From assembly GCF_001637325.1 (NCBI RefSeq), contig NZ_LRXL01000052.1, positions 62,001 through 126,000 on the forward strand: a DNA stretch of 64,000 nucleotides. The letters run 5' to 3'. Every line of letters starts with the position of its first letter. The first letter of the stretch is position 1. This document shows positions 1 to 64,000 of this stretch, in pieces. Source of the DNA: Cochleicola gelatinilyticus. GTDB taxonomy: Bacteria > Bacteroidota > Bacteroidia > Flavobacteriales > Flavobacteriaceae. A program made the position numbers and the translations under genes. The notes under the pieces are model-generated. The model saw nothing but the letters and a program-made list of their open reading frames with translations. It did no database searches and was not told where the DNA came from.

Positions 1-123
1 TCTAGTTTCGATGGAAATAGGGTACTGGGAACCTTTAGTTTTACAGGGTACAATTTGGACGATACCAGTGATACGGTTGCAGTTACTAACGGTTCTTTCA
101 ATATGCAGGTAGTGGAACAATAA
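1..123 (+). CDS. C-terminal end of a probable Bacteroidota lipoprotein (partial)
   Basis: The window opens inside a reading frame in frame 1, which runs 40 codons to TAA at 121-123. The visible part contains SFTGYNLDDT and VTNGSFNMQV, an alternating beta-strand pattern. It resembles the last strands of small secreted or lipoprotein beta-domains common in flavobacteria (DUF6252-like). That comparison is from memory and weak. The N-terminus, signal and start are outside the window. A strong terminator follows at 166-202, so this is the end of a transcription unit. Confidence 0.55.
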   Translation, partial: SSFDGNRVLGTFSFTGYNLDDTSDTVAVTNGSFNMQVVEQ

Positions 124-165
124 ACTCAATACAAGCAACCAAATAGATCAATACTAACTAACCGA

Positions 166-202
166 AACCGGAACCTTCTTATACATGGTGCCGGTTTTTT
201 TT
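166..202 (+). terminator. Intrinsic terminator after the first partial gene
   Basis: AACCGG at 166-171 pairs with CCGGTT at 191-196, and ACC 173-175 pairs with GGT 187-189 across one mismatch. A run of eight T follows. The rest of 124-293 is AT-rich leader for the next gene with no further structure that I can see. Confidence 0.8.
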
Positions 203-293
203 GAATCCTAAGGAGTTAAATACGTCAACTGTCGTATTGAATGTTGTTTCATTTTCCTACAACTTTGATATAACTAAATAAATCAACACACTT

Positions 294-2165
294 ATGAAAA
301 CTAGCATCCTAAAATCTCTGCTACTCGTTGTTACCTGTATGGTAATGGATGGCACTACAGCACAAAAAGCCGAAACTCCCGACTTTCGTTACGATGTAGG
401 AGCGAAAATTAATGAAATGACCTTGACGCAAGGCGGAACAATGGTTGTTGCAACCAACGACGGTTTGGTGGGAATTAAACCTGGATCCAATACGTTGTTA
501 TTTAATTTTACAGAGTACGGCCGCGTGAAACCTGAAGAACTTACGTATGTTCCTAATGCTCCGTATGTAATTGTAGCGCAAGGTGGGTTTGCTAATCTTA
601 CCGCAAAGAAATCGGTGATCGACTACATATCAGGGAAAACTCTTTTTAATACCGAAAGCAATGGCTGGAAAATTGCCTACACCTGTGATGTAATGATGCC
701 TCAAAACAAACTTGTGGTAAGTGGTCAACGAACTTCTAAGGAAAAATATGCTACTCAGGTTGCTGTCTATGATCTAAATACAGGCAAGGAAGATTACCGG
801 TTCAACCTGGGAGACCCAGATCGGGTAGGCATCGCAAAAGTATATGAGGTAACGGGACGGCCGTTGCTGCTAAAGGAGCATCTTATTGTACCTACAAACC
901 AAGGTATGATCGCTAAAAAAGCACAAACTGGAGAGGTGTTGTGGGAGAATAAAATTAAAGGAGTAAGTTGGATGGTTGCCGATGCCTCTGAAAAAGAATT
1001 GTATGCATTCGAATCGGTTAATCAAGGAAAAAACACGCGAATACACAAAATTGGAACCAGTGGTAATGAATTATGGGAAGACGATCATAAAGTAAAAGGA
1101 ACCATTGCCAATTTCGAAATACTTCCTAATGGGATTGCTGTGGTTAGCAATACAGATGATGGAGGAAGCGGAAGTGTGTTTGCGGCAAAAAATGAATCTA
1201 ACATTGCTTTTTTAAGTGCGGCCAATGGAGAAGACTTATGGGACAAAGCTCCTAAAACAAAAGGATATGTACAGCATTTTTATGTTATGGATGACGGAAT
1301 TCTCTTTGGAATTTATCAAGGAGGAATTAATAAGATTTCATTTAGTGGAGAAACGCTATTTAAAAAACCACTAAAAACTGGAGAAAATATTCTTACTATG
1401 GCAAATACTCCGCAAGGACTTATTTACATTACTTCGGAAGATGCCAATATTGTGAATCTGTCGACTGGAGAGCAAGTATGGGAAAAACCACTAAAGTATA
1501 GAAGAGCGTCCGCTGTGAGTTCTGCTTTCGATAAAGCGAACAACCGCTATCTTATTAGTGCTGACGACGAGTTATTCACTGTAGATGCCACTTCTGGTGT
1601 TGTAAGTACACTAGCCGAATCTAAATTTGACGGAAAAGAAAACCCTGCTCATGTGGAGGTAAGAACAAATGGAATTCTTTTAACCAGCGACCAAAACCTT
1701 ATGATGCTTGATTGGTCCGGGAATAAAACATGGCACGAGTATTACCGTGCTCCGGGTAAAAGTGCCCTTGGTGCTATTATCGCTGGAGTATCGGCAGTAG
1801 CGACAGCAGCTACATCGGCAGCCGCCTTTAACGCTGCGAACCAGAATCGAAACAAATTGGGGAATTATACCGATCGGGGAGAACGTTATGCAGATCTCGG
1901 TGTAGGAATGGCAGCTGCAACAGGAGCCTCGATCTCTGAAATGCTAAGGCGATTTAAAGCGACTGCCGCTACCGAAAATTCACAATTTATTCTTACCAAG
2001 TTGGATGACGGTGTTGGATTAATAAAAATAAATAAAGACCAAGGTGCAAAGGAAAAAGAGATTGTTTTAAAAGATAAAAAACCAGAATATGAAGTCGATG
2101 AAATAGGGGGAATTCTATATTACAAAGCAGATGCCAATTCAATTTTTGCCTACGACCTCAATTAA
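294..2165 (+). CDS. Exported PQQ-like beta-propeller repeat protein
   Basis: A 623-residue protein starting at ATG 294 with a signal peptide of about 23 residues ending at TAQ. The body is a series of short beta-repeats with WD/PQQ-like turns (GEVLWENKI, NGEDLWDKA, TGEQVWEKP), so a PQQ-like beta-propeller fold is likely. No PQQ-dehydrogenase catalytic motif is visible, so binding or scaffolding is more likely than catalysis. Around residues 497-560 there is an Ala/Gly-rich, weakly hydrophobic stretch that interrupts the repeats and could contact membrane. Terminators on both sides make it a single-gene unit. The substrate or partner cannot be inferred. Confidence 0.7.
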   Translation: MKTSILKSLLLVVTCMVMDGTTAQKAETPDFRYDVGAKINEMTLTQGGTMVVATNDGLVGIKPGSNTLLFNFTEYGRVKPEELTYVPNAPYVIVAQGGFANLTAKKSVIDYISGKTLFNTESNGWKIAYTCDVMMPQNKLVVSGQRTSKEKYATQVAVYDLNTGKEDYRFNLGDPDRVGIAKVYEVTGRPLLLKEHLIVPTNQGMIAKKAQTGEVLWENKIKGVSWMVADASEKELYAFESVNQGKNTRIHKIGTSGNELWEDDHKVKGTIANFEILPNGIAVVSNTDDGGSGSVFAAKNESNIAFLSAANGEDLWDKAPKTKGYVQHFYVMDDGILFGIYQGGINKISFSGETLFKKPLKTGENILTMANTPQGLIYITSEDANIVNLSTGEQVWEKPLKYRRASAVSSAFDKANNRYLISADDELFTVDATSGVVSTLAESKFDGKENPAHVEVRTNGILLTSDQNLMMLDWSGNKTWHEYYRAPGKSALGAIIAGVSAVATAATSAAAFNAANQNRNKLGNYTDRGERYADLGVGMAAATGASISEMLRRFKATAATENSQFILTKLDDGVGLIKINKDQGAKEKEIVLKDKKPEYEVDEIGGILYYKADANSIFAYDLN

Positions 2166-2178
2166 ATTTAAATGAATG

Positions 2179-2242
2179 CTATGTAAATGAAGTGAGGAGC
2201 GTTTACATAGTTGAAACCCTATAGTTAGGCTATGGGGTTTTT
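2179..2242 (+). terminator. Inverted repeat followed by an intrinsic terminator
   Basis: A perfect 9-bp inverted repeat (CTATGTAAA 2179-2187, TTTACATAG 2202-2210) is followed by a second hairpin. In that hairpin AACCCTATAG (2215-2224) pairs with CTATGGGGTT (2230-2239), and T residues run to 2242. The second hairpin is the likely terminator of the propeller gene. The role of the first is unknown. Confidence 0.7.
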
Positions 2243-2275
2243 GTTATTTTAAGTACATTCGTTACTCAATCCTAG

Positions 2276-4225
2276 ATGCTTATGAGATTAGTATTGTTCT
2301 GTTTTATGGTATTTGTTTCTTCTGTTGTCTTCGGGCAGAATAAAGAGAAGTCGATCGATAGCTTGCTACAAGTGGCAGAAAAAAGCAACGATTCTACTCG
2401 CTTACGAATTTATAATAAAGTAAGCTTTTACTACATTTTTAATGCTCCTGAAACGGCAAAAAAATTGTTAGAGAAGGGAATTGAGGAAGCAGCTTTACAA
2501 AACAACTATTTCTCGGAAGCGGAATTAACAAACACGTATGGAATCTATTACGATGTGAGAGGACAATCGGATTCTGCACGTTATTATTTTGAAAAAGCCT
2601 ATGACTTAAGCGCTAGAAACAATCAAGATATTATTACGGTGATGGTAATTAATAATTTAGGGATGTTTCACTGGAACAAGGGCCAGTACCAAGAAGCACT
2701 CGATTATTTTTTTAAAGCACTTAAAATGAACAATGAGATGTCCAAAGCTGGGAAAGATGGTACGTATCTCAATAACATAGGGCTTATCTATCAAGAAATG
2801 GGGCTTACCGATAAAGCACTCGAATATCATTACAAGGCACTCTCAAACCGTAGAAAGAATAATGCGGTTTCAGAGATTCCCGTATCGTTAAATAATATAG
2901 GTATAAATTTAACTGAAAAAAAGAAGTATACAGAAGCAGAAAAAGCCCTGAATGAAGGTATAGAATTAGCAAGAGAGGCCAATGAACTCGGAGTCTATTA
3001 CAATTTATTAAGTAGCTTAAGTAATGTATACGTTCGTACCAACCAGACACAGAAAGCCATTCCAATTTTAGAAGAATCATTCGAAGGAAGAAGTAAGAAT
3101 AATATTGATCGACGTGCTAATCTTCATGCCATTGTAAACCTAATTCAAATATTTACAAACGAAAGGGATGCATTAAATACCTTTAAATATATTAAAGAGG
3201 GAGAAACCTATCGTAACGAATTTCCGGAACTCACCAATGCTTCTGCAAATTTTTACGAAGCTTCTGCTAAAGCCTACTATGCTTTTAACGATGTTGAAAA
3301 TGGAGCGCGCTATCTTTCTGAAACTTTGAGGGCCAAAGACAGTATTTTTTCCCATGAAAATGCGAGTAACATTGCAACTTTAGAGACAAAATTTAATTTT
3401 TCAGAAAAAGAACGGATGTTGGCCGAAACGAGAGCCAATCTTGCAGAGCGTGAATTGCAAGTGCGTAATAAGAATCTACTTATTTATGGAGGAATTGCAT
3501 TACTAATGCTGCTGGGGTTATTGGGGTATCTATTGTTTAAGCACCAACAAAATAAGCATCGGCAGCTTCAGAAAGAAGCGGAACTTAAAACTGCGCTCGC
3601 ACGCATCGAAACGCAAAACAGATTACAGGAACAACGCCTTCGTATTTCCAGAGATCTTCATGACAATATCGGGGCACAACTCACTTTTATTATTTCTTCA
3701 ATCGATAGTTTAAAATACAAATTGCAGGATGCTTCCGAAGCTACCATTACCAAGTTATCGGGAATTAGTGCATTCACAAAAAGTACCATCTATGAATTGC
3801 GAGATACCATTTGGGCGATGAATAAAAACACCATCGCTTTAGAAGATCTTCAAGTGCGCATTTCAAATTTTATAGACAATGCACGGGACGCCTCCCAGCA
3901 TATTTCGTTTCAATTTAAAGGGCTTACTAAATATGATAAAGAAATTACTTTTGCTTCGGTAGAAGGAATGAACCTGTATCGAATTATTCAGGAAGGAGTG
4001 AACAATGCATTAAAACACGCAAATGCTACACAAATTTCGGTCTCGTTGACTCAAGAAAATGAGACCTATATTTTAAAAATTACCGATGATGGTATTGGTT
4101 TTTCCAGTGCTAAAGAAGATGGCAACGGACTGCATAATATTCGAAAAAGGGTAAATGAATTAGGCGGTAGTTTTACTATTGCTTCAGAAAAGGAAAAAGG
4201 GACGACACTCAAAGTTCAGTTTTAA
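2276..4225 (+). CDS. TPR-containing sensor histidine kinase (HisKA_3 / LuxR-system type)
   Basis: A 649-residue membrane sensor. It has an N-terminal signal or anchor segment (residues 1-20), tetratricopeptide repeats over about 35-340 (for example NNLGMFHWNKGQYQEALDYF), a coiled coil, and one transmembrane helix near 400-420. The HisKA_3 dimerisation domain carries RDLHDNIG with the phospho-acceptor His462. A C-terminal HATPase_c follows (EGVNNALKHA N-box, DDGIGF G1 box). The sensor part is presumably periplasmic and the kinase cytoplasmic. The LuxR-type response regulator at 4657-5310 is the obvious partner. ATG 2276 and the next ATG at 2282 are both possible starts. The signal sensed is unknown. 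Confidence 0.88.
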   Translation: MLMRLVLFCFMVFVSSVVFGQNKEKSIDSLLQVAEKSNDSTRLRIYNKVSFYYIFNAPETAKKLLEKGIEEAALQNNYFSEAELTNTYGIYYDVRGQSDSARYYFEKAYDLSARNNQDIITVMVINNLGMFHWNKGQYQEALDYFFKALKMNNEMSKAGKDGTYLNNIGLIYQEMGLTDKALEYHYKALSNRRKNNAVSEIPVSLNNIGINLTEKKKYTEAEKALNEGIELAREANELGVYYNLLSSLSNVYVRTNQTQKAIPILEESFEGRSKNNIDRRANLHAIVNLIQIFTNERDALNTFKYIKEGETYRNEFPELTNASANFYEASAKAYYAFNDVENGARYLSETLRAKDSIFSHENASNIATLETKFNFSEKERMLAETRANLAERELQVRNKNLLIYGGIALLMLLGLLGYLLFKHQQNKHRQLQKEAELKTALARIETQNRLQEQRLRISRDLHDNIGAQLTFIISSIDSLKYKLQDASEATITKLSGISAFTKSTIYELRDTIWAMNKNTIALEDLQVRISNFIDNARDASQHISFQFKGLTKYDKEITFASVEGMNLYRIIQEGVNNALKHANATQISVSLTQENETYILKITDDGIGFSSAKEDGNGLHNIRKRVNELGGSFTIASEKEKGTTLKVQF

Positions 4226-4287
4226 AGAAGTACGACAAGTGCCTTATTTTTTTTTCGAAGCTTCCGTTGTACCTTGTTTATTTAGGA

Positions 4288-4545
4288 ATGCGTATGAGTA
4301 CTAATATAGCTATAGGAGGAATCTTTTTTATTACAGCCTTTTTGTTGGTATGGGTTTTCAGAAATATTTCTGAAACGAATAAAAAGAAACATCAAAAGGT
4401 GACAGAATTACTTTATTCTGAAATCACAAGGCACCGAGAACAGATCACTATTCGGAATTTAGGCTTAAATACGTACGATTTACAAAAGCACAACTTGTCT
4501 GAAGCACTTCAAGTACAAGAGGTTAATTGCCTTTATGAAACGTAA
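4288..4545 (+). CDS. Small single-pass membrane protein of unknown function
   Basis: An 85-residue reading frame from ATG 4288. ATG 4294 and an upstream TTG at 4267 are also possible starts. One clear transmembrane helix (about IGGIFFITAFLLVWVF) is followed by a basic, Lys/Arg-rich cytoplasmic tail of about 60 residues. It lies between the histidine kinase and its response regulator on the same strand, so it may be an accessory of that two-component system. I do not recognise a family, and expression is not certain. Confidence 0.45.
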   Translation: MRMSTNIAIGGIFFITAFLLVWVFRNISETNKKKHQKVTELLYSEITRHREQITIRNLGLNTYDLQKHNLSEALQVQEVNCLYET

Positions 4546-4656
4546 CAATGTCGGTATGTTTGTACCTAGAAACGTAGTTAAAAATGAATACGACATATGC
4601 CGTATAGCTGTTGCGTTAATTTTGATTATTTTTAAGGGAACTAGCAACAACCTTTT

Positions 4657-5310
4657 ATGACACCGTTTAAAATTGCCATTGTAGATGATAATTCTTTTTT
4701 AATTCAGGCAATTAAAGAAAAACTCTCCTTTTTTGACGATCTTACTGTAAAGCATACCTCATTAAATGGCAGTGAATTATTAGCGAAATTAGCCGAAAGT
4801 CACCATATCGACCTTATTTTAATGGATATTGAAATGCCCATACTTAATGGCATTGAAACAACACAGATTGTAAAACATAAGTTTCCACAAATTAAGATCA
4901 TTATGCTTACAGCTTTCGATAATGATGAACACATTTTTAATGCAATCAAGGCAGGAGCAGATGGATACCTTCTTAAAGAGATTGATCCGCCAGTATTACA
5001 CCAAGGCATTTTGGAAACACTACATGGAGGCGCAGCGATGAATCCTTCAATAGCTCTAAAAACATTAAAATTACTTCGCAATCCTATTGGGATCGAACAC
5101 CATCACGATCTAGAAGACGTTTCTTTATCGAAACGTGAAGTGGAAGTCTTAGAACAATTAAGCACAGGGTTGCCTTATACGGCTATTGCAGAGAACCTTT
5201 TTATTTCGCCGAGTACAGTTCGAAAACATATTGAAAACACGTATAAAAAGCTACAAGTACACAGTAAGATTGAGGCGGTTCAAAAAGCGAAACGATACAA
5301 TATTATTTAG
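4657..5310 (+). CDS. NarL/FixJ-type response regulator
   Basis: A 217-residue two-domain regulator. The N-terminal receiver (about 5-122) has acidic residues VDDN, the phospho-acceptor Asp57 in LILMDIEMP, the conserved Thr in MLTAFD and the Lys in LLKE. The C-terminal LuxR-type helix-turn-helix (about 148-210) carries LSKREVEVLEQLS and the recognition helix segment SPSTVRKHIENTYKKL. The length is typical of the family. It sits downstream of the HisKA_3 kinase at 2276-4225, the kinase class that pairs with this regulator type, so phosphotransfer between them is likely. The regulon is not evident. Confidence 0.9.
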   Translation: MTPFKIAIVDDNSFLIQAIKEKLSFFDDLTVKHTSLNGSELLAKLAESHHIDLILMDIEMPILNGIETTQIVKHKFPQIKIIMLTAFDNDEHIFNAIKAGADGYLLKEIDPPVLHQGILETLHGGAAMNPSIALKTLKLLRNPIGIEHHHDLEDVSLSKREVEVLEQLSTGLPYTAIAENLFISPSTVRKHIENTYKKLQVHSKIEAVQKAKRYNII

Positions 5311-5433
5311 TAGCTTCAATATCTTACCCACTTTTTCGTTATACCTATAGACTTTACTGTTAAACTCTTCTAAAACAGTTGCTATTCCGAAAAACTACGC
5401 CTTAATTTTACGAATTAATTTAAATTATAAACT

Positions 5434-6342
5434 ATGAAACTTACCTGGCTATTTGCCCTTTTAATTATTGTAACCTCTTGTAAAAGTGATGACGATGGAG
5501 CTCCTGTTGTAAACGAACCCACAACTGCTGGAATGTCGTATGCTCTAAGCGACCAAGATTTTACAACAACTTATAATACATTACGTAGTGCATTACAAAG
5601 TAATCCTAATATTTCAATTATTGCAGAAGTAAATCATAAGTCTAATGCACAGAGCATAGGAGACGATCTTCGCAATACTCGCATTATCTTTTTTGGAAAT
5701 CCAGCTTTGGGAACATCGCTGATGCAGGTAAATCAATTAGCAGGTTTAGACTTACCACAAAAAATGTTGGTGTATCAAGATGCGCAGAACAATGTTTTTA
5801 TTGGATATAATTCTACAGCTTACCTATCGTCTCGATATAATGTTGGAGCTGCTCCAACACTTCAGCAGATTAGTACTGCATTAAGCAATTTTGCGGGAAG
5901 TGCTACAAATGGTATAGTTTCTGAAAATTCAAGCAGCGGAATTACTTTTCGTCAAGGTACCGTTACCATTGTAAGTCAGAACGATTTTAGTACAACGTAC
6001 AGCAACCTTCGTAATGCCATTGTTGATAATGGAGATCTTACCTTAGTACGCGAACTAGACCACCAATTAAATGCACAGTCTGTAGGAGAAGAATTAGATC
6101 CAACTCGGGTAATCATTTTTGGAAATCCTAACTTAGGAACACCCTTAATGAAAGCATCACAAACTACCGCATTAGATCTTCCGCAGAAAATGTTAGTGTG
6201 GCAAGAAGAAGACGGAACGGTAAATATTTCTTACAACGATCCAGAATATTTAGAATTACGTCATAACATTCAAGGACAATCGCAAGTAGTTGCTACAATT
6301 AGTAGCGCTTTAGCAGGTTTAGCGGTAGACGCAGCCAACTAA
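5434..6342 (+). CDS. Lipoprotein with two tandem DUF302 domains
   Basis: A 302-residue protein with a lipoprotein signal (IIVTSC, Cys16) followed by an acidic Asp-rich linker. Two homologous units follow, roughly residues 40-150 and 180-290. Each shows the same series: DFxTTYxxLRxA, then NAQSxGxxL, FGNPxLGTxLM, LDLPQKMLVxQ and a closing Y-x-Y/LxxRxN segment. These are DUF302 hallmarks. DUF302 proteins are small and usually single-domain. Their function is not established, though a ligand-binding fold is assumed. Its stop overlaps the end of the convergent amidase gene. Internal duplication is the main peculiarity. Confidence 0.8.
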   Translation: MKLTWLFALLIIVTSCKSDDDGAPVVNEPTTAGMSYALSDQDFTTTYNTLRSALQSNPNISIIAEVNHKSNAQSIGDDLRNTRIIFFGNPALGTSLMQVNQLAGLDLPQKMLVYQDAQNNVFIGYNSTAYLSSRYNVGAAPTLQQISTALSNFAGSATNGIVSENSSSGITFRQGTVTIVSQNDFSTTYSNLRNAIVDNGDLTLVRELDHQLNAQSVGEELDPTRVIIFGNPNLGTPLMKASQTTALDLPQKMLVWQEEDGTVNISYNDPEYLELRHNIQGQSQVVATISSALAGLAVDAAN

Positions 6343-8009
6343 TACTTATATTCATTCGGAGTTTTCCGCACAGGATTCGCCTTTTCGAAAGCATATCCTA
6401 GTTGTAATAAATTCCATTCAGAATCGGGAGTACCTATCAACGTTAACGAGATAGGTTCTCCCGATTTTTTATACCCCATCGGTACCGTAAGACACGGGTG
6501 CAACCCAACAGCTGCATACCCTGCATGGTAATTATTTATAGATAAGATAGCGTCGAGGTTGTATTTCACCATCGGTTCTTGAAAAAATTTGGTTCCGTTC
6601 TCATGCAACGTCTGTTTCAATTTCTGAAAGTCTTCATTAGCGGTGGTATCTTTTATAATTCCATCGAAAATCCCTTGGTTATATGGCATGTAGCGAATAC
6701 TGTCTTTGCTATTAAATTTCATCACTTCTGAAAGATTACTCACTATCACATTATCTGAAGCATATTTCGATAAATAAACAGGAAGATCTTCTTTCATTTC
6801 CAAATTGAGCAAGGTTAAAAAACCATCCATAGGAAGTTGAGCCGCATCGAACAGTAACACATCTGCACCTGCCGCTTTTATTTTTTCTACAGTGGCGTTG
6901 TAGATCGAATCGCTAAGCAGTCCTTTTAGTACTCCCAGTCGTTTTCCTTTTAATGTGCCTTGTTGTAAAGCAGCAACATTAGAATAGGGTGTTTTAGAAG
7001 TTTTGCTTGAAGCGTCTTCAGGATCGTTTCCCTTCATGGCGTCTAAAACTATTGCATTATCAACCACATTTCGGGTCATAGGGCCGGGCGTGTCGAGGGT
7101 GTGCGATATAGGAACAATCCCCGAACGACTTAACAGTCCGACAGTAGGTTTTAAGCCCACCAAAGAGTTCTGACTCGAAGGCGACAAAATAGAACCAGAG
7201 GTTTCTGTACCTATAGCAGCAACCGCATAATTAGCAGCAATGGATGTACCACTACCCGAGCTGCTTCCGCCGGTTTCAAATATTTTTCTTCCGTAGGGAT
7301 TAAGAGTTTGTCCTCCAACAGCACTATAGCCTACGGGACATCCATTGCAAAAGAAATAAGCCCATTCGCTGAGGTTTACTTTACCTAAAATAAGGGCGCC
7401 GTTTTTCTTTAATTGTTGCACCAAAAAGGCATCTTCTTTGGGCTGGTTCTCTTGCAACACTACAGCTCCGGCAGTGGTGCGCATGTTCGATGTATTAATG
7501 TTATCCTTCAGTAAGATCGGCATGCCGTAAATGGGGTGCATGTTGTTTGATTTATTGATGTCTTTTTCTCTAGCTTCCTCCAAAATATTCGGATTTAAAG
7601 CAACGATGGTGTGTAGGGTTTTAGCGGGATCGAGTTCGTAGTGGTAAATTCGTTTCAGAAAAAATAGTGTAAGTTCTTCGTAGGTAAATGCACCTTCCGT
7701 AATGTGTTTTTGAAGTGTTGGGATATTTTGTTCTAGAATGAGAGGGCGTAAGGTGGTGTAGCGTTCTTCAGAAAAATTTTGTACTTCGGAAGCTAATTTC
7801 TGAAAGACTTTATTTTTATCTAAAAATTTAGACTGAATAGCTTTAAACTTCATGCGGTCCAGTTCGTGTTCTTGCTGTTTTTCGATTTCTGAAACTTCAT
7901 CTTGAGGTGTCCAAAGCACAGCTGTTTCTTTTTCTTGTGCATTATTATTACACGAACAAAATAAAAATAGTAAAACAAGTGAAACGAGATAAGGGTGCTT
8001 AGACTTCAT
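6339..8009 (-). CDS. Amidase-signature family hydrolase, lipoprotein
   Basis: A 556-residue protein with a lipoprotein signal (LLFLFCSC) at its N-terminus, so it is probably anchored outside the cytoplasm. The amidase-signature core is intact: the catalytic Lys in LLKDNIN, the Gly/Ser loop GGSSSGSGTSIAA with the cis-Ser, and the nucleophile Ser region GTETSGSILSPSSQN. It resembles the large secreted amidases annotated near glutamyl-tRNA amidotransferase subunit A, but export and the missing gatB/gatC rule out that role. The substrate is probably an extracytoplasmic amide or peptide. It is transcribed after metK, separated by a terminator, and ends 4 bp inside the convergent DUF302 gene. Confidence 0.87.
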   Translation of the reverse strand: MKSKHPYLVSLVLLFLFCSCNNNAQEKETAVLWTPQDEVSEIEKQQEHELDRMKFKAIQSKFLDKNKVFQKLASEVQNFSEERYTTLRPLILEQNIPTLQKHITEGAFTYEELTLFFLKRIYHYELDPAKTLHTIVALNPNILEEAREKDINKSNNMHPIYGMPILLKDNINTSNMRTTAGAVVLQENQPKEDAFLVQQLKKNGALILGKVNLSEWAYFFCNGCPVGYSAVGGQTLNPYGRKIFETGGSSSGSGTSIAANYAVAAIGTETSGSILSPSSQNSLVGLKPTVGLLSRSGIVPISHTLDTPGPMTRNVVDNAIVLDAMKGNDPEDASSKTSKTPYSNVAALQQGTLKGKRLGVLKGLLSDSIYNATVEKIKAAGADVLLFDAAQLPMDGFLTLLNLEMKEDLPVYLSKYASDNVIVSNLSEVMKFNSKDSIRYMPYNQGIFDGIIKDTTANEDFQKLKQTLHENGTKFFQEPMVKYNLDAILSINNYHAGYAAVGLHPCLTVPMGYKKSGEPISLTLIGTPDSEWNLLQLGYAFEKANPVRKTPNEYKY

Positions 8010-8032
8010 ACGATTTGAATTTCTATAAAAGT

Positions 8033-8065
8033 AAAAAAACCATTCCGAAAGTTCAGAATGGTTTT
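8033..8065 (-). terminator. Terminator of metK
   Basis: AAAACCATTC (8036-8045) pairs perfectly with GAATGGTTTT (8056-8065) around a 10-nt loop. On the minus strand the stem is followed by seven T (8033-8039). It ends metK transcription before the amidase gene. Confidence 0.85.
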
Positions 8066-8093
8066 ACTATAAGATTTTGGGTAGAAAATGTAA

Positions 8094-9347
8094 TTACAAT
8101 TTAAAGGCTTCTTTTACTTTGTCAACATAATCCAATTTTTCCCACGTAAACAGTTCTACTTCTCTTTCGATAACCCCATTATATGGACTTTCGAAGATTT
8201 TTGTAACCGTTTCAGGAATTCGCCCCATGTGTCCGTAGGCAGCAGTTTCTACATAGATTGGATTTCGTAATTTCAATCTTTTTTCGATGGCTGCTGGACG
8301 CATATCGAATAATTTCGCTACAATCTTCGCAATTTCACCATCGGTAAGCGATACGTGTGAAGTTCCGTGTGTGTTTACTAGAATTGAAGTTGGTTCTACC
8401 ACTCCAATGGCGTACGAAACTTGCACAAGAATCTCGTCTGCTACACCAGCTGCGACTAAATTTTTTGCGATATGTCTCGAAGCATAGGCGGCACTGCGAT
8501 CTACTTTACTAGGATCTTTTCCGCTAAAGGCACCTCCACCATGAGCGCCTTTTCCACCGTAAGTATCTACGATGATCTTTCTTCCGGTAAGTCCAGTGTC
8601 ACCGTGAGGGCCACCAATTACGAATTTTCCAGTGGGATTAATATGATATACTATATCGTTAGTGAATAATTTTTGAACATACTCAGGAAGTTGTGCTTTT
8701 ACCTTCGGAATTAAAATCTCTAAGATGTCTTTTTTAATTTTTGCAAGCATCGCCTCATCTTCATCGAACTCGTCGTGTTGTGTAGACAAAACGATCGAAA
8801 CAATTTTTTGAGGAATATTGTCGTCACTGTATTCAATGGTTACTTGACTTTTAGAGTCGGGGCGTAGGTATGGAATTTCATCCTCTGCTCTGCGTAATTT
8901 GGCTAATTCTATTAAAATAGTGTGCGAAATCTCCAAGGCAAGTGGCATGAAATTTTCGGTTTCTTTGGTTGCATAACCAAACATCATTCCTTGGTCACCT
9001 GCTCCTTGCTCTTCCTTATCTTCGCGATCTACTCCTTGATTAATGTCTTGAGATTGTTCGTGAATTAACGAAATAACACCACAAGAATCACCACTAAATT
9101 TATAGGCACCTTTTGTGTATCCAATTTTGTTAACAACATCTCTTGCGATGGTTTGAACATCGAGATACGTGTCACTCTTTACTTCTCCAGCAAGTACCAC
9201 TTGACCCGTAGTAACTAGCGTTTCACATGCTACTTTCGATTCGGGATCGAAGGCTAAAAAATGATCTAATAAGGCGTCACTAATTTGATCTGCAACTTTA
9301 TCTGGGTGTCCTTCAGAAACACTTTCTGAAGTAAATAAATAGGCCAT
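8094..9347 (-). CDS. metK: S-adenosylmethionine synthase MetK
   Basis: A 417-residue enzyme that makes S-adenosylmethionine from methionine and ATP in the cytoplasm. The N-terminus [17 protein letters not shown] contains the conserved GHPDK motif. Downstream come the metal and ATP motifs [12 protein letters not shown] and the glycine-rich [19 protein letters not shown] loop, in the usual order and at near-typical length (a little longer than the E. coli enzyme). ATG 9347 is fixed by the family N-terminus. A SAM-II riboswitch lies in its leader (9409-9505) with a -7 promoter box at 9518-9525, so the gene is likely repressed by its own product. Confidence 0.97.
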
Positions 9348-9408
9348 AGCTAATTTTTAATTCTTAATTATAGGGGTCGATTTGACGAAAGCGTCTAAGG
9401 AAGTTATT

Positions 9409-9505
9409 ACTGCCTTTAGCATTTTTTAACCCTCGAAACTATAAGGATTTCTTCATTGACAGTGCCAAATCGGAAGAGGTTGCAATCAGTCAAATCTTTC
9501 CTCTT
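9409..9505 (-). ncRNA. SAM-II riboswitch in the metK leader
   Basis: Read on the minus strand. P1 pairs AAGAGG (9505-9500) with CCTCTT (9479-9474). The loop holds the class motif GATTTGACTGATTGCAA (9496-9480). The 3' strand AATGCTAAAGGCAGT (9423-9409) closes the pseudoknot: ACTG (9490-9487) pairs with CAGT (9412-9409), and GCA (9483-9481) pairs with TGC (9421-9419). This arrangement and the GATTT...ATTGC...GCTAAA residues are those of SAM-II (SAM-alpha). About 50 nt are inserted between P1 and the pseudoknot strand, matching SAM-II variants with an extra stem. The aptamer ends about 60 nt before the metK ATG, farther than in classical SAM-II leaders. Confidence 0.82.
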
Positions 9506-9517
9506 TTATGTAAGGGG

Positions 9518-9525
9518 CAAATGTA
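9518..9525 (-). promoter_or_regulatory. -7 promoter box for metK
   Basis: TACATTTG on the minus strand matches the Bacteroidota -7 consensus TAnnTTTG and lies 12 nt upstream of the SAM-II P1 stem. I see no clear -33 TTG at the expected distance. Confidence 0.6.
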
Positions 9526-9598
9526 AAAAAATTAAAACGAAAAGAAATTAATTTAAGAATTTTTGGGTATTAATTAGGATATTAAAATTTCTTGCCTT

Positions 9599-9606
9599 TA
9601 TCTTTG
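9599..9606 (+). promoter_or_regulatory. -7 promoter box for the metY unit
   Basis: TATCTTTG matches TAnnTTTG and lies 30 nt before the SAM-I P1 stem, so transcription would start just upstream of the riboswitch. No good -33 element is visible. Confidence 0.6.
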
Positions 9607-9636
9607 TGGCTGTAAAGTTCAAACTTTTATTGAAAT

Positions 9637-9745
9637 GTTATCAAGAAAGGTGGAGGGATTAGACCCTACGAAACCTTAGCAACCCTTTATTCTATATAAA
9701 GAAGGTGCTACATTCTACAACGGTATTGTACCGGAGATAGATAAC
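9637..9745 (+). ncRNA. SAM-I (S-box) riboswitch upstream of metY
   Basis: P1 pairs GTTATC (9637-9642) with GATAAC (9740-9745). Inside are the S-box landmarks in order: TCAAGAAAGGTGGAGGGA with the K-turn region, GACCCTACGAAACCT closing P2, TTAGCAACC, a P3 hairpin (CCTTTAT / ATAAAG), GGTGCTACATTC, and a P4 hairpin CGGTA/TACCG. The match to the S-box consensus is very close. It should sense S-adenosylmethionine and switch off the methionine genes that follow. Confidence 0.93.
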
Positions 9746-9876
9746 GACAACCTGATTTTCTTTCTGAGGATCAGCGTCATTCTTAATAACATTTTTCTAT
9801 TAAAGTACGCCAAGAGGCGTGTTTATTCCGATCGTCGGAATTGTTTTAATTATTTATTAACTCAAAAATTAGAAAA
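9746..9876 (+). promoter_or_regulatory. Expression platform candidate between SAM-I and metY
   Basis: Three hairpins lie between the aptamer and the start codon: CTGAT/ATCAG near 9752-9774, ACGCC (9807-9811)/GGCGT (9816-9820), and ATTCCGA (9825-9831)/TCGGAAT (9835-9841). The last is followed by TGTTTT and could be a weak intrinsic terminator. I could not identify an antiterminator pairing with the aptamer, so the mode of control is open. Confidence 0.45.
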
Positions 9877-11169
9877 ATGAGTACACAACAATTTGCAACC
9901 CAATCATTGCACGCAGGTTACGATGTGACTGCAAACGGTGGTACCCGAGCGGTGCCAATTTATCAAACAAGCAGCTATGTTTTTAAAGACAGTGATCATG
10001 CTGCCAATCTCTTTAATCTTTCCGAACCGGGATTTATTTATACCCGGCTTAACAATCCTACCAATGATATTCTCGAGCAACGGCTCGCGGCACTCGAAGG
10101 TGGTATTGCTGCAGTAGTTACCGCCTCGGGAACTTCGGCAATTGCAACCACTTTACTCACTCTGTTACGATCTGGAGATCATATTGTGGCGTCAAGCAGT
10201 TTGTATGGAGGCACCTACAATTTATTAAATGTGACCTTGCCAAGATTTGGCATTAAAACCACTTTTGTAGATGCTTCAAATCCTGAAAATTTTGGAAATG
10301 CAGTACGAGAGAACACCCGTGCAATTTTTATTGAATCGTTAGGAAACCCTAAACTCGATGTGTTGGACATTGAAGCGATTTCGCTACAAGCAAAAGCGAA
10401 TAAGCTTCCACTAATTGTTGATAATACGGTAGCCTCACCAGCGCTTTTAAATCCGATTTCGTATGGGGCAAATATTGTAATTCATTCCCTTACTAAATAC
10501 ATCAATGGAAACGGCACTTCTTTAGGAGGCGTGATTATCGATGCTGGAACGTTCGACTGGACCAACGGCAAATTTCCCGAGTTTACCGAACCTTCAGAAG
10601 GATATCACGGGTTGATTTATTCCGAAGTATTAAAAGAAGCCGCGTTTATAGCAAAAGTACGAATTGAAGGTTTGCGTGACTTTGGTGCAGCATTGAGTCC
10701 GTTTAATGCATTTCAAATTTTACAAGGACTAGAAACTTTGGAGATCCGTATTCAAAAGCACAGTAAAAATGCCTTGAAAGTAGCGCAATGGTTGCAGGAT
10801 CGCGAAGAAGTTGCCTGGGTGCATTATCCCGGATTAGCAAACGACACATATTACGATTTGGCACAAAAATACCTTCCAAAAGGACAAAGTGGATTGGTTA
10901 CGTTTGGTTTAAAAGACGGATTCGAAGCGGCTAAAAAATTCGTGGATGCAACAAAACTCTTTTCATTACTTGCTAATATTGGAGATACTAAATCACTAAT
11001 CATACACCCCGCAAGTACCACGCACCAACAATTGAGTGAACAACAGCAGGAAACTACTGGAGTAACGAAAGAGCTTATAAGACTTTCGGTAGGATTAGAA
11101 AATCTTGACGATCTAATTGGAGATCTTAAACAAGCCTTGCAACTTGAAAAGAGTGTTGTTACTATATAA
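9877..11169 (+). CDS. metY: O-acetylhomoserine sulfhydrylase (PLP, Cys/Met metabolism family)
   Basis: A 430-residue PLP enzyme of the Cys/Met metabolism family. It has AVPIYQTSSYVF near the N-terminus, YTRLNNPT, the PLP-binding Lys207 in SLTKYINGNG, and the C-terminal LSVGLENLDDLIGDL. The long form (about 430 residues, with the insertion after the lysine) is typical of O-acetylhomoserine aminocarboxypropyltransferase (MetY/Met17), which makes homocysteine from O-acetylhomoserine and sulfide. The SAM-I riboswitch upstream and metX downstream support this role. A hairpin at 11185-11216 separates it from metX. Confidence 0.93.
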   Translation: MSTQQFATQSLHAGYDVTANGGTRAVPIYQTSSYVFKDSDHAANLFNLSEPGFIYTRLNNPTNDILEQRLAALEGGIAAVVTASGTSAIATTLLTLLRSGDHIVASSSLYGGTYNLLNVTLPRFGIKTTFVDASNPENFGNAVRENTRAIFIESLGNPKLDVLDIEAISLQAKANKLPLIVDNTVASPALLNPISYGANIVIHSLTKYINGNGTSLGGVIIDAGTFDWTNGKFPEFTEPSEGYHGLIYSEVLKEAAFIAKVRIEGLRDFGAALSPFNAFQILQGLETLEIRIQKHSKNALKVAQWLQDREEVAWVHYPGLANDTYYDLAQKYLPKGQSGLVTFGLKDGFEAAKKFVDATKLFSLLANIGDTKSLIIHPASTTHQQLSEQQQETTGVTKELIRLSVGLENLDDLIGDLKQALQLEKSVVTI

Positions 11170-11184
11170 TGATTGAGAACTAAG

Positions 11185-11216
11185 AAAACAGCGGTGCTTA
11201 CAAAAACCGCTGTTTT
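11185..11216 (+). terminator. Hairpin / partial terminator between metY and metX
   Basis: AAAACAGCGGT (11185-11195) pairs perfectly with ACCGCTGTTTT (11206-11216). Only four T lie at the stem end, with a second T-run after six bases, so termination may be partial. metX may be reached by read-through. Confidence 0.65.
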
Positions 11217-11233
11217 AATCTATTTTTTAGACT

Positions 11234-12256
11234 ATGAAATTACATTCAATCGATATTACATATACAACCCGTAATGAAGGGTATTCGGGCATACTTCCGT
11301 TAAGCTATGAGTTATTTGGTTTGCCTTTAGGGTCGGCTCCAGTTGTTCTAGTAAATCATGCGCTTACCGGGAATAGTACTGTCTGCGGAGCGCTGGGTTG
11401 GTGGAACCAATTAATTGGAGCAAGGAAATGTATAGATACTGAAAAATATACGATCCTTGCTTTCAACATTCCTGGAAACGGATATGATGGTTTTAAAATC
11501 GACACGCCTGAAGCCTTTACGGTGTATGATGTTTCCAAAATATTTCTGTTGGGGATTGAGCGTCTTAACATAAAGAAGGTTCATACCGTTATTGGAGGCT
11601 CGTTAGGAGGGAGTATTGCCTGGCAAATGGCAGCTCTACGACCAGAATTATTTGAGAACATTATTCCTATTGCGACCGACTGGAAATCGACCGACTGGGT
11701 GCTGGCAAATTGCAGAATCCAGAAGCAGATTTTAGAACATTCTAGCGATCCGTTGGGAGATGCGAGAATTCATGCTATGACGTTGTATCGTGCTCCGAAA
11801 TCCCTTACACATAAATTTCACAGAAGTATCAACGATACGTTGCAGATTCCTAATGTAGAAAGCTGGTTGCTGCATCATAGTGCTGCGTTAAAAAAACGAT
11901 TTAAAGTTAGTGCGTATGTCTTAATGAACCATTTGCTCACGACCATAAATATCACCAAAGATACGGGTGACTTTTTAGCTTCAGTTAAAAAGATACAGGG
12001 AAATGTATTGCTGGTGGGAGTAGATTCAGACCTGTTTTTTACAAATTCAGAAATTGAAGAAACCTATAATAGTTACAAAACAATAAAGAAAAACGTTCAA
12101 TACAAAACAATCGAATCTATTCATGGTCACGATGCTTTTTTAATGGAATTTGATCAATTAGCAGCGATTTTGCAACCCGTTTTTCAAATAAATAATACAA
12201 CAAATGAACTCAATACTAGTAGAAAAAATAAAAAATCCGAATGTCTCATTAATTGA
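11234..12256 (+). CDS. metX: Homoserine O-acetyltransferase-like alpha/beta hydrolase
   Basis: A 340-residue alpha/beta-hydrolase fold protein. Motifs are the oxyanion region VNHALTGNST, the nucleophile elbow GGSLGGS with Ser123, and the catalytic His299 in IHGHDAFLME. NIPGNGYDG also fits the MetX family. MetX activates homoserine with acetyl-CoA, giving the substrate of the MetY enzyme upstream. The last 53 bp overlap the start of the homoserine dehydrogenase gene in another frame, so the two are probably translationally linked. Its tail after the conserved domain (NNTTNELNTSRKNKK) is low-complexity and shaped by that overlap. Confidence 0.88.
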   Translation: MKLHSIDITYTTRNEGYSGILPLSYELFGLPLGSAPVVLVNHALTGNSTVCGALGWWNQLIGARKCIDTEKYTILAFNIPGNGYDGFKIDTPEAFTVYDVSKIFLLGIERLNIKKVHTVIGGSLGGSIAWQMAALRPELFENIIPIATDWKSTDWVLANCRIQKQILEHSSDPLGDARIHAMTLYRAPKSLTHKFHRSINDTLQIPNVESWLLHHSAALKKRFKVSAYVLMNHLLTTINITKDTGDFLASVKKIQGNVLLVGVDSDLFFTNSEIEETYNSYKTIKKNVQYKTIESIHGHDAFLMEFDQLAAILQPVFQINNTTNELNTSRKNKKSECLIN

Positions 12257-13358
12257 TTTGGAACAACTAAAGACGAAGACTATTTACATCGCGATATTTG
12301 GAGTTGGAAATGTAGGAGGAAGGTTGATCGATCAGATCCACGCTTCGTATCGAGAAATTTTAGAACGGCGTGATTTAGATCTAAAAATTTTCGCAATTGC
12401 TAATTCTTCTCATCTTTTATTAGATAAAGAAGGGTGTTCCGAAAACTGGAGAGATGCGATTATAGCACAAAAGGTTGGTTATACATTGCAAGATGTTCTT
12501 ACTTATGCGCAAGAAAATGAATTCGATAATTTGATCGCCATAGACAATACGGCCGATGTAGAATTTGTTTTAAATTACGAACCGCTTGTAAAGAGTGGAT
12601 TTAGTTTGGTTTCTTCCAATAAAATAGGAAATACAATAGGTTTAGATTTTTATAGAAATCTTCGGAAAACACTTTCAAAACATAAAAAAGAATATTTATA
12701 TGAAACCAATGTGGGTGCCGGACTTCCGTTAGTAGATACCATTAAGCTTTTGCATCTTTCGGGAGAAAATATAACTCGTATTAAAGGTGTTTTTTCGGGA
12801 TCATTAAGTTATTTATTTAATCGGTTTTCTGAAGGGAACAAACTCTTTAGTGAAGTACTTCAAGATGCTATTAATAAGGGGTATACCGAACCCGACGCAA
12901 GAGAAGATCTTTGTGGCAACGACGTGGGTAGAAAGTTATTAATTCTCGCAAGAGAGCTAGAATTACATAATGAGTTTTCCGATATACAGATTGAAAATTT
13001 AATTCCGAAACAGTTACGACAAGGAACAAAAGAAGATTTTTTATTGCAGCTTAAAGACTTCGACGTACCTTTTCATCTAAAGAAAAAAAATCAGAAGAAA
13101 GGGCATGTACTTCGATATATTGGAGATCTTAGAGGAGACCTCTCTAAAAATGATGGTGCTATTTTAGAAGTAAAGTTGGTTTCTGTTCCTAGAAATAGTA
13201 TGTTAGGACAATTAAAAGGCAGTGATTCTATTTTTGAAATTTACAGTGAAAGTTATGGAGATAATCCTATTGTAATTCAAGGTGCTGGAGCAGGCGCAGA
13301 GGTTACAGCTCGTGGCGTCTTCGGAGATGTTTTACGACTAAGTAATAAACTAAATTAA
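12204..13358 (+). CDS. hom: Homoserine dehydrogenase (monofunctional)
   Basis: A 384-residue NAD(P)-dependent enzyme that reduces aspartate semialdehyde to homoserine. The Rossmann motif GVGNVGG lies near residue 35. The catalytic core has SSNKIG, YETNVGAGLPLVDTI, the Lys/Asp segment GVFSGSLSYLFN and GYTEPDAREDLCGNDVGRK. It resembles the C-terminal half of ThrA, but no aspartokinase domain is attached. The start ATG 12204 lies 53 bp inside metX. No later start keeps the Rossmann fold intact. The order metY-metX-hom supplies homoserine, activates it and sulfhydrylates it. Confidence 0.92.
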   Translation: MNSILVEKIKNPNVSLIDLEQLKTKTIYIAIFGVGNVGGRLIDQIHASYREILERRDLDLKIFAIANSSHLLLDKEGCSENWRDAIIAQKVGYTLQDVLTYAQENEFDNLIAIDNTADVEFVLNYEPLVKSGFSLVSSNKIGNTIGLDFYRNLRKTLSKHKKEYLYETNVGAGLPLVDTIKLLHLSGENITRIKGVFSGSLSYLFNRFSEGNKLFSEVLQDAINKGYTEPDAREDLCGNDVGRKLLILARELELHNEFSDIQIENLIPKQLRQGTKEDFLLQLKDFDVPFHLKKKNQKKGHVLRYIGDLRGDLSKNDGAILEVKLVSVPRNSMLGQLKGSDSIFEIYSESYGDNPIVIQGAGAGAEVTARGVFGDVLRLSNKLN

Positions 13359-13363
13359 ATTAT

Positions 13364-13783
13364 ATGAAAGTAACTTTAAACCGACTAAATCAAGATTATC
13401 TATTTGAAGCTAAAGGACCCAATAATGTGGCGGTTTCGATCGATAATAAAACCGAAGCAGTTGCGAAAGGAGCGAGTCCGATGGAATTAATGCTCATGGC
13501 GATAGGCGGTTGTAATGCGATCGATATTATTTCAATATTGAAAAAACAACGGCAGGAAGTACGTTCTTACAAGATCGAAGTAGAAGGAAAACGAAAAGAT
13601 ACTGGCGATGCAAAACCGTTTGAAGCTGTACACCTTACTATATACTTAGAAGGGGATATAGCCGAAGCAAAGGCGAAGCGTGCTGCAGCGCTAAGTTTTG
13701 AAAAATACTGTTCGGTATCTCTTACGCTAACTGGGTGTGTTGCTATTACTTATACAATTGTTTTAAATAACATTAAATTATAA
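13364..13783 (+). CDS. OsmC family protein
   Basis: A 139-residue protein with the OsmC/Ohr layout: an N-terminal beta-sheet, GASPMELMLMAIGGCNAIDI with a redox-type Cys, and a C-terminal EKYCSVSLTL with the second Cys. Two cysteines in these positions are the peroxidatic/resolving pair of the family, which reduces organic hydroperoxides or handles reactive sulfur. It starts 5 bp after hom and so belongs to the methionine operon. A role tied to sulfide or persulfide chemistry is therefore plausible but inferred. Confidence 0.88.
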   Translation: MKVTLNRLNQDYLFEAKGPNNVAVSIDNKTEAVAKGASPMELMLMAIGGCNAIDIISILKKQRQEVRSYKIEVEGKRKDTGDAKPFEAVHLTIYLEGDIAEAKAKRAAALSFEKYCSVSLTLTGCVAITYTIVLNNIKL

Positions 13784-13975
13784 CGTATTACATCTAAATA
13801 GTGTAAAGTAAGTAATAGGCTCGTCAACGTAAGGAAACAATTGTAACCATCACATTAATTTTTTATTCTCATATATTGGTAAAAGCTATTTGATGATGAT
13901 AATGGTTTCAAAAATTATTTTAAGCTATCTGTTAAAATATGCGTAAGTTTATAACGATTATTTACGATTTACCTT

Positions 13976-14398
13976 ATGTTATCCAGAAAAACCAAATACG
14001 GAATTAAAGCGCTAACGTATCTTGCCAAACAAGACACCAACGAGCCGGTACAGATTTCCGTAATCTCGGAATCGGAAAACATTTCTCAAAAATTTCTGGA
14101 AAGCATCTTACTTACACTTCGTAAGACGGGAATTCTTGGTTCTAAAAAAGGAAAAGGTGGTGGTTATTATTTATTAAAGCAAGCCGATCAAATCACAATA
14201 GCATCTGTATTTCGAATTTTAGAGGGACCCATTGCAATGGTTCCATGTGTGAGTCTTAATTTTTATGAGAAATGTGATGACTGCCCAGAAGAAAGTGCCT
14301 GCAGCGTTCATAACTTAATGATTCGTGTTCGGGATAATAACCTTAAAATATTCGAAAACACCTCTGTAGCAGACCTCGTTTCTCAATCTATTATATAA
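13976..14398 (+). CDS. Rrf2 family regulator with four cysteines (Fe-S type)
   Basis: A 140-residue regulator with the Rrf2 winged helix: MLSRKTKYGIKALTYLA, ISQKFLESILLTLRKTGILGSKKGKGGGYYL. The C-terminal half contains Cys91, Cys100, Cys103 and Cys109, a spacing suited to an Fe-S cluster as in IscR/NsrR. The CymR-like sulfur-control branch of this family often lacks such a set. It precedes the CysH-like reductase gene, whose promoter carries an inverted repeat at 14436-14458. Control of sulfate or cysteine metabolism is the likely job. The 192-bp spacer upstream (13784-13975) has no obvious feature. Confidence 0.88.
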   Translation: MLSRKTKYGIKALTYLAKQDTNEPVQISVISESENISQKFLESILLTLRKTGILGSKKGKGGGYYLLKQADQITIASVFRILEGPIAMVPCVSLNFYEKCDDCPEESACSVHNLMIRVRDNNLKIFENTSVADLVSQSII

Positions 14399-14402
14399 CA
14401 CG

Positions 14403-14433
14403 TTTGTACCTTCTTAAATATTGTTTACTTTTG
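14403..14433 (+). promoter_or_regulatory. Promoter of the cysH-like gene (TTTG-N19-TACTTTTG)
   Basis: TTTG at 14403-14406, a 19-nt spacer and TACTTTTG at 14426-14433 match the flavobacterial promoter consensus exactly in both elements and spacing. It overlaps the end of the intergenic region after the Rrf2 gene. Confidence 0.8.
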
Positions 14434-14435
14434 CA

Positions 14436-14458
14436 TACTCTAGTAAGTCCATAGAGTA
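14436..14458 (+). promoter_or_regulatory. Operator candidate: 7-bp inverted repeat at the transcription start
   Basis: TACTCTA (14436-14442) and TAGAGTA (14452-14458) are perfect inverted halves separated by 9 nt. They begin 2 nt after the -7 box, so they cover the expected transcription start. A repressor here would block initiation. The Rrf2 protein encoded immediately upstream is the best candidate ligand. Confidence 0.6.
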
Positions 14459-14460
14459 AT

Positions 14461-15099
14461 ATGAATATATTGAACATCACATCCAAAAACATAGCGCTTT
14501 TTAACGAAAACTTACGATACGATTCGCCTGCGGATATACTTTCGTTTGTTTTAAATTTGGCGGAACGACCAGTAGTAACAACAAGCTTCGGGACATATTC
14601 GGCAGCGGTATTGCATGCTACAACAAAAGTGAATAAGCAAATACCTATAATTTGGTGCGATACGGGATTTAATACCGATGCAACTTATCAACATGCGCTT
14701 ACACTTATCGATAAACTTTCTCTTTCTGTAGATATTTTTACTCCGAGGTTAACAACCGCATTTTTAAAGCACACAATTGGTACTCCAGAAATTTCGAATC
14801 CAATGCATGCAGAATTTTCAGAAAAAGTTAAATTAGAACCTTTTAATAGAGCATTTAAAAAACACAATCCAGATGTTTGGATCACAAACCTCCGAAAAGA
14901 CCAGAACACCTTCCGAAGCAACCTTGATATCTTAACACTAACATCTAACGGGGTATTAAAAGTTGCCCCTTTCTTTTATTATTCAAATACCGAAATCGTT
15001 GCCTATCTTAAAAAACACCGACTTCCTATCGAGTTCGATTATTACGATCCTGTAAAAGCACTAGAAAATAGAGAGTGTGGTATTCACTTAAAAAATTAA
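14461..15099 (+). CDS. Phosphoadenylyl-sulfate (PAPS) reductase-like protein, short form
   Basis: A 212-residue protein of the CysH family. It has the PP-loop TTSFGTYSAAVLH, WCDTGFNTDATY, WITNLRKDQNTFRS and the terminal catalytic motif ECGIHL. CysH uses thioredoxin to reduce PAPS (or APS) to sulfite. The Cys-Cys and Cys-x2-Cys pairs of Fe-S APS reductases are absent, as in PAPS-type enzymes. It is about 30 residues shorter than E. coli CysH, and the segment just before ECGIH is compressed. It lies downstream of the Rrf2 gene with its own consensus promoter. No sulfurylase genes are near. Confidence 0.82.
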   Translation: MNILNITSKNIALFNENLRYDSPADILSFVLNLAERPVVTTSFGTYSAAVLHATTKVNKQIPIIWCDTGFNTDATYQHALTLIDKLSLSVDIFTPRLTTAFLKHTIGTPEISNPMHAEFSEKVKLEPFNRAFKKHNPDVWITNLRKDQNTFRSNLDILTLTSNGVLKVAPFFYYSNTEIVAYLKKHRLPIEFDYYDPVKALENRECGIHLKN

Positions 15100-15132
15100 G
15101 CGTATTTTCGAAATCATAACCAAGATATAAGT

Positions 15133-16083
15133 ATGGATATGATTTTTCCTTCGGAAACAAAACTACTTGAAACGATCTCGAGAGTGACTCCTCATGTGCA
15201 TCAAACTCCAGTAATAACTTCTTCTTTTATAAATAAACTTACAGGTGCTGAGGTTGTGTTTAAATGTGAGAACTTTCAGAAAATGGGTGCTTTTAAAATG
15301 CGAGGTGCCATTAATGCGATTTTACAACTTTCCGAAGCACAAAAAAAAGCCGGAGTTGTAACACACTCTTCGGGAAACTTTGCTCAAGCACTTTCTTTAG
15401 CAGCTAAAAATCTTGGCGTAAAAGCATACATTGTAATGCCATCGAATGCACCTACAGTTAAAAAAGAAGCGGTGAAAGGATATGGTGGAATAATCACCGA
15501 ATCGGAACCAACATTACAAGCACGAGAAGCAGCAGCGTCTAAAATTGAAAGAGAAAAAGGAGCTACATTTTTGCACCCCTCCAATAATTTAGATGTGATT
15601 TTAGGACAAGGAACTGCCGCATCCGAATTACTTAAAAAACACTCAGACTTAAACGCGATTTTTACGCCAGTAGGTGGTGGTGGTTTAATTGCAGGAACAG
15701 CGTTATCGGTACATTACTTCGGAAAAAATTGTAGAACAATTGGTGGCGAACCTATGGCGGCAGATGATGCATTTCGTTCATTGCAATCGGGGAAAATTGA
15801 AACTAATACTACTGCCAATACCATTGCTGATGGTCTGAAGACGAATCTCGGGGATGTTAATTTTCCTATTATTCAACAATTGGTTTCGGATATCATTCGA
15901 GTCGAAGAAACAGAAATTAAAGCAGCAATGCAGTTGCTTTGGGAACGTTTAAAACTAGTTACTGAAGCATCGAGCGCAGTGCCATTAGCAGCATTAATTA
16001 GAGATAGACATCGCTTTAAAGGTGAGAAGGTTGGTATTGTTCTTTCGGGTGGTAATGTTGATTTATTAAATCTTCCCTTTTAA
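15133..16083 (+). CDS. PLP-dependent threonine/serine dehydratase
   Basis: A 316-residue fold-type II PLP enzyme. The PLP-binding Lys55 lies in GAFKMRGA. THSSGNFAQALS binds the substrate and PVGGGGLIAGT the cofactor phosphate, and LSGGNVD is near the end. It has no C-terminal ACT-like regulatory domain, so it belongs to the short catabolic threonine dehydratase / serine racemase group rather than to biosynthetic IlvA. It deaminates threonine or serine to 2-oxoacid and ammonia. It starts 33 bp after the CysH-like gene and may share its promoter. Confidence 0.88.
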   Translation: MDMIFPSETKLLETISRVTPHVHQTPVITSSFINKLTGAEVVFKCENFQKMGAFKMRGAINAILQLSEAQKKAGVVTHSSGNFAQALSLAAKNLGVKAYIVMPSNAPTVKKEAVKGYGGIITESEPTLQAREAAASKIEREKGATFLHPSNNLDVILGQGTAASELLKKHSDLNAIFTPVGGGGLIAGTALSVHYFGKNCRTIGGEPMAADDAFRSLQSGKIETNTTANTIADGLKTNLGDVNFPIIQQLVSDIIRVEETEIKAAMQLLWERLKLVTEASSAVPLAALIRDRHRFKGEKVGIVLSGGNVDLLNLPF

Positions 16084-16111
16084 AATCGGCAAATTTATTT
16101 ACTTTGCGCCT

Positions 16112-17203
16112 ATGAGGAAATTTCTATTTCTTGTTTTACTGTTGGGTACGGCAACTCTTTTTTCTCAAGAAGAAAAAGTTGATTCGTTTATCGATGCGAA
16201 TTATTTCTACGGAACGATTCTTCGTCATAATAAGGATATAGCTCATTTAATAAAAGGCCATCCCGACGGACTTATTCTTAGTTACAATAAGAAAACATTT
16301 GGAGAAGAACGCTGGCAGCAGGCGTATAATTATCCAGATTGGGGCGTTTCGTTTGTATATCATAATCCACAGTATGATATATTGGGAGCAAACTATGGGG
16401 TGTACGCTCATTATAATTCTTATTTTTTTAATCGAAATGTGTTATTGCGAATAGGGCAAGGGATTGCGTATGCATCCAATAAATTTGATTTAGAATCAAA
16501 CCCAAAGAATAATGCGTACGGAAGCAGTTTGTTAAGTTCTACCTATCTTATGTTGAACTACAACAAGCAGTATCTTTTTAAAAACATTGGAATTCAGGCC
16601 GGATTGGCGGTGATTCATTATTCTAATGCAAATGTTACAGCACCTAATTCGAGTACCAATAGTCTCACATTTAATGTTGGACTTCAATATCACTTAGATC
16701 GTGAAGAGACCTCAGAATATAGCTTTAAGGAATATACAAAGTTTTCGGAACCTATTAAATTTAATTTGATGCTGCGCACAGGTGTTAATGAAAGTGATTA
16801 TTTAAATTTAGGGCAAGAACCTTTTTTAGTAGTGTCCACATTCTTAGATAAACGATTAAGCTATAAAAGCTCTATCCAAATAGGGGCCGATATGTTCTTC
16901 TCCTATTTCCTAAAAAGGCAGATTGAATACATTTCGATCTCGTTTCCAAGTTATGGTATAAAGGGGGATGAAGATTACAAACGAGCTGGTGTTTTTGCAG
17001 GGCATGAATTGCACATTGGGAAAGTAGGAGTTTTAACACAGTTAGGCTATTATGTGTACTATCCTTACGATTTTGAAGGTCGTACGTATTTTAGAGCCGG
17101 ACTCACCTATAGACTACATAAAAACATTGTAGCGTCGACCACTTTAAAGTCGCATGGCGCTAAAGCTGAAGCAGTAGAATTTGGAATTGGAATTAGAATA
17201 TAA
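16112..17203 (+). CDS. Acyloxyacyl hydrolase / PagL-like outer-membrane protein (copy 1)
   Basis: A 363-residue protein with a signal peptide (cleavage after LFSQ) and a beta-barrel-like pattern of alternating aromatic residues ending in EFGIGIRI. A central HYSNAN motif corresponds to the His-x-Ser catalytic segment of lipid A deacylases of the PagL type. I therefore place it in the acyloxyacyl hydrolase family of Bacteroidota, which would trim lipid A acyl chains in the outer membrane. It is paralogous to 17988-19100 along its whole length (shared AHLIxGHPxG, YPDWGxxF, GQGIAYASN, GDEDYKR). The lipoprotein gene follows after 4 bp. Confidence 0.75.
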   Translation: MRKFLFLVLLLGTATLFSQEEKVDSFIDANYFYGTILRHNKDIAHLIKGHPDGLILSYNKKTFGEERWQQAYNYPDWGVSFVYHNPQYDILGANYGVYAHYNSYFFNRNVLLRIGQGIAYASNKFDLESNPKNNAYGSSLLSSTYLMLNYNKQYLFKNIGIQAGLAVIHYSNANVTAPNSSTNSLTFNVGLQYHLDREETSEYSFKEYTKFSEPIKFNLMLRTGVNESDYLNLGQEPFLVVSTFLDKRLSYKSSIQIGADMFFSYFLKRQIEYISISFPSYGIKGDEDYKRAGVFAGHELHIGKVGVLTQLGYYVYYPYDFEGRTYFRAGLTYRLHKNIVASTTLKSHGAKAEAVEFGIGIRI

Positions 17204-17207
17204 TCCT

Positions 17208-17960
17208 ATGAGAAACTATTGGTACTTTATTTTATTATTAAGTTGCCTTTCGTGTAATAGCGATAGCGCGAACGATTGTTTTCAGAAAGAAGGAACTATT
17301 GTTCAACAGGTATTTGAAGTCTCAGATTTTTCTAAAATTCGAATTGAAGATGAAGTTACTCTGTATCTTTCGCAAGGTGATGAGCAAAGTGTACGTATCG
17401 AAACTGGCGAGAATTTACTGCCAGATGTTTCGGTGCGAATGGAAGGAGAAACTTTAGTGATTCGTGATGAAAACAGTTGCAATTTTGTTCGTGATTACGG
17501 AATCACTAAAGCATATGTTACCACTCCAAACATTACTGAAATTAGAAATAGCTCTTCCTACGACGTGATCGGGCAAGGTGAATTATCTTTCCCAGAACTT
17601 TCTTTGGTTAGCAACACTACAGGGAATGTGGAAGGTACTTATAAGGGAGGCGATTTTTATTTAAATTTAAATTGTGAGTCGTTTTCTGTCTCTGCAAACG
17701 GACAAAGTATCTTCTATATTTCTGGAACTACACAAGACGCAACTTTAGTTTTTAGTGACGAACAACCCCGTTTCGAAGGAACAAATTTTAGTATTCAAAA
17801 TCTTGTGGTTCAACAGCGAAGTGCTAATGTTATGATCGTCAATCCGCTACAGGAAATTAAAGGAGTAATTCGTGGTACGGGCGATGTGCTTTCTTCTCAG
17901 GAGCCCCCATTGGTAGATGTTGAAGAATTATTTACAGGACGACTTATCTTTTTAGATTAA
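17208..17960 (+). CDS. GIN-domain (DUF2807) lipoprotein, copy 1
   Basis: A 250-residue lipoprotein starting at ATG 17208, with lipobox LLSCLSC. An ATA/GTG-region start farther upstream would overlap the barrel gene and spoil the signal. The body is the right-handed beta-helix-like GIN domain (putative autotransporter adhesin head, DUF2807): VSDFSKIRIEDEVTLYLSQGDEQSV, then ETGENLLPDVSV, VRDYGITKAYVTTPNITEIRNSS and a C-terminal ELFTGRLIFLD. Function is unknown; structural or adhesive roles are proposed for the family. It is paired with the PagL-like gene, and the pair is repeated downstream. Confidence 0.83.
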   Translation: MRNYWYFILLLSCLSCNSDSANDCFQKEGTIVQQVFEVSDFSKIRIEDEVTLYLSQGDEQSVRIETGENLLPDVSVRMEGETLVIRDENSCNFVRDYGITKAYVTTPNITEIRNSSSYDVIGQGELSFPELSLVSNTTGNVEGTYKGGDFYLNLNCESFSVSANGQSIFYISGTTQDATLVFSDEQPRFEGTNFSIQNLVVQQRSANVMIVNPLQEIKGVIRGTGDVLSSQEPPLVDVEELFTGRLIFLD

Positions 17961-17987
17961 GTGTATATTTACTGCTTTTTATAAGCT

Positions 17988-19100
17988 ATGAGAGAATTTA
18001 TTTTGTTATTATTTTTAGGAACTTGTTGTACAAGTCTCTGGGCACAGGAAGGTGTTGAAAAAAAACCTTTTTCTCTCGAAGCCGATTATTTCTACGGAAG
18101 CATTCTTGAACACAATCCTGATATTGCACACCTTATTACTGGGCATCCTTCGGGGGTAATGCTCACCTACAATCGCAAGACATACGGATTTAACGAATGG
18201 GAACGCCGCTACCGATATCCAGATTGGGGTTTTACCTTTATGTATCAAGACATGAAGAATCCTTATTTGGGAGAAAATTACAGTGTATATGGGCACTACA
18301 ACTGGTATTTTTATAATCGAAGTTTGGTAATACGTTTAGGGCAGGGAATCGCATATGCATCGAACCCGTACGATTATGAAACTAACTTTATTAATAATGC
18401 CTACGGAACTCGTTTTTTAAGCACCACATTTCTGAAGGCGAATTACGTTAAAGAAAACATTTGGAATGGTTTTGGTTTTCATGCTGGGTTTGGTATAATT
18501 CACTATTCGAATGCCAACTTAAGAGCTCCAAATAACAGTACCAATACCTGGGCGTTCAATGCCGGAGTGAGCTATTTGTTCGATCATGAAGAATTTCCCG
18601 AATACATTCCTTTAGAAGATACACCAAGCTCGAGTCATGCAGAGAAAATTAAATACAATGTCGCCTTTCGGTTTGGTTGGAATGAAAGTGACGTAAACCG
18701 ACAGGGACAATACCCCTTCTATGTGGTCTCTGCATTTGCAGATAAACGCATTAATTATAAAAGTACCTTACAAGCAGGTGTCGATGTGTTCTTTTCGAAG
18801 TTTCTAGAAGAACTTATCTATTATAGGTCGGTCGCATATCCAGAAGATGGACTAAGCGGTGATGAAGATTACAAACGGGTCGGATTATTTATTGGTCACG
18901 AATTACGTTTTAACAAAGTAGCTTTTGTTTCACAATTAGGATATTATGTATACTGGCCGTATGCTTTTGAAAATAGAGTGTACAATCGTTTGGGGTTGAA
19001 ACGGTATTTTTTAGAAGATAAAGTGTTTGCTTCCGTAACGGTAAAAGCACATTGGGCGAAAGCAGAAGGAGTAGAATTTGGAATTGGTATACGATTGTAA
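17988..19100 (+). CDS. Acyloxyacyl hydrolase / PagL-like outer-membrane protein (copy 2)
   Basis: A 370-residue paralogue of 16112-17203 with signal peptide (cleavage after SLWAQ), the same HYSNAN motif, the same GQGIAYASN and GDEDYKRxG segments and the same EFGIGIRL terminus. The two differ at many positions but align without large gaps except for a few added residues after residue 200. Both copies keep the motif, so neither looks decayed. It precedes the second GIN-domain lipoprotein by 6 bp. Confidence 0.75.
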   Translation: MREFILLLFLGTCCTSLWAQEGVEKKPFSLEADYFYGSILEHNPDIAHLITGHPSGVMLTYNRKTYGFNEWERRYRYPDWGFTFMYQDMKNPYLGENYSVYGHYNWYFYNRSLVIRLGQGIAYASNPYDYETNFINNAYGTRFLSTTFLKANYVKENIWNGFGFHAGFGIIHYSNANLRAPNNSTNTWAFNAGVSYLFDHEEFPEYIPLEDTPSSSHAEKIKYNVAFRFGWNESDVNRQGQYPFYVVSAFADKRINYKSTLQAGVDVFFSKFLEELIYYRSVAYPEDGLSGDEDYKRVGLFIGHELRFNKVAFVSQLGYYVYWPYAFENRVYNRLGLKRYFLEDKVFASVTVKAHWAKAEGVEFGIGIRL

Positions 19101-19106
19101 CGAGTT

Positions 19107-19865
19107 ATGAAAAAATTAATTTACATAGTAATTGCTGTTGTTCTTTTTAGTTGTGATTCCGATAAGGGGTTAAATTGCTTTCAAGCGGCAGGTGATATTA
19201 TTCAGCAAGAAAGAATTGTACCCGAATTTAATCGTATTGTGGTTTTCGAGCGTACGACTTTATTAGTGCAGCAAGGTGATGAATATAGTGTGGTCGTAGA
19301 AACAGGTGAAAACCTTATGAACGATGTTGAAGTAAGTGTAGATAACGATCAACTCATTATTCGAAACACAAATGGTTGTAATGTAGTTCGTGATTACGGA
19401 ATTACAAAAGTGATCGTCACAGCTCCAAACATTACCGAAATAAGAAGCAGCACGGGGCAAACTGTTGAGAGCATTGGAACGCTTCAATTTCCTAGTTTAA
19501 CTTTATTGTCTGAAGATACTATCGAAGAAGATGCCTTTCATATCGACGGAGATTTTTATTTAAATCTAGACGTAGAAGATTTAAATATAACAGCGAATGG
19601 TCTTTCAAAGTTTTATCTTAGCGGGACTGCTAATAGAGCAAAATTCGAGTTGTTTTCTGGAGATACCCGTGTAGACGCTTCAAATCTAGCGGTTGAAAGC
19701 ATGTATCTTTTTCACCGCAGTACCAATGTCATGATTGTAAATCCGACGAGGAGCATTCGTGGTAAGATTGTTAGTATTGGTGATGTAGTCGTAAAAACAC
19801 CACGAGATTCATTAGAAATCGTTGAGGTAGAAGAGCTATACCGCGGGCGCCTTATTTTTGAGTAG
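19107..19865 (+). CDS. GIN-domain (DUF2807) lipoprotein, copy 2
   Basis: A 252-residue paralogue of the lipoprotein at 17208-17960. The lipobox is VLFSC with Cys16, followed by a Lys/Asp linker and the same order of motifs: VETGENLMNDVEV, CNVVRDYGITKVIVTAPNIT, the DGDFYLNLDVEDL strand pair and ELYRGRLIFE at the end. Conservation of the ends suggests the ends matter for the pair's function. Its last 14 bp overlap the end of the convergent gldA gene. No terminator is visible between them. Confidence 0.83.
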   Translation: MKKLIYIVIAVVLFSCDSDKGLNCFQAAGDIIQQERIVPEFNRIVVFERTTLLVQQGDEYSVVVETGENLMNDVEVSVDNDQLIIRNTNGCNVVRDYGITKVIVTAPNITEIRSSTGQTVESIGTLQFPSLTLLSEDTIEEDAFHIDGDFYLNLDVEDLNITANGLSKFYLSGTANRAKFELFSGDTRVDASNLAVESMYLFHRSTNVMIVNPTRSIRGKIVSIGDVVVKTPRDSLEIVEVEELYRGRLIFE

Positions 19866-20751
19866 TTAATTCAACAAATAACTTTTCGAGCGTCGTGTTT
19901 TTTTGATGTAACTGAAGAATTTTTAGTCCGTTATCATGAGCAAAATCAAACACACTTGATCGCATATCTTCCTGTGTATTAAAATAGAGCTGATAAACAA
20001 AACCAGCACTGTTCTCCACTTTTGTAACGTGCGTTAATTTCTGAAGCGCAATTTCTTCCACACGATAATCGAATTCAACTTCAACAATTTGTTGTTTTTC
20101 ATTCGACAGTTCCGAAAGTTTTTTATCAAGAACAATTTCTCCTTTATTAATAATGATCACCCGATCGCAAATTGCCTCAACTTCTTGCATAATATGCGTA
20201 GAAAGCAACACTGTTTTAGTGCTTCCAATATTTTTAATAAGTTCCCGGATTTCAATAAGCTGATTAGGATCGAGTCCTGTAGTAGGTTCATCGAGAATAA
20301 GTACGTCGGGATCATGAAGGAGTGCATTGGCAAGCCCCACACGTTGACGATATCCTTTAGAGAGCTGCCCGATTTTTTTATGTGCTTCTTGTGTAAGACC
20401 TACTCGAGATATTACTTTTTCTACTTCGGAAGTGGGCGTTTTATATAGTTCTGCATTAAACTGAAGGTACTCCCGCACATACATATCTAGGTATAACGGA
20501 TTGTGTTCTGGAAGATAGCCAATAGTTTGTTGAATTTTTTTAGGAGCTTCAGAAAGGGAAAATGAGTTAATTTTGGCGGTACCTTCCGTAGGAGCGATGT
20601 AGGTGGTAAGAATTTTCATCATCGTAGATTTTCCAGCACCATTAGGGCCTAAAAAACCTACAATTTCACCAGACTCAATCTTAAAAGATACATTGTTTAG
20701 AGCCTTTTGTGAGCCGTAAATTTTAGAAATATTTGAAACGTGTATCGACAT
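19852..20751 (-). CDS. gldA: Gliding motility ABC transporter ATPase GldA
   Basis: A 299-residue ABC ATPase. Walker A is GPNGAGKST, Q-loop YLPEHNPLY, signature LSKGYRQRVGLA, Walker B VLILDEPTTGLDP, and the switch His is in LLSTHIMQEVEAI. The N-terminus MSIHVSNISKIYGS and the about 70-residue C-terminal extension fit GldA, the ATPase of the GldAFG transporter needed for gliding in flavobacteria. gldF and gldG are not in the window. ATG 20751 is preferred over 20769 because the family begins at MSI. A -7 box TAGTTTTG (20774-20767, minus) precedes it. Confidence 0.9.
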   Translation of the reverse strand: MSIHVSNISKIYGSQKALNNVSFKIESGEIVGFLGPNGAGKSTMMKILTTYIAPTEGTAKINSFSLSEAPKKIQQTIGYLPEHNPLYLDMYVREYLQFNAELYKTPTSEVEKVISRVGLTQEAHKKIGQLSKGYRQRVGLANALLHDPDVLILDEPTTGLDPNQLIEIRELIKNIGSTKTVLLSTHIMQEVEAICDRVIIINKGEIVLDKKLSELSNEKQQIVEVEFDYRVEEIALQKLTHVTKVENSAGFVYQLYFNTQEDMRSSVFDFAHDNGLKILQLHQKNTTLEKLFVELTTQK

Positions 20752-20847
20752 ATTTTTCAGAAAAAACAAAACTACATAAATAAAAAAGCAAGTAAAATAT
20801 TTTGTGCCGTCGAAGTTTTAATTACATTAGCAGTATATAAACGAATA

Positions 20848-20919
20848 ATGAATCATTTAAGTACTTATTTCAATTTTTGGTATTTCTATTTTAAAGATAG
20901 AACCGGGATTGCTATGTAG
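20848..20919 (+). CDS. Aromatic leader peptide of the pheA attenuator
   Basis: A 23-codon reading frame, ATG 20848 to TAG 20917-20919. Residues 7-15 read YFNFWYFYF, eight aromatics in nine (four Phe, three Tyr, one Trp). It lies 71 bp before pheA, and the terminator hairpin begins 25 nt after its stop. Such a run is characteristic of leader peptides in ribosome-mediated attenuation (compare PheL and TrpL in enterobacteria). Starvation for charged aromatic tRNAs would stall the ribosome here. Translation has not been shown. Confidence 0.85.
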   Translation: MNHLSTYFNFWYFYFKDRTGIAM

Positions 20920-20973
20920 GTATTTACCACATATATTATATTCATCCCGGACAAAATGTTCGGGATTTTTTTT
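20903..20973 (+). promoter_or_regulatory. Transcription attenuator: mutually exclusive antiterminator and terminator
   Basis: CCGGGAT (20903-20909) pairs perfectly with ATCCCGG (20944-20950) as antiterminator. ATCCCGGAC (20944-20952) instead pairs with GTTCGGGAT (20958-20966), with one G-T wobble, to form a terminator followed by eight T (20966-20973). Segment 20944-20950 cannot be in both. The first antiterminator strand lies at codons 19-21 of the leader peptide, so a ribosome reaching the stop would mask it and allow termination. A ribosome stalled on the aromatic codons would leave it free. Confidence 0.85.
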
Positions 20974-20990
20974 GTTTAAAACTGAAACCT

Positions 20991-21863
20991 ATGTCACTAA
21001 AAATCGCCATTCAGGGAATAGAAAGTTCTTTTCACGACCTGGCCGTACAACAACTTTTTCCCAATCAAAATGTAGAACTCCTCCCTTGTAGTTCGTTCGA
21101 TAATGTCGCCGGTAGCCTGTCCGATTTTAGTGCAGATTTAGGGGTTATTGCAATAGAGAATACAATTGCGGGGTCTATTCTCCCAAATTATAATTTAATT
21201 GATAGTAAAAACTTAAAGATCCTTGATGAAACTTTTCTAACCATCGAAATGTATCTTATGGCGTTGCAGGGTGAGACTATCCATAGCATCGATGAGGTAC
21301 ATTCGCATCCAGTGGCGCTCCAGCAGTGCAAAGAATACCTTCAGCGATTGCAACCCCATTGTAAGGTTATTGAAGGAAAGGATACTGCTTCAGAAGCAAA
21401 AAGAATAAAAGAAAATGGTTTGAAAGGAGTTGCTGCCATCGCCGGAAAGCAAGTGGCTGAAAAGTACGGACTTCAAATTCTCGATAAAAATATTCAGACC
21501 ATAAAAGATAATAAAACTCGGTTTGTGGTAATAGGAAGAGAAACTGCGGAAAATGCTTCAGAAAGAAATAAAGCAACCCTTAAATTTCAGTTAGGACATG
21601 AAGTAGGAAGTTTAGCAAGTGTTTTACAATTGTTGAGTACCTTTGGCATCAATTTAACCAAAATACAATCTTTTCCTATAGAAGGTAGTCCTTGGCAGTA
21701 TTCATTCTTTATAGATGTTTTGTATGAAGATCAAGTGTTATTTGCAGAAGTAACCAACGTATTAGAAAAAGCAGTAAAAAAATTGAAGGTGCTGGGAACC
21801 TACAAACAAAATCTTAACAATGCTCCCAGTCAATTAAACAGACAATTAGTTCATGGAAAATAA
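20991..21863 (+). CDS. pheA: Prephenate dehydratase with ACT domain
   Basis: A 290-residue monofunctional enzyme converting prephenate to phenylpyruvate for phenylalanine synthesis. The dehydratase domain (1-185) contains GVIAIENTIAGSI, HSHPVALQQC and the catalytic Thr-Arg-Phe motif KTRFVVIG. An ACT domain (about 196-275) follows for phenylalanine feedback. The usual ESRP motif reads IQSFP here, so the Arg is replaced by Phe. There is no fused chorismate mutase; that domain is on the next protein. It overlaps the next gene by 11 bp and lies behind the aromatic attenuator. Confidence 0.94.
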   Translation: MSLKIAIQGIESSFHDLAVQQLFPNQNVELLPCSSFDNVAGSLSDFSADLGVIAIENTIAGSILPNYNLIDSKNLKILDETFLTIEMYLMALQGETIHSIDEVHSHPVALQQCKEYLQRLQPHCKVIEGKDTASEAKRIKENGLKGVAAIAGKQVAEKYGLQILDKNIQTIKDNKTRFVVIGRETAENASERNKATLKFQLGHEVGSLASVLQLLSTFGINLTKIQSFPIEGSPWQYSFFIDVLYEDQVLFAEVTNVLEKAVKKLKVLGTYKQNLNNAPSQLNRQLVHGK

Positions 21864-22938
21864 AAAAGAATTACGCACTTGGTTGAATAACATGAAGTTG
21901 GCGCATCCTTTAGTGATCGCTGGACCATGCAGTGCAGAGACCGAAGCGCAGGTTTTAAAAATAGCCCATCAGTTAAAAGATACAGATGCTACAGTACTTC
22001 GTGCCGGGATCTGGAAACCAAGAACTCGCCCAGGAAACTTTGAAGGGGTAGGGGCTTTAGGATTAAAATGGCTTCAAAAAGCAAAAGAAGAAACCGGGAT
22101 GTTAACCACTACCGAAGTGGCCAATGCCAACCACGTAGACCTTGCGTTAAAACATGATGTGGATATACTTTGGATCGGTGCTCGAACTACGGTGTCACCT
22201 TTTATTGTTCAGGAAATTGCTGATGCCTTGAATGGGACAGATAAAGTGGTGCTTATTAAAAACCCAGTAAATCCCGACCTTGCATTATGGTTAGGAGCTG
22301 TAGAGCGTTTTTATGAAGCAGGTGTAAAAAATCTTGGGGTGATTCACAGAGGATTTTCTGCTTATGAAAAAAATACATACCGAAACAATCCCGAATGGCA
22401 GATTCCTATCGATCTTCAAACGCGATTTCCCGATCTTCCACTTATTCTGGACCCTTCGCACATTGCGGGACGTCGTGATTTAATTTTCGACTTGTGTCAA
22501 ACCGCGTTAGATCTTAATTACGACGGACTCATGGTAGAGACTCATTACGATCCCGACAATGCTTGGAGTGATGCGGCACAGCAAATTACCCCTGCGGCTT
22601 TAGATAAAATGACGGTGGATCTTCGTATTCGTGTTGAAGAAGGAGACGAAGTAGAATTTAAGAACAAACTTAATACATTGCGAACCAAGATTGATGTGAT
22701 GGATCATCAAGTAATTGAAACCTTGGGAAAACGTATGAAGATCGCAGACCAGATCGGGGCACTTAAAAAAGAACAAAACGTTGCTATACTACAAACCAAA
22801 CGATGGAATGAAGTATTAGGAAAAATGATTCTTGAAGGAGAAGAGTACAAATTAAGTGAAGAATTCGTGCTTAAGATTTATAAAGCAATTCATCAAGAAT
22901 CGATCAATCACCAAAAGAAAGTGATTAGCGGAGAATAA
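21853..22938 (+). CDS. aroF: Bifunctional DAHP synthase / chorismate mutase
   Basis: A 361-residue protein. Residues about 10-255 are a DAHP synthase of the KDO8P-like (AroAIbeta) type: AGPCSAETEAQVL, RAGIWKPRTRPGNFEG, LWIGARTT, LIKNPVNPD, LDPSHIAGRRD. Residues about 265-361 are an AroQ-type chorismate mutase: LNTLRTKIDVMDHQVIETL, RMKIADQIGALKKEQ. It opens the shikimate pathway and also makes prephenate, which the upstream PheA consumes. The symbol is approximate, since names vary (aroF, aroG, aroA(G)). An aminotransferase and TyrA, often found in this operon in relatives, are missing here. Confidence 0.92.
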   Translation: MENKKELRTWLNNMKLAHPLVIAGPCSAETEAQVLKIAHQLKDTDATVLRAGIWKPRTRPGNFEGVGALGLKWLQKAKEETGMLTTTEVANANHVDLALKHDVDILWIGARTTVSPFIVQEIADALNGTDKVVLIKNPVNPDLALWLGAVERFYEAGVKNLGVIHRGFSAYEKNTYRNNPEWQIPIDLQTRFPDLPLILDPSHIAGRRDLIFDLCQTALDLNYDGLMVETHYDPDNAWSDAAQQITPAALDKMTVDLRIRVEEGDEVEFKNKLNTLRTKIDVMDHQVIETLGKRMKIADQIGALKKEQNVAILQTKRWNEVLGKMILEGEEYKLSEEFVLKIYKAIHQESINHQKKVISGE

Positions 22939-22950
22939 AACGGTATGATG

Positions 22951-22958
22951 TATCTTTG
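22951..22958 (+). promoter_or_regulatory. -7 promoter box for rsgA
   Basis: TATCTTTG matches TAnnTTTG 18 nt before the rsgA ATG. The spacer to the preceding stop is only 38 bp, so this suggests a new transcript start. No -33 element is clear. Confidence 0.6.
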
Positions 22959-22976
22959 CCCCTGTAAAGAAACCCT

Positions 22977-23924
22977 ATGAAAGGAATTGTCTATAAATCT
23001 ACCGGAAGCTGGTACACTGTAAAATCACAAAATGGTGAGTTTTACGAATGCCGAATTAAGGGCAAATTCCGAATACAAGGGATTAAAAGTACCAATCCTG
23101 TAGCCGTAGGGGATCATGTTGTTTTCGAAGTGGAGACTAAGGGAGATGAGACCATTGGAATTATCAACAAAATTGAAGAACGAGAAAATTACATCATCCG
23201 TAAATCGGTGAACCTTTCCAAGCAGACGCACATTATTGCAGCAAATGTAGATGTGGCATTTTTATTAGTGACACTAAATAATCCGCCTACTTTTACCACT
23301 TTTATCGATCGTTTTCTTGTTACTGCAGAAGCGTATCATATTAATGCGGTGCTTTTATTTAATAAGATCGATACCTACAATGAGGAGGAATTATTAGAGA
23401 TTAAGTATTTGGCAGCCATGTACCGAGAGATTGGGTATGAATGTATTGGAATTTCGGCAGTCACTGGAAAAAATGTTGAGAAAGTAAAGGCATTAATGGA
23501 AGGCAAAGTGAGTATGTTTTCTGGACATAGTGGTGTGGGGAAATCTACGCTGGTAAATGCAATCGAGCCTACGCTTCAATTAAAGACCTCCAAAATTTCA
23601 AGTCAGCACATGCAGGGGCAACATACCACGACATTTGCAGAAATGTTCGACCTATCCTTTAATGCTAGAATTATCGATACGCCCGGAATTAAAGGGTTTG
23701 GAATTGTTGAAGTAAACAAAGAAGAATTAGGAAATTATTTTCCAGAATTTTTTGCCTTAAAAGAGCATTGTAAATTTAACAACTGTTTGCATCGAGAAGA
23801 ACCTCAATGTGCCGTAAAGGAGGCGTTAGAAAACGACGAGATCGCTTGGTCCCGTTATAAAAGTTATCTTCAGATCATGGAGGGAGAAGAAGAACATTAC
23901 CGGCAAACACAGCACGGGAATTAA
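22977..23924 (+). CDS. rsgA: Ribosome small subunit-dependent GTPase A
   Basis: A 315-residue circularly permuted GTPase that acts in late 30S maturation. An OB domain (1-70) is followed by G4 LFNKIDTY, G5 SAVTGKN, G1 GHSGVGKSTLVNAI and G3 DTPGIKG, the permuted order typical of RsgA. The zinc finger HCKFNNCLH...QCAVKEAL has the family's C-x5-C-x-H-x5-C-like ligands. The length is normal. It has its own -7 box and is followed by dtd after 20 bp. Confidence 0.96.
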   Translation: MKGIVYKSTGSWYTVKSQNGEFYECRIKGKFRIQGIKSTNPVAVGDHVVFEVETKGDETIGIINKIEERENYIIRKSVNLSKQTHIIAANVDVAFLLVTLNNPPTFTTFIDRFLVTAEAYHINAVLLFNKIDTYNEEELLEIKYLAAMYREIGYECIGISAVTGKNVEKVKALMEGKVSMFSGHSGVGKSTLVNAIEPTLQLKTSKISSQHMQGQHTTTFAEMFDLSFNARIIDTPGIKGFGIVEVNKEELGNYFPEFFALKEHCKFNNCLHREEPQCAVKEALENDEIAWSRYKSYLQIMEGEEEHYRQTQHGN

Positions 23925-23944
23925 TTGTTTCTGAATTTTAAAAT

Positions 23945-24397
23945 ATGAGAGTAGTTATTCAAAGAGTTTCGGAAGCTTCGGTTGCAATAGAAGGAAAAAT
24001 TACTTCAGAAATAAAAACAGGATTTCTCATTCTTTTAGGAATCGAACATGAAGATTCTCAGGAGGATATAAATTGGCTTTGTGGAAAGATATCCCGGCTG
24101 CGCGTTTTTTCTGATGATACTGGAGCTATGAATCTTTCTATTTTAGATATAAAAGGGGAGCTGTTAGTTGTAAGTCAGTTTACGCTACATGCCAGTACCA
24201 AAAAAGGAAACCGTCCCTCTTTCATAAAAGCAGCCCGTCCCGAAGTTGCGATTCCACACTACGAGGCATTTGTAGATCAACTTAAGCGCACCACTCAGCT
24301 TCGTGTGCAAACCGGAACTTTTGGTGCGATGATGGAAATTGCCCTTGTAAATGACGGTCCAGTTACTATTTTTATTGATTCTAAAAATAAGGAATAA
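23945..24397 (+). CDS. dtd: D-aminoacyl-tRNA deacylase
   Basis: A 150-residue enzyme that hydrolyses D-amino acids wrongly attached to tRNA. Family motifs are MRVVIQRVSEASV at the start, the SQFTLHAST active-site loop and the trans NDGPVTIF motif near the C-terminus. The length is standard. It follows rsgA and probably forms a housekeeping unit with it. Only weak pairing (AAGGG/CCCTT near 24408) separates it from the DUF3857 genes. Confidence 0.95.
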   Translation: MRVVIQRVSEASVAIEGKITSEIKTGFLILLGIEHEDSQEDINWLCGKISRLRVFSDDTGAMNLSILDIKGELLVVSQFTLHASTKKGNRPSFIKAARPEVAIPHYEAFVDQLKRTTQLRVQTGTFGAMMEIALVNDGPVTIFIDSKNKE

Positions 24398-24461
24398 GGG
24401 TTTTTCCCCTTTTGTAGGAATTTTAATTTTAATATTTTGCCAAAAAAAATGGTAAAGCCCC

Positions 24462-26363
24462 ATGACTAAAGCATTAATGCTTCTTCTTTTTATTGGTACT
24501 CAAATCTTATTCGCGCAAACTTCGTATACAATTGCAGACATCCCGAAAGAACTTCGAGAAAATGCTAATAGTGTTGTCATCCATGAAAAAAAGGTAATTG
24601 ATATTTCCCGAAATGGAAAGTCAAATTCGAAAATTAACAGAACTATTGCGGTATTTAATAAATTAGGTGACAACGATGTTAATGCATATGCTCATTACGA
24701 TGATGATACTAAGGTAAGAGATGTCGAAGCTTTTATTTACGATGCAAATGGAAATGAGCTCAAGCATATCAAACAAAGAGATTTTAAAGATGTAAGTGCT
24801 GTTAGTGGCTTTTCGCTTTACGAAGACAATCGAGAGTTGCATTTAGAATATACACCCACTGTGTATCCGTATATTGTTAGATTTATTTCTGAAGTGGAAG
24901 GAAATTCTACCGTACTTCCTACATGGTATCCAATTAATAGCTATGTGTCAAGTACCATACATAATGAACTTACTATTACCTATGCTTCAGACAACAAGCC
25001 CAATTATAAAAAAGAACATGTTGAAGGGTACGATATTTCTATTTCTGAAACACCTGGACAGATAACATGTGTAGCGAAAAACCTGAAGGCAATTCGGTAT
25101 GAAGAAGAAGCGCCTCCGTATTTTAATGTATTGCCAAAAGTATACTTTACACAAGATTCATTTTATTTAAAAGGAATGGAGGGACAAGGTAAAGATTGGA
25201 ATTCTTTTGGTTCTTGGATGCAACAATCTTTACTTTACGGCACAACAGAACTTTCTCCAGCAACAATTGCCTTAGCGAAACAATTGGTGAAAAATGAAAC
25301 TACAAATGAAGGAAAAGCTCGAAAAATCTACGAATACCTTCAGAATAAAGTGCGGTATATTAGTGTTCAAATAGGGATAGGGGGTTGGAAACCCATGCTA
25401 GCTTCAGAAGTTGATCGATTAAGTTATGGAGATTGTAAAGCCCTTACAAATTACACAAAAGCTTTGCTTGAAGCTGTTGGAGTACCTTCCTATTATACTA
25501 TTTTATATTTAGATGAAGATGAACGTGATATTACCAAAGATGTACCAACGATACAAGGAAATCATGCTTTCTTAGGAGTGCCTAATAACGATGAAATGAT
25601 TTGGCTAGAATGTACAAGTCAACGCTCCCCTTTTGGGTATGTGAGCAACAGTCATGATGATAGAGATGTGCTTATTATAACTCCTAATGGAGGTGAAATT
25701 GTACATACTAAGAAATATTCTGTAGAAGAGAATACCCAAGTAACCAAAGGAACAATACATCTCAACGCAGAAGGAGCAATTAAGGCGGACCTTGAGCGCA
25801 CATCGAAAGGGCTGCAATACGGAAATCGTCACGGCCTCACAGATCTTACAGTTAAAAAACAGAAAGAATATTACAAAAATAGATGGGGACATATCAATGG
25901 GTTTACAATACCCTCGCTGACACTTAACGACGATAAAACAGATATTGTTTTTACCGAAAACGTACATATTCAAGCTCCTAGATATGCCAGTAGGATAGGA
26001 AAAGATTTTTTGTTTTGCGTTAATGTTTTTAATCAGTCAGATTATATTCCACCCCGAAATATTAATAGAAAGCAATCACTATATCTTAAAATGAACTTTA
26101 AGGATACAGATACGCTAGAAATAGTAATTCCCTCAGGATATAAATTAGAAGCACTACCTGAAAACAAAAAAATTGAAAACGAGTTTGGAAGCTATTTGGT
26201 TTCTTTTGAAAAAATTTCAGAAAATAAATTGAAATACACGCGTGAATTTATCTTAAAAAAGGGTGAATATCTACCTAGTAAATATTCACAATACCGCGAT
26301 TTCAGAAAAAATATTTACAAATTAGATCAGACCAAAATTCTTATAAATCGCATAGAACCTTAA
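24462..26363 (+). CDS. DUF3857 / transglutaminase-like exported protein with intact Cys
   Basis: A 633-residue protein with a signal peptide (cleavage after LFAQ), an N-terminal DUF3857 beta-domain (about 50-210) and a transglutaminase-like core (about 270-400). It keeps the catalytic Cys in YGDCKALTNY, a His in GNHAFLGVP and an acidic residue in WLECTSQ. A DUF3858-like C-terminal domain follows. It is likely periplasmic or surface-exposed with peptidase or transamidase-like chemistry. It leads a run of three related genes with spacings of 5 and 17 bp. Only this copy seems catalytically complete. Confidence 0.83.
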   Translation: MTKALMLLLFIGTQILFAQTSYTIADIPKELRENANSVVIHEKKVIDISRNGKSNSKINRTIAVFNKLGDNDVNAYAHYDDDTKVRDVEAFIYDANGNELKHIKQRDFKDVSAVSGFSLYEDNRELHLEYTPTVYPYIVRFISEVEGNSTVLPTWYPINSYVSSTIHNELTITYASDNKPNYKKEHVEGYDISISETPGQITCVAKNLKAIRYEEEAPPYFNVLPKVYFTQDSFYLKGMEGQGKDWNSFGSWMQQSLLYGTTELSPATIALAKQLVKNETTNEGKARKIYEYLQNKVRYISVQIGIGGWKPMLASEVDRLSYGDCKALTNYTKALLEAVGVPSYYTILYLDEDERDITKDVPTIQGNHAFLGVPNNDEMIWLECTSQRSPFGYVSNSHDDRDVLIITPNGGEIVHTKKYSVEENTQVTKGTIHLNAEGAIKADLERTSKGLQYGNRHGLTDLTVKKQKEYYKNRWGHINGFTIPSLTLNDDKTDIVFTENVHIQAPRYASRIGKDFLFCVNVFNQSDYIPPRNINRKQSLYLKMNFKDTDTLEIVIPSGYKLEALPENKKIENEFGSYLVSFEKISENKLKYTREFILKKGEYLPSKYSQYRDFRKNIYKLDQTKILINRIEP

Positions 26364-26368
26364 ATCGC

Positions 26369-28393
26369 ATGAAAGTATTTATTTTTTATTTCACCCTCCT
26401 ATGTATTGGAGTTTCAACCAGTATTGCACAAGACTTTCGTTTTGGAAAGGTCTCTAAAGAGGAATTGGCAGAAAAACATCATCCTAAAGATCCTGAAGCC
26501 GATGCGGCCATACTTTATCGAGAATATGATACAGATTTTGAATATTCTGAAGCAAAAGGGTGGCAAGTGGTAACGAATTATTTCGAACGCATAAAAATCT
26601 ATTCAAAAAATGGTTTCGACTACGCTACAAATACAATTAGGTTGTATCATTCGGGAACTGGAAATAAAGAATTAGTTTCTGGACTCAAAGGGGTGACTTA
26701 TAATTTAGATGGCAATTCAGTAAAAAAAGATAAGTTGCGTAACGATGGAATTTTTGAAACAGAAGAAAGTGAATATTGGGATAAAAAACAATTTACACTT
26801 CCTAATGTTAAAGAAGGGAGTGTGCTTGAAATACAGTACAGAAAAACAACCCCTTTCGTTGAGTATATAGACCCTTATGTTTTTCAAGAATTAATACCTG
26901 TTAATAATATTGATTTTAGATTTAGTGTACCTGAATATTTCGGGTATAAAATGCATCAAAAAGGGTGGGTGCCTTTTCAAATAAACAATGATAAAAATCT
27001 TCGTACGATGACCTATACCTACACCGAACAAGCTGATCCGGGAATGGGTGGAGGAAATGCAACTCCGAAAACAAGAACTACAAATGTAGATTTTAAAGAA
27101 AATGTTTATAAAGTGACGATTAAAGATTTACCAGCAGTGAAAAAGGAAAAGTATTCGGGTGCTTTAAATCGTTACTTATCCGCATTAACTATGGAACTTC
27201 AATACACTAAATTTCCAAACTCCACCATGGATTATTATACGACCTCATGGGAGGCTGTGTCCAAAAGTATTTATGAATCTTCCTCTTTTGGTGGTGAGTT
27301 AAATCGATCGGGATATTTCGAAGATGCTGTAGATGCTCTTATAACGGGAGTTACCGACGAACAAGAGAAAGTGAAAATACTTTTCGATTATGTAAAAAAC
27401 AAAATGCACTGGAACAATAGTGGAGGTATTTATACGAGTAATGGAACCAAGAATGCTTTTAAAAAGGAAACTGGAAATGCAGCCGACATTAACCTTATGC
27501 TAACAGCAATATTAAGATATGCAGGTCTTAATGCAAATCCAGTATTGGTAAGTACAAAAAAAAATGGAGTTGCACTATTCCCTACAAAGCAAGGATTTAA
27601 TTATGTTATTGCTGGGGTAGAAATTTCGGGAAAACCACTGTTAATGGATGCTACTTTGAAAGAAGGTGAAGTTAATCTATTAAACCCTAATTTAGTAAAC
27701 GGTCAAGGACGATTAATTCGTGAAGATGGGAATTCAATTTGGATCCCTCTTAAAATTATGAAGCCAGCACTTCACAGTGTACTGGTAACTGCCGCATTAG
27801 AAGAAGATCTTACAATCACAGGTACTTCGCAAAATCGCTTTACAGGAAACCGAGCTCTAACATATAGAGTTGCTTTTACTGATGTTTCTAAAGAGGATGT
27901 GAATAAAACTTTGGAAAAGAACAACGAGGCGACAGAAATTTCAAATGCTACTTTTAAAAACTTAAAAACATATTATAAACCTGTAGCGCTCTCTTATGAC
28001 TTTGAATCGATTAATTCAATTGAAGAAATTGGAGATAAGATTTATGTATCGCCATTATTGTTTTTTTCTGAAAAAGAAAATCCCTTTAAAAGTTCTCATA
28101 GAGACTATCCCATCGATTTTGAATTTCCAATTAAAGATCGATACTTAGTAAATATTAGTATGCCTGATGGATACCGTGTAGAAACTTTACCCGAAAGTGT
28201 TAGTTTAAAACTTGCAGATGGATCAAGTGCCTTTACGTACCAAATTACCCAGACAGAGAATATTTTGCAAGTGGCGATGGAAAAAGAAATTAACAAAGCG
28301 TTATTTCCCGCAGAAAGTTATGAAGAGCTGAAAGAGTTTTTTCAGCGAATTGTAGATAAAACACAAGAAAAAGTAGTCTTAACCAAAATTTAA
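26369..28393 (+). CDS. DUF3857 / transglutaminase-like exported protein, catalytic Cys lost (copy A)
   Basis: A 674-residue secreted protein (signal cleavage after TSIAQ) with a DUF3857 domain and a transglutaminase-like domain. At the position of the catalytic Cys the sequence is GNAADINLML, so Cys is replaced by Ala when the helix before LRYAG is aligned with copy 24462-26363. It closely resembles the next gene from the start (RFGKVSKEEL, AAILYRE, FERIKIY) to the end. A binding or structural role seems likelier than catalysis. The gene lies 5 bp after its upstream neighbour. Confidence 0.8.
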   Translation: MKVFIFYFTLLCIGVSTSIAQDFRFGKVSKEELAEKHHPKDPEADAAILYREYDTDFEYSEAKGWQVVTNYFERIKIYSKNGFDYATNTIRLYHSGTGNKELVSGLKGVTYNLDGNSVKKDKLRNDGIFETEESEYWDKKQFTLPNVKEGSVLEIQYRKTTPFVEYIDPYVFQELIPVNNIDFRFSVPEYFGYKMHQKGWVPFQINNDKNLRTMTYTYTEQADPGMGGGNATPKTRTTNVDFKENVYKVTIKDLPAVKKEKYSGALNRYLSALTMELQYTKFPNSTMDYYTTSWEAVSKSIYESSSFGGELNRSGYFEDAVDALITGVTDEQEKVKILFDYVKNKMHWNNSGGIYTSNGTKNAFKKETGNAADINLMLTAILRYAGLNANPVLVSTKKNGVALFPTKQGFNYVIAGVEISGKPLLMDATLKEGEVNLLNPNLVNGQGRLIREDGNSIWIPLKIMKPALHSVLVTAALEEDLTITGTSQNRFTGNRALTYRVAFTDVSKEDVNKTLEKNNEATEISNATFKNLKTYYKPVALSYDFESINSIEEIGDKIYVSPLLFFSEKENPFKSSHRDYPIDFEFPIKDRYLVNISMPDGYRVETLPESVSLKLADGSSAFTYQITQTENILQVAMEKEINKALFPAESYEELKEFFQRIVDKTQEKVVLTKI

Positions 28394-28410
28394 TTAAAAA
28401 AAAGTAAACT

Positions 28411-30462
28411 ATGCAAAATCTCATAATTACATGCTTTGTAATATTTAGCTTATTTCAAACTGTAAAGGCTCAAGAGTATCGTTTTGGTAAGGTTTCTAAA
28501 GAAGAGCTCAAACAAAAACTGCATCCAAAAGAACCAGATGCCAATGCTGCTATTTTATATCGGGAAATGAAAACGAGTTTTGAGTATACAGTAGACGGCG
28601 GATTTGATAGAGTATATGAAGTATTTGAACGTATAAAAATTTATAATAAGAATGGGTTCGATTGGGCTACACATGAGGTAGAGCTTTATAAAGGAGGATC
28701 TGGAGAAACCATCGAGCAGATTAAAGGACGTGTATATAACCTCGAGGATAATAAAATTAAAGAGGTAAAGCTTAAAAAAGATGGCATTTTTGAAAATGAG
28801 CGAAATGAATTCTATACCGACATATCGTTTACTATGCCAGACATTCGAGAAGGGAGTATAATAGAATACCAATACAGCATAAAATCACCGTATATAGATA
28901 ATTTGGATGAATCTTCGTTCCAAGAGATTATTCCTGTAGATAGGGCCTATTTAAGGTTTGCGGCTCCAGAATATTATACCTATAAAATGCATCAAAAAGG
29001 TTGGTTGCCTCTAAATGTTAATGAAAGCGTTAGTACACGTAAAGAAACGATTAGACAAAATATCGACCCTGGTTTGAGTTATGGGGTGAATAGTAATAGA
29101 GGAAGAAGCAATGATTTATCGAAAAGAACTACAAATTTATCCGAAAGTCGGGAATTTAGTTTTGAAGAAAAAATATATGAAATCGATCTAAAGGACGTGC
29201 CAGCTTTAAAAAAGGAAGTGTATTCGGGAAATGTGAATAATTATGGATCGGCAGTTAATTTCGAACTTTCATTAGTTAAATATCCCAATTCTCCTTCTAA
29301 GGTATATACTACAACATGGGAGGATGTTTCGCAAAATATATTAAAAAACGCTTCCTTCGGAGGCGAGTTAAATCGAACCGATTATTTTTCTAGAGATATT
29401 GATGCATTGATAGAAGGGGTCACGAATGATGATAAAAAAATGAGGCTTATTTATGCATTTGTAAAAAATAAAGTAAAATGGAATAAGTTTAGAGGCGCAT
29501 CGACTATGAAAGGAGTGCGTAATGCTTACAAAAATGGGGTGGGAAACGTTGGAGATATTAACTTAATGCTTACCTCGATGCTTCGATATGCAGGTTTAAA
29601 TGCAAGCCCCGTATTAGTGAGTTCTAAAAATAATGGAGTTCCATTATTTCCTACTACCAAAGGATTTGATTATATCGTAGCAGGTGTGGAAGGTAATAAT
29701 ACAGTTCGACTATTAGACGCAACAAATAAAGAAGGGGATGTGGATGTATTACCTTCTAAATTAATGAATTGGCAGGGGAGAATAATACGTGATAATGGTA
29801 GTTCTACTTGGGTAGAATTGCATCCCAAAAATCCCGCAACGGAAAGCATGCTGATTACTGCCACACTTTCAGATGATTTAAATGTTAAGGGCAATGCCAA
29901 AATACGCTATACAGGCCATTATGCCATGGACAAAAGAAAGACATTTTTAGGTGTGAGTGAAATAGATACTCAAAGCAAGCTGGAATCTTCTCTTGGAGAT
30001 GTAATGCTTTCAGAAATAACGTTTAAGAACCTGAAAGAATCCAATAAACCTGTGTCATTAGAATATGCTTTTGAAATGAGTGATGCTGCTGAAATAGTTG
30101 GCGAAAAAATTTATTTTTCTCCGTTGCTTTTTCTTGCTTTAAGTGAAAATCCATTTATAAATGAAGATCGGAAGTATCCAGTTGATTTTAATTATGCAAA
30201 AAAAGATCGGTATATATTAAATATTGATATACCTGAAGGATACCAAGTGGAGCGTCTTCCCGAAAGTTCTGCTTTTACATTTGGAGAAAATATAGGAAAT
30301 TTTGCCTATCGTGTAAACCAAAATCAAAACACGCTTCAACTTTCGGTAGAATATTCAATAAAAGAACCTGTTATCCCAGCGTCAGATTATGCGAACTTGA
30401 AAAAATTCTTCCAATTACTTATCGATAAAGAAAATGAAAAGGTAGTTTTGTCTAAAGCTTAA
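28411..30462 (+). CDS. DUF3857 / transglutaminase-like exported protein, catalytic Cys lost (copy B)
   Basis: A 683-residue paralogue of 26369-28393. The signal peptide ends at VKAQ, followed by the shared YRFGKVSKEEL. The DUF3857 region contains GSIIEYQYSIKSP. The transglutaminase-like helix reads GNVGDINLMLTSML, so the Cys position is Val. It has a longer insertion, rich in Ser, Asn and Arg, near residue 225 (NSNRGRSNDL). The three genes probably form one transcript, 5 bp before the MazG-like gene. A joint surface or envelope role is inferred from co-location. Confidence 0.8.
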   Translation: MQNLIITCFVIFSLFQTVKAQEYRFGKVSKEELKQKLHPKEPDANAAILYREMKTSFEYTVDGGFDRVYEVFERIKIYNKNGFDWATHEVELYKGGSGETIEQIKGRVYNLEDNKIKEVKLKKDGIFENERNEFYTDISFTMPDIREGSIIEYQYSIKSPYIDNLDESSFQEIIPVDRAYLRFAAPEYYTYKMHQKGWLPLNVNESVSTRKETIRQNIDPGLSYGVNSNRGRSNDLSKRTTNLSESREFSFEEKIYEIDLKDVPALKKEVYSGNVNNYGSAVNFELSLVKYPNSPSKVYTTTWEDVSQNILKNASFGGELNRTDYFSRDIDALIEGVTNDDKKMRLIYAFVKNKVKWNKFRGASTMKGVRNAYKNGVGNVGDINLMLTSMLRYAGLNASPVLVSSKNNGVPLFPTTKGFDYIVAGVEGNNTVRLLDATNKEGDVDVLPSKLMNWQGRIIRDNGSSTWVELHPKNPATESMLITATLSDDLNVKGNAKIRYTGHYAMDKRKTFLGVSEIDTQSKLESSLGDVMLSEITFKNLKESNKPVSLEYAFEMSDAAEIVGEKIYFSPLLFLALSENPFINEDRKYPVDFNYAKKDRYILNIDIPEGYQVERLPESSAFTFGENIGNFAYRVNQNQNTLQLSVEYSIKEPVIPASDYANLKKFFQLLIDKENEKVVLSKA

Positions 30463-30467
30463 ACGCG

Positions 30468-30794
30468 ATGGATATAAAAAATGCCCAACTCGAAGTAGAT
30501 GCATGGATTAAAGAACACGGGGTTCGATATTTTAATGAACTCACCAATATGGCACAACTCACCGAAGAAGTAGGTGAGGTGGCTCGTATTATTGCACGTC
30601 GTTACGGCGAACAAAGCGAAAAAGAAAGCGACAAGAATAAAGATCTTGGTGAAGAACTTGCCGATGTTATGTTTGTTGTATTGTGTCTTGCGAATCAAAC
30701 AGGTGTGAACCTTCAGGAAGCATTCGATAAAAAGCTGGACCTTAAAACAAAACGGGATCATGATCGACACCATAACAATAAAAAACTTCGCTAG
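30468..30794 (+). CDS. MazG-like nucleotide pyrophosphohydrolase
   Basis: A 108-residue all-alpha protein with the MazG metal-binding pattern EEVGEVARI (ExxE) and, after one helix, GEELADVMFVVL (ExxD). It hydrolyses (d)NTPs to monophosphate and pyrophosphate, usually as house-cleaning. The single-domain length fits the short YpjD-like group rather than the two-domain MazG. It starts 5 bp after the DUF3857 run and overlaps the next start codon by one base. Confidence 0.9.
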   Translation: MDIKNAQLEVDAWIKEHGVRYFNELTNMAQLTEEVGEVARIIARRYGEQSEKESDKNKDLGEELADVMFVVLCLANQTGVNLQEAFDKKLDLKTKRDHDRHHNNKKLR

Positions 30795-31036
30795 TGTTTA
30801 AACAGGTCATTTCACATAAAGGATTTTGGAGATCTGTCTTTATTTTAGGGGTCGTATATATGTCCATATTAGTAGTGATTCAATGGGCATTTACTGGATT
30901 TTCATTACATTTTTTTGAAACGATCGGAGTACTCCGATTGTGTCTTGTTTTTGTAGCGGGTGCTTTTGTATGCGGATTTTCAGTTAGCTATGCTAAATTT
31001 TGGGGAAAACTTAAAAGTGATCAATACAAGAAATGA
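30794..31036 (+). CDS. Small two-helix membrane protein of unknown function
   Basis: An 80-residue protein starting at GTG 30794, one base inside the preceding stop. There are two hydrophobic helices, about residues 15-33 (SVFILGVVYMSILVVIQW) and 45-66 (VLRLCLVFVAGAFVCGFSVSY), and a short basic tail. The tight overlaps with the MazG-like gene and with aroA (ATGA at 31033) indicate translational coupling. I do not recognise a family with a known function. Confidence 0.72.
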   Translation: MFKQVISHKGFWRSVFILGVVYMSILVVIQWAFTGFSLHFFETIGVLRLCLVFVAGAFVCGFSVSYAKFWGKLKSDQYKK

Positions 31037-32268
31037 AGGTGTTTTTAACACATAAAAAAGACGCTGCTTTACACGCAGATTTAAATGTTTCGGGATCTAA
31101 AAGTGAATCAAACCGATTGCTTATTCTTAAGGAACAATACAGCAACCCTTCTATTGAAAACCTTTCAGATAGTGATGATACCGTAACTTTAACAAATGCG
31201 CTCAAACTTAAAAAAGGAGTTGTTGATATTCATCATGCCGGTACTGCCATGCGGTTTCTAACAGCTTATTTTGCTTCCACCCCAGGAATTGATGTTGTTC
31301 TCACTGGGAGCAAAAGAATGCAAGAACGACCTGTTAAAATACTTGTAGAGGCACTTCGGTCTTTGGGTGCAGAGATTACCTATACTAAAACAGAAGGATT
31401 TCCTCCTTTACAGATAAAAGGTAGTATCCTTCAGAAGAACCAAGTTACATTATTGGCAAATGTAAGTAGCCAATATATTTCTGCTTTAATGCTCATAGCG
31501 CCTAAGCTTCCAGGCGGTCTAACCATTCAGTTAAAAGGAGAAGTAACTTCTGTGCCGTATATTAAAATGACGTTGGGATTGCTTCAGAAGGTAGGGATAC
31601 AAGGATCCTTTTCAGAAAACAAAATTGAAATAGCTGCTTCGGAAACGATTTCAGAAAATAAAATAGCTGTCGAATCAGATTGGAGTTCAGCATCGTATTT
31701 TTATAGTATCGTCGCTTTATCTGAAGCTGCTACGGTAACACTCACACATTATTCCGAAAAAAGTTTACAGGGAGATAGAGCCATTGCCGATATGTACGAA
31801 GCGCTTGGTGTTACGACTGTTTTTAATGCTTCGGAGCACAAAATTATACTACAAAAGAATACCTCTGAATTGCCCAATCACCTTCTGTTGCACTTGGCAG
31901 ACACTCCAGATATTGCGCAAACCATTGCCGTATCGTGTTTCGGATTAGGAGTTGGATGCACACTAACAGGACTACATACCCTTAAAATTAAAGAGACCGA
32001 TCGATTGGTTGCTTTAAAAACAGAGTTAGAAAAACTTGGGGCAACGGTCCATATTACAGACGATCGTTTAGAACTTGCGGCTTTTAACGGAAAAATAAAA
32101 GAACACATCGCTATTAAAACGTATCAGGATCATAGAATGGCGATGGCATTTGCGCCACTGGCATTAAAAGTTCCACTTATTCTTCAAGATTCGATGGTAG
32201 TGTCTAAATCATTCCCAACATTTTACAAAGCACTAGAAACGCTTGGTTTTTCGGTGCAATTCGAGTAA
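31033..32268 (+). CDS. aroA: 3-phosphoshikimate 1-carboxyvinyltransferase (EPSP synthase)
   Basis: A 411-residue shikimate enzyme joining shikimate-3-phosphate and PEP. Visible motifs are VSGSKSESNRLLIL (substrate loop), AGTAMRFLTAYFA, SSQYISALML, the catalytic Asp in LADTPDIAQT, KIKETDRLVAL and DHRMAMAFAPLAL. It is slightly shorter than the E. coli enzyme, as is usual in the phylum. The first-loop Gly-rich NAGTAMR motif reads HAGTAMR. It overlaps the small membrane gene by 4 bp. Together with the attenuated pheA operon it is the second aromatic-pathway gene in the window. Confidence 0.96.
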   Translation: MKVFLTHKKDAALHADLNVSGSKSESNRLLILKEQYSNPSIENLSDSDDTVTLTNALKLKKGVVDIHHAGTAMRFLTAYFASTPGIDVVLTGSKRMQERPVKILVEALRSLGAEITYTKTEGFPPLQIKGSILQKNQVTLLANVSSQYISALMLIAPKLPGGLTIQLKGEVTSVPYIKMTLGLLQKVGIQGSFSENKIEIAASETISENKIAVESDWSSASYFYSIVALSEAATVTLTHYSEKSLQGDRAIADMYEALGVTTVFNASEHKIILQKNTSELPNHLLLHLADTPDIAQTIAVSCFGLGVGCTLTGLHTLKIKETDRLVALKTELEKLGATVHITDDRLELAAFNGKIKEHIAIKTYQDHRMAMAFAPLALKVPLILQDSMVVSKSFPTFYKALETLGFSVQFE

Positions 32269-32346
32269 TAATCCGTTCTACTTAAAATAATGTATTGCGT
32301 TTGGTCTTTCATTTTCAATGTATTTTAATAATACTTGTCCATTTAC

Positions 32347-32378
32347 TTGACAACCCCTATGTTGAGGTTGTATATTTG
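32347..32378 (+). promoter_or_regulatory. Promoter of queA
   Basis: TTG at 32347-32349 and TATATTTG at 32371-32378 are separated by 21 nt, matching the flavobacterial -33/-7 pattern. The ATG follows 30 nt after the -7 box. The 139-bp spacer 32269-32407 holds no other feature. Confidence 0.65.
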
Positions 32379-32407
32379 CAGCTTTTCAACACTAAACAGA
32401 ATATGCA

Positions 32408-33463
32408 ATGGGAATGAAACTTTCTAATTTTAATTTTGAACTTCCGGAAGAACTTTTGGCCGAATATCCTGCTCCAAACAGGGACGAAGCGCGTTTAATG
32501 GTTTTAAACAGAAAAGAAAAGACCATCGAACACAAAATGTTCAAGGATCTTATCGACTATTTTAATGAAGACGATGTGTTGGTTTTAAACAACACGAAAG
32601 TATTTCCTGCGCGTTTGTTCGGAAACAAAGAAAAAACAGGTGCTCGTATTGAAGTATTCTTATTACGAGAATTAAATCCGGAAACACGTCTATGGGATGT
32701 ATTGGTAGATCCAGCACGAAAAATTCGAATTGGGAATAAATTATATTTTGGTGATGATGAATCTTTAGTAGCAGAAGTAATCGATAATACAACCTCGAGA
32801 GGAAGAACCCTTCGTTTTTTATTCGATGGTTCGTACGAAGAATTTAGAAATAAACTTACTGAATTAGGAGAAACGCCGCTTCCAAAGTATATAAAAAGAG
32901 AAGTAGAGCCTGAAGATGCCGACCGCTATCAAACTATTTTCGCTAAAAATGAAGGAGCAGTAGCTGCACCTACGGCAGGATTGCATTTTTCGAAACACTT
33001 GTTAAAACGTCTTGAGATTAAAGGTGTTAATTTTGCAGAAGTTACATTACATGTTGGCCTAGGAACTTTTAGCCCTGTGGAAGTAGAAGATCTTTCTAAG
33101 CATAAAATGGATTCGGAAGAAATGAGCGTTAACGACGCTGCTGCCGAAATTATAAACACTGGGATTAATAGAAAAAAGCGGGTTTGCGCAGTAGGAACTA
33201 CGGCGATGCGCGCACTAGAGAGCTCTGTTTCTTCAGATCACATGCTGAATCCCTATTCAGGATGGACCAATAAATTTATATTTCCTCCTTACGATTTTAG
33301 CATTGCAAATGCGATGGTAACAAACTTTCATACACCAAAATCTACTTTATTAATGATGATCTCTGCTTTTGCAGGACATGATTTTATAAAGGAAGCTTAT
33401 GCTGAAGCGATTAAAGAAAAATATCGTTTTTATACCTACGGCGATGCGATGTTAATTATCTAA
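32408..33463 (+). CDS. queA: tRNA preQ1(34) S-adenosylmethionine ribosyltransferase-isomerase QueA
   Basis: A 351-residue enzyme that uses the ribosyl part of SAM to make epoxyqueuosine in tRNA. Family features are [21 protein letters not shown] at the start, [40 protein letters not shown] and [13 protein letters not shown] near the end. ATG 32408 and ATG 32414 are both possible; the second gives the usual MKLS start. It has its own promoter and a perfect terminator, so it is a single-gene unit. Confidence 0.96.
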
Positions 33464-33474
33464 AAGCTAATAAA

Positions 33475-33500
33475 ATCCTGATGTTTCATCAGGATTTTTT
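33475..33500 (+). terminator. Terminator of queA
   Basis: ATCCTGATG (33475-33483) pairs perfectly with CATCAGGAT (33487-33495) around a TTT loop, and a run of six T ends at 33500. Confidence 0.9.
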
Positions 33501-33578
33501 ATTTTAAGACTAGAAAGAGGGTACTTCGTGAAAAAATGTCTATTTTAGTAATAGTGTAGTAAAGCTAACCTCTTGAAT

Positions 33579-35234
33579 GTGAAAAAACTATTACTTCTTT
33601 TTCTATCTTTATTCTTTTTCAGTGTTTGTGCACAAGAGTCAATTAATGATGAGCCCTTAAGTTGGTCTTTGACACTTCAGGAAGAGGTAGATCCTCTTTA
33701 CCTTGAAGCATTAGATCTTGAGGAAATATATGAAGAAGACCGTATTAATGATCGTGACAAAAGTCAACCCTATCGCTATGGTATTTCAAGGCCTGTAGTA
33801 ATTTCAATTCATCATGATGGAGTTTGGAGTAGTTTAGAAAATGGCGGTAAAATATGGCGGGCAGCAATCACATCTCCTGGCGCTAAGAACTTAAGTGCAG
33901 TACTTTCAAAATTTCACTTACCTAAAGGGGCGACGCTTCATTTTTACAATACAGAACATACAGATCGTACGATTACATTTTCGAAACTTCAGAACCGTGA
34001 TAATGATAAATTAGCCACTTGGTTTGTTGCAGGTGAGACACTATGGGTGGAGTATTATGAACCTGCCAACGTCGATGCTCCTGTTCAACTAGAAATTGAA
34101 AGTGTTGTTCATGGATATAGGATGGATGCGTTAGAAAGTATTGCAGATATGAATCGTGGGCTTAATGATTCTGGTGATTGTAATTACGACGTAAATTGTC
34201 CAATTGGAGATGATTTCGATTCTCAGAAAGATATTTTAAAGAAAGCAGTAGCTATGCTAACTCTTGGAAATGGATACCTTTGTAGCGCTGTTTTATTAAA
34301 CAATACGAATGCAGATAAAACTCCATTTCTTCTTACTGCAAACCATTGTCTTGAAAATAGCGATCCTTCACTTTGGACAATCCGATTTAATTGGATGAGC
34401 CCTAACCCTGTATGTGCTACTGGGGATGAGAGTGCAGATTTACTAACTAATTTTACCATGAGCGGAGCTACATTACGCTCTAGTAATTCTGAAAGTGATT
34501 TTGCCTTAGTGGAATTACATTCTCAAGTGCCAGATTCATGGGATATTGTATTTGCAGGTTGGGATAATTCAGACTTGGATCCTTTATTTGAAGTAGGAAT
34601 TCACCATCCAAATGGTGATATCATGAAAATTTGTCGAGACGATTCTGGAGCTGTAAAGGAAGATGCCAATGGAACACAAGTTTGGTTAATTGGTGGTGTC
34701 TCGGTAGGAGAAGGAGATGGATGGGAGATTGGAACAACCGAAAGCGGTTCTTCGGGTTCTCCATTATTTAATGAAAATGGTAAAGTAATTGGACAATTAT
34801 ATGCTGGGCAATCCCATTGTGACGGATTAGAAAGTAATTCAGATTACGATATTTACGGAAGACTAGGAGTTTCATGGGATTTTGGTGACACCCCAGAAAC
34901 TCGCTTAAAAGATTGGTTAGATCCTTTAAATATAGGAGTGTCAGAATTGGGAAGTCTGCAAAATATTTTGAACATACCCGAGGTTTCCATAGAAGGTTCA
35001 TTAGAAATTTATCCAAACCCTGTGTCTAATACGTTACTCGTTATGAATAATAGGTATCCTAATTTAACATACCAATTTTATAATATACTTGGACAGGAAC
35101 TTCATGCTGGAAGTATGGCAAATACTATTAATACGCTCTCTGTAGTCGATCTTGCAGAGGGGGTTTATTTTCTACATTTAATAGATGGTGATACCGATTC
35201 TAGAATAACTAAGAAGATCTTAGTAGATCGTTAA
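33579..35234 (+). CDS. Secreted trypsin-like serine protease with T9SS sorting domain
   Basis: A 551-residue preproprotein. It has a signal peptide (cleavage after SVCAQ), a pro-region to about residue 210, and a lysyl endopeptidase-like S1 domain. The triad is His256 in LTANHCL, Asp307 in SDFALVEL and Ser392 in SGSSGSPLF. At the C-terminus (about 475-551) a type A sorting domain begins IYPNPVSNTL and ends KKILVDR, marking export by the type IX system linked to Gld proteins. The start is non-ATG: GTG 33579 gives a standard signal peptide, and TTG 33573 would add two residues. Surface or extracellular proteolysis is likely. Confidence 0.87.
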   Translation: MKKLLLLFLSLFFFSVCAQESINDEPLSWSLTLQEEVDPLYLEALDLEEIYEEDRINDRDKSQPYRYGISRPVVISIHHDGVWSSLENGGKIWRAAITSPGAKNLSAVLSKFHLPKGATLHFYNTEHTDRTITFSKLQNRDNDKLATWFVAGETLWVEYYEPANVDAPVQLEIESVVHGYRMDALESIADMNRGLNDSGDCNYDVNCPIGDDFDSQKDILKKAVAMLTLGNGYLCSAVLLNNTNADKTPFLLTANHCLENSDPSLWTIRFNWMSPNPVCATGDESADLLTNFTMSGATLRSSNSESDFALVELHSQVPDSWDIVFAGWDNSDLDPLFEVGIHHPNGDIMKICRDDSGAVKEDANGTQVWLIGGVSVGEGDGWEIGTTESGSSGSPLFNENGKVIGQLYAGQSHCDGLESNSDYDIYGRLGVSWDFGDTPETRLKDWLDPLNIGVSELGSLQNILNIPEVSIEGSLEIYPNPVSNTLLVMNNRYPNLTYQFYNILGQELHAGSMANTINTLSVVDLAEGVYFLHLIDGDTDSRITKKILVDR

Positions 35235-35299
35235 TTTTTCTCATTTTATAAAATTTCAAACCCATTGAAGGCTACATCGTCAATGCCGTATAATTGTGT

Positions 35300-35307
35300 T
35301 ATTTTTG
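35300..35307 (+). promoter_or_regulatory. -7 promoter box for rlmN
   Basis: TATTTTTG matches TAnnTTTG and ends 6 nt before the ATG at 35314, so the transcript leader would be very short or absent. Confidence 0.5.
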
Positions 35308-35313
35308 CATGCA

Positions 35314-36354
35314 ATGAAAGTAGATAAAAAAGATATACGCGCACTTTCTAAAGAAGAATTAAGAACTTTTTTCGAAAGTATAGGAGACAAAGCATTTCGA
35401 GGCAATCAGGTCTACGAATGGTTGTGGAGTAAAGGAGCGCATACGTTCGAAGAAATGACGAATATCTCTAAAGAAACAAGAGCACATCTTGAAACAAATT
35501 TTGTCATCAATCACATTGAAGTAGATAGCTTACAAAAGAGTTCCGATGGAACCATTAAAAATGCAGTAAAGCTTCATGATGGGTTAATTGTAGAATCGGT
35601 TTTAATTCCTACTGCTAAACGTACAACAGCTTGTGTTTCATCTCAAGTAGGATGTAGTCTTGACTGTAAGTTTTGTGCTACATCCCGATTAAAACGGATG
35701 CGTAATTTAAATCCCGATGAAATTTACGATCAAGTTGTGGCAATCGATAATGAGAGTAGATTATATCACGATCGCCCCTTGTCGAATATTGTATTTATGG
35801 GGATGGGCGAACCTTTAATGAATTATAAGAATGTACTTCTTTCTATAGAAAAGATTACTTCGGAAGAAGGATTAGGGATGTCTCCAAAACGAATTACAGT
35901 ATCCACCAGTGGTGTGCCAAAAATGATTAAGAAATTGGCAGATGATGAAGTAAAATTTCACCTAGCAGTTTCTTTACATTCTGCCATTCAAGAAACACGA
36001 GAGCAGATCATGCCGTTTGCAAAAAGTTTTGTTTTAGAAGACCTACGGGAATCCCTTGAATATTGGTATGAAAAAACCGAAAGAAAGATCACCTACGAAT
36101 ACATCGTCTGGAAAGGTATTAACGATAAAAAGGAAGATATCGACGCATTGGTACAATTCTGTAAATATGTTCCTTGTAAAGTCAATTTAATAGAATACAA
36201 TCCCATAGATGATGGTGAGTTTCAAAAAGCTTCTGAAACAGCTACCGATACTTATATAAATGCCCTTGAACGTAATCGCATTCCTGTAACGGTTCGAAGA
36301 AGTCGCGGAAAAGATATAGATGCTGCTTGTGGGCAATTGGCTAATAAACAGTAG
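35314..36354 (+). CDS. rlmN: Dual-specificity 23S rRNA / tRNA adenine-C2 methyltransferase RlmN
   Basis: A 346-residue radical SAM enzyme that methylates C2 of A2503 in 23S rRNA and A37 in some tRNAs. The cluster motif is CSLDCKFC. NIVFMGMGEPL, RITVSTSGVP, LAVSLHS and a C-terminal AACGQL with the second catalytic Cys are all present. The ATG at 35314 fits the family start MKVDKKDIR. An upstream TTG (35296) would lie inside the promoter. It is followed by a bidirectional terminator. Confidence 0.95.
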   Translation: MKVDKKDIRALSKEELRTFFESIGDKAFRGNQVYEWLWSKGAHTFEEMTNISKETRAHLETNFVINHIEVDSLQKSSDGTIKNAVKLHDGLIVESVLIPTAKRTTACVSSQVGCSLDCKFCATSRLKRMRNLNPDEIYDQVVAIDNESRLYHDRPLSNIVFMGMGEPLMNYKNVLLSIEKITSEEGLGMSPKRITVSTSGVPKMIKKLADDEVKFHLAVSLHSAIQETREQIMPFAKSFVLEDLRESLEYWYEKTERKITYEYIVWKGINDKKEDIDALVQFCKYVPCKVNLIEYNPIDDGEFQKASETATDTYINALERNRIPVTVRRSRGKDIDAACGQLANKQ

Positions 36355-36395
36355 AGTCTCTGAGGTACCTCGAAAAAGAAGAATACTTATAAAAT

Positions 36396-36424
36396 AAAAA
36401 AAAGCGGCCAATGGCCGCTTTTTA
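36396..36424. terminator. Bidirectional terminator between rlmN and the adhesin-like gene
   Basis: AAAGCGGCC (36401-36409) pairs perfectly with GGCCGCTTT (36413-36421) around an AAT loop. T-runs follow on both strands (A-run before, T-run after). It serves the two convergent genes. Confidence 0.92.
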
Positions 36425-36447
36425 AATATAAGACTAAAGTGTAATAC

Positions 36448-37257
36448 TTAGTTCTTTACAATTTTGAAAGATTTCTTAGCTCCTTCGATTGTAACTGTAG
36501 CGATATAAACACCAGACTTCAAAGAAGAAATGTTTACAGTTTCGTTAGAGTTGTTTAATTCTTTAGAGATAACTTGTTGACCAAGAATGTTGTGCAATTG
36601 TACATTATCCATTGCAGTACCAGCTCTTAAAGATAAGTTTCCATTAGATAGGAAGTGGCTAAAGTTTGCGAATGTTTGGTCTTCAACACTTAATGTAGCT
36701 GAAGTTACAAGAAGATCATCAATTGAAATGAAATCTTCGTCTGTAGAATCGTAATGTCTGAAAGCTAAATATACAGTTTCACCTGCGAAATCTTGAATTT
36801 CTAATTCTCTTTCATATACAGTTCCAGCATCATTAGGATCGTCATAAGTTTCAGTAAATACAGTTTCAGAATTTACTAAATCAGCGATATCGCTACTAGT
36901 ACCTACATATACACTATACTTTTCGTTGTCCCATTCTGCCGCAGCACATTGAACTACCCAAGTAACAAGAGCACCACTACCTTCAGGAATGTCGAATCCT
37001 GGAGATACAGCCCAGTTGTCCGGGAAAAGAGGTGAACCAATCCAAGATCTTGAAATTAAAGATACAGGTGTAACAGGATTCGAATCTGCATCAGTAATAA
37101 CAAACTGATCTCCAAACTGATTTCCATCACCATCTTCATCATAAAGAGTCCAATCAGAAATATCTTCGTCATCAAAATTATCCTCAAAAAGGACTTCTTG
37201 TGCATTCAGAGTAAAAGCAGCAAACATTGCAGCTGCAAAAAAAGTAATTTTTTTCAT
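36448..37257 (-). CDS. Secreted adhesin-like protein (choice-of-anchor J) with T9SS sorting domain
   Basis: A 269-residue protein with a signal peptide (MKKITFFAAAMFAAFTLNAQ). The jelly-roll domain (about 21-190) is of the cleaved-adhesin/choice-of-anchor J type: LFEDNFDD, DWTLYDEDGDG, DNWAVSPGFDIP, LAFRHYD and ISIDDLLV. The type A sorting tail (about 200-269) carries NILGQQVISKEL, LKSGVYIATV and ends KSFKIVKN. It is probably exported by T9SS and attached to the cell surface, binding carbohydrate or protein. It is rich in Asp, which fits Ca2+ binding. It has a good promoter on the minus strand. Confidence 0.85.
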   Translation of the reverse strand: MKKITFFAAAMFAAFTLNAQEVLFEDNFDDEDISDWTLYDEDGDGNQFGDQFVITDADSNPVTPVSLISRSWIGSPLFPDNWAVSPGFDIPEGSGALVTWVVQCAAAEWDNEKYSVYVGTSSDIADLVNSETVFTETYDDPNDAGTVYERELEIQDFAGETVYLAFRHYDSTDEDFISIDDLLVTSATLSVEDQTFANFSHFLSNGNLSLRAGTAMDNVQLHNILGQQVISKELNNSNETVNISSLKSGVYIATVTIEGAKKSFKIVKN

Positions 37258-37288
37258 AATAATAATTTTTAGTTTAATATGTGTATAG

Positions 37289-37318
37289 CAAATATATTAA
37301 ATCAAAAGTATAAAACAA
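37289..37318 (-). promoter_or_regulatory. Promoter of the adhesin-like gene
   Basis: On the minus strand TTG (37318-37316) and TATATTTG (37296-37289) are separated by 19 nt, an ideal flavobacterial promoter. A second -7-like TACTTTTG lies at 37310-37303. Confidence 0.75.
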
Positions 37319-37338
37319 TTAAAATCGTAGTAATTACC

Positions 37339-37346
37339 TATTTTTG
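37339..37346 (+). promoter_or_regulatory. -7 promoter box for the polyprenyl synthase gene
   Basis: TATTTTTG matches TAnnTTTG and ends 8 nt before the ATG at 37355. Transcription would start only a few bases before the start codon, implying a nearly leaderless mRNA. Confidence 0.5.
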
Positions 37347-37354
37347 ATTAAATA

Positions 37355-38332
37355 ATGAAGATAGTATCTCAAATAAAACTTCCGATAGAAAAAGAAATGG
37401 AGCTTTTCGAAAAAAAGTTCTCCACATCCATGTCTTCTAAAGTTGCGCTGCTCAATAAAATCACCCATTACGTAGTAAATAGAAAAGGGAAACAAATGCG
37501 ACCCATGTTTGTATTTCTAATTGCAAAGATGACAGGTGGAGGTGTCGTTAATGAGCGTACGTATCGGGGTGCTTCTGTGATAGAGCTTATCCATACAGCA
37601 ACATTAGTGCACGATGATGTAGTGGACGATAGCGATCGACGCCGGGGTTTCTTCTCAATTAATGCGCTGTGGAAAAACAAAATCGCGGTACTCGTTGGGG
37701 ATTACTTGTTATCGAAAGGTTTATTGCTATCAATAGATAATGACGATTTCGATCTGCTTAAAATTATTTCGGTAGCGGTTCGGGAAATGAGTGAAGGTGA
37801 ATTGCTGCAAATTGAAAAAGCCAGAAAACTAGATATAACAGAAGATGTCTATTTTGACATTATCCGCCAAAAGACAGCAACCCTCATTGCTGCCTGTTGC
37901 GCCATGGGAGCTCAGTCTGTAAATGCTTCGTCACAAGAAGTTGAAAATATGAGAAATTTTGGAGCTCTTATAGGTACGGCATTTCAAATAAAAGACGATT
38001 TGTTCGATTATGGAGAAGAAGCTATCGGGAAACCAACGGGAATTGATATTAAAGAACAAAAAATGACGCTTCCATTAATTTATGCTCTAAATAATGCTTC
38101 AGAAAAGGAGAAACGCTGGGTAATAAATTCAGTAAAAAATCACAATACCAATAAAAAGCGTGTAAAAGAAGTCATACAATTTGTGAAAGATGCCGGTGGA
38201 CTCGACTATGCAATTCAGAAAATGAAACAATTGCAGCAAAATGCACTCGACTTAATACAACATTATCCAGACTCTCCGTATAAACAATCGCTTGAACTCA
38301 TGGTGAACTACGTGATCGACCGAAAGAAATAA
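37355..38332 (+). CDS. ispB: Polyprenyl diphosphate synthase
   Basis: A 325-residue trans-prenyltransferase. First Asp-rich motif: LVHDDVVDDSDRRRG. Second: QIKDDLFDYGEE. GKQMRPMFVFL near the N-terminus binds isopentenyl diphosphate. The two small residues upstream of the first motif (HTAT) favour a long chain, so a C35-C45 product for the menaquinone side chain is likely. The exact length cannot be read. The flanking genes are unrelated in function. Confidence 0.9.
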   Translation: MKIVSQIKLPIEKEMELFEKKFSTSMSSKVALLNKITHYVVNRKGKQMRPMFVFLIAKMTGGGVVNERTYRGASVIELIHTATLVHDDVVDDSDRRRGFFSINALWKNKIAVLVGDYLLSKGLLLSIDNDDFDLLKIISVAVREMSEGELLQIEKARKLDITEDVYFDIIRQKTATLIAACCAMGAQSVNASSQEVENMRNFGALIGTAFQIKDDLFDYGEEAIGKPTGIDIKEQKMTLPLIYALNNASEKEKRWVINSVKNHNTNKKRVKEVIQFVKDAGGLDYAIQKMKQLQQNALDLIQHYPDSPYKQSLELMVNYVIDRKK

Positions 38333-38474
38333 AATTTAAATTCAATACTTCCGAGAAGCAAATACGTTAATTTTCATTACTCATTCTTGAATTTTTACAA
38401 TTTATTTTAACCTGCAGGCAACCCTATTTAAAAATTCTGCGTCTATAAAGTAGAAGCCAATACGTAACGCAATT

Positions 38475-39041
38475 TTGAAAGTAATATCATTACATAAAAA
38501 ATATGCGCCGCTCATTAAAAAAGCGGCCAAAGGAAACCGCAAAGCACAACACCAGATGTTCGAGCTTTTCGCTCCTAAAATGCTTAGTATTTGCAGACAG
38601 TATGTAAAAAGTAACACGATTGCTGAAGAAGTAATGCTCAGCGGATTTTTAAAAGTGTTTACGCATTTAAAGACGTATAAAGGAGAAGGTAGTTTCGAAG
38701 GATGGATTCGCCGAATTATGGTACACGAATCGATATCACAACTTCGGAAAGAAAAAAAACTCCAATTTAATACCTCAAAAACACTTGAAAATTCGATCGA
38801 ACATGTTACCTATATAGAAAGTGAACTAGAAGTGGCAGACATTCAAAAAAGTATCGACACCTTACCGGAAGGATATAAAACAGTGTTTGTGCTCTATGCG
38901 ATTGAAGGATACAAACACAGCGAAATTGCTGAGTTGCTCGATATTAGTGAAGGTACCTCAAAATCACAACTTTCAAAAGCAAGGAAGGCGTTGCAGCTTT
39001 TAGTTAATCAACAAAATAAAACGAATTATGGAACCCATTAA
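38475..39041 (+). CDS. ECF-type RNA polymerase sigma factor
   Basis: A 188-residue sigma-70 family factor with only regions 2 and 4. Region 2 has HQMFELFAPKMLSICRQYV and SFEGWIRRIMVHESISQLRK. Region 4 has LPEGYKTVFVLYAIEGYKHSEIAELL and SEGTSKSQLSKARKAL. Its last 14 bp overlap the next gene, whose product has one membrane helix, so the pair looks like a sigma factor with a membrane-bound regulator. A later outer-membrane gene may be the target. The 142-bp region upstream (38333-38474) shows no clear consensus promoter. Confidence 0.92.
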   Translation: MKVISLHKKYAPLIKKAAKGNRKAQHQMFELFAPKMLSICRQYVKSNTIAEEVMLSGFLKVFTHLKTYKGEGSFEGWIRRIMVHESISQLRKEKKLQFNTSKTLENSIEHVTYIESELEVADIQKSIDTLPEGYKTVFVLYAIEGYKHSEIAELLDISEGTSKSQLSKARKALQLLVNQQNKTNYGTH

Positions 39042-39846
39042 ATTTGAAGATCACCTACGGGAGAAGCTGGAAGAACGGGAAATTCAACCTTCAAAAGACG
39101 CTTGGAGCAAACTCGAAGCTCAATTAGGCGAAGAGAAGAAATCGAACATAAAAGGATACTGGTGGGCTATTGCAGCCGGATTTATAGGAATACTTATTGT
39201 AAGCACCGTGTTTTTTACGAAAGATGCTTCAGGAATAAATAATAATTCTGTTGTGGAGACAAATCCTTCAGAAACGAATAACACCATAGATAAGGTTGAA
39301 AATAAGACTGAAATAGTTTCCGAAGTAAACAAAAATAATAAGGTTGAAACTGAAACAATTACTACGGAAAAAGTTCAAGAGGTAAAAGCAACTGTAAGAT
39401 CTCAGCAACGTTATGCAACGCACAATAGAAAAGAAAAGACTGAAGCAGCACCTACTGAAACTAAACCGTTTGTACAAAACCAATCCGCTGCAAAAAGTAG
39501 TATCGCATCGGTAACCGAACAGCACATCGAATCAGGGAAACAGGAGTCTAAAGAAACGAATAACACCTTATTTATAAAGAATAAAGTGTCTCAAGTAGTT
39601 GCACAAGTACAGCAACTACAGGAAAATAATACAATGGTTACCGCCGAGGAGATCGATGTGCTACTGGCCAGTGCACAACGGGAAATTGCCACCCAAAGAA
39701 TTCTACGTCAACCAAAAGTAGATGCTGCAGCATTGCTTGAAGATGTTGAGATGGAACTGGAGCAAAATTTTAGGGAACGGGTCTTCGAAGCATTGGGGGA
39801 AGGATTTCAAAAAATTCGAACCGCCGTTGTAGACAGAAATCAATAA
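39028..39846 (+). CDS. Single-pass membrane protein, probable anti-sigma factor
   Basis: A 272-residue protein. The short N-terminal cytoplasmic part (about 45 residues, with DAWSKLEAQLGEEKK) is followed by one transmembrane helix (YWWAIAAGFIGILIVSTVFF). A long low-complexity region rich in Glu, Thr, Asn and Lys comes next, then a C-terminal helical segment (LLASAQREIATQRIL). It lacks a zinc-binding HxxxCxxC anti-sigma motif. The position, overlap with the sigma gene and topology match Bacteroidota ECF partner proteins. The role is inferred from context only. Confidence 0.6.
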   Translation: MEPIKFEDHLREKLEEREIQPSKDAWSKLEAQLGEEKKSNIKGYWWAIAAGFIGILIVSTVFFTKDASGINNNSVVETNPSETNNTIDKVENKTEIVSEVNKNNKVETETITTEKVQEVKATVRSQQRYATHNRKEKTEAAPTETKPFVQNQSAAKSSIASVTEQHIESGKQESKETNNTLFIKNKVSQVVAQVQQLQENNTMVTAEEIDVLLASAQREIATQRILRQPKVDAAALLEDVEMELEQNFRERVFEALGEGFQKIRTAVVDRNQ

Positions 39847-39861
39847 TCATTCATCAATCAC

Positions 39862-39902
39862 GCTTTGAGTGTTCCGTCGATCATCGGCGGAACCACCAAA
39901 GC
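39862..39902 (+). other. Long hairpin between the sigma-partner gene and the outer-membrane gene
   Basis: GCTTTG (39862-39867) pairs with CAAAGC (39897-39902), and GTTCCG (39871-39876) with CGGAAC (39888-39893). CGA/TCG pairs lie further inside, and a 3x3 internal loop separates the outer and inner stems. No T-run follows, so it is not a typical terminator. It could stop 3' decay of the upstream mRNA or set the level of the downstream gene. Confidence 0.55.
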
Positions 39903-39920
39903 ATTAAAAATCAAAATCAC

Positions 39921-40985
39921 ATGAAAACGACTACTATTTGCACAGCGATCGTGCTGTGGCTGCTCGCTATTGCCGCATCACAAGCACAGGAGACTACACT
40001 AGAAAAGGATATAAAAATTCTTGAAAATTTAAAAGAACAGGTTATTCAGGAAGAAAAAGATGCCTTAAAAAATGAAGTTGAAAGTATTACGCAACGCCTA
40101 GAAAATGATAACATTACAGCTGCCGAGGCAGAGGAGTTAAAACAAAAAGCGGCTGAGAAGCGCGCATTGAATATAGAAAACAGAGTGGCGATTATCGATA
40201 ATAAAATTGCGTTAGCAGAACGAAATGAAGGAGACAATGTAATGGGCGATGATACCGACAGACTGGTGTTAAGAATAGGTCGTGATGACAACCAGAACGA
40301 TTCTTTTTGGTATGTGGGAAGAAAAAATAAGCCACGAGAATACGATCTTAGAACATCATCAGACTTTGTGTTCGCCGTTGGATTAAATAATGTCATCACA
40401 GAAGGAGAATCCTTGGAAGATTCCGATTTTAAAACTGGTGGAAGTAAATTTGCCGAATTAGGTTGGGCGTGGAAAACACGTGTTTTTAAAGAAAGTAATT
40501 GGCTTCGAATAAAGTACGGATTTTCATTTCAGTTCAACGGATTAAAACCAACTGGGAACCGCTATTATGTAGATACTGGAGCGCAAACCGAATTGCAGGA
40601 ATTTCCTGTGAATCTCGACAAATCGAAGTTCCGAATGGACAACCTAGTTTTTCCAGTACATTTTGAAATAGGACCTTCAGAAAAAATTGAGAAAGAAGAC
40701 TATTTTAGATATAATACGTATAATAAAATTAAATTCGGAATAGGTGCTTATGCTGGATTCAATCTAGGTGTGCGTCAAAAATTGAAGTTCGAAGAAGACG
40801 GAGACGACGTAAAGCAAAAATTAAAAGGCGATTACAATACCAATAATTTTGTGTACGGTTTAAGTACGTATATAGGATGGAGAGAAACCGCTCTGTATTT
40901 AAAATACGATCTAAATACGATCTTTAAAGACAATCCGGTGGACCAGCGCAATGTGTCTTTAGGGCTCCGGTTCGATTTAGATTAA
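39921..40985 (+). CDS. Outer-membrane beta-barrel-like protein with N-terminal coiled coil
   Basis: A 354-residue exported protein (signal cleavage after ASQAQ). Residues about 24-105 form a highly charged coiled coil (heptads such as LKEQVIQEEKDALKNEVESI). The C-terminal two thirds alternates hydrophobic and polar residues with aromatic girdles (FSFQFNG, YLKYDLNT) and ends VSLGLRFDLD, a beta-barrel end signal. It may be the envelope protein controlled by the upstream sigma system. I do not recognise a named family. Confidence 0.6.
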   Translation: MKTTTICTAIVLWLLAIAASQAQETTLEKDIKILENLKEQVIQEEKDALKNEVESITQRLENDNITAAEAEELKQKAAEKRALNIENRVAIIDNKIALAERNEGDNVMGDDTDRLVLRIGRDDNQNDSFWYVGRKNKPREYDLRTSSDFVFAVGLNNVITEGESLEDSDFKTGGSKFAELGWAWKTRVFKESNWLRIKYGFSFQFNGLKPTGNRYYVDTGAQTELQEFPVNLDKSKFRMDNLVFPVHFEIGPSEKIEKEDYFRYNTYNKIKFGIGAYAGFNLGVRQKLKFEEDGDDVKQKLKGDYNTNNFVYGLSTYIGWRETALYLKYDLNTIFKDNPVDQRNVSLGLRFDLD

Positions 40986-41010
40986 TACTGTTGTTTATGT
41001 TAATTAATAT

Positions 41011-41047
41011 AGGTTGTTTCTTCGGAAGCAGCCTTTTTTATTTTTTT
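41011..41047 (+). terminator. Terminator with UUCG tetraloop after the outer-membrane gene
   Basis: AGGTTGTTTC (41011-41020) pairs with GAAGCAGCCT (41025-41034) with two wobble pairs around a TTCG tetraloop. Two T-runs follow. Confidence 0.88.
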
Positions 41048-41098
41048 ATTTCTTCTATAATTTTTAAAATATTTATAGGTAGATGAGCGATAATTAGT

Positions 41099-41153
41099 AA
41101 CGCTAGCGTTCAAGAAAAACCATACATTTGCGTATCTTTTCTTCGGAAGAAAA
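41099..41153 (+). promoter_or_regulatory. dnaG promoter region with a 12-bp palindrome and an inverted repeat
   Basis: AACGCTAGCGTT (41099-41110) is a perfect 12-bp palindrome just upstream of the -7 box TACATTTG (41123-41130). TTTTCTTC (41137-41144) and GAAGAAAA (41146-41153) form a perfect inverted repeat in the expected leader. These could be operator or mRNA structures. No binding protein can be named. Confidence 0.5.
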
Positions 41154-41173
41154 CAATAGAAAAACAATAAATA

Positions 41174-43135
41174 TTGATCTCAAGAACCACCATAGATAAT
41201 GTATTTGAAACCGCCCGAGTTGAAGAGGTCATTGGTGATTTCGTACAACTGAAGAAATCGGGAAGTAACTTTAAAGGATTAAGTCCGTTTAGTGATGAGC
41301 GTACTCCCAGCTTTATGGTATCTCCAGTAAAACAGATCTGGAAAGATTTTTCGAGTGGCAAAGGAGGGAATGTAGTGGCTTTTCTTATGGAGCATGAGCA
41401 TTTTACCTATCCGGAAGCTATCAAGTATTTGGCGAAACGGTACGGTATTGAAGTGGAAGAAACCGAGCAAACCAACGAACAAAAAGAGCAAGCGAACGAA
41501 CGTGAAAGTTTGTATTTGGTAAGTGAATTTGCGAAAGACTACTTTCATAGCACCTTGCTTAAAACCGAACAAGGTAAGGCTATTGGGTTAAGCTATTTTA
41601 AAGAGCGTGGCTTTACGGAAGAAACCATTAAAAAATTCGAGTTAGGGTATTCCCCCGATCAATGGGATTCGTTTACAGCACACGCAATTAAAAAAGGATA
41701 CAGTCTCGATTATCTGGAGAAAACCGGACTTAGTATTGTAAAAGAAGAAAAGCAATTCGACCGCTTTAAAGGGAGGGTGATGTTTCCTATTTTAAGCATG
41801 AGCGGAAGAACGCTTGGCTTTGGGGGGCGTATTTTAAGTAGTGAAAAGAAAGCGGCTAAATACTTAAACTCTCCCGAAAGCGATATCTACCATAAAAGTA
41901 AGGTACTTTACGGGATTTTCCATGCAAAACAAAGCATCGCAAAAGAGGATAACTGTTATTTGGTTGAAGGATATACCGATGTGATTCAGTTTCATCAAAC
42001 TGGGATCCAGAATGTTGTTTCATCTTCGGGGACGGCGTTAACACCCGAACAGATTCGCCTTATTAACAGGTTAACCAAAAATATTACCGTGCTTTTCGAT
42101 GGGGATGCTGCCGGATTAAGAGCCTCGTTACGTGGTGTCGATCTAATTCTGGAGCAAGGCATGAATGTAAAGATCTGTACCTTTCCCGAAGGAGAGGATC
42201 CCGATAGCTTTGCACGTAAAAATTCGTTGGAAGAACTCAGTTCATTTTTGGAAGAAAATGCACAGGATTTCATCAATTTTAAGGCTTCTTTATTAGCTTC
42301 TGAAGCAAAAAATGATCCTGTTAAAAAGGCAGATACCATTCGGGATATGGTGGTGAGTATTTCTAAAATTCCCGATGTGATTCAAAGGGAAGTATATCTG
42401 CAAGAGTGTTCTAGGATAATGGATATTTCTGAAGAGGTTCTATTTAACACCTTGGCACAACTGCTTCAAAAAGATCGAAAAGAAGCTGCTAAAAAACCAA
42501 AAGAGACACCACAACCTTTCGATGTAATTCCGAAGGAAAAAACTTCTGTTACAAAAGTAGATGCTTTGTACGAATTAGAACGGAAGATTATTGAATTGCT
42601 TTTGCTATACGGAAACGAAGAAGAAGAATTTGAAGACCTTATTCTTGAAACAGATGAGAAAGGCGAAATTGCGCTTAAACCAGAAAAAGTTACCTCTCGG
42701 GTATTTGAAAAGATTTATCTCGATTTACAGGATGATGAAATTGAATTTGCTAACGATGGATTTAAATCGGTGTATTATGAAATTATTACTACTTTAAATC
42801 AAGAACAGGAGTTTCAGTTAAATAATTTTGTAAATACTTTGGATGCAGAGAAGGTGTCTGCTGTTACCGATATTCTAATGGATGAAGAAAAATATACGCT
42901 TCACAATTGGGAGGGAAAAGAAATTTATGTAAAACATAAAGGTATGACCATCGCTCAAATTGTTTCAGAAACAATATTAAACCTTCGTCGACATCTTGTT
43001 TCACAGAAAATAAACGAGTTGTCTGAAACTATTAGAGAACAGACTAGTGAACAAAAAGAGAATAGTTTACAGGATATTGTGGATTATATTACCTTAAAAA
43101 AAGTGCTCTCAGAAAAATTGAACCGCGTTTTATAA
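41174..43135 (+). CDS. dnaG: DNA primase DnaG, TTG start, zinc-binding residues missing
   Basis: A 653-residue replication primase. Start TTG 41174 gives MISRTTIDNVFETARVEEVI, the usual flavobacterial DnaG N-terminus; no ATG gives this. The N-terminal zinc-ribbon fold is present, but its four ligands are replaced by Ser37, Ser40, Asp58 and Ser61. The catalytic core is intact: VMFPILSMSGRTLGFGGRIL, TOPRIM EGYTDVIQFH and LFDGDAAGLRASLRG. The C-terminal part (about 430-653), charged and helical, should bind the helicase. It has its own -7 box and a shared terminator at 43157-43200. Confidence 0.93.
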   Translation: MISRTTIDNVFETARVEEVIGDFVQLKKSGSNFKGLSPFSDERTPSFMVSPVKQIWKDFSSGKGGNVVAFLMEHEHFTYPEAIKYLAKRYGIEVEETEQTNEQKEQANERESLYLVSEFAKDYFHSTLLKTEQGKAIGLSYFKERGFTEETIKKFELGYSPDQWDSFTAHAIKKGYSLDYLEKTGLSIVKEEKQFDRFKGRVMFPILSMSGRTLGFGGRILSSEKKAAKYLNSPESDIYHKSKVLYGIFHAKQSIAKEDNCYLVEGYTDVIQFHQTGIQNVVSSSGTALTPEQIRLINRLTKNITVLFDGDAAGLRASLRGVDLILEQGMNVKICTFPEGEDPDSFARKNSLEELSSFLEENAQDFINFKASLLASEAKNDPVKKADTIRDMVVSISKIPDVIQREVYLQECSRIMDISEEVLFNTLAQLLQKDRKEAAKKPKETPQPFDVIPKEKTSVTKVDALYELERKIIELLLLYGNEEEEFEDLILETDEKGEIALKPEKVTSRVFEKIYLDLQDDEIEFANDGFKSVYYEIITTLNQEQEFQLNNFVNTLDAEKVSAVTDILMDEEKYTLHNWEGKEIYVKHKGMTIAQIVSETILNLRRHLVSQKINELSETIREQTSEQKENSLQDIVDYITLKKVLSEKLNRVL

Positions 43136-43156
43136 AACCGTCTTTGTTTAAACTAA

Positions 43157-43200
43157 AAATCCACGAATAAGTATGATACTATTCGTGGATTTCTATTTTT
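43157..43200. terminator. Bidirectional terminator between dnaG and the response regulator
   Basis: AAATCCACGAAT plus AGTA (43157-43173 with one bulged A) pairs with TACT plus ATTCGTGGATTT (43177-43192), giving 16 bp. Flanking A and T runs serve the two convergent genes. Confidence 0.88.
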
Positions 43201-43226
43201 TAGTGTGACTAAACTAATGCTTCCTA

Positions 43227-43859
43227 TTATCCAAACTGAAACATTCTTGACTGATGAATAAGATCTGCAAGATTGTCAACTTTTAATTTCTTTAAAAGAC
43301 GTGTCTTATAGGTGCTAACGGTTTTTTCATTAATATTTAAGGCGTTTGCAATGTCTTTATTTCTTTTTCCGCTCGAAAGTAAATTTAATACTTCAATCTC
43401 TCGGGAAGATAATTTTTTATAACGACTAATCGCACTTGTTTCGCCAACATTCCTGCTGGTAAACGTAGAGGTTAGTTCTTCATTCAAGAAAATACCTCCT
43501 TTTGCAATTTGTTTTAATGCCTTTAAAAATTGTTTTGTAGAAGCTGTTTTAGGAACATACCCAGCAGCACCAGATTTAATAGAACGCAGTGCATAAATTT
43601 CTTCCGGGTGAACCGAGAAGATAAGAACACGCATATCGGGGAATTCGGTTTTAATGCTTCGAAGTGCATTAATGCCATTTATATGTGGCATGTCGATCTC
43701 CATAATAAGGATATCTGGTTTTAATTCCCGTAAGTTTTTATATAATTCGTTCCCGTTAGTTGCTTTCCCGACAATATCATAATTATCGTTTTTTTTCAGC
43801 ATACAACTAATTCCCTTTCGGACAACAGGATGATGATCTGCAATAAAAATTTTCTTCAT
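43227..43859 (-). CDS. LuxR-type response regulator (orphan)
   Basis: A 210-residue two-domain regulator. The receiver (1-120) has ADHHP in place of the usual DD pair at the start and the Asp in ILIMEIDMPHI. The sequence LIMEIDMP has Glu where the phospho-acceptor Asp is normally found (LxMDIxMP), so phosphorylation may be absent or at another site. Near the end of the domain VPKTAS keeps the Lys. The HTH (145-205) contains LSSREIEVLNLLSSGKRNKDIA and NEKTVSTYKTRLLKKL. No kinase gene is adjacent. A -7 box TAGTTTTG lies at 43950-43943 on the minus strand. Confidence 0.85.
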   Translation of the reverse strand: MKKIFIADHHPVVRKGISCMLKKNDNYDIVGKATNGNELYKNLRELKPDILIMEIDMPHINGINALRSIKTEFPDMRVLIFSVHPEEIYALRSIKSGAAGYVPKTASTKQFLKALKQIAKGGIFLNEELTSTFTSRNVGETSAISRYKKLSSREIEVLNLLSSGKRNKDIANALNINEKTVSTYKTRLLKKLKVDNLADLIHQSRMFQFG

Positions 43860-44014
43860 TTTAGGTCTTTTTATAACAAAGACACTTAAAAGCAGTAGAT
43901 GAAATTAAGTGTGAGATTTTTTGTAATACTAATACTACAAATCAAAACTAAAAAAAAGAAAGGTTCAATTAGATTAATTTCGTCGAACTTCAAGAATACT
44001 CGTTAAAATCATTA

Positions 44015-44803
44015 TTATTTAAGTGTAGGAGGAATTTTACATACAGGAATAGGATTCATCTTATGTTGGTTTGCACGATTTAAACGAGTATATATTTCAT
44101 AAACCTCGCGTGTTCTTCCGCTAAGATCCTGAATAGCAACCCCTTCGTTCTGTAGTTCCATCGCCATTTCTAATTCGTCGTAACTGGCGCCAATTTGGTC
44201 TTCATCTGTACGACTGTCGCCGAAAAGACCGTCGGTAGGAGCAGCTTTTAAAATAGAATCGGGTACTTTTAAATACGCTCCTAGTTCATATACCTCACTC
44301 TTTAAAAGATCTGCAATCGGACTTAGATCTACACCACCATCACCATATTTAGTGAAAAATCCTACACCGAAATCTTCTACCTTATTTCCCGTTCCTGCTA
44401 CCAAATATCGATGCAAACCTGCAAAATAATAGAGTGTCGTCATGCGTAATCTGGCTCGCGTATTGGCAAGTGCGAGATCTAAATGCGTATCGTCTGTGGT
44501 TTGAGGAGTTTGAACTTTAAAAGCTTCAAAAACAGGTGTGAGATCTACGCGAACGTCACTTACATTGGCAAATCGTTGTTTAAGTTGCGCAATGTGTTCT
44601 TCTGCACGAGTTACTTGGCTTTCCGCTTGATGTATCGGCATTTCAACACATAATGTTCTTATTCCTGTCTTTGCACACAAAGCAGAAGTAACGGCTGAAT
44701 CGATCCCACCACTAATGCCCAACACAAATCCGTCCATTTTAGCATTCATTGCATATTCTTTTAACCAGTTTACAATGTGATCTACTACTTGTTCAGTTTT
44801 CAT
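44015..44803 (-). CDS. nadE: NH3-dependent NAD+ synthase
   Basis: A 262-residue enzyme that amidates deamido-NAD+ with ammonia and ATP. The ATP pyrophosphatase loop GISGGIDSAVTSAL (SGGxDS), NTRARLRMTTLYYFA, GTGNKVEDFGVGFFTKYGDGG and PTDGLFGDSRTDEDQIG are all conserved. There is no glutaminase domain, so it is the ammonia-dependent form. It lies divergently upstream of gldB, an arrangement also reported in related flavobacteria. Confidence 0.95.
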   Translation of the reverse strand: MKTEQVVDHIVNWLKEYAMNAKMDGFVLGISGGIDSAVTSALCAKTGIRTLCVEMPIHQAESQVTRAEEHIAQLKQRFANVSDVRVDLTPVFEAFKVQTPQTTDDTHLDLALANTRARLRMTTLYYFAGLHRYLVAGTGNKVEDFGVGFFTKYGDGGVDLSPIADLLKSEVYELGAYLKVPDSILKAAPTDGLFGDSRTDEDQIGASYDELEMAMELQNEGVAIQDLSGRTREVYEIYTRLNRANQHKMNPIPVCKIPPTLK

Positions 44804-44887
44804 GTAAGTGTTCTTAAATTATGGAATCATTTTTAAAGGTTTTTTAAAGTCGGTCGTTAAATGATAAAAACTCTGAGCTAAAAAAAA

Positions 44888-44895
44888 TACCTTTG
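44888..44895 (+). promoter_or_regulatory. -7 promoter box for gldB-gldC
   Basis: TACCTTTG matches TAnnTTTG and lies 70 nt before the gldB ATG. No convincing -33 element is visible in the 162-bp divergent spacer. Confidence 0.55.
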
Positions 44896-44965
44896 CACAC
44901 AAAAATAAACTAATTGTAAAATTAAAAAAAGAGACGAGCGTTAAACAGTTTCTAAAGTTTTAAGC

Positions 44966-45928
44966 ATGAGATATTTTCTTAGCATTTGTTTGGGTTTATT
45001 TATTTTCGGCTGTAATTCTGAGAGTAAAATAGAAAAGGAAATCGATACTATTCCTATTTCAGTTTCTATTATTCGTTTCGACAGGGCTTTTTCTGAAACT
45101 ACTTCGGAAACGCTTCCGGCATTAAAGAAAGAATATCCAGTATTTTTTCCGAAGCAAATACCCGACAGCATCTGGGTTCGAAAAATAAACGATACGCTTC
45201 AGAAGCAACTTGAAGCCGAAGTACTGAAGCAGTTTCCAAATGGAGAAAAGCTTCAAAATGAATTACACTCTCTATTTCAGCATATAAAATATTATTTTCC
45301 GAAGTTTCGAGCCCCCACAGTGGTAACTACAACCTCAGATGTAGATTACCGAAATAAAGTTATTGTGGCAGATACTTCTTTAATTATCGCGCTAGATACC
45401 TATTTAGGGAGTGAACACCCGTTTTATGCAGGAGTTCAAGAATATATCTCTCAAAACATGAAACCTTCTCAAATTGGTCCCGATGTTGCGAGTGCCTATG
45501 CTTATCAATTAATTCCAAGGCCTAAAGGTCGTGCCTTTTTAGAAGAGGTGATGTACTTCGGGAAACAACTTTATCTTAAAGATCTTTGGTTGCCTGAGGT
45601 AAGCGACGCTGAAAAAATAGGCTACACAGAAGCTCAATGGAAATGGGCAGAAGAAAATGAGACAGAGATCTGGCGTAATTTTATAGAGAATGAGTATTTA
45701 TATAGTACCGACCCGAAGCTTTCAGCGCGTTTTATAGCAAAAGCACCTTTTTCTAAATTCTATCTTGAAATAGACAACGAATCGCCGGGAATGATAGGGC
45801 GTTATTTAGGATGGAAAATCGTACGGGCATATATGGAAAATAATACAATTGAAATTAATGAATTATTGCAAATGGATGCAAATGTCCTTTTCAATAAATC
45901 GAAATACAAACCCAAAAAAAATGAGTAA
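44966..45928 (+). CDS. gldB: Gliding motility lipoprotein GldB
   Basis: A 320-residue lipoprotein (lipobox LFIFGC, Cys16) of the GldB family. It is required for gliding and stability of the type IX/gliding machinery in Flavobacterium. Typical segments are ISIIRFDRAF near the N-terminus, AYAYQLIPRPKG, EEVMYFGKQLYL and PGMIGRYLGWKIVRAYMEN at the end. It overlaps gldC by 8 bp. Its periplasmic domain is related to a zinc-peptidase-like fold, but no HExxH motif is seen. Confidence 0.93.
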   Translation: MRYFLSICLGLFIFGCNSESKIEKEIDTIPISVSIIRFDRAFSETTSETLPALKKEYPVFFPKQIPDSIWVRKINDTLQKQLEAEVLKQFPNGEKLQNELHSLFQHIKYYFPKFRAPTVVTTTSDVDYRNKVIVADTSLIIALDTYLGSEHPFYAGVQEYISQNMKPSQIGPDVASAYAYQLIPRPKGRAFLEEVMYFGKQLYLKDLWLPEVSDAEKIGYTEAQWKWAEENETEIWRNFIENEYLYSTDPKLSARFIAKAPFSKFYLEIDNESPGMIGRYLGWKIVRAYMENNTIEINELLQMDANVLFNKSKYKPKKNE

Positions 45929-46256
45929 GCATACATCTGAAATTAAAATACAGGTTGGACTGGACGAAAATAAAATTCCTGAAAAATTACGATGGTCTGC
46001 AGACGATGGAGGAATTTCTAATGAAGAATCGAAAGCAATTTTTCTGTCGGTTTGGGATCATAAAAAGAAAGAAGCATTGCGTATCGATCTTTGGACAAAG
46101 GATATGCCTTTAGATGAGATGCAAATCTTTTTCCATCAAACTTTAAGTGCAATGGCAGATACCTTTCAACGTGCAACTAACGATGAGAAAATGGCGGCGA
46201 CAATGCGCGATTTTTGTGATTATTTTGCTGAAAAACTGGAGTTGAAAAAGAAATAA
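45921..46256 (+). CDS. gldC: Gliding motility protein GldC
   Basis: A 111-residue soluble protein without signal peptide. ATG 45921 begins MSKHTSEIKIQVGLDENKIP, the family start. The 24-codon upstream extension lies inside gldB and is not used. KLRWSADDGG and DLWTKDMPLDEM are family segments. GldC is cytoplasmic, supports gliding and is usually encoded with gldB, as here. Confidence 0.93.
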   Translation: MSKHTSEIKIQVGLDENKIPEKLRWSADDGGISNEESKAIFLSVWDHKKKEALRIDLWTKDMPLDEMQIFFHQTLSAMADTFQRATNDEKMAATMRDFCDYFAEKLELKKK

Positions 46257-46265
46257 TTTAAAGAT

Positions 46266-46880
46266 TTAAATCGTTTCTTCCATATTCATCTCGTTGTTAA
46301 TTTGCTCTATATAATTTAAGAGTTCATCACGACCGGTGCTGTTGCTTGAAGAGGAAACAAAATGAGAAGGCATTTCTTCCCATGTTTCTAGCATTTTCTT
46401 TTCGTACGCTTCGATATTGCGTTTTAATGCATTTGGTTTTAGCTTGTCGGCTTTGGTAAATATAATTGAAAATGGCACGCCACTTTCCCCTAAATACTGC
46501 ATAAATTCTAGGTCGATTGGTTGCGGTTCGTGTCGGCAATCTACTAAGACAAAGGCCAATACTAGTTGTTGTCTTTTTTCAAAATACTGGGTAATAAATT
46601 TCTGAAAAACTTTCTTTGCGCTTTTAGAAACTCTAGCATACCCATATCCTGGAAGATCGACTAAAAACCAATTTTTATTAATAGTAAAATGATTAATTAG
46701 CTGTGTTTTTCCTGGACGTCCGCTTGTTTTGGCAAGGCTTTTTCGTTGCATCAGCATATTGATCAACGAGGATTTCCCTACATTAGAACGGCCAATAAAA
46801 GCGTATTCTGGTAACGGATTTTTAGGACATTTTGCAACATCACTGTTGCTCATAGTAAATTCAGCCGACTTTATTTGCAT
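46266..46880 (-). CDS. engB: Ribosome biogenesis GTPase YihA/YsxC (EngB)
   Basis: A 204-residue small GTPase in 50S assembly. G1 [15 protein letters not shown]2 Thr in [13 protein letters not shown]3 [13 protein letters not shown]4 TKADKL and G5 [11 protein letters not shown] are all present. Length and order are standard. It ends 9 bp from the convergent gldC stop and no terminator is visible between them. Confidence 0.96.
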
Positions 46881-46960
46881 CTGTATTTTTTAAAATTCTA
46901 AACCTCTTGAAGATTCAGAGATTTGATGTACCTAAAATTTAGGAAATTCTTTATTCGAGG

Positions 46961-47728
46961 TTATTTAAAACCCCTTTTATTTAGCCAAGCGTATAAAATT
47001 TCATTGAATTCTTTAGGGTGCTCCATCATCGCTGCATGTCCGCATTTATCGATCCAATAAAGATCCGAGTCTGGAAGCTTTTCATGAAACTCATCGGCCA
47101 CTTGTGGCGGTGTTACGTTGTCGTTTCGACCCCAAATAATGCACGTGGGTGTGTCCATTTCAGGAAGGTCTTTGCCCATGTTGTGACGAATAGCACTTTT
47201 AGCAATGGCAAGCGTGCGTAATAGTTTAGCGCGATCATTTACAGTTTCATAAACTTCGTCAACAATTTCTTTGGTGGCAACTTTGGGGTCATAGAAAACA
47301 TTCTCTGCTTTTTTCTGAATATAATCCCTGTCGCCGCGCTTTGGGTAACTTTCTCCCATAGCACTTTCATACAAGCCAGAACTACCAGTAATTATTAGCG
47401 CTTTTATAAGTTCTGGATACATTTTTGTGCAAAGTAAACCAATATGTCCACCAAGAGAATTACCGAGAAGTATCACCTCGTCAAGCTCTTTGTGGTCTAT
47501 AAAACTCTTCACGTATTTTGCAAAGTTTTTTACATTGGTTTTTAAGACTGGCATATCGTATATAGGAAGCATTGGAATAAGGATTTTATATCCTTTTTCT
47601 GGGAAAAAATCTGTAACTCCATCGAAATTACTGAGGCCACCCATTAGCCCGTGAAGAATAATGATGGGGGTGCCTTCTCCCAATTCTAAATACGTAAATT
47701 TTCTTTCTTTTTTAAGCTGATTCGCCAT
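46961..47728 (-). CDS. Alpha/beta hydrolase
   Basis: A 255-residue alpha/beta-hydrolase. ATG 47728 gives MANQLKKERKFTYLELGEGTP; an upstream start (47755) would add nine hydrophobic residues but is less typical. Motifs are ILHGLMGGLSNF (oxyanion hole), the nucleophile elbow LGNSLGGHIG, the Asp in IWGRNDNVTP, and the catalytic His in DKCGHAAMMEHP. It could be an esterase, lipase or C-C hydrolase, and the substrate is unknown. The gene is divergent to the mraZ operon. Confidence 0.88.
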   Translation of the reverse strand: MANQLKKERKFTYLELGEGTPIIILHGLMGGLSNFDGVTDFFPEKGYKILIPMLPIYDMPVLKTNVKNFAKYVKSFIDHKELDEVILLGNSLGGHIGLLCTKMYPELIKALIITGSSGLYESAMGESYPKRGDRDYIQKKAENVFYDPKVATKEIVDEVYETVNDRAKLLRTLAIAKSAIRHNMGKDLPEMDTPTCIIWGRNDNVTPPQVADEFHEKLPDSDLYWIDKCGHAAMMEHPKEFNEILYAWLNKRGFK

Positions 47729-47914
47729 GGAGGTTAGTTCCGTTAACAGTAACAAAAGTAATCAAATATAGTTAAACTTTATCTGCAACACACAATTAAG
47801 CTAAAGTAAAAAATAGCATTGTAATCCATTGCTTGAGTCTCCATTTATAATGAGCAATAAGAAAAGATCTTACGGTCTGTAAATCAATACTTTTAGTGAA
47901 AGCTAATTATAGGA

Positions 47915-47965
47915 GTGGTAAAACTTATCAACAATGTGGTAAATTGTGGTAAAAAGTGGTAAAAC
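47915..47965 (+). promoter_or_regulatory. MraZ operator: four GTGGTAAA repeats, three phased at 10 bp
   Basis: GTGGTAAAAC starts at 47915, GTGGTAAATT at 47936, GTGGTAAAAA at 47946 and GTGGTAAAAC at 47956. The spacings are 21, 10 and 10 bp, that is, on one face of the helix. MraZ from other bacteria binds direct TGGGN repeats at 10-bp steps near its own promoter. The array lies just upstream of the -7 box at 47971 and the first gene is mraZ, so autoregulation is likely. Confidence 0.8.
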
Positions 47966-47970
47966 ATTGT

Positions 47971-47978
47971 TATATTTG
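47971..47978 (+). promoter_or_regulatory. -7 promoter box of the dcw cluster
   Basis: TATATTTG matches TAnnTTTG, ends 30 nt before the mraZ ATG and directly follows the GTGGTAAA array. A TTG at 47944-47946 is 24 nt upstream, a little far for -33. The rest of 47729-48008 is AT-rich without other clear features. Confidence 0.65.
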
Positions 47979-48008
47979 GTTTTAAAATTTACCAAAACAG
48001 AGGCGTTG

Positions 48009-48482
48009 ATGCTCAATCTAATAGGGACATACGAATGCAAAGCAGACGTCAAAGGACGGGTTATGGTGCCTGCTCCTTTGAAAAAACAACTTGCTCCTGC
48101 TATGCCTGATGGGTTTGTTATTAAGCGAGCTGTGTTTCAGCCATGTCTTGAATTATATCCAATGGAAGAGTGGAATGCTCTAATGGATAAAATGGGAAAG
48201 CTAAATCGATTCAATCGAAAGAATAACGATTTTATTCGTCGTTTTACGGCAGGTGTAAAAACAGTAGAGCTGGATACGACAGGTAGATTATTAATCCCGA
48301 AAGATCTTGCGTCTTTTGCAGGAATTAAAAAAGAATTGGTGATTTCTTCAGCGATTAATATCGTTGAGATTTGGGATAAAGATAAATATGAACAAGCCAT
48401 TGACGATGCTGCTAGTGATTTTGCAGATCTGGCAGAGGAAGTGATGGGAGATGCAAGCGATGCAATTAATGGAATATCATAA
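48009..48482 (+). CDS. mraZ: Transcriptional regulator MraZ
   Basis: A 157-residue AbrB-like regulator, first gene of the dcw cluster. The start ATG 48009 gives MLNLIGTYECKADVKGRVMVP. An in-frame GTG at 47946 lies inside the operator and upstream of the promoter, so it is rejected. Two MraZ half-domains are seen, each with a D-x-x-GR turn (DVKGRVMVPAPLK and DTTGRLLIPKDL). MraZ forms ring oligomers that bind its repeat operator. The stop overlaps rsmH by 14 bp. Confidence 0.95.
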   Translation: MLNLIGTYECKADVKGRVMVPAPLKKQLAPAMPDGFVIKRAVFQPCLELYPMEEWNALMDKMGKLNRFNRKNNDFIRRFTAGVKTVELDTTGRLLIPKDLASFAGIKKELVISSAINIVEIWDKDKYEQAIDDAASDFADLAEEVMGDASDAINGIS

Positions 48483-49365
48483 CCCAGTATTATTAAAAGA
48501 AACTGTTGACGGACTTAACATTCAGCCAGATGGTGTTTATGTGGATGTTACGTTTGGCGGGGGTGGGCATTCTCGGGAAATTCTTAGTCGACTTGGTAAT
48601 AAGGGAAGACTTATTGCCTTCGATCAAGATAAAGATGCTATTAAAAATGCGATCGACGATCCTCGCTTTTTGTTGATTCATGAGAATTTTAGATTTATAA
48701 AGCGTTTTTTGCGATTTCATGGCTATCGTGAGGTAGATGGAATTTTAGGTGATTTTGGAGTTTCTTCACATCAATTTGATGAAGCAGATCGAGGATTTTC
48801 TACTCGGTTTCAAGCGGATTTAGATATGAGAATGAATCAAGAAAGTCCTTTCTCTGCTTATGACGTGATTAATAAATATGAAGAATCACAGCTTAAAAGT
48901 GTGTTGTCTCAATACGGTGAGCTAAGGGCTTCAGCTGGAATGGCTCGTATTATTTGTGAAGAACGTAAGCATCAAGAAATCATTACAAGTGACCAGTTAA
49001 AAGCAGCATTGGGAAGGTTTCTTCCGAAGCATAGAGAAAATAAAATTTTAGCGCAGATTTATCAAGCAATTCGTATTGAAGTAAACCAAGAGTTGGATGC
49101 GTTAAAAGAATTTTTGCAACAATCTGTGGAGGTTCTAAAACCTCAGGGAAGGTTAAGTCTTATTAGTTATCATTCTTTAGAAGATCGATTGGTGAAACGA
49201 TTTATGCGGAATGGATTGTTTGAAGGAGAACCAGAAAAAGATGTCTTCGGAAGGGTAGAGGTTCCTATGAAACCTGTAGGGAAGTTTATTATTCCGTCAG
49301 AAAAAGAAATAAAGCTAAATAATAGGGCTAGAAGTGCCAAGCTAAGGGTTGCCAAAAAAATATAA
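48469..49365 (+). CDS. rsmH: 16S rRNA (cytosine-1402-N4)-methyltransferase RsmH (MraW)
   Basis: A 298-residue SAM-dependent methyltransferase modifying C1402 of 16S rRNA. ATG 48469 gives MEYHNPVLLKETVDGL; ATGs at 48451 and 48460 are also in frame. Motifs are DVTFGGGGHSREIL (SAM binding), LGDFGVSSHQFDE, RGFSTRFQADLDMRM, FQAIRIEVNQEL-like YQAIRIEVNQELDAL and SYHSLEDRLVKRF. It overlaps mraZ and directly abuts ftsL. Confidence 0.96.
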   Translation: MEYHNPVLLKETVDGLNIQPDGVYVDVTFGGGGHSREILSRLGNKGRLIAFDQDKDAIKNAIDDPRFLLIHENFRFIKRFLRFHGYREVDGILGDFGVSSHQFDEADRGFSTRFQADLDMRMNQESPFSAYDVINKYEESQLKSVLSQYGELRASAGMARIICEERKHQEIITSDQLKAALGRFLPKHRENKILAQIYQAIRIEVNQELDALKEFLQQSVEVLKPQGRLSLISYHSLEDRLVKRFMRNGLFEGEPEKDVFGRVEVPMKPVGKFIIPSEKEIKLNNRARSAKLRVAKKI

Positions 49366-49686
49366 ATGAAAGACAGTTTTTACAATATCGTAAAAGGAAC
49401 ATTTTTAGTGAATGATGATTCGCTGAAAAACTGGCGTTTCATATTATTTCTCTCAGTACTTGCGCTAATTATGATCGCAAGTTCGCACACAGCAGATAAA
49501 AAAGTACATAAGATCTCGCGGTTAAGTAAAGATGTAAAGGAACTTAAAAGTGAGTATGTCGATATACGAATGAAGCTGATGCAGACAAAAATGGAAAGCG
49601 AAGTTATAGCTGCGATGGCAAAACGAGGATTGCAGCCTTCGGTGACACCACCTCAAAAAATTAAAATTGTAAAATTAAAAGAGTAA
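49366..49686 (+). CDS. ftsL: FtsL-like division protein
   Basis: A 106-residue bitopic protein: cytoplasmic N-terminus (about 24 residues, ending NW), one transmembrane helix (RFILFLSVLALIMIASS), and a periplasmic leucine/lysine heptad helix (VHKISRLSKDVKELKSEYVD). The sequence is weakly conserved, but size, topology and position between rsmH and ftsI are those of FtsL, which works with FtsB and FtsQ to activate septal synthesis. It starts at once after the rsmH stop. Confidence 0.88.
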   Translation: MKDSFYNIVKGTFLVNDDSLKNWRFILFLSVLALIMIASSHTADKKVHKISRLSKDVKELKSEYVDIRMKLMQTKMESEVIAAMAKRGLQPSVTPPQKIKIVKLKE

Positions 49687-49688
49687 AA

Positions 49689-51689
49689 GTGGCGGGAGCA
49701 GAAAAGAACATATTAAACCGCTTGTATTTTGTCGCTGGATGTATGTTCATCTTTGCGATATTAATTGCGTTGAAACTTGTGGATATCCAATTTCTTGAAG
49801 GGGATAAATACCGTGAACTTGCGCAAAAAAATACCACTCGAAATTTTGTGATTCCTGCAAATCGTGGAAATGTGTATGCCGATGATGGTAGCTTGCTTGC
49901 AACCTCAGTACCTAAGTATGACATTCGGTTTGATGCGATGACGGTGTCTCCAGAAAATTTTAAAGAACATTTAGTTCCATTGTCGAAGGAACTTAGTGAT
50001 ATGTTTGGTCGTCCAGCGTCGTATTATCAAAATGTATTTCGTAAAGCGCGTGCTAATAAAAATCGGTATTTACTTGTCGTAAAGAATTTAGGGTATTCAG
50101 ATTATATCCGAGTAAAAAGCATGCCTCTTTTTAAACTAGGTCCCTATAAAGGTGGAATTATTGTTGAGCAAAGAACCATTCGGGAGCATCCCATAGGGAA
50201 AATTGCTGAACGTATGGTGGGGAATGAAGATCGAAATAATCCTGGCTATTATGCGGTAGGTCTGGAGGGTGCTTTTAATAAAGAACTACGGGGAAAAGAA
50301 GGACATCGTTTAAAGCAGAAAATTGCTAAAGGACAATGGAAACCCGTGTATGATGATAATGAAGTAGAGCCACAAGATGGGTATGACGTGATATCCACAA
50401 TCAATGTAAATATTCAAGATATTGCGCACCATGCGTTGTTAAAACAAATGGAGCATTACGAGGCCGAACACGGAAGTGTAATCGTAATGGATGTTAAAAC
50501 GGGCGAGATTAAAGCGGTATCTAATCTTGGACGCGCTAAAAATGGAGGGTATTACGAAAAACTAAACTATGCAGTAGGGGAGTCTCATGAACCTGGTTCT
50601 ACTTTTAAAGTAATGGCTATGATGGTTGCGTTAGAAGATAAGGTAATCGATACAGCTACAATAGTCGATACAAAACAAGGTTCGAAAGCTTTCTACGGAA
50701 GAAGAATTAACGATTCAAGACGAGGTGGTTATGGGGAGATATCTGCCGCCAAAGCACTTGAGGTTTCTTCAAATATTGGTTTGGCTTCCTTAATAGACGA
50801 TAATTATAAAGACGATCCTAAAAAGTTTACCGATCGTATTAAATCTTGGAAATTAAACGATCGAATCGGAATTCCAATAAAGGGAGAGGGAAGACCTATT
50901 ATTCCAGAGCCTGGAGATGAAATTTGGAGTAGAAACGCGCTACCCTCTATGGCTTATGGTTATAATCTTCAGTTAACGCCTTTACAAACTCTTACCTTTT
51001 ATAATGCTATTGCGAACAATGGTACAATGGTTAAACCTCGATTTATAAAAGAGATTCGAGCTTGGAACAAACCTGTAGAGCATTTCGAAACGGAAGTGAT
51101 GATCGATAAGATCGCTTCAGAAAAAACAATTAATGAGATACAAGCCATTCTTGAGAATATCGTGAAGCGTGGAACTGGAAAAAGCTTGTACTCAGATTAT
51201 TTCTCTATGGCCGGAAAAACAGGAACTGCAAGAACCGAATATGGAGAAAAAGACTGGTCACAAAATCGCCGCTATATTTCTTCGTTTGCAGGATATTTTC
51301 CTGCGGTGAACCCTAAGTACTCGTGTATCGTTGTGATTCACAAACCAAGTACTAAAAAAGGATACTATGGAGCAGATGTTACTGGGCCCGTGTTTAAAAG
51401 AATTGCTCAGAAGATTTTTACAGATTCTCCTTTAATAGCAGAAGTGAGTTCGATAAATGCGCAAGATCCTTCTGTAGCAAAAGATTTCGAAACATATTAT
51501 AAGAAAGTTCAAACTAGGTATCAAAAAATTCCAAATGTTACAGGTATGGCGGGAATGGATGCTGTTTCCTTATTAGAGAATTTAGGTTTAAAAGTTCGAG
51601 TAATTGGAAATGGTACTGTAAAAGAGCAGTCTATAAAAAGCGGAATACCACTTGAAAAAGGCCAACAAATAACTCTTAACTTATCGTGA
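49689..51689 (+). CDS. ftsI: Penicillin-binding protein FtsI (PBP3) with PASTA domain
   Basis: A 666-residue septal transpeptidase. Membrane anchor 15-33. PBP dimerisation domain contains RGNVYADDGSLLATS. The transpeptidase motifs are STFK in EPGSTFKVMAM, SSN in EVSSNIGLA and KTG in MAGKTGTARTEYG. A single C-terminal PASTA domain (about 610-666) is present: IPNVTGMAGMDAVSLLENLGL. The start codon is GTG 49689, 2 bp after ftsL. It cross-links peptidoglycan at the division site. Confidence 0.95.
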   Translation: MAGAEKNILNRLYFVAGCMFIFAILIALKLVDIQFLEGDKYRELAQKNTTRNFVIPANRGNVYADDGSLLATSVPKYDIRFDAMTVSPENFKEHLVPLSKELSDMFGRPASYYQNVFRKARANKNRYLLVVKNLGYSDYIRVKSMPLFKLGPYKGGIIVEQRTIREHPIGKIAERMVGNEDRNNPGYYAVGLEGAFNKELRGKEGHRLKQKIAKGQWKPVYDDNEVEPQDGYDVISTINVNIQDIAHHALLKQMEHYEAEHGSVIVMDVKTGEIKAVSNLGRAKNGGYYEKLNYAVGESHEPGSTFKVMAMMVALEDKVIDTATIVDTKQGSKAFYGRRINDSRRGGYGEISAAKALEVSSNIGLASLIDDNYKDDPKKFTDRIKSWKLNDRIGIPIKGEGRPIIPEPGDEIWSRNALPSMAYGYNLQLTPLQTLTFYNAIANNGTMVKPRFIKEIRAWNKPVEHFETEVMIDKIASEKTINEIQAILENIVKRGTGKSLYSDYFSMAGKTGTARTEYGEKDWSQNRRYISSFAGYFPAVNPKYSCIVVIHKPSTKKGYYGADVTGPVFKRIAQKIFTDSPLIAEVSSINAQDPSVAKDFETYYKKVQTRYQKIPNVTGMAGMDAVSLLENLGLKVRVIGNGTVKEQSIKSGIPLEKGQQITLNLS

Positions 51690-53149
51690 GCATATTAAAA
51701 GACATATTGTATAAGGTAACCTTAGAGAAAGTGGTGGGCAATACGTCTGTCGCATTGCGAGAACTTCATTTTGATTCTAGAAAAGTGGGGTTAGATGATG
51801 TTTTTGTGGCTATTCGGGGTACTCTTAGTGATGGTCATAACTACATTAAGAAAGCTGTAAATCAAGGGGCAATCGCCGTAATTTGTGAAGAAATTCCTTC
51901 AGAAGTAGTGAATGGTATTACCTATGTACAGGTAGCAGATTCGCAACAAGCGTTGGCTATAATGGCGTCTAATTTTTACGGAAACCCTTCCGAAGCAATT
52001 AAATTGATAGGGGTAACTGGGACCAACGGAAAAACAACAATTTCTTCATTATTATACGAGCTGTTTAAAGCTGCTGGTTTTGAAACTGGATTGCTATCTA
52101 CAGTAAAAATAATGGTGGGAAACAAGCAATATGAAACATCGCACACTACGCCAGACTCGTTAACTATAAATCGCTATTTACAGGAAATGGTGGAAGCAGG
52201 TGTGGAATATTGTTTTATGGAAGTGAGTTCGCATGGCATTCATCAAAAAAGAACAGAGGGACTTCATTTTACGGGGGGTATTTTTACTAATCTATCGCAT
52301 GATCATTTAGATTATCATAAAGATTTTAAGGAGTATCGGGATGTAAAGAAAAAGTTTTTTGATGAACTTCCTAAAAATGCCTTCGCTTTGGTGAATGTGG
52401 ATGATAAAAATGGGGAGGTAATGCTTCAAAATACCAAAGCAAAAAAAGTGACGTATGCTGTAAAATCGTATGCGGATTATAAAGTTCAGATCCTTGAGAA
52501 TCAGTTTTCGGGATTGCTTCTGAAAATAAATAATCAAGAATTATGGACGCGACTTATAGGAAACTTTAATGCATATAATTTATTGGCAATCTACGCTACA
52601 GCAGATTTACTAGGTCTCGAAACGATTGAAACGCTCCAGCTAATGAGTACGCTAGAGAGTGTTGATGGACGTTTTCAATATCTTATTTCTCCTGGAAAGA
52701 TTACTGCAATTGTAGATTATGCGCACACTCCAGATGCTTTGAAAAATGTGTTAGAAACTATAAATGCCATTCGTACTGGAAATGAAGAATTAATAACCGT
52801 TGTTGGGTGTGGCGGAGATCGTGATAGTGCTAAACGCCCTAAGATGGGGAAGATTGCAGCTTCTTTAAGTACGAAAGTGATTTTTACGAGCGATAATCCA
52901 CGTTCCGAAAATCCAGACGCTATCATTGAAGCCATTGAAAAGGGAGTTTCGCCAGAACATTATAAAAGAACGTTGTCGATCACCGATAGAAAGCAGGCGA
53001 TTAAAACGGCATGCCAAATGGCACAGGAAAACGATATAATTCTCGTGGCAGGAAAAGGTCATGAAACCTATCAAGAAGTTAACGGAAAACGTACCGATTT
53101 TGATGATTTTAAAATAGTCGCGGAAATTTTAAATGCCCTAAATAAATAA
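51686..53149 (+). CDS. murE: UDP-N-acetylmuramoyl-tripeptide synthetase MurE (meso-DAP type)
   Basis: A 487-residue Mur ligase that adds the third stem residue. The ATP loop is GVTGTNGKTTISSL. The amino-acid selectivity motif DNPRSENP marks meso-diaminopimelate as substrate, in line with Gram-negative peptidoglycan. The carbamylated Lys region FDELPKNAF and the C-terminal AGKGHETYQEVNG are typical. GTG 51686 overlaps the ftsI stop by 4 bp. Confidence 0.96.
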   Translation: MSILKDILYKVTLEKVVGNTSVALRELHFDSRKVGLDDVFVAIRGTLSDGHNYIKKAVNQGAIAVICEEIPSEVVNGITYVQVADSQQALAIMASNFYGNPSEAIKLIGVTGTNGKTTISSLLYELFKAAGFETGLLSTVKIMVGNKQYETSHTTPDSLTINRYLQEMVEAGVEYCFMEVSSHGIHQKRTEGLHFTGGIFTNLSHDHLDYHKDFKEYRDVKKKFFDELPKNAFALVNVDDKNGEVMLQNTKAKKVTYAVKSYADYKVQILENQFSGLLLKINNQELWTRLIGNFNAYNLLAIYATADLLGLETIETLQLMSTLESVDGRFQYLISPGKITAIVDYAHTPDALKNVLETINAIRTGNEELITVVGCGGDRDSAKRPKMGKIAASLSTKVIFTSDNPRSENPDAIIEAIEKGVSPEHYKRTLSITDRKQAIKTACQMAQENDIILVAGKGHETYQEVNGKRTDFDDFKIVAEILNALNK

Positions 53150-53152
53150 GAT

Positions 53153-54385
53153 ATGCTGTATTATTTGTTCGAATATTTAGAGAAAGAGTATCAGTTTCCT
53201 GGAGCTAGCCTATTCGAGTTTATTACGTTTCGAGCTGCGTTGGCAGTCATACTTTCTTTATTTGTCGCTACGGTGTATGGAAAAAAGATGATTAATTATC
53301 TACGGAAGCAGCAAATAGGCGAAACAGTACGTGACCTTGGTTTGCAAGGACAAAATGAAAAAGCGGGTACTCCAACTATGGGGGGAATCATCATCATAAT
53401 AGCTACGCTTATTCCAGTGCTTCTTTTTGCAAAATTGGATAATATCTATGTGATTATGCTAATTGTTACAACCCTTTGGATGGGTGCAATTGGCTTTATT
53501 GACGATTACATTAAGAAATTTAAGAATAATAAAGAAGGATTAGCAGGAAGATATAAGGTAGTAGGCCAAGTGGTACTGGGTATTTTTATTGGAGCGACCA
53601 TGTACATGCATCCCGATATTACCGTAAAAAGAGAAATTATTAACCCTGTAAATTCAACCGAAAAGATCACCCAAAATTCCCCGAGAGAGTTTTATCCATC
53701 CGAAAAAACGCTTTTAACAACCATCCCTTTCGTAAAGAAAAACGAATTTAATTACGAAAATTTAATTAGCTGGGCCGGAGATTCTTACAAAGATTATATC
53801 TGGCTCATATTTATCCCTATTGTGATATTTATTATTACCGCTGTGTCAAATGGTGCAAATTTAACCGATGGTATAGATGGGCTTGCTGCCGGATCTTCTG
53901 CGATTATTGCGCTTACATTGGCACTGTTTGCATGGGTCTCGGGGAATGTGGTGTTTTCAGATTATCTCAACATAATGTACATCCCGAATACGGGAGAGAT
54001 GACCATTTTTATTACCGCTTTTGTGGGGGCACTTATTGGTTTTCTTTGGTACAATGCATATCCCGCACAGGTGTTTATGGGGGATACCGGAAGTTTAACC
54101 ATTGGTGGAATCATCGCTGTTATTGCCATTGCAACCCGTAAAGAGTTGTTAATTCCCATTTTATGTGGAGTTTTCTTAATGGAAAATCTTTCGGTGGTAA
54201 TGCAAGTGAGCTGGTTTAAGTATACCAGAAAAAAGTTTGGAGAAGGAAGACGAATTTTTAGAATGTCTCCCTTACACCATCACTATCAAGTAAAAGGATT
54301 TCACGAAAGTAAGATTGTAACACGGTTCTGGATTGTCGGAATTTTTCTAGCGATACTAACAATCGTAACCTTGAAAATTAGATAA
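53153..54385 (+). CDS. mraY: Phospho-N-acetylmuramoyl-pentapeptide transferase MraY
   Basis: A 410-residue polytopic enzyme making lipid I. Motifs are [32 protein letters not shown] (catalytic Asp pair), [17 protein letters not shown] and the late [19 protein letters not shown]. An insertion of about 50 residues (around 155-205) between membrane segments, usual in this phylum, makes it longer than E. coli MraY. The next gene downstream is not murD but a four-helix-bundle gene. Confidence 0.95.
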
Positions 54386-54419
54386 CGATGAATGCCAGAT
54401 TTACGAATGTAGAATGAAT

Positions 54420-54810
54420 GATTGATGAAGAAAGTTAAGAATGAAAGAAGAACTTAAAAAACGAATGTTTCGATTTGCAGTGGATTGCGGAAAATTGTGC
54501 GCAACATTTCCTAAATCTAGAGAATACAATGCTTATTGCAATCAATTAATTCGAAGTTCAAGCTCAGTGGGAGCAAATTATAGAGCAGCTTGCAGAGCAA
54601 AATCTGATAGAGATTTTATATATAAACTGAAAATTGTAGAAGAAGAGGCTGATGAAAGTATGTTGTGGTTAGATGTTTTGAAAGAAATGAAAGGTATTGA
54701 GAATGCTAAAATGAAACGATTGTATAAAGAAGCCAACGAACTTATATCGATTGCAGTCGCTTCGATAATTACAGTAAGAAAAAGATTGAAAAATAAATAA
54801 ATCATCAATC
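54420..54810. repeat. 9-bp inverted repeat flanking the four-helix-bundle gene
   Basis: GATTGATGA at 54420-54428 and TCATCAATC at 54802-54810 are exact inverted copies 21 bp before the start codon and just after the stop. In addition, AATGAAAGAA occurs at the start codon of this gene and at that of murD (54813 region), so the ends share direct-repeat sequence. This could mark an insertion event. Confidence 0.5.
54441..54800 (+). CDS. Four-helix-bundle protein (S23 / 23S rRNA intervening-sequence type)
   Basis: A 119-residue, all-helical protein. NQLIRSSSSVGANYRAACRAKSDRDFIYKLKIVEEEADES has the family hallmarks (R-S/T-SSSVGANY and KLKIxxEEAxE), of which I give only part. It belongs to the four-helix-bundle proteins first seen in 23S rRNA intervening sequences. 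These are common as stand-alone genes in Bacteroidota; RNA binding is suspected but not proven. It sits between mraY and murD in the division cluster, an unusual place. It is flanked by a 9-bp inverted repeat (54420-54428 and 54802-54810). Confidence 0.85.
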   Translation: MKEELKKRMFRFAVDCGKLCATFPKSREYNAYCNQLIRSSSSVGANYRAACRAKSDRDFIYKLKIVEEEADESMLWLDVLKEMKGIENAKMKRLYKEANELISIAVASIITVRKRLKNK

Positions 54811-54814
54811 TAAA

Positions 54815-56188
54815 ATGAAAGAATCGAACATCGCCAATCGTAATTCAGAAATAAAACATCGGTTGGTCATTTTAGGAGCCGGTGAAAGTGGTGTGGGAAC
54901 CGCTATTTTAGGAATACAAAAAAATTATGAAGTCTTTGTTTCTGACTTCGGAAAAATAAAAGAAACATACAAACAAGTTCTTATACATCATGAGATTGAA
55001 TGGGAGGAAAAAGGTCATTCTGAAGAAAAAATACTTTCGGCAGATGTAGTAATGAAAAGTCCAGGAATTCCCGATACAGCTTCCATCATAGTAAAACTGA
55101 AAGCAAATAATGTAAAGGTTGTTTCTGAAATTGAATTCGCATCACAGTATACAGATGCAACAATTATTGGGATTACCGGAAGCAATGGAAAAACGACCAC
55201 AGCAACCCTCACTTACGAATTACTGAAGCAAGGAGGGTTACATGTTGCTTTAGGAGGGAACATTGGGAAAAGTTTTGCGCAACAAATAGCTGAAACTAAA
55301 TACGATTATTCTGTATTAGAATTAAGCAGTTTTCAGTTAGACGGAATTGAAACCTTTAAACCTCATATTGCGGTACTCACTAATTTGAGCCCCGACCATC
55401 TAGATCGTTACGAGTATGAATATTCGAAGTACATCGCTTCAAAATTCAGAATCGTAATGAATCAAACAGAAGATGATTATTTCATCTACGATGGAGATGA
55501 TGTTGAAATTCAGAAATGGCTTTCAGAAAATACCATACGATCTCAAAAATTACCTTTTTCATTAGTGAATAAAGTTGAAAAAGGAGCTTATATAGAAAAC
55601 GAACAGATACATATAATAACAGATAATACAACGCATACTATGCCAATCGCAACACTCGGATTACAGGGAAAACATAATACTAAAAATGCAATGGCGGCTT
55701 CTACGGTCGCAACACTTTTAAAGATTCGAAAGGCGACAATACGCGAATCTTTAGAACATTTTCAAGGGGTTGAACACCGACTTGAAAAAGTGTTGAAAAT
55801 TAATAATGTGATGTATATCAACGACTCTAAGGCTACCAACGTGAATGCTACATTCTATGCTTTAGATAGTATGTCGACTCCTACTGTTTGGATTGTTGGT
55901 GGAGTGGACAAGGGAAATAATTACGCAGAATTACTGCCTTTAGTCAATGAGAAAGTAAAAGCAATTATTTGCCTGGGGATCGATAATTCGAAGATCACAC
56001 AAGCTTTTGGGAATGTTGTGGACATGATGGTAGAGACTCAATCAATGGAACAAGCAATTCAAGTGGCATATCGAATTGCTGAAAAAGGCGATAGTGTGTT
56101 ATTATCTCCCGCATGTGCAAGTTTCGATTTATTTGAGAGTTATGAGGATAGAGGAAGACAGTTTAAGGAAGCGGTAAGACATTTATAG
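54815..56188 (+). CDS. murD: UDP-N-acetylmuramoylalanine-D-glutamate ligase MurD
   Basis: A 457-residue Mur ligase adding D-Glu. The ATP loop is GITGSNGKTTTATL. HLDRYEYE, GKHNTKNAMAAS and NDSKATNVNATFYALDS are family segments. The C-terminus has SPACASFDLFESYEDRG. The N-terminal Rossmann strand RLVILGAGESGVG is preceded by about 16 extra residues (MKESNIANRNSEIK) compared with typical family starts. That extension abuts the four-helix-bundle gene. It may be natural or a result of that gene's insertion. Confidence 0.95.
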   Translation: MKESNIANRNSEIKHRLVILGAGESGVGTAILGIQKNYEVFVSDFGKIKETYKQVLIHHEIEWEEKGHSEEKILSADVVMKSPGIPDTASIIVKLKANNVKVVSEIEFASQYTDATIIGITGSNGKTTTATLTYELLKQGGLHVALGGNIGKSFAQQIAETKYDYSVLELSSFQLDGIETFKPHIAVLTNLSPDHLDRYEYEYSKYIASKFRIVMNQTEDDYFIYDGDDVEIQKWLSENTIRSQKLPFSLVNKVEKGAYIENEQIHIITDNTTHTMPIATLGLQGKHNTKNAMAASTVATLLKIRKATIRESLEHFQGVEHRLEKVLKINNVMYINDSKATNVNATFYALDSMSTPTVWIVGGVDKGNNYAELLPLVNEKVKAIICLGIDNSKITQAFGNVVDMMVETQSMEQAIQVAYRIAEKGDSVLLSPACASFDLFESYEDRGRQFKEAVRHL

Positions 56189-56261
56189 AAGGATAAATAA
56201 GTTAATGGGAATATTCTATAATTGGATGTTCCAGTATTTTAAAGGTTATTAGAATTTAATT

Positions 56262-57452
56262 GTGCGAAATATTTTTAAATATATAAGTGGAGATAGAGCC
56301 ATATGGGCGGTAGCACTGCTATTGGCAATATTCTCATTTTTGCCAGTGTACAGTGCGAGTAGTAATCTTGCTTATTTATACGGTGAAGGAAATACGCTCC
56401 CTTATTTGCTCAAGCATTTTGCGCATCTCATCTTAGGGTTTGCTATTTTATACGGTGTACATAAAATTCCATATCATTATTTCCGAGGGCTTTCTATTAT
56501 TGCATTGCCTTTGGCTTTTATTTTGTTGCTTATCACTATGGCTGAAGGTACTACAATCGATGGTGCCAATGCAAGTCGATGGATTCGGCTACCCTTTGTG
56601 GGTGTTACGTTTCAAACCTCCACACTTGCAGCAGTAGTTTTAATGACATATGTAGCAAGGTATTTGTCAAGAATTAAAGACAAAGTGGTTACGTTTAAAG
56701 AAACGTTGGTGCCACTATGGTTGCCTGTATTTGCGATTCTAGCACTTATATTACCTGCAAACTTTTCTACCACAGCAATTATTTTTGCAATGGTTGTTTT
56801 ATTGGTTTTTGTGGGTGGATATCCGTTACGATATCTAGGAATTATCTTAGGTGTAGGGTTGGTATGTTTAACATTGTTCATTCTTACTGCAAAAGCATTT
56901 CCAGGTATGTTTCCAAATCGAGTGGATACATGGATGAGTAGAATCGAAAATTTCACAGACAAGGAAGATACCGAGGGTGATTATCAAATTGAAAATGCAA
57001 AAATTGCTATCGCCTCAGGAGGAATTACAGGGTTAGGACCAGGTAAAAGTGTTCAGAAAAATGTATTACCACAATCCTCATCCGACTTTATTTATGCGAT
57101 TATCGTGGAGGAATTTGGGATGATTGGCGGATTATTTTTAATGTTTCTTTATCTGTTATTATTGTTCAGGTTGGTGGTCGTGGCTCATAAATCGAACTCT
57201 ATGTTCGGAAAATTATTAGTCATCGGCGTGGGCTTACCCATCGTATTTCAAGCATTAATTAATATGGCAGTTGCAGTAGAATTATTCCCTGTAACGGGGC
57301 AAACCCTTCCTTTAGTAAGTAGCGGGGGAACCTCCATTTGGATGACATGCCTTGCGTTGGGAATGGTATTAAGTGTAAGTGCTAAAAGAGAAATATTAAA
57401 AAAAGAAGAAGAAGAGCAAAATCCGTTGGATATATTATCACAAACAATTTAA
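56262..57452 (+). CDS. ftsW: Septal peptidoglycan polymerase FtsW
   Basis: A 396-residue SEDS-family protein with about ten membrane helices. Motifs are [28 protein letters not shown]-like [35 protein letters not shown] (lipid II polymerase loop) and PLVSSGGTS. It works with FtsI at the septum. The start codon is GTG 56262. A conserved Asp-containing loop is present. A 73-bp spacer separates it from murD, longer than elsewhere in the cluster. Confidence 0.93.
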
Positions 57453-57483
57453 TGATCAAATACTAAAAATTAAGAAAACAATT

Positions 57484-58581
57484 TTGAAACCATATAAATT
57501 CATCATAAGTGGAGGCGGAACCGGAGGTCATATTTACCCGGCCATTGCGATTGCAGACGAATTAAAGTCGCGCTTTCCCGATGCTGAATTTTTATTTGTG
57601 GGAGCCAAAGACCGAATGGAAATGCAAAAAGTTCCACAGGCAGGATATACAATAGAAGGGCTTTGGATCTCAGGTTTGCAACGAAGCCTAAAAATTAAAA
57701 ATCTCATGTTTCCCTTTAAGCTTATTTCAAGTCTTATGCGTTCACGTGCGATTATAAAAAAAGTACAACCCGATGCTGCAATCGGTACGGGTGGTTATGC
57801 AAGTGCGCCCTTGCTTCGAGTGGCTTCTAGTAAAGGAATTCCATGTTTAATTCAAGAGCAGAACAGTCATGCGGGAATCACCAATAAATGGCTTAGTGGA
57901 AAGGTGCAGAAGATCTGTGTGGCATACGAAGGAATGGATCAATTTTTTCCTTCTGAAAAATTACAACTTACTGGAAATCCGGTGCGTCAGGACTTGTTAG
58001 AGATAAATTCGAAACGAGCTGAAGCACAGAAGTTCTTCGGATTGAAGTCCGATAAGAAAACAATCTTAGTGCTCGGCGGAAGTCTGGGTGCAGGTAAGAT
58101 AAATGAGCTAATTGCAAGGGAACTCGATTTCTTTGAAAAACAAGAGGTTCAAGTGATCTGGCAATGTGGAAGTTATTATGAGGAAACATATAAAAATAAA
58201 GGGACAGCATGCGTACAAGTACACACGTTTCTTAATAACATGGACCTTGCCTATGCTGCGGCAGATGTCATTGTTTCTAGAGCAGGAGCGTTGTCGGTTT
58301 CTGAATTATGCTTGGTAGGAAAACCGGTGATTTTTATTCCTTCACCAAATGTAGCAGAAGACCATCAAACAAAAAATGCATTGGCGCTTTCAGAAAAGGA
58401 CGCAGCTATCGTGATCAAAGAAAGTGAATTGCAAACCCATTTCGAAAGTGAATTTCAAGCATTAATTGCTTCCGAAGAAAAACAAAAAGAACTTTCAAAA
58501 AGCATCAAACAACTTGCAAAACCCAACGCTACAAAAGAGATTGTAGACGAGATCGAAAAATTATTGAAGCAAAAAAAGTGA
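57484..58581 (+). CDS. murG: UDP-GlcNAc:lipid I GlcNAc transferase MurG
   Basis: A 365-residue GT28 glycosyltransferase making lipid II. The N-terminal loop [56 protein letters not shown] and the acceptor/nucleotide motif [17 protein letters not shown] are all present. The start codon is TTG 57484, fixed by the family N-terminus. Its stop overlaps the murC start by 4 bp. Confidence 0.96.
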
Positions 58582-59942
58582 ATAATATAACTAACATACA
58601 AGCTTTTTATTTTGTGGGCATCGGCGGCATTGGCATGAGTGCCCTGGCGCGGTATTTTAACGGAATGGGCAAGCAAGTTTATGGATACGATAAAACACCT
58701 AGTGACCTTACTACTGCTTTAATTTCTGAAGGTATCACGATCACGTTTAAAGATTCGGTTTCAGAAATACCAGCTATTTTTAAAGATAAATCGGAGGTGC
58801 TTATCGTGCATACACCGGCAATTCCGAAGCAGAATTCTATTTTAAATCATTTCAGAAACGAAGGCTATTTTTTACTTAAACGTGCGGGATTATTAGGGGA
58901 GGTTACCAAAAACACGCTTTGTCTGGCTGTGGCTGGAACGCATGGAAAAACGACCACCTCTGCGATTCTAGGACATCTTTTAGCGGCTTGTGATATGCCT
59001 GTAACTGCTTTTCTAGGCGGAATTGCAGAAAATTATCAGTCGAATTATATTGGTAATGGAACCGAAATTACCGTGGTGGAAGCCGACGAATTCGATCGGT
59101 CTTTTTTAACATTAAGTCCAGATATCGCCTGTGTTACGTCCATGGATGCCGACCATTTAGATATTTACGGAGAAGCTTCAGAAATTGAAGCGGCATTTAC
59201 AGATTTCGTGGCATTGCTTCCGAAGAAAGAGAATTTGTTATTCCGAAAAGGACTTCCATTAGTGGGTAGATCTGTCGCTATTGAAGAGTCTGCCGATTTT
59301 GAAGCACAAAATGTTCGCATAAAAAACGGAGGCTATCTTTTCGATCTCAAAACACCTAATTTGCGTATTAAAGACCTACAATTTTATCTCCCTGGTCAAC
59401 ATAACCTACACAATGCGGTCACAGCTTTGGGCATGGCAATTCTAGCAGGTTCCCCAACCGATTGCCTGCCAAAAGCGTTGTCCGAATTTAAAGGAGTACA
59501 GCGGCGATTTTCATATAAAATTAAACGGGATGATCTGGTGTTAATCGATGATTATGCGCATCATCCTACCGAATTAAATGCATTGCTTCAGGCGGTGAAC
59601 GAAATGTATCCTGAAGACAGGAAACTAATTGTTTTTCAGCCACATTTATACAGTCGTACAAGAGATTTTGTTGATGGTTTTGCTGAAAGTCTGTCGAAAT
59701 TCGATGAAGTTGTTCTATTAGATATTTATCCCGCAAGAGAAGAAGCTATTGAAGGGGTTACTTCGGAATGGTTGCTAGAAAAGATTAATGATTTACGAAC
59801 TGAAATACAATCTAAAGCCACTATAAAAAATAAGACAGAATTAACGGAAGCAGTTAGCGTTTCTAAAAGTAGAGTAAGGTTACTAGTTGGTGCTGGAGAT
59901 ATTGGTGCTGAAGTACAAAAAATAACAAACGCATTGCAATGA
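58578..59942 (+). CDS. murC: UDP-N-acetylmuramate-L-alanine ligase MurC
   Basis: A 454-residue Mur ligase adding the first stem residue. N-terminal [18 protein letters not shown] loop [38 protein letters not shown] and HLYSRTRDF are conserved. The GTG start (58578) overlaps the murG stop. Its own stop overlaps ftsQ by 4 bp (ATGA). Confidence 0.96.
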
Positions 59943-60655
59943 AAATTAATATCGGACTTATAAAATTAGTGTTGCTTACTATTTTGGTAGGGGTGCTTTT
60001 TAGTTTTACAAAAAACAGAAATAAGCAGCGTAAAATAACAGCAATTGACGTGGAATTTATCGATGAAAACAGTCCGTTTATCACGCTTAATAAAGTTAAT
60101 AAATTGTTGATACAAAATGAAGAGAACGTTACAAACATGGCTAAAGAAACTTTAGTTTTGAGTGAAATGGAGCTACGCCTACAGGAAAACCCTATGGTGC
60201 GTGATGCTCAGGTGTTTGTCACTGTGAATGGTGTATTGGGCGCGAGGATCGAACAACGTAATCCGATTGCACGTGTCACTGGGTCACCAGATTTTTATTT
60301 AGATGCGGACGGTACAAAGATGCCACTTTCACCAGTTTATACTGCGAGAGTGCCTTTAATGACAGGAACATCGAATACATATTTTGCCGAAGTAACTCCT
60401 CTGCTTTTAGCGATTAACGAAGATGTATTTATGCAACGTAGTGTGGTAGGGTTGAATGTAGAAAAGGATGGTGAGATCACGTTAAAAGTAAGAAAACACA
60501 ATTTTATAGTACGCTTTGGAAAGCCTGAAGAGATTAAAAAGAAGTTTCAGAATTTTAAGGCTTTTTATCAGAAAACAAAACAGGATAGTACGCTTTATAG
60601 CTACGAATTGATAGATCTAAGATTTGGAAATCAAGTAGTAGCCACAAAAAAATAA
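59939..60655 (+). CDS. ftsQ: Cell division protein FtsQ
   Basis: A 238-residue bitopic protein. A short cytoplasmic part is followed by one membrane helix (LIKLVLLTILVGVLFSFT), and then by a POTRA-like periplasmic region with LRLQENPMVRDAQVFVTVNGVL-type strand pattern. Bacteroidota FtsQ is divergent, but position between murC and ftsA, size and topology fit. It connects the FtsL/FtsB set to FtsI/FtsW. Confidence 0.9.
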   Translation: MKINIGLIKLVLLTILVGVLFSFTKNRNKQRKITAIDVEFIDENSPFITLNKVNKLLIQNEENVTNMAKETLVLSEMELRLQENPMVRDAQVFVTVNGVLGARIEQRNPIARVTGSPDFYLDADGTKMPLSPVYTARVPLMTGTSNTYFAEVTPLLLAINEDVFMQRSVVGLNVEKDGEITLKVRKHNFIVRFGKPEEIKKKFQNFKAFYQKTKQDSTLYSYELIDLRFGNQVVATKK

Positions 60656-60659
60656 AGGC

Positions 60660-62015
60660 ATGGAAAACGAAAATATAGCGGTAGGATTAGACATTGGAAC
60701 CACCAAGATCGTGGCCATGATCGGAAAGAAAAACGAGTATGGTAAGATGGAGGTACTTGGAATTGGGAGGTCTAAAAGTCTTGGGGTGCATCGTGGCGTG
60801 GTGAATAACATTACACAAACTATTCAGTCAATACAACAGGCCGTTCAAGACGCAGAAACTTCTTCAGGGTTAAAGATCGAGGATGTAGTGGTAGGTATTG
60901 CAGGACAACATATAAGAAGCTTACAACACAGCGATTACATTACTCGTAATAACAGTGACGAAGTAATTGATGAAGCAGATATAGATAGACTTTGTAATCA
61001 AGTGCATAAACTAGTAATGCTTCCCGGTGAGGAGATTATTCATGTTTTGCCACAAGATTTTAAAGTAGATGGGCAAGGGGAAATTAAAGAGCCTATCGGA
61101 ATGTACGGAGGACGGTTAGAGGCTAATTTTCATGTGGTAGTAGGACAAGTGTCCTCAATACGAAATATTGGCCGTTGCGTAAAAAGCTCCGGACTCGAAC
61201 TTTCGGGAATTACGTTAGAACCGTTGGCGTCTGCTAATGCAGTGCTTAGTCAAGAAGAAAAAGAAGCGGGAGTAGCACTCATCGATATAGGAGGTGGAAC
61301 CACAGATCTTGCCATTTTTAAAGATGGAATTATTCGGCATACTGCCGTGATCCCTTTTGGTGGAAATGTAATTACTGAAGACATAAAAGAAGGCTGCTCG
61401 ATCATTGAGAAGCAGGCAGAATTGTTAAAGATAAAATTTGGTTCGGCATGGCCAGGTGAAAATAAAGACAACGAGATCGTTTCGATCCCTGGACTGCGTG
61501 GCAGAGAACCTAAAGAGATTACCCTTAAAAATCTTTCAAAGATCATTCACGCTAGAGTGGTGGAGATTATTGAGCAGGTATATCTAGAAATTAAAAACTA
61601 CGGTCACGAAGAACAAAAGAAAAAATTAATTGCAGGGATTGTATTAACCGGTGGGGGAGCGCAATTACAGCATTTAAAACAATTAGTAGAATATATTACC
61701 GGAATGGATACCCGTATTGGATATCCTAACGAGCACCTAGCCGGAGACAGTGATAGTGAAACTACGAGTCCTTTGTATGCGACGGCTGTAGGACTGGTAA
61801 TGAATAGTCTAGATACTAAAGAAAGAGGTACAGAACTGAAAAGATTTGGTGCATCTGAAGAGACGAAAAAAAGTACTGATAATTCAGTATTAGCCGATGA
61901 ACCCGAAGAAGAAGTTAAACAGGAAGAAGTAATTGAAAAAGAACCGAAAGAAAGAAAACGGTTCTTTGATAAATGGGCAGAAAAGTTTAAAGAATTTTTA
62001 GACAATGCCGAATAA
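60660..62015 (+). CDS. ftsA: Cell division protein FtsA
   Basis: A 451-residue actin-like ATPase that tethers FtsZ to the membrane. Phosphate-1 motif VGLDIGTTKIVAMIG, phosphate-2 ALIDIGGGTTDLAIF, and adenosine motif IVLTGGGAQLQ are visible. The C-terminal tail is long, acidic, then ends with a possible amphipathic helix (KRFFDKWAEKFKEFL) suited to membrane binding. The 4-bp gap from ftsQ indicates one transcript. Confidence 0.96.
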   Translation: MENENIAVGLDIGTTKIVAMIGKKNEYGKMEVLGIGRSKSLGVHRGVVNNITQTIQSIQQAVQDAETSSGLKIEDVVVGIAGQHIRSLQHSDYITRNNSDEVIDEADIDRLCNQVHKLVMLPGEEIIHVLPQDFKVDGQGEIKEPIGMYGGRLEANFHVVVGQVSSIRNIGRCVKSSGLELSGITLEPLASANAVLSQEEKEAGVALIDIGGGTTDLAIFKDGIIRHTAVIPFGGNVITEDIKEGCSIIEKQAELLKIKFGSAWPGENKDNEIVSIPGLRGREPKEITLKNLSKIIHARVVEIIEQVYLEIKNYGHEEQKKKLIAGIVLTGGGAQLQHLKQLVEYITGMDTRIGYPNEHLAGDSDSETTSPLYATAVGLVMNSLDTKERGTELKRFGASEETKKSTDNSVLADEPEEEVKQEEVIEKEPKERKRFFDKWAEKFKEFLDNAE

Positions 62016-62108
62016 GAAGTAGAAAAAGAAAATTGTGGATTGTTAATTGCGACTATCCATTTAGAAAAAAAATAAAAGAAAAAGAACCTCACAAAAAGAA
62101 TATATATT

Positions 62109-64000
62109 ATGAGCAGCAACACAGAATTTGATAACATTTCGTTCGATCTGCCAAAGAACCAATCCAATGTGATTAAGGTTATTGGCGTAGGAGGAGGTGG
62201 TAGTAATGCCATTAACCATATGTTTAGTCAAGGCATAAAGGGAGTGGACTTTGTTATTTGCAACACCGATTCTCAAGCATTAGAAAACAGCCCAGTGCCA
62301 ATTAAAATCCAATTGGGAGTTTCTCTCACAGAAGGTTTGGGAGCAGGTGCAAATCCTAAGATTGGTGAGCAATCTGCCGTGGAAAGTCTTGAGGAGATTA
62401 AAGGTATGCTAACAACCAACACTAAAATGATCTTTATCACTGCAGGGATGGGTGGAGGTACCGGTACCGGTGCTGCACCAATAATTGCACAAATGGCTAA
62501 AGACCTCGATATTTTAACGGTGGGTATTGTTACGATACCGTTTCAGTTTGAGGGAAAGATGCGAAATGAACAGGCACATATCGGGGTGGAAAATCTTCGT
62601 CAGAATTGTGACTCTTTAATTGTGATCGATAATAACAAACTTCGTGAAGTGTACGGAAATCTTGGTTTTAAAGCCGGTTTTTCGAAAGCTGATGAAGTAT
62701 TAGCCACCGCTGCTCGTGGAATAGCTGAAGTTATTACCCATCATTACACTCAAAACATTGACTTGCGTGATGCGAAGACCGTTCTTGCTAATAGTGGAAC
62801 TGCTATTATGGGTAGTGCTAGTGCATCGGGAGGACAACGAGCACATGAGGCAATTACTAAGTCATTAGATTCTCCTTTGCTAAACGATAATAAAATTAAA
62901 GGAGCAAAGAATGTATTGCTACTTATCGTTTCAGGAAATGAGGAGATCACCATCGATGAAATAGGAGAGATTAGTGATCACATTCAGAATGAAGCAGGAC
63001 ACAGTGCTAATATTATCATGGGAGTAGGTGAGGACGAATCCCTTGAAGGAGCAATTTCAATTACCGTGATTGCTACTGGATTTAATATGGAGCAACAAAA
63101 CGAAATTGTAAATACCGAAGCAAAGAAAATTATTCATACGCTAGAAGAAGAGCAACGTGCAGAACAAGATCTTTCTGTGAAAGCTACTTCAGGAACTTCG
63201 GTACAGCTGCCAAAATCTAATTCTAATGAAACAGCAGCTCCAGCGAAAGCACCCGTAATTAAGCACACTTTGTTCGAAGAGGTTGAAGAAACACCTCCAG
63301 TGAAAACACCTAAGGCATCGGTAGTAACGACGCCAAAGGTACCGTTTGAAGGATATGTTGAAACGTCAGAGTTGTTGCGAAATCTAGATATTTCTTTTGA
63401 AGAAATTAATATTCATCACATTGCAGAGTTTGAACAATTAGTAATTAATGAGATCGATGTAAACGATTATCAGATTATTTCTCCAACTGCTAAAACAGAA
63501 CAAAAAAGTCAAATTACTTCGGAAGTGGTTTCAGAAAAAAGAGACATTTCTGAAGAAAAAGAGGTAAAGAAAACCCATGTTCTGAAAGATGAAAATGTCG
63601 ATTTTACTGAAATTTCAGAAACAGAAGATCAAATACTAATGTTCGATCTTCCGATTAATATTTCAGAAAAAAAACCTTCAGAAAACACATTAAATACGCG
63701 CGAATCAGCGTCACAAAATAAGCAGTTTGAAGAAGAACGTGAAACACTAACTTCAGATATTGAAGACATTGAAGTGAATGATCATGTCGAGGTAGTACCC
63801 GTTACTGAGCTTTCAGATCGTGGGGTAAAGCGATACAGTTTAGATGACTATCAAGAAATGGAAGATAAATTAACCAATGCAAAACCTTCCAAAGCAGCTG
63901 AAGAAGAAATCGTTTTTGAGAAGAAAACGGTAGCCCCTTCCGAAGAGATAGAAACAGCACAGGAAGATGAGACCATCGATCCTATGAATACACCGATTAA
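62109..64000 (+). CDS. ftsZ: Cell division protein FtsZ (3' end outside window)
   Basis: An open reading frame from ATG 62109 to the window edge, at least 630 codons. The tubulin-like GTPase core carries VIGVGGGGSNAINHM, CNTDSQAL, the tubulin signature GGGTGTGAAPIIA, NNKLREVYG and the T7-loop region NEEITIDEI. After about residue 325 the tail is low-complexity, acidic and rich in Glu, Ser, Thr and Lys (more than 300 residues, far longer than in E. coli), and the usual C-terminal peptide is beyond the window. Long FtsZ tails occur in flavobacteria. ftsZ follows ftsA after 93 bp of AT-rich spacer. Confidence 0.96.
   Translation, partial: MSSNTEFDNISFDLPKNQSNVIKVIGVGGGGSNAINHMFSQGIKGVDFVICNTDSQALENSPVPIKIQLGVSLTEGLGAGANPKIGEQSAVESLEEIKGMLTTNTKMIFITAGMGGGTGTGAAPIIAQMAKDLDILTVGIVTIPFQFEGKMRNEQAHIGVENLRQNCDSLIVIDNNKLREVYGNLGFKAGFSKADEVLATAARGIAEVITHHYTQNIDLRDAKTVLANSGTAIMGSASASGGQRAHEAITKSLDSPLLNDNKIKGAKNVLLLIVSGNEEITIDEIGEISDHIQNEAGHSANIIMGVGEDESLEGAISITVIATGFNMEQQNEIVNTEAKKIIHTLEEEQRAEQDLSVKATSGTSVQLPKSNSNETAAPAKAPVIKHTLFEEVEETPPVKTPKASVVTTPKVPFEGYVETSELLRNLDISFEEINIHHIAEFEQLVINEIDVNDYQIISPTAKTEQKSQITSEVVSEKRDISEEKEVKKTHVLKDENVDFTEISETEDQILMFDLPINISEKKPSENTLNTRESASQNKQFEEERETLTSDIEDIEVNDHVEVVPVTELSDRGVKRYSLDDYQEMEDKLTNAKPSKAAEEEIVFEKKTVAPSEEIETAQEDETIDPMNTPI

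Follow-up and report, generated by a model that had tools for sequence, protein, structure and literature searches.

A conserved aromatic leader peptide and a probable ribosome-mediated attenuator upstream of pheA-aroF in Cochleicola gelatinilyticus and related Bacteroidia

In Cochleicola gelatinilyticus, the gene pair pheA-aroF is preceded by a short reading frame crowded with aromatic codons, which raises the question of whether this frame controls transcription of the two genes and to which amino acids it responds. The locus lies in a window of 64,000 nt (NZ_LRXL01000052.1, 62,001-126,000), whose coordinates are used throughout. An operon combining a DAHP synthase with a prephenate dehydratase had been proposed in an earlier note on this DNA, and the Pfam domains agree with that proposal. 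The two genes overlap by 11 bp and join the Phe branch to the shared first step of aromatic synthesis:

20991-21863, plus strand: pheA, prephenate dehydratase with an ACT domain (Pfam PF00800, PF01842)
21853-22938, plus strand: aroF-type DAHP synthase (DAHP synthase I) fused to chorismate mutase II (Pfam PF00793, PF01817)

Here, sequence comparison and folding models point to the pheA-aroF leader as a ribosome-mediated transcription attenuator that would switch the operon on when Phe or Tyr, and perhaps Trp, is short, a reading to which we assign a probability of about 0.9. Direct reading of the sequence bore out the 23-codon frame with YFNFWYFYF that the earlier note had placed at 20848; the ATG starts at that position and the stop codon TAG occupies 20917-20919. 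Equally, CCGGGAT in leader codons 19-21 proved complementary to ATCCCGG, the 5' arm of a terminator that ends in eight T. The elements of the leader region are as follows:

20802-20830, plus strand: probable Bacteroidetes-type promoter, predicted from sequence; TTG (20802-20804), 18 nt, TACATTAG (20823-20830)
20848-20919, plus strand: leader peptide ORF, 23 sense codons and TAG, MNHLSTYFNFWYFYFKDRTGIAM (direct reading and relatives)
20866-20892, plus strand: control codons 7-15, Y F N F W Y F Y F, eight of nine aromatic (direct reading; run present in 80 of 80 family loci)
20871-20880, plus strand: segment 1, CAATTTTTGG, codons 8-11, pairing with segment 2 in the predicted fold of the leader alone
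20903-20909, plus strand: segment 2, CCGGGAT, antiterminator 5' arm within leader codons 19-21 (reading, covariation, fold model and spacing)
20944-20950, plus strand: segment 3, ATCCCGG, antiterminator 3' arm and terminator 5' arm (covariation)
20944-20973, plus strand: predicted intrinsic terminator, hairpin 20944-20966 and eight T at 20966-20973 (reading, relatives and covariation)

The terminator hairpin comprises 10 pairs and a loop of 3, and its stem's final base doubles as the first of the eight T. Segment 1, absent from the earlier note, lies within codons 8-11 and resembles a protector: in the predicted fold, it can pair with CCGGGATTG. Taken in the window alone, the terminator does not rise above chance: a pattern scan of 20600-23000 found one, and shuffles average 1.8. 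This result favours the view that an A+T-rich spacer, a U-rich frame and an unrelated terminator merely happen to adjoin. Conservation in relatives, however, raised the leader region above chance. A protein search identified PheA in 268 of 299 Flavobacteriaceae genomes, from which 80 pheA loci were fetched (the best 60 after the window's own and 20 lower ones among the matches listed). The aromatic leader frame was present in all 80, with 6 aromatic residues per ten at 2 loci, 7 at 16, 8 at 55 and 9 at 7, and an ATG frame with at least 6/10 aromatic residues lay within 300 bp of pheA at 79 of them; the leader of the sole remaining locus (L109) is further upstream. Since the leader finder picks the richest frame, shuffle controls were run, and the threshold of at least 6/10 was reached by 34 of 1600 dinucleotide-shuffled regions (2.1%) and by 3 of 1250 pieces of 300 bp taken from elsewhere in these loci. 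Between leader and pheA, a stem paired along its whole length, G-U included, with a T run after it was found at 80/80 loci and in the window, this count being the output of a terminator finder run on the family set without a null. The upstream neighbor, an ABC-transporter ATPase gene (ABC_tran, 19852-20769), lies on the minus strand, is oriented away from the leader and hence does not need its terminator. Against the leader in 80/80 relatives, this gene orientation and the covariation described below, a chance arrangement is hardly credible.

Covariation was assessed in a 40-sequence MAFFT alignment that was not fitted to structure. In the terminator, 98.8% of cells were paired, with double changes at six of seven pairs, and in the antiterminator 90.2% were paired, with double changes at four of seven; sliding the antiterminator arms out of register left at most 45.4% paired. 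Antiterminator cells with double changes numbered 23 against 9.0 in shuffles that leave the relatedness of the sequences in place, while two of the five antiterminator measures, the number of pairs with double changes (reached in 72 of 500 shuffles) and further pair types (267 of 500), were not above the shuffles. Three sequences (L042, L043 and L047) appear, by eye, one column off register in segment 2; they remain in the alignment, at the cost of lower antiterminator counts. Across leaders, segments 2, 3 and 4 vary together, giving the combinations CCGGGAT/ATCCCGG, CGAGAC/GTCTCG, CGGGAC/GTCCCG, CCGGGT/ACCCGG and CAGGAC/GTCCTG. The core cells of the 2:3 pairing were paired at 95.9%, compared with 85.9% (maximum 88.5% in 2000 swaps) when segment 2 was swapped among the sequences, percentages that are biased to pairing by a register chosen for best pairing. 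The RNAalifold consensus is the terminator alone, as expected for two mutually exclusive helices. The comparison in relatives, set beforehand, thus returned both the aromatic run and the two pairings as conserved and covarying: an intrinsic terminator between leader and first gene in 81/81 leaders, and an antiterminator that excludes it and whose 5' arm a translating ribosome can reach. Among 40 leaders with U at column 1 of segment 3, segment 2 offers an A-U pair in 36 and the terminator 3' arm a weaker G-U pair in 27, as if the antiterminator were favored over the terminator at this column.

The distance between codons and pairing arm is likewise conserved. Counted from the last aromatic codon, segment 2 starts 7-11 nt downstream in 75 of 81 leaders, compared with 10.6% for shuffled spacers, and an unrestricted leader search recovered the same segment 2 in 81/81. 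A ribosome (P-site first base +15) covers about 9 nt beyond its A-site codon. With this footprint placed on the RNA up to segment 3, an equilibrium folding model gave antiterminator probabilities above 0.5 in 80/81 leaders when the A site was at the first aromatic codon and in 79/81 at the last, falling to 42/81 one codon past the run, 3/81 two codons past it and 0/81 at the stop codon. For the window, the modeled probability was 0.97 at codons 2-15, 0.28 at codon 16 and 0 from codon 17 onward. Because the spacing is 7-11 nt in most leaders, the modeled switch point coincides with the end of the aromatic run, a geometry that fits the earlier proposal that ribosome position chooses the hairpin. 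For the whole leader with a ribosome halted at codon 15, the predicted energies were -19.3 kcal/mol with the terminator and -15.0 kcal/mol with the antiterminator; the terminator being more stable at equilibrium, the switch must be kinetic, that is, a matter of timing. A leader free of ribosomes is predicted to fold on itself via segment 1: the 1:2 pairing exceeded 0.5 in 76/81 leaders before segment 3 was made, and the 2:3 pairing in 56/81 afterward, so that the model does not clearly predict basal termination in untranslated leaders.

Given the anatomy, conservation, covariation and spacing seen in sequence and comparison, the following course would be expected for leader translation, for termination or readthrough and for responses to the individual amino acids. 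RNA polymerase would start shortly 5' of the leader ATG, and a ribosome would follow it through the leader. If a tRNA serving the control codons 7-15 (for Phe, for Tyr and probably, in this lineage, for Trp) were poorly charged, the ribosome would halt with its front edge just before CCGGGAT, leaving this segment free to pair with the nascent ATCCCGG; the terminator would thereby be blocked and pheA-aroF transcribed. With charged tRNAs, the ribosome would reach the stop codon and cover CCGGGAT, so that ATCCCGG and its 3' partner would form the terminator. A halt at any single control codon would suffice, amounting to OR logic.

A different use of the peptide, namely arrest of the nascent chain on a free aromatic amino acid as in TnaC, would also place a short hydrophobic peptide 5' of the regulated gene. 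The order of residues, however, is not fixed, as F, Y, W and short insertions (N, NG or QS, for example) vary among leaders, and it is instead the distance from the run to segment 2 that is nearly constant. Moreover, a biosynthetic operon is expected to be raised on shortage, not on excess. We therefore consider peptide arrest very unlikely.

The start of the transcript was addressed by a promoter search that allowed one mismatch to TAnnTTTG, with a TTG box and a spacing that we take to be those of the promoter pattern. A site of the form TTG-17..23-TAnnTTTG was predicted in 60 of 81 leaders at 8-45 nt 5' of the leader ATG, with 8 of them exact; in mononucleotide shuffles, the rate was 4.9%. 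The accessible part of PMC9723704 gives this TAnnTTTG box. In the window, the box TACATTAG has one mismatch and ends 17 nt 5' of the ATG. On this prediction, the leader probably sits near the RNA 5' end, and the 5' UTR before the ATG is probably short. T-box, riboswitch and protein-bound elements control aromatic operons in other phyla, and such an element could in principle act on the same terminator. Yet no Rfam 15 family, a T-box or riboswitch included, reaches its gathering score at the leader, the 5' UTR set by the predicted promoter would be too short for an aptamer, and the best-conserved columns are the codons and the switching arms. Control of this kind thus appears highly improbable, and attenuation by a translating ribosome remains our preferred reading.

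Which amino acids such an attenuator would sense is less uniform across its inputs. The earlier note had it read charged tRNA-Phe, -Tyr and -Trp together, and the first two inputs are supported, with codons for both Phe and Tyr, products that the operon serves, in 81/81 family leaders. Most doubt attaches to the Trp input: its codon occurs in 63/81 family leaders and, outside Flavobacteriaceae, in 9 of 28 leaders, and is predicted to pair with segment 2 of the ribosome-free leader in 39/63. It is quite possible, if short of likely, that the same attenuator is effectively a Phe/Tyr sensor in which the Trp codon is a tolerated aromatic or its UGG aids the pairing of segments 1 and 2. Trp is missing from 18/81 family leaders and from 20 of the 29 leaders in a class-wide set (W in 9, F and Y in all), and 62 of the 63 Trp-bearing leaders hold a single Trp codon, which may be retained for RNA structure according to the fold model. 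An argument that the Trp codon is mostly unable to pair with segment 2 fails on the 39/63 predicted to do so (18/22 in the pheA-aroF group, 21/41 in the others). Against a Phe/Tyr-only sensor, the 81 leaders hold 440 F, 264 Y and 64 W in 1902 codons, an enrichment over pheA of 4.9-fold for Phe and 4.7-fold for Tyr and of 8.9-fold for Trp (64/1902 compared with 84/22102). In addition, 24 of 63 Trp codons have no predicted segment 2 pairing, Trp is present in 22 of 23 pheA-aroF leaders, and pairing and sensing are compatible. The choice of TTC and TAC codons in the 81 leaders showed nothing clear.

Tryptophan has a leader of its own elsewhere in this genome. Its trpE (PF04715, PF00425) is preceded by a Bacteroid-trp RNA (L155:1521-1577) with the frame MNTNKVHTWWWNNLRKTS, containing WWW. 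This leader at trpE indicates that Trp regulates its own branch separately, in keeping with a Phe/Tyr-only sensor at pheA, while a Trp codon before aroF would give Trp a say on the shared first step.

The content of the operon differs among relatives. Using tblastn with the proteins of one relative, the 81 family loci were called as pheA-aat-tyrA-aroF (55), pheA-aroF (23) or other orders (3, one of them at a contig end). In the window, rsgA lies downstream of aroF (22977-23924), and a 316-aa frame with a similar N-terminus, judged by eye, follows aroF in L054, L067 and L101. The window's genome (G000, 99.98% complete) has no match to prephenate dehydrogenase (PF02153), and TyrA is above the PF02153 cut-off in 0 of 22 other pheA-aroF genomes (two weak matches fall below it) and in 20 of 20 chosen genomes with the four-gene operon. 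The window's genome encodes a protein with two Biopterin_H stretches in a 686-aa frame (L160:1435-3495), which was also found in 19 of the 22 other pheA-aroF genomes and in 14 of the 20 four-gene genomes. Among the 22, it was not found in G292 (76% complete), G111 (64% complete) and G059, the last of which thus has neither this protein nor a TyrA above the cut-off. Lack of TyrA and presence of the Biopterin_H protein suggest that the pheA-aroF lineage may make Tyr from Phe.

Leaders of the pheA-aroF group carry 2.35 Tyr codons each compared with 3.62 in the others, a contrast that is not independent evidence, as 22 of the 23 members have closely related PheA. In the class-wide set, the contrast is absent, with 3.77 Tyr codons where tyrA is missing from the fetched stretch and 3.44 where it is present (one stretch, L133, being short). 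Ten class genomes lack tyrA beside pheA; TyrA is matched strongly elsewhere in four of them, and in one more the match is barely over the cut-off. A Tyr codon mix that tracks gene content thus comes largely from a single clade and has no counterpart in the class set. Tentatively, and as something possible rather than probable, the leader could be a three-input OR gate on charging of tRNA-Phe, -Tyr and -Trp, old and widespread in the class, with a codon mix that follows the pathway: in the TyrA-less lineage, where Tyr probably comes from Phe hydroxylation, Tyr codons would be fewer and yet retained because pheA-aroF flux feeds all three amino acids.

To follow the leader beyond the family, 197 Bacteroidia genomes (completeness filter 90) were searched, 58 of which had a PheA match, 7 of these Flavobacteriaceae. 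Among 40 class loci fetched, 39 outside Flavobacteriaceae and one from a distant family member (L143), 29, L143 included, have an aromatic frame with at least 5/10 aromatic residues, a threshold also reached by 147 of 1600 family shuffles, so that single weak class cases may be chance. No such leader was found at the other 11 class loci (L111, L112, L113, L116, L117, L126, L137, L139, L141, L142 and L146). A covariance model built from 40 leaders (R1) matched 21 of 31 relatives. The matches fall in 18 of 19 Flavobacteriaceae genomes and in 3 of 12 from other Flavobacteriales families, where two are weak (E 3.2e-4 and 9.5e-4). In 10 of the 18 family genomes, pheA lies directly 3' of the match, these ten being the ones with listed pheA coordinates. 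In the window's genome, the model matched only the window site at E <= 0.001, revealing no second copy, and a plasmid search for relatives gave no match. Second, weak matches occur in two relatives (G009:C10:860634-860768 and G493:C1:3008571-3008685). As judged from sequence, the leader appears to be a widespread control of aromatic synthesis among relatives in the class.

The kind of switch is classical. Enterobacterial trpL and pheL/pheA combine a translated leader with control codons, an antiterminator and a terminator that share one arm, and a biosynthetic target, and ilv-type multivalent attenuators read Ile, Leu and Val in one leader. The pheA-aroF leader has the layout and biosynthetic target of trpL and pheL/pheA, but mixes three aromatic residues in one run and precedes an operon that includes the shared DAHP synthase; sequence kinship to Rfam RF00513 (Trp_leader) was not found, the 17.0 bits obtained falling short of the gathering score, 41. 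As in the ilv type, one leader would read several amino acids of a shared pathway, here aromatic and there branched-chain. Within the same phylum, Bacteroid-trp RNA (Rfam RF01692; Weinberg et al. 2010, PMC2864571, from the accessible part) apparently follows the same logic, but reads Trp only and serves another operon; RF01692 did not match at the pheA leader, and its sole match in this genome is the one at trpE.

The earlier note knew of no such leader described in flavobacteria, a statement that gives way to PMC9723704. The accessible part of this paper reports strong clues for leader-peptide attenuation 5' of amino-acid operons in F. psychrophilum and already names a structured 5' element upstream of pheA that is kept in other Flavobacteriaceae genera and has no Rfam match. 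That element shares place, family, lack of an Rfam match and suggested attenuation with ours, and is likened to it by place rather than base for base, as the accessible part gives no peptide, codons, pairings or spread. Among the literature matches listed, there was no further description of the pheA leader; Lopatovskaya et al. 2010 may bear on priority. As the accessible part of PMC2965389 (2010) puts it, leader-peptide systems had, to its authors' knowledge, been shown only in Proteobacteria and Actinobacteria, to which it adds a Firmicutes case. What is new here is the anatomy, the spacing rule, the wider spread and the TyrA-less lineage, the location having been flagged in print. The well-conserved leader is almost certainly a real attenuator; its kind is known, its run of three different aromatic residues unusual.

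Of these points, the spacing rule and the class-wide spread are the most useful. They suggest that classical leader-peptide attenuation is a common control of aromatic synthesis in the class, including Flavobacteriaceae, which the accessible part of PMC9723704 describes as lacking Shine-Dalgarno sequences. The tight spacing from codons to antiterminator would offer a natural ruler for ribosome position and thereby for ribosome-polymerase coupling, and the leader, as an RNA element without an Rfam 15 match, can be modeled and annotated. Elsewhere in the window, SAM riboswitches of two different classes form a divergent pair: RF01726 (SAM-II long loop) at 9405-9509 on the minus strand, before an S-adenosylmethionine synthetase gene (8094-9347, minus strand), and RF00162 (SAM-I) at 9635-9747 on the plus strand, before a gene for a Cys/Met-metabolism PLP enzyme (9877-11169, plus strand).
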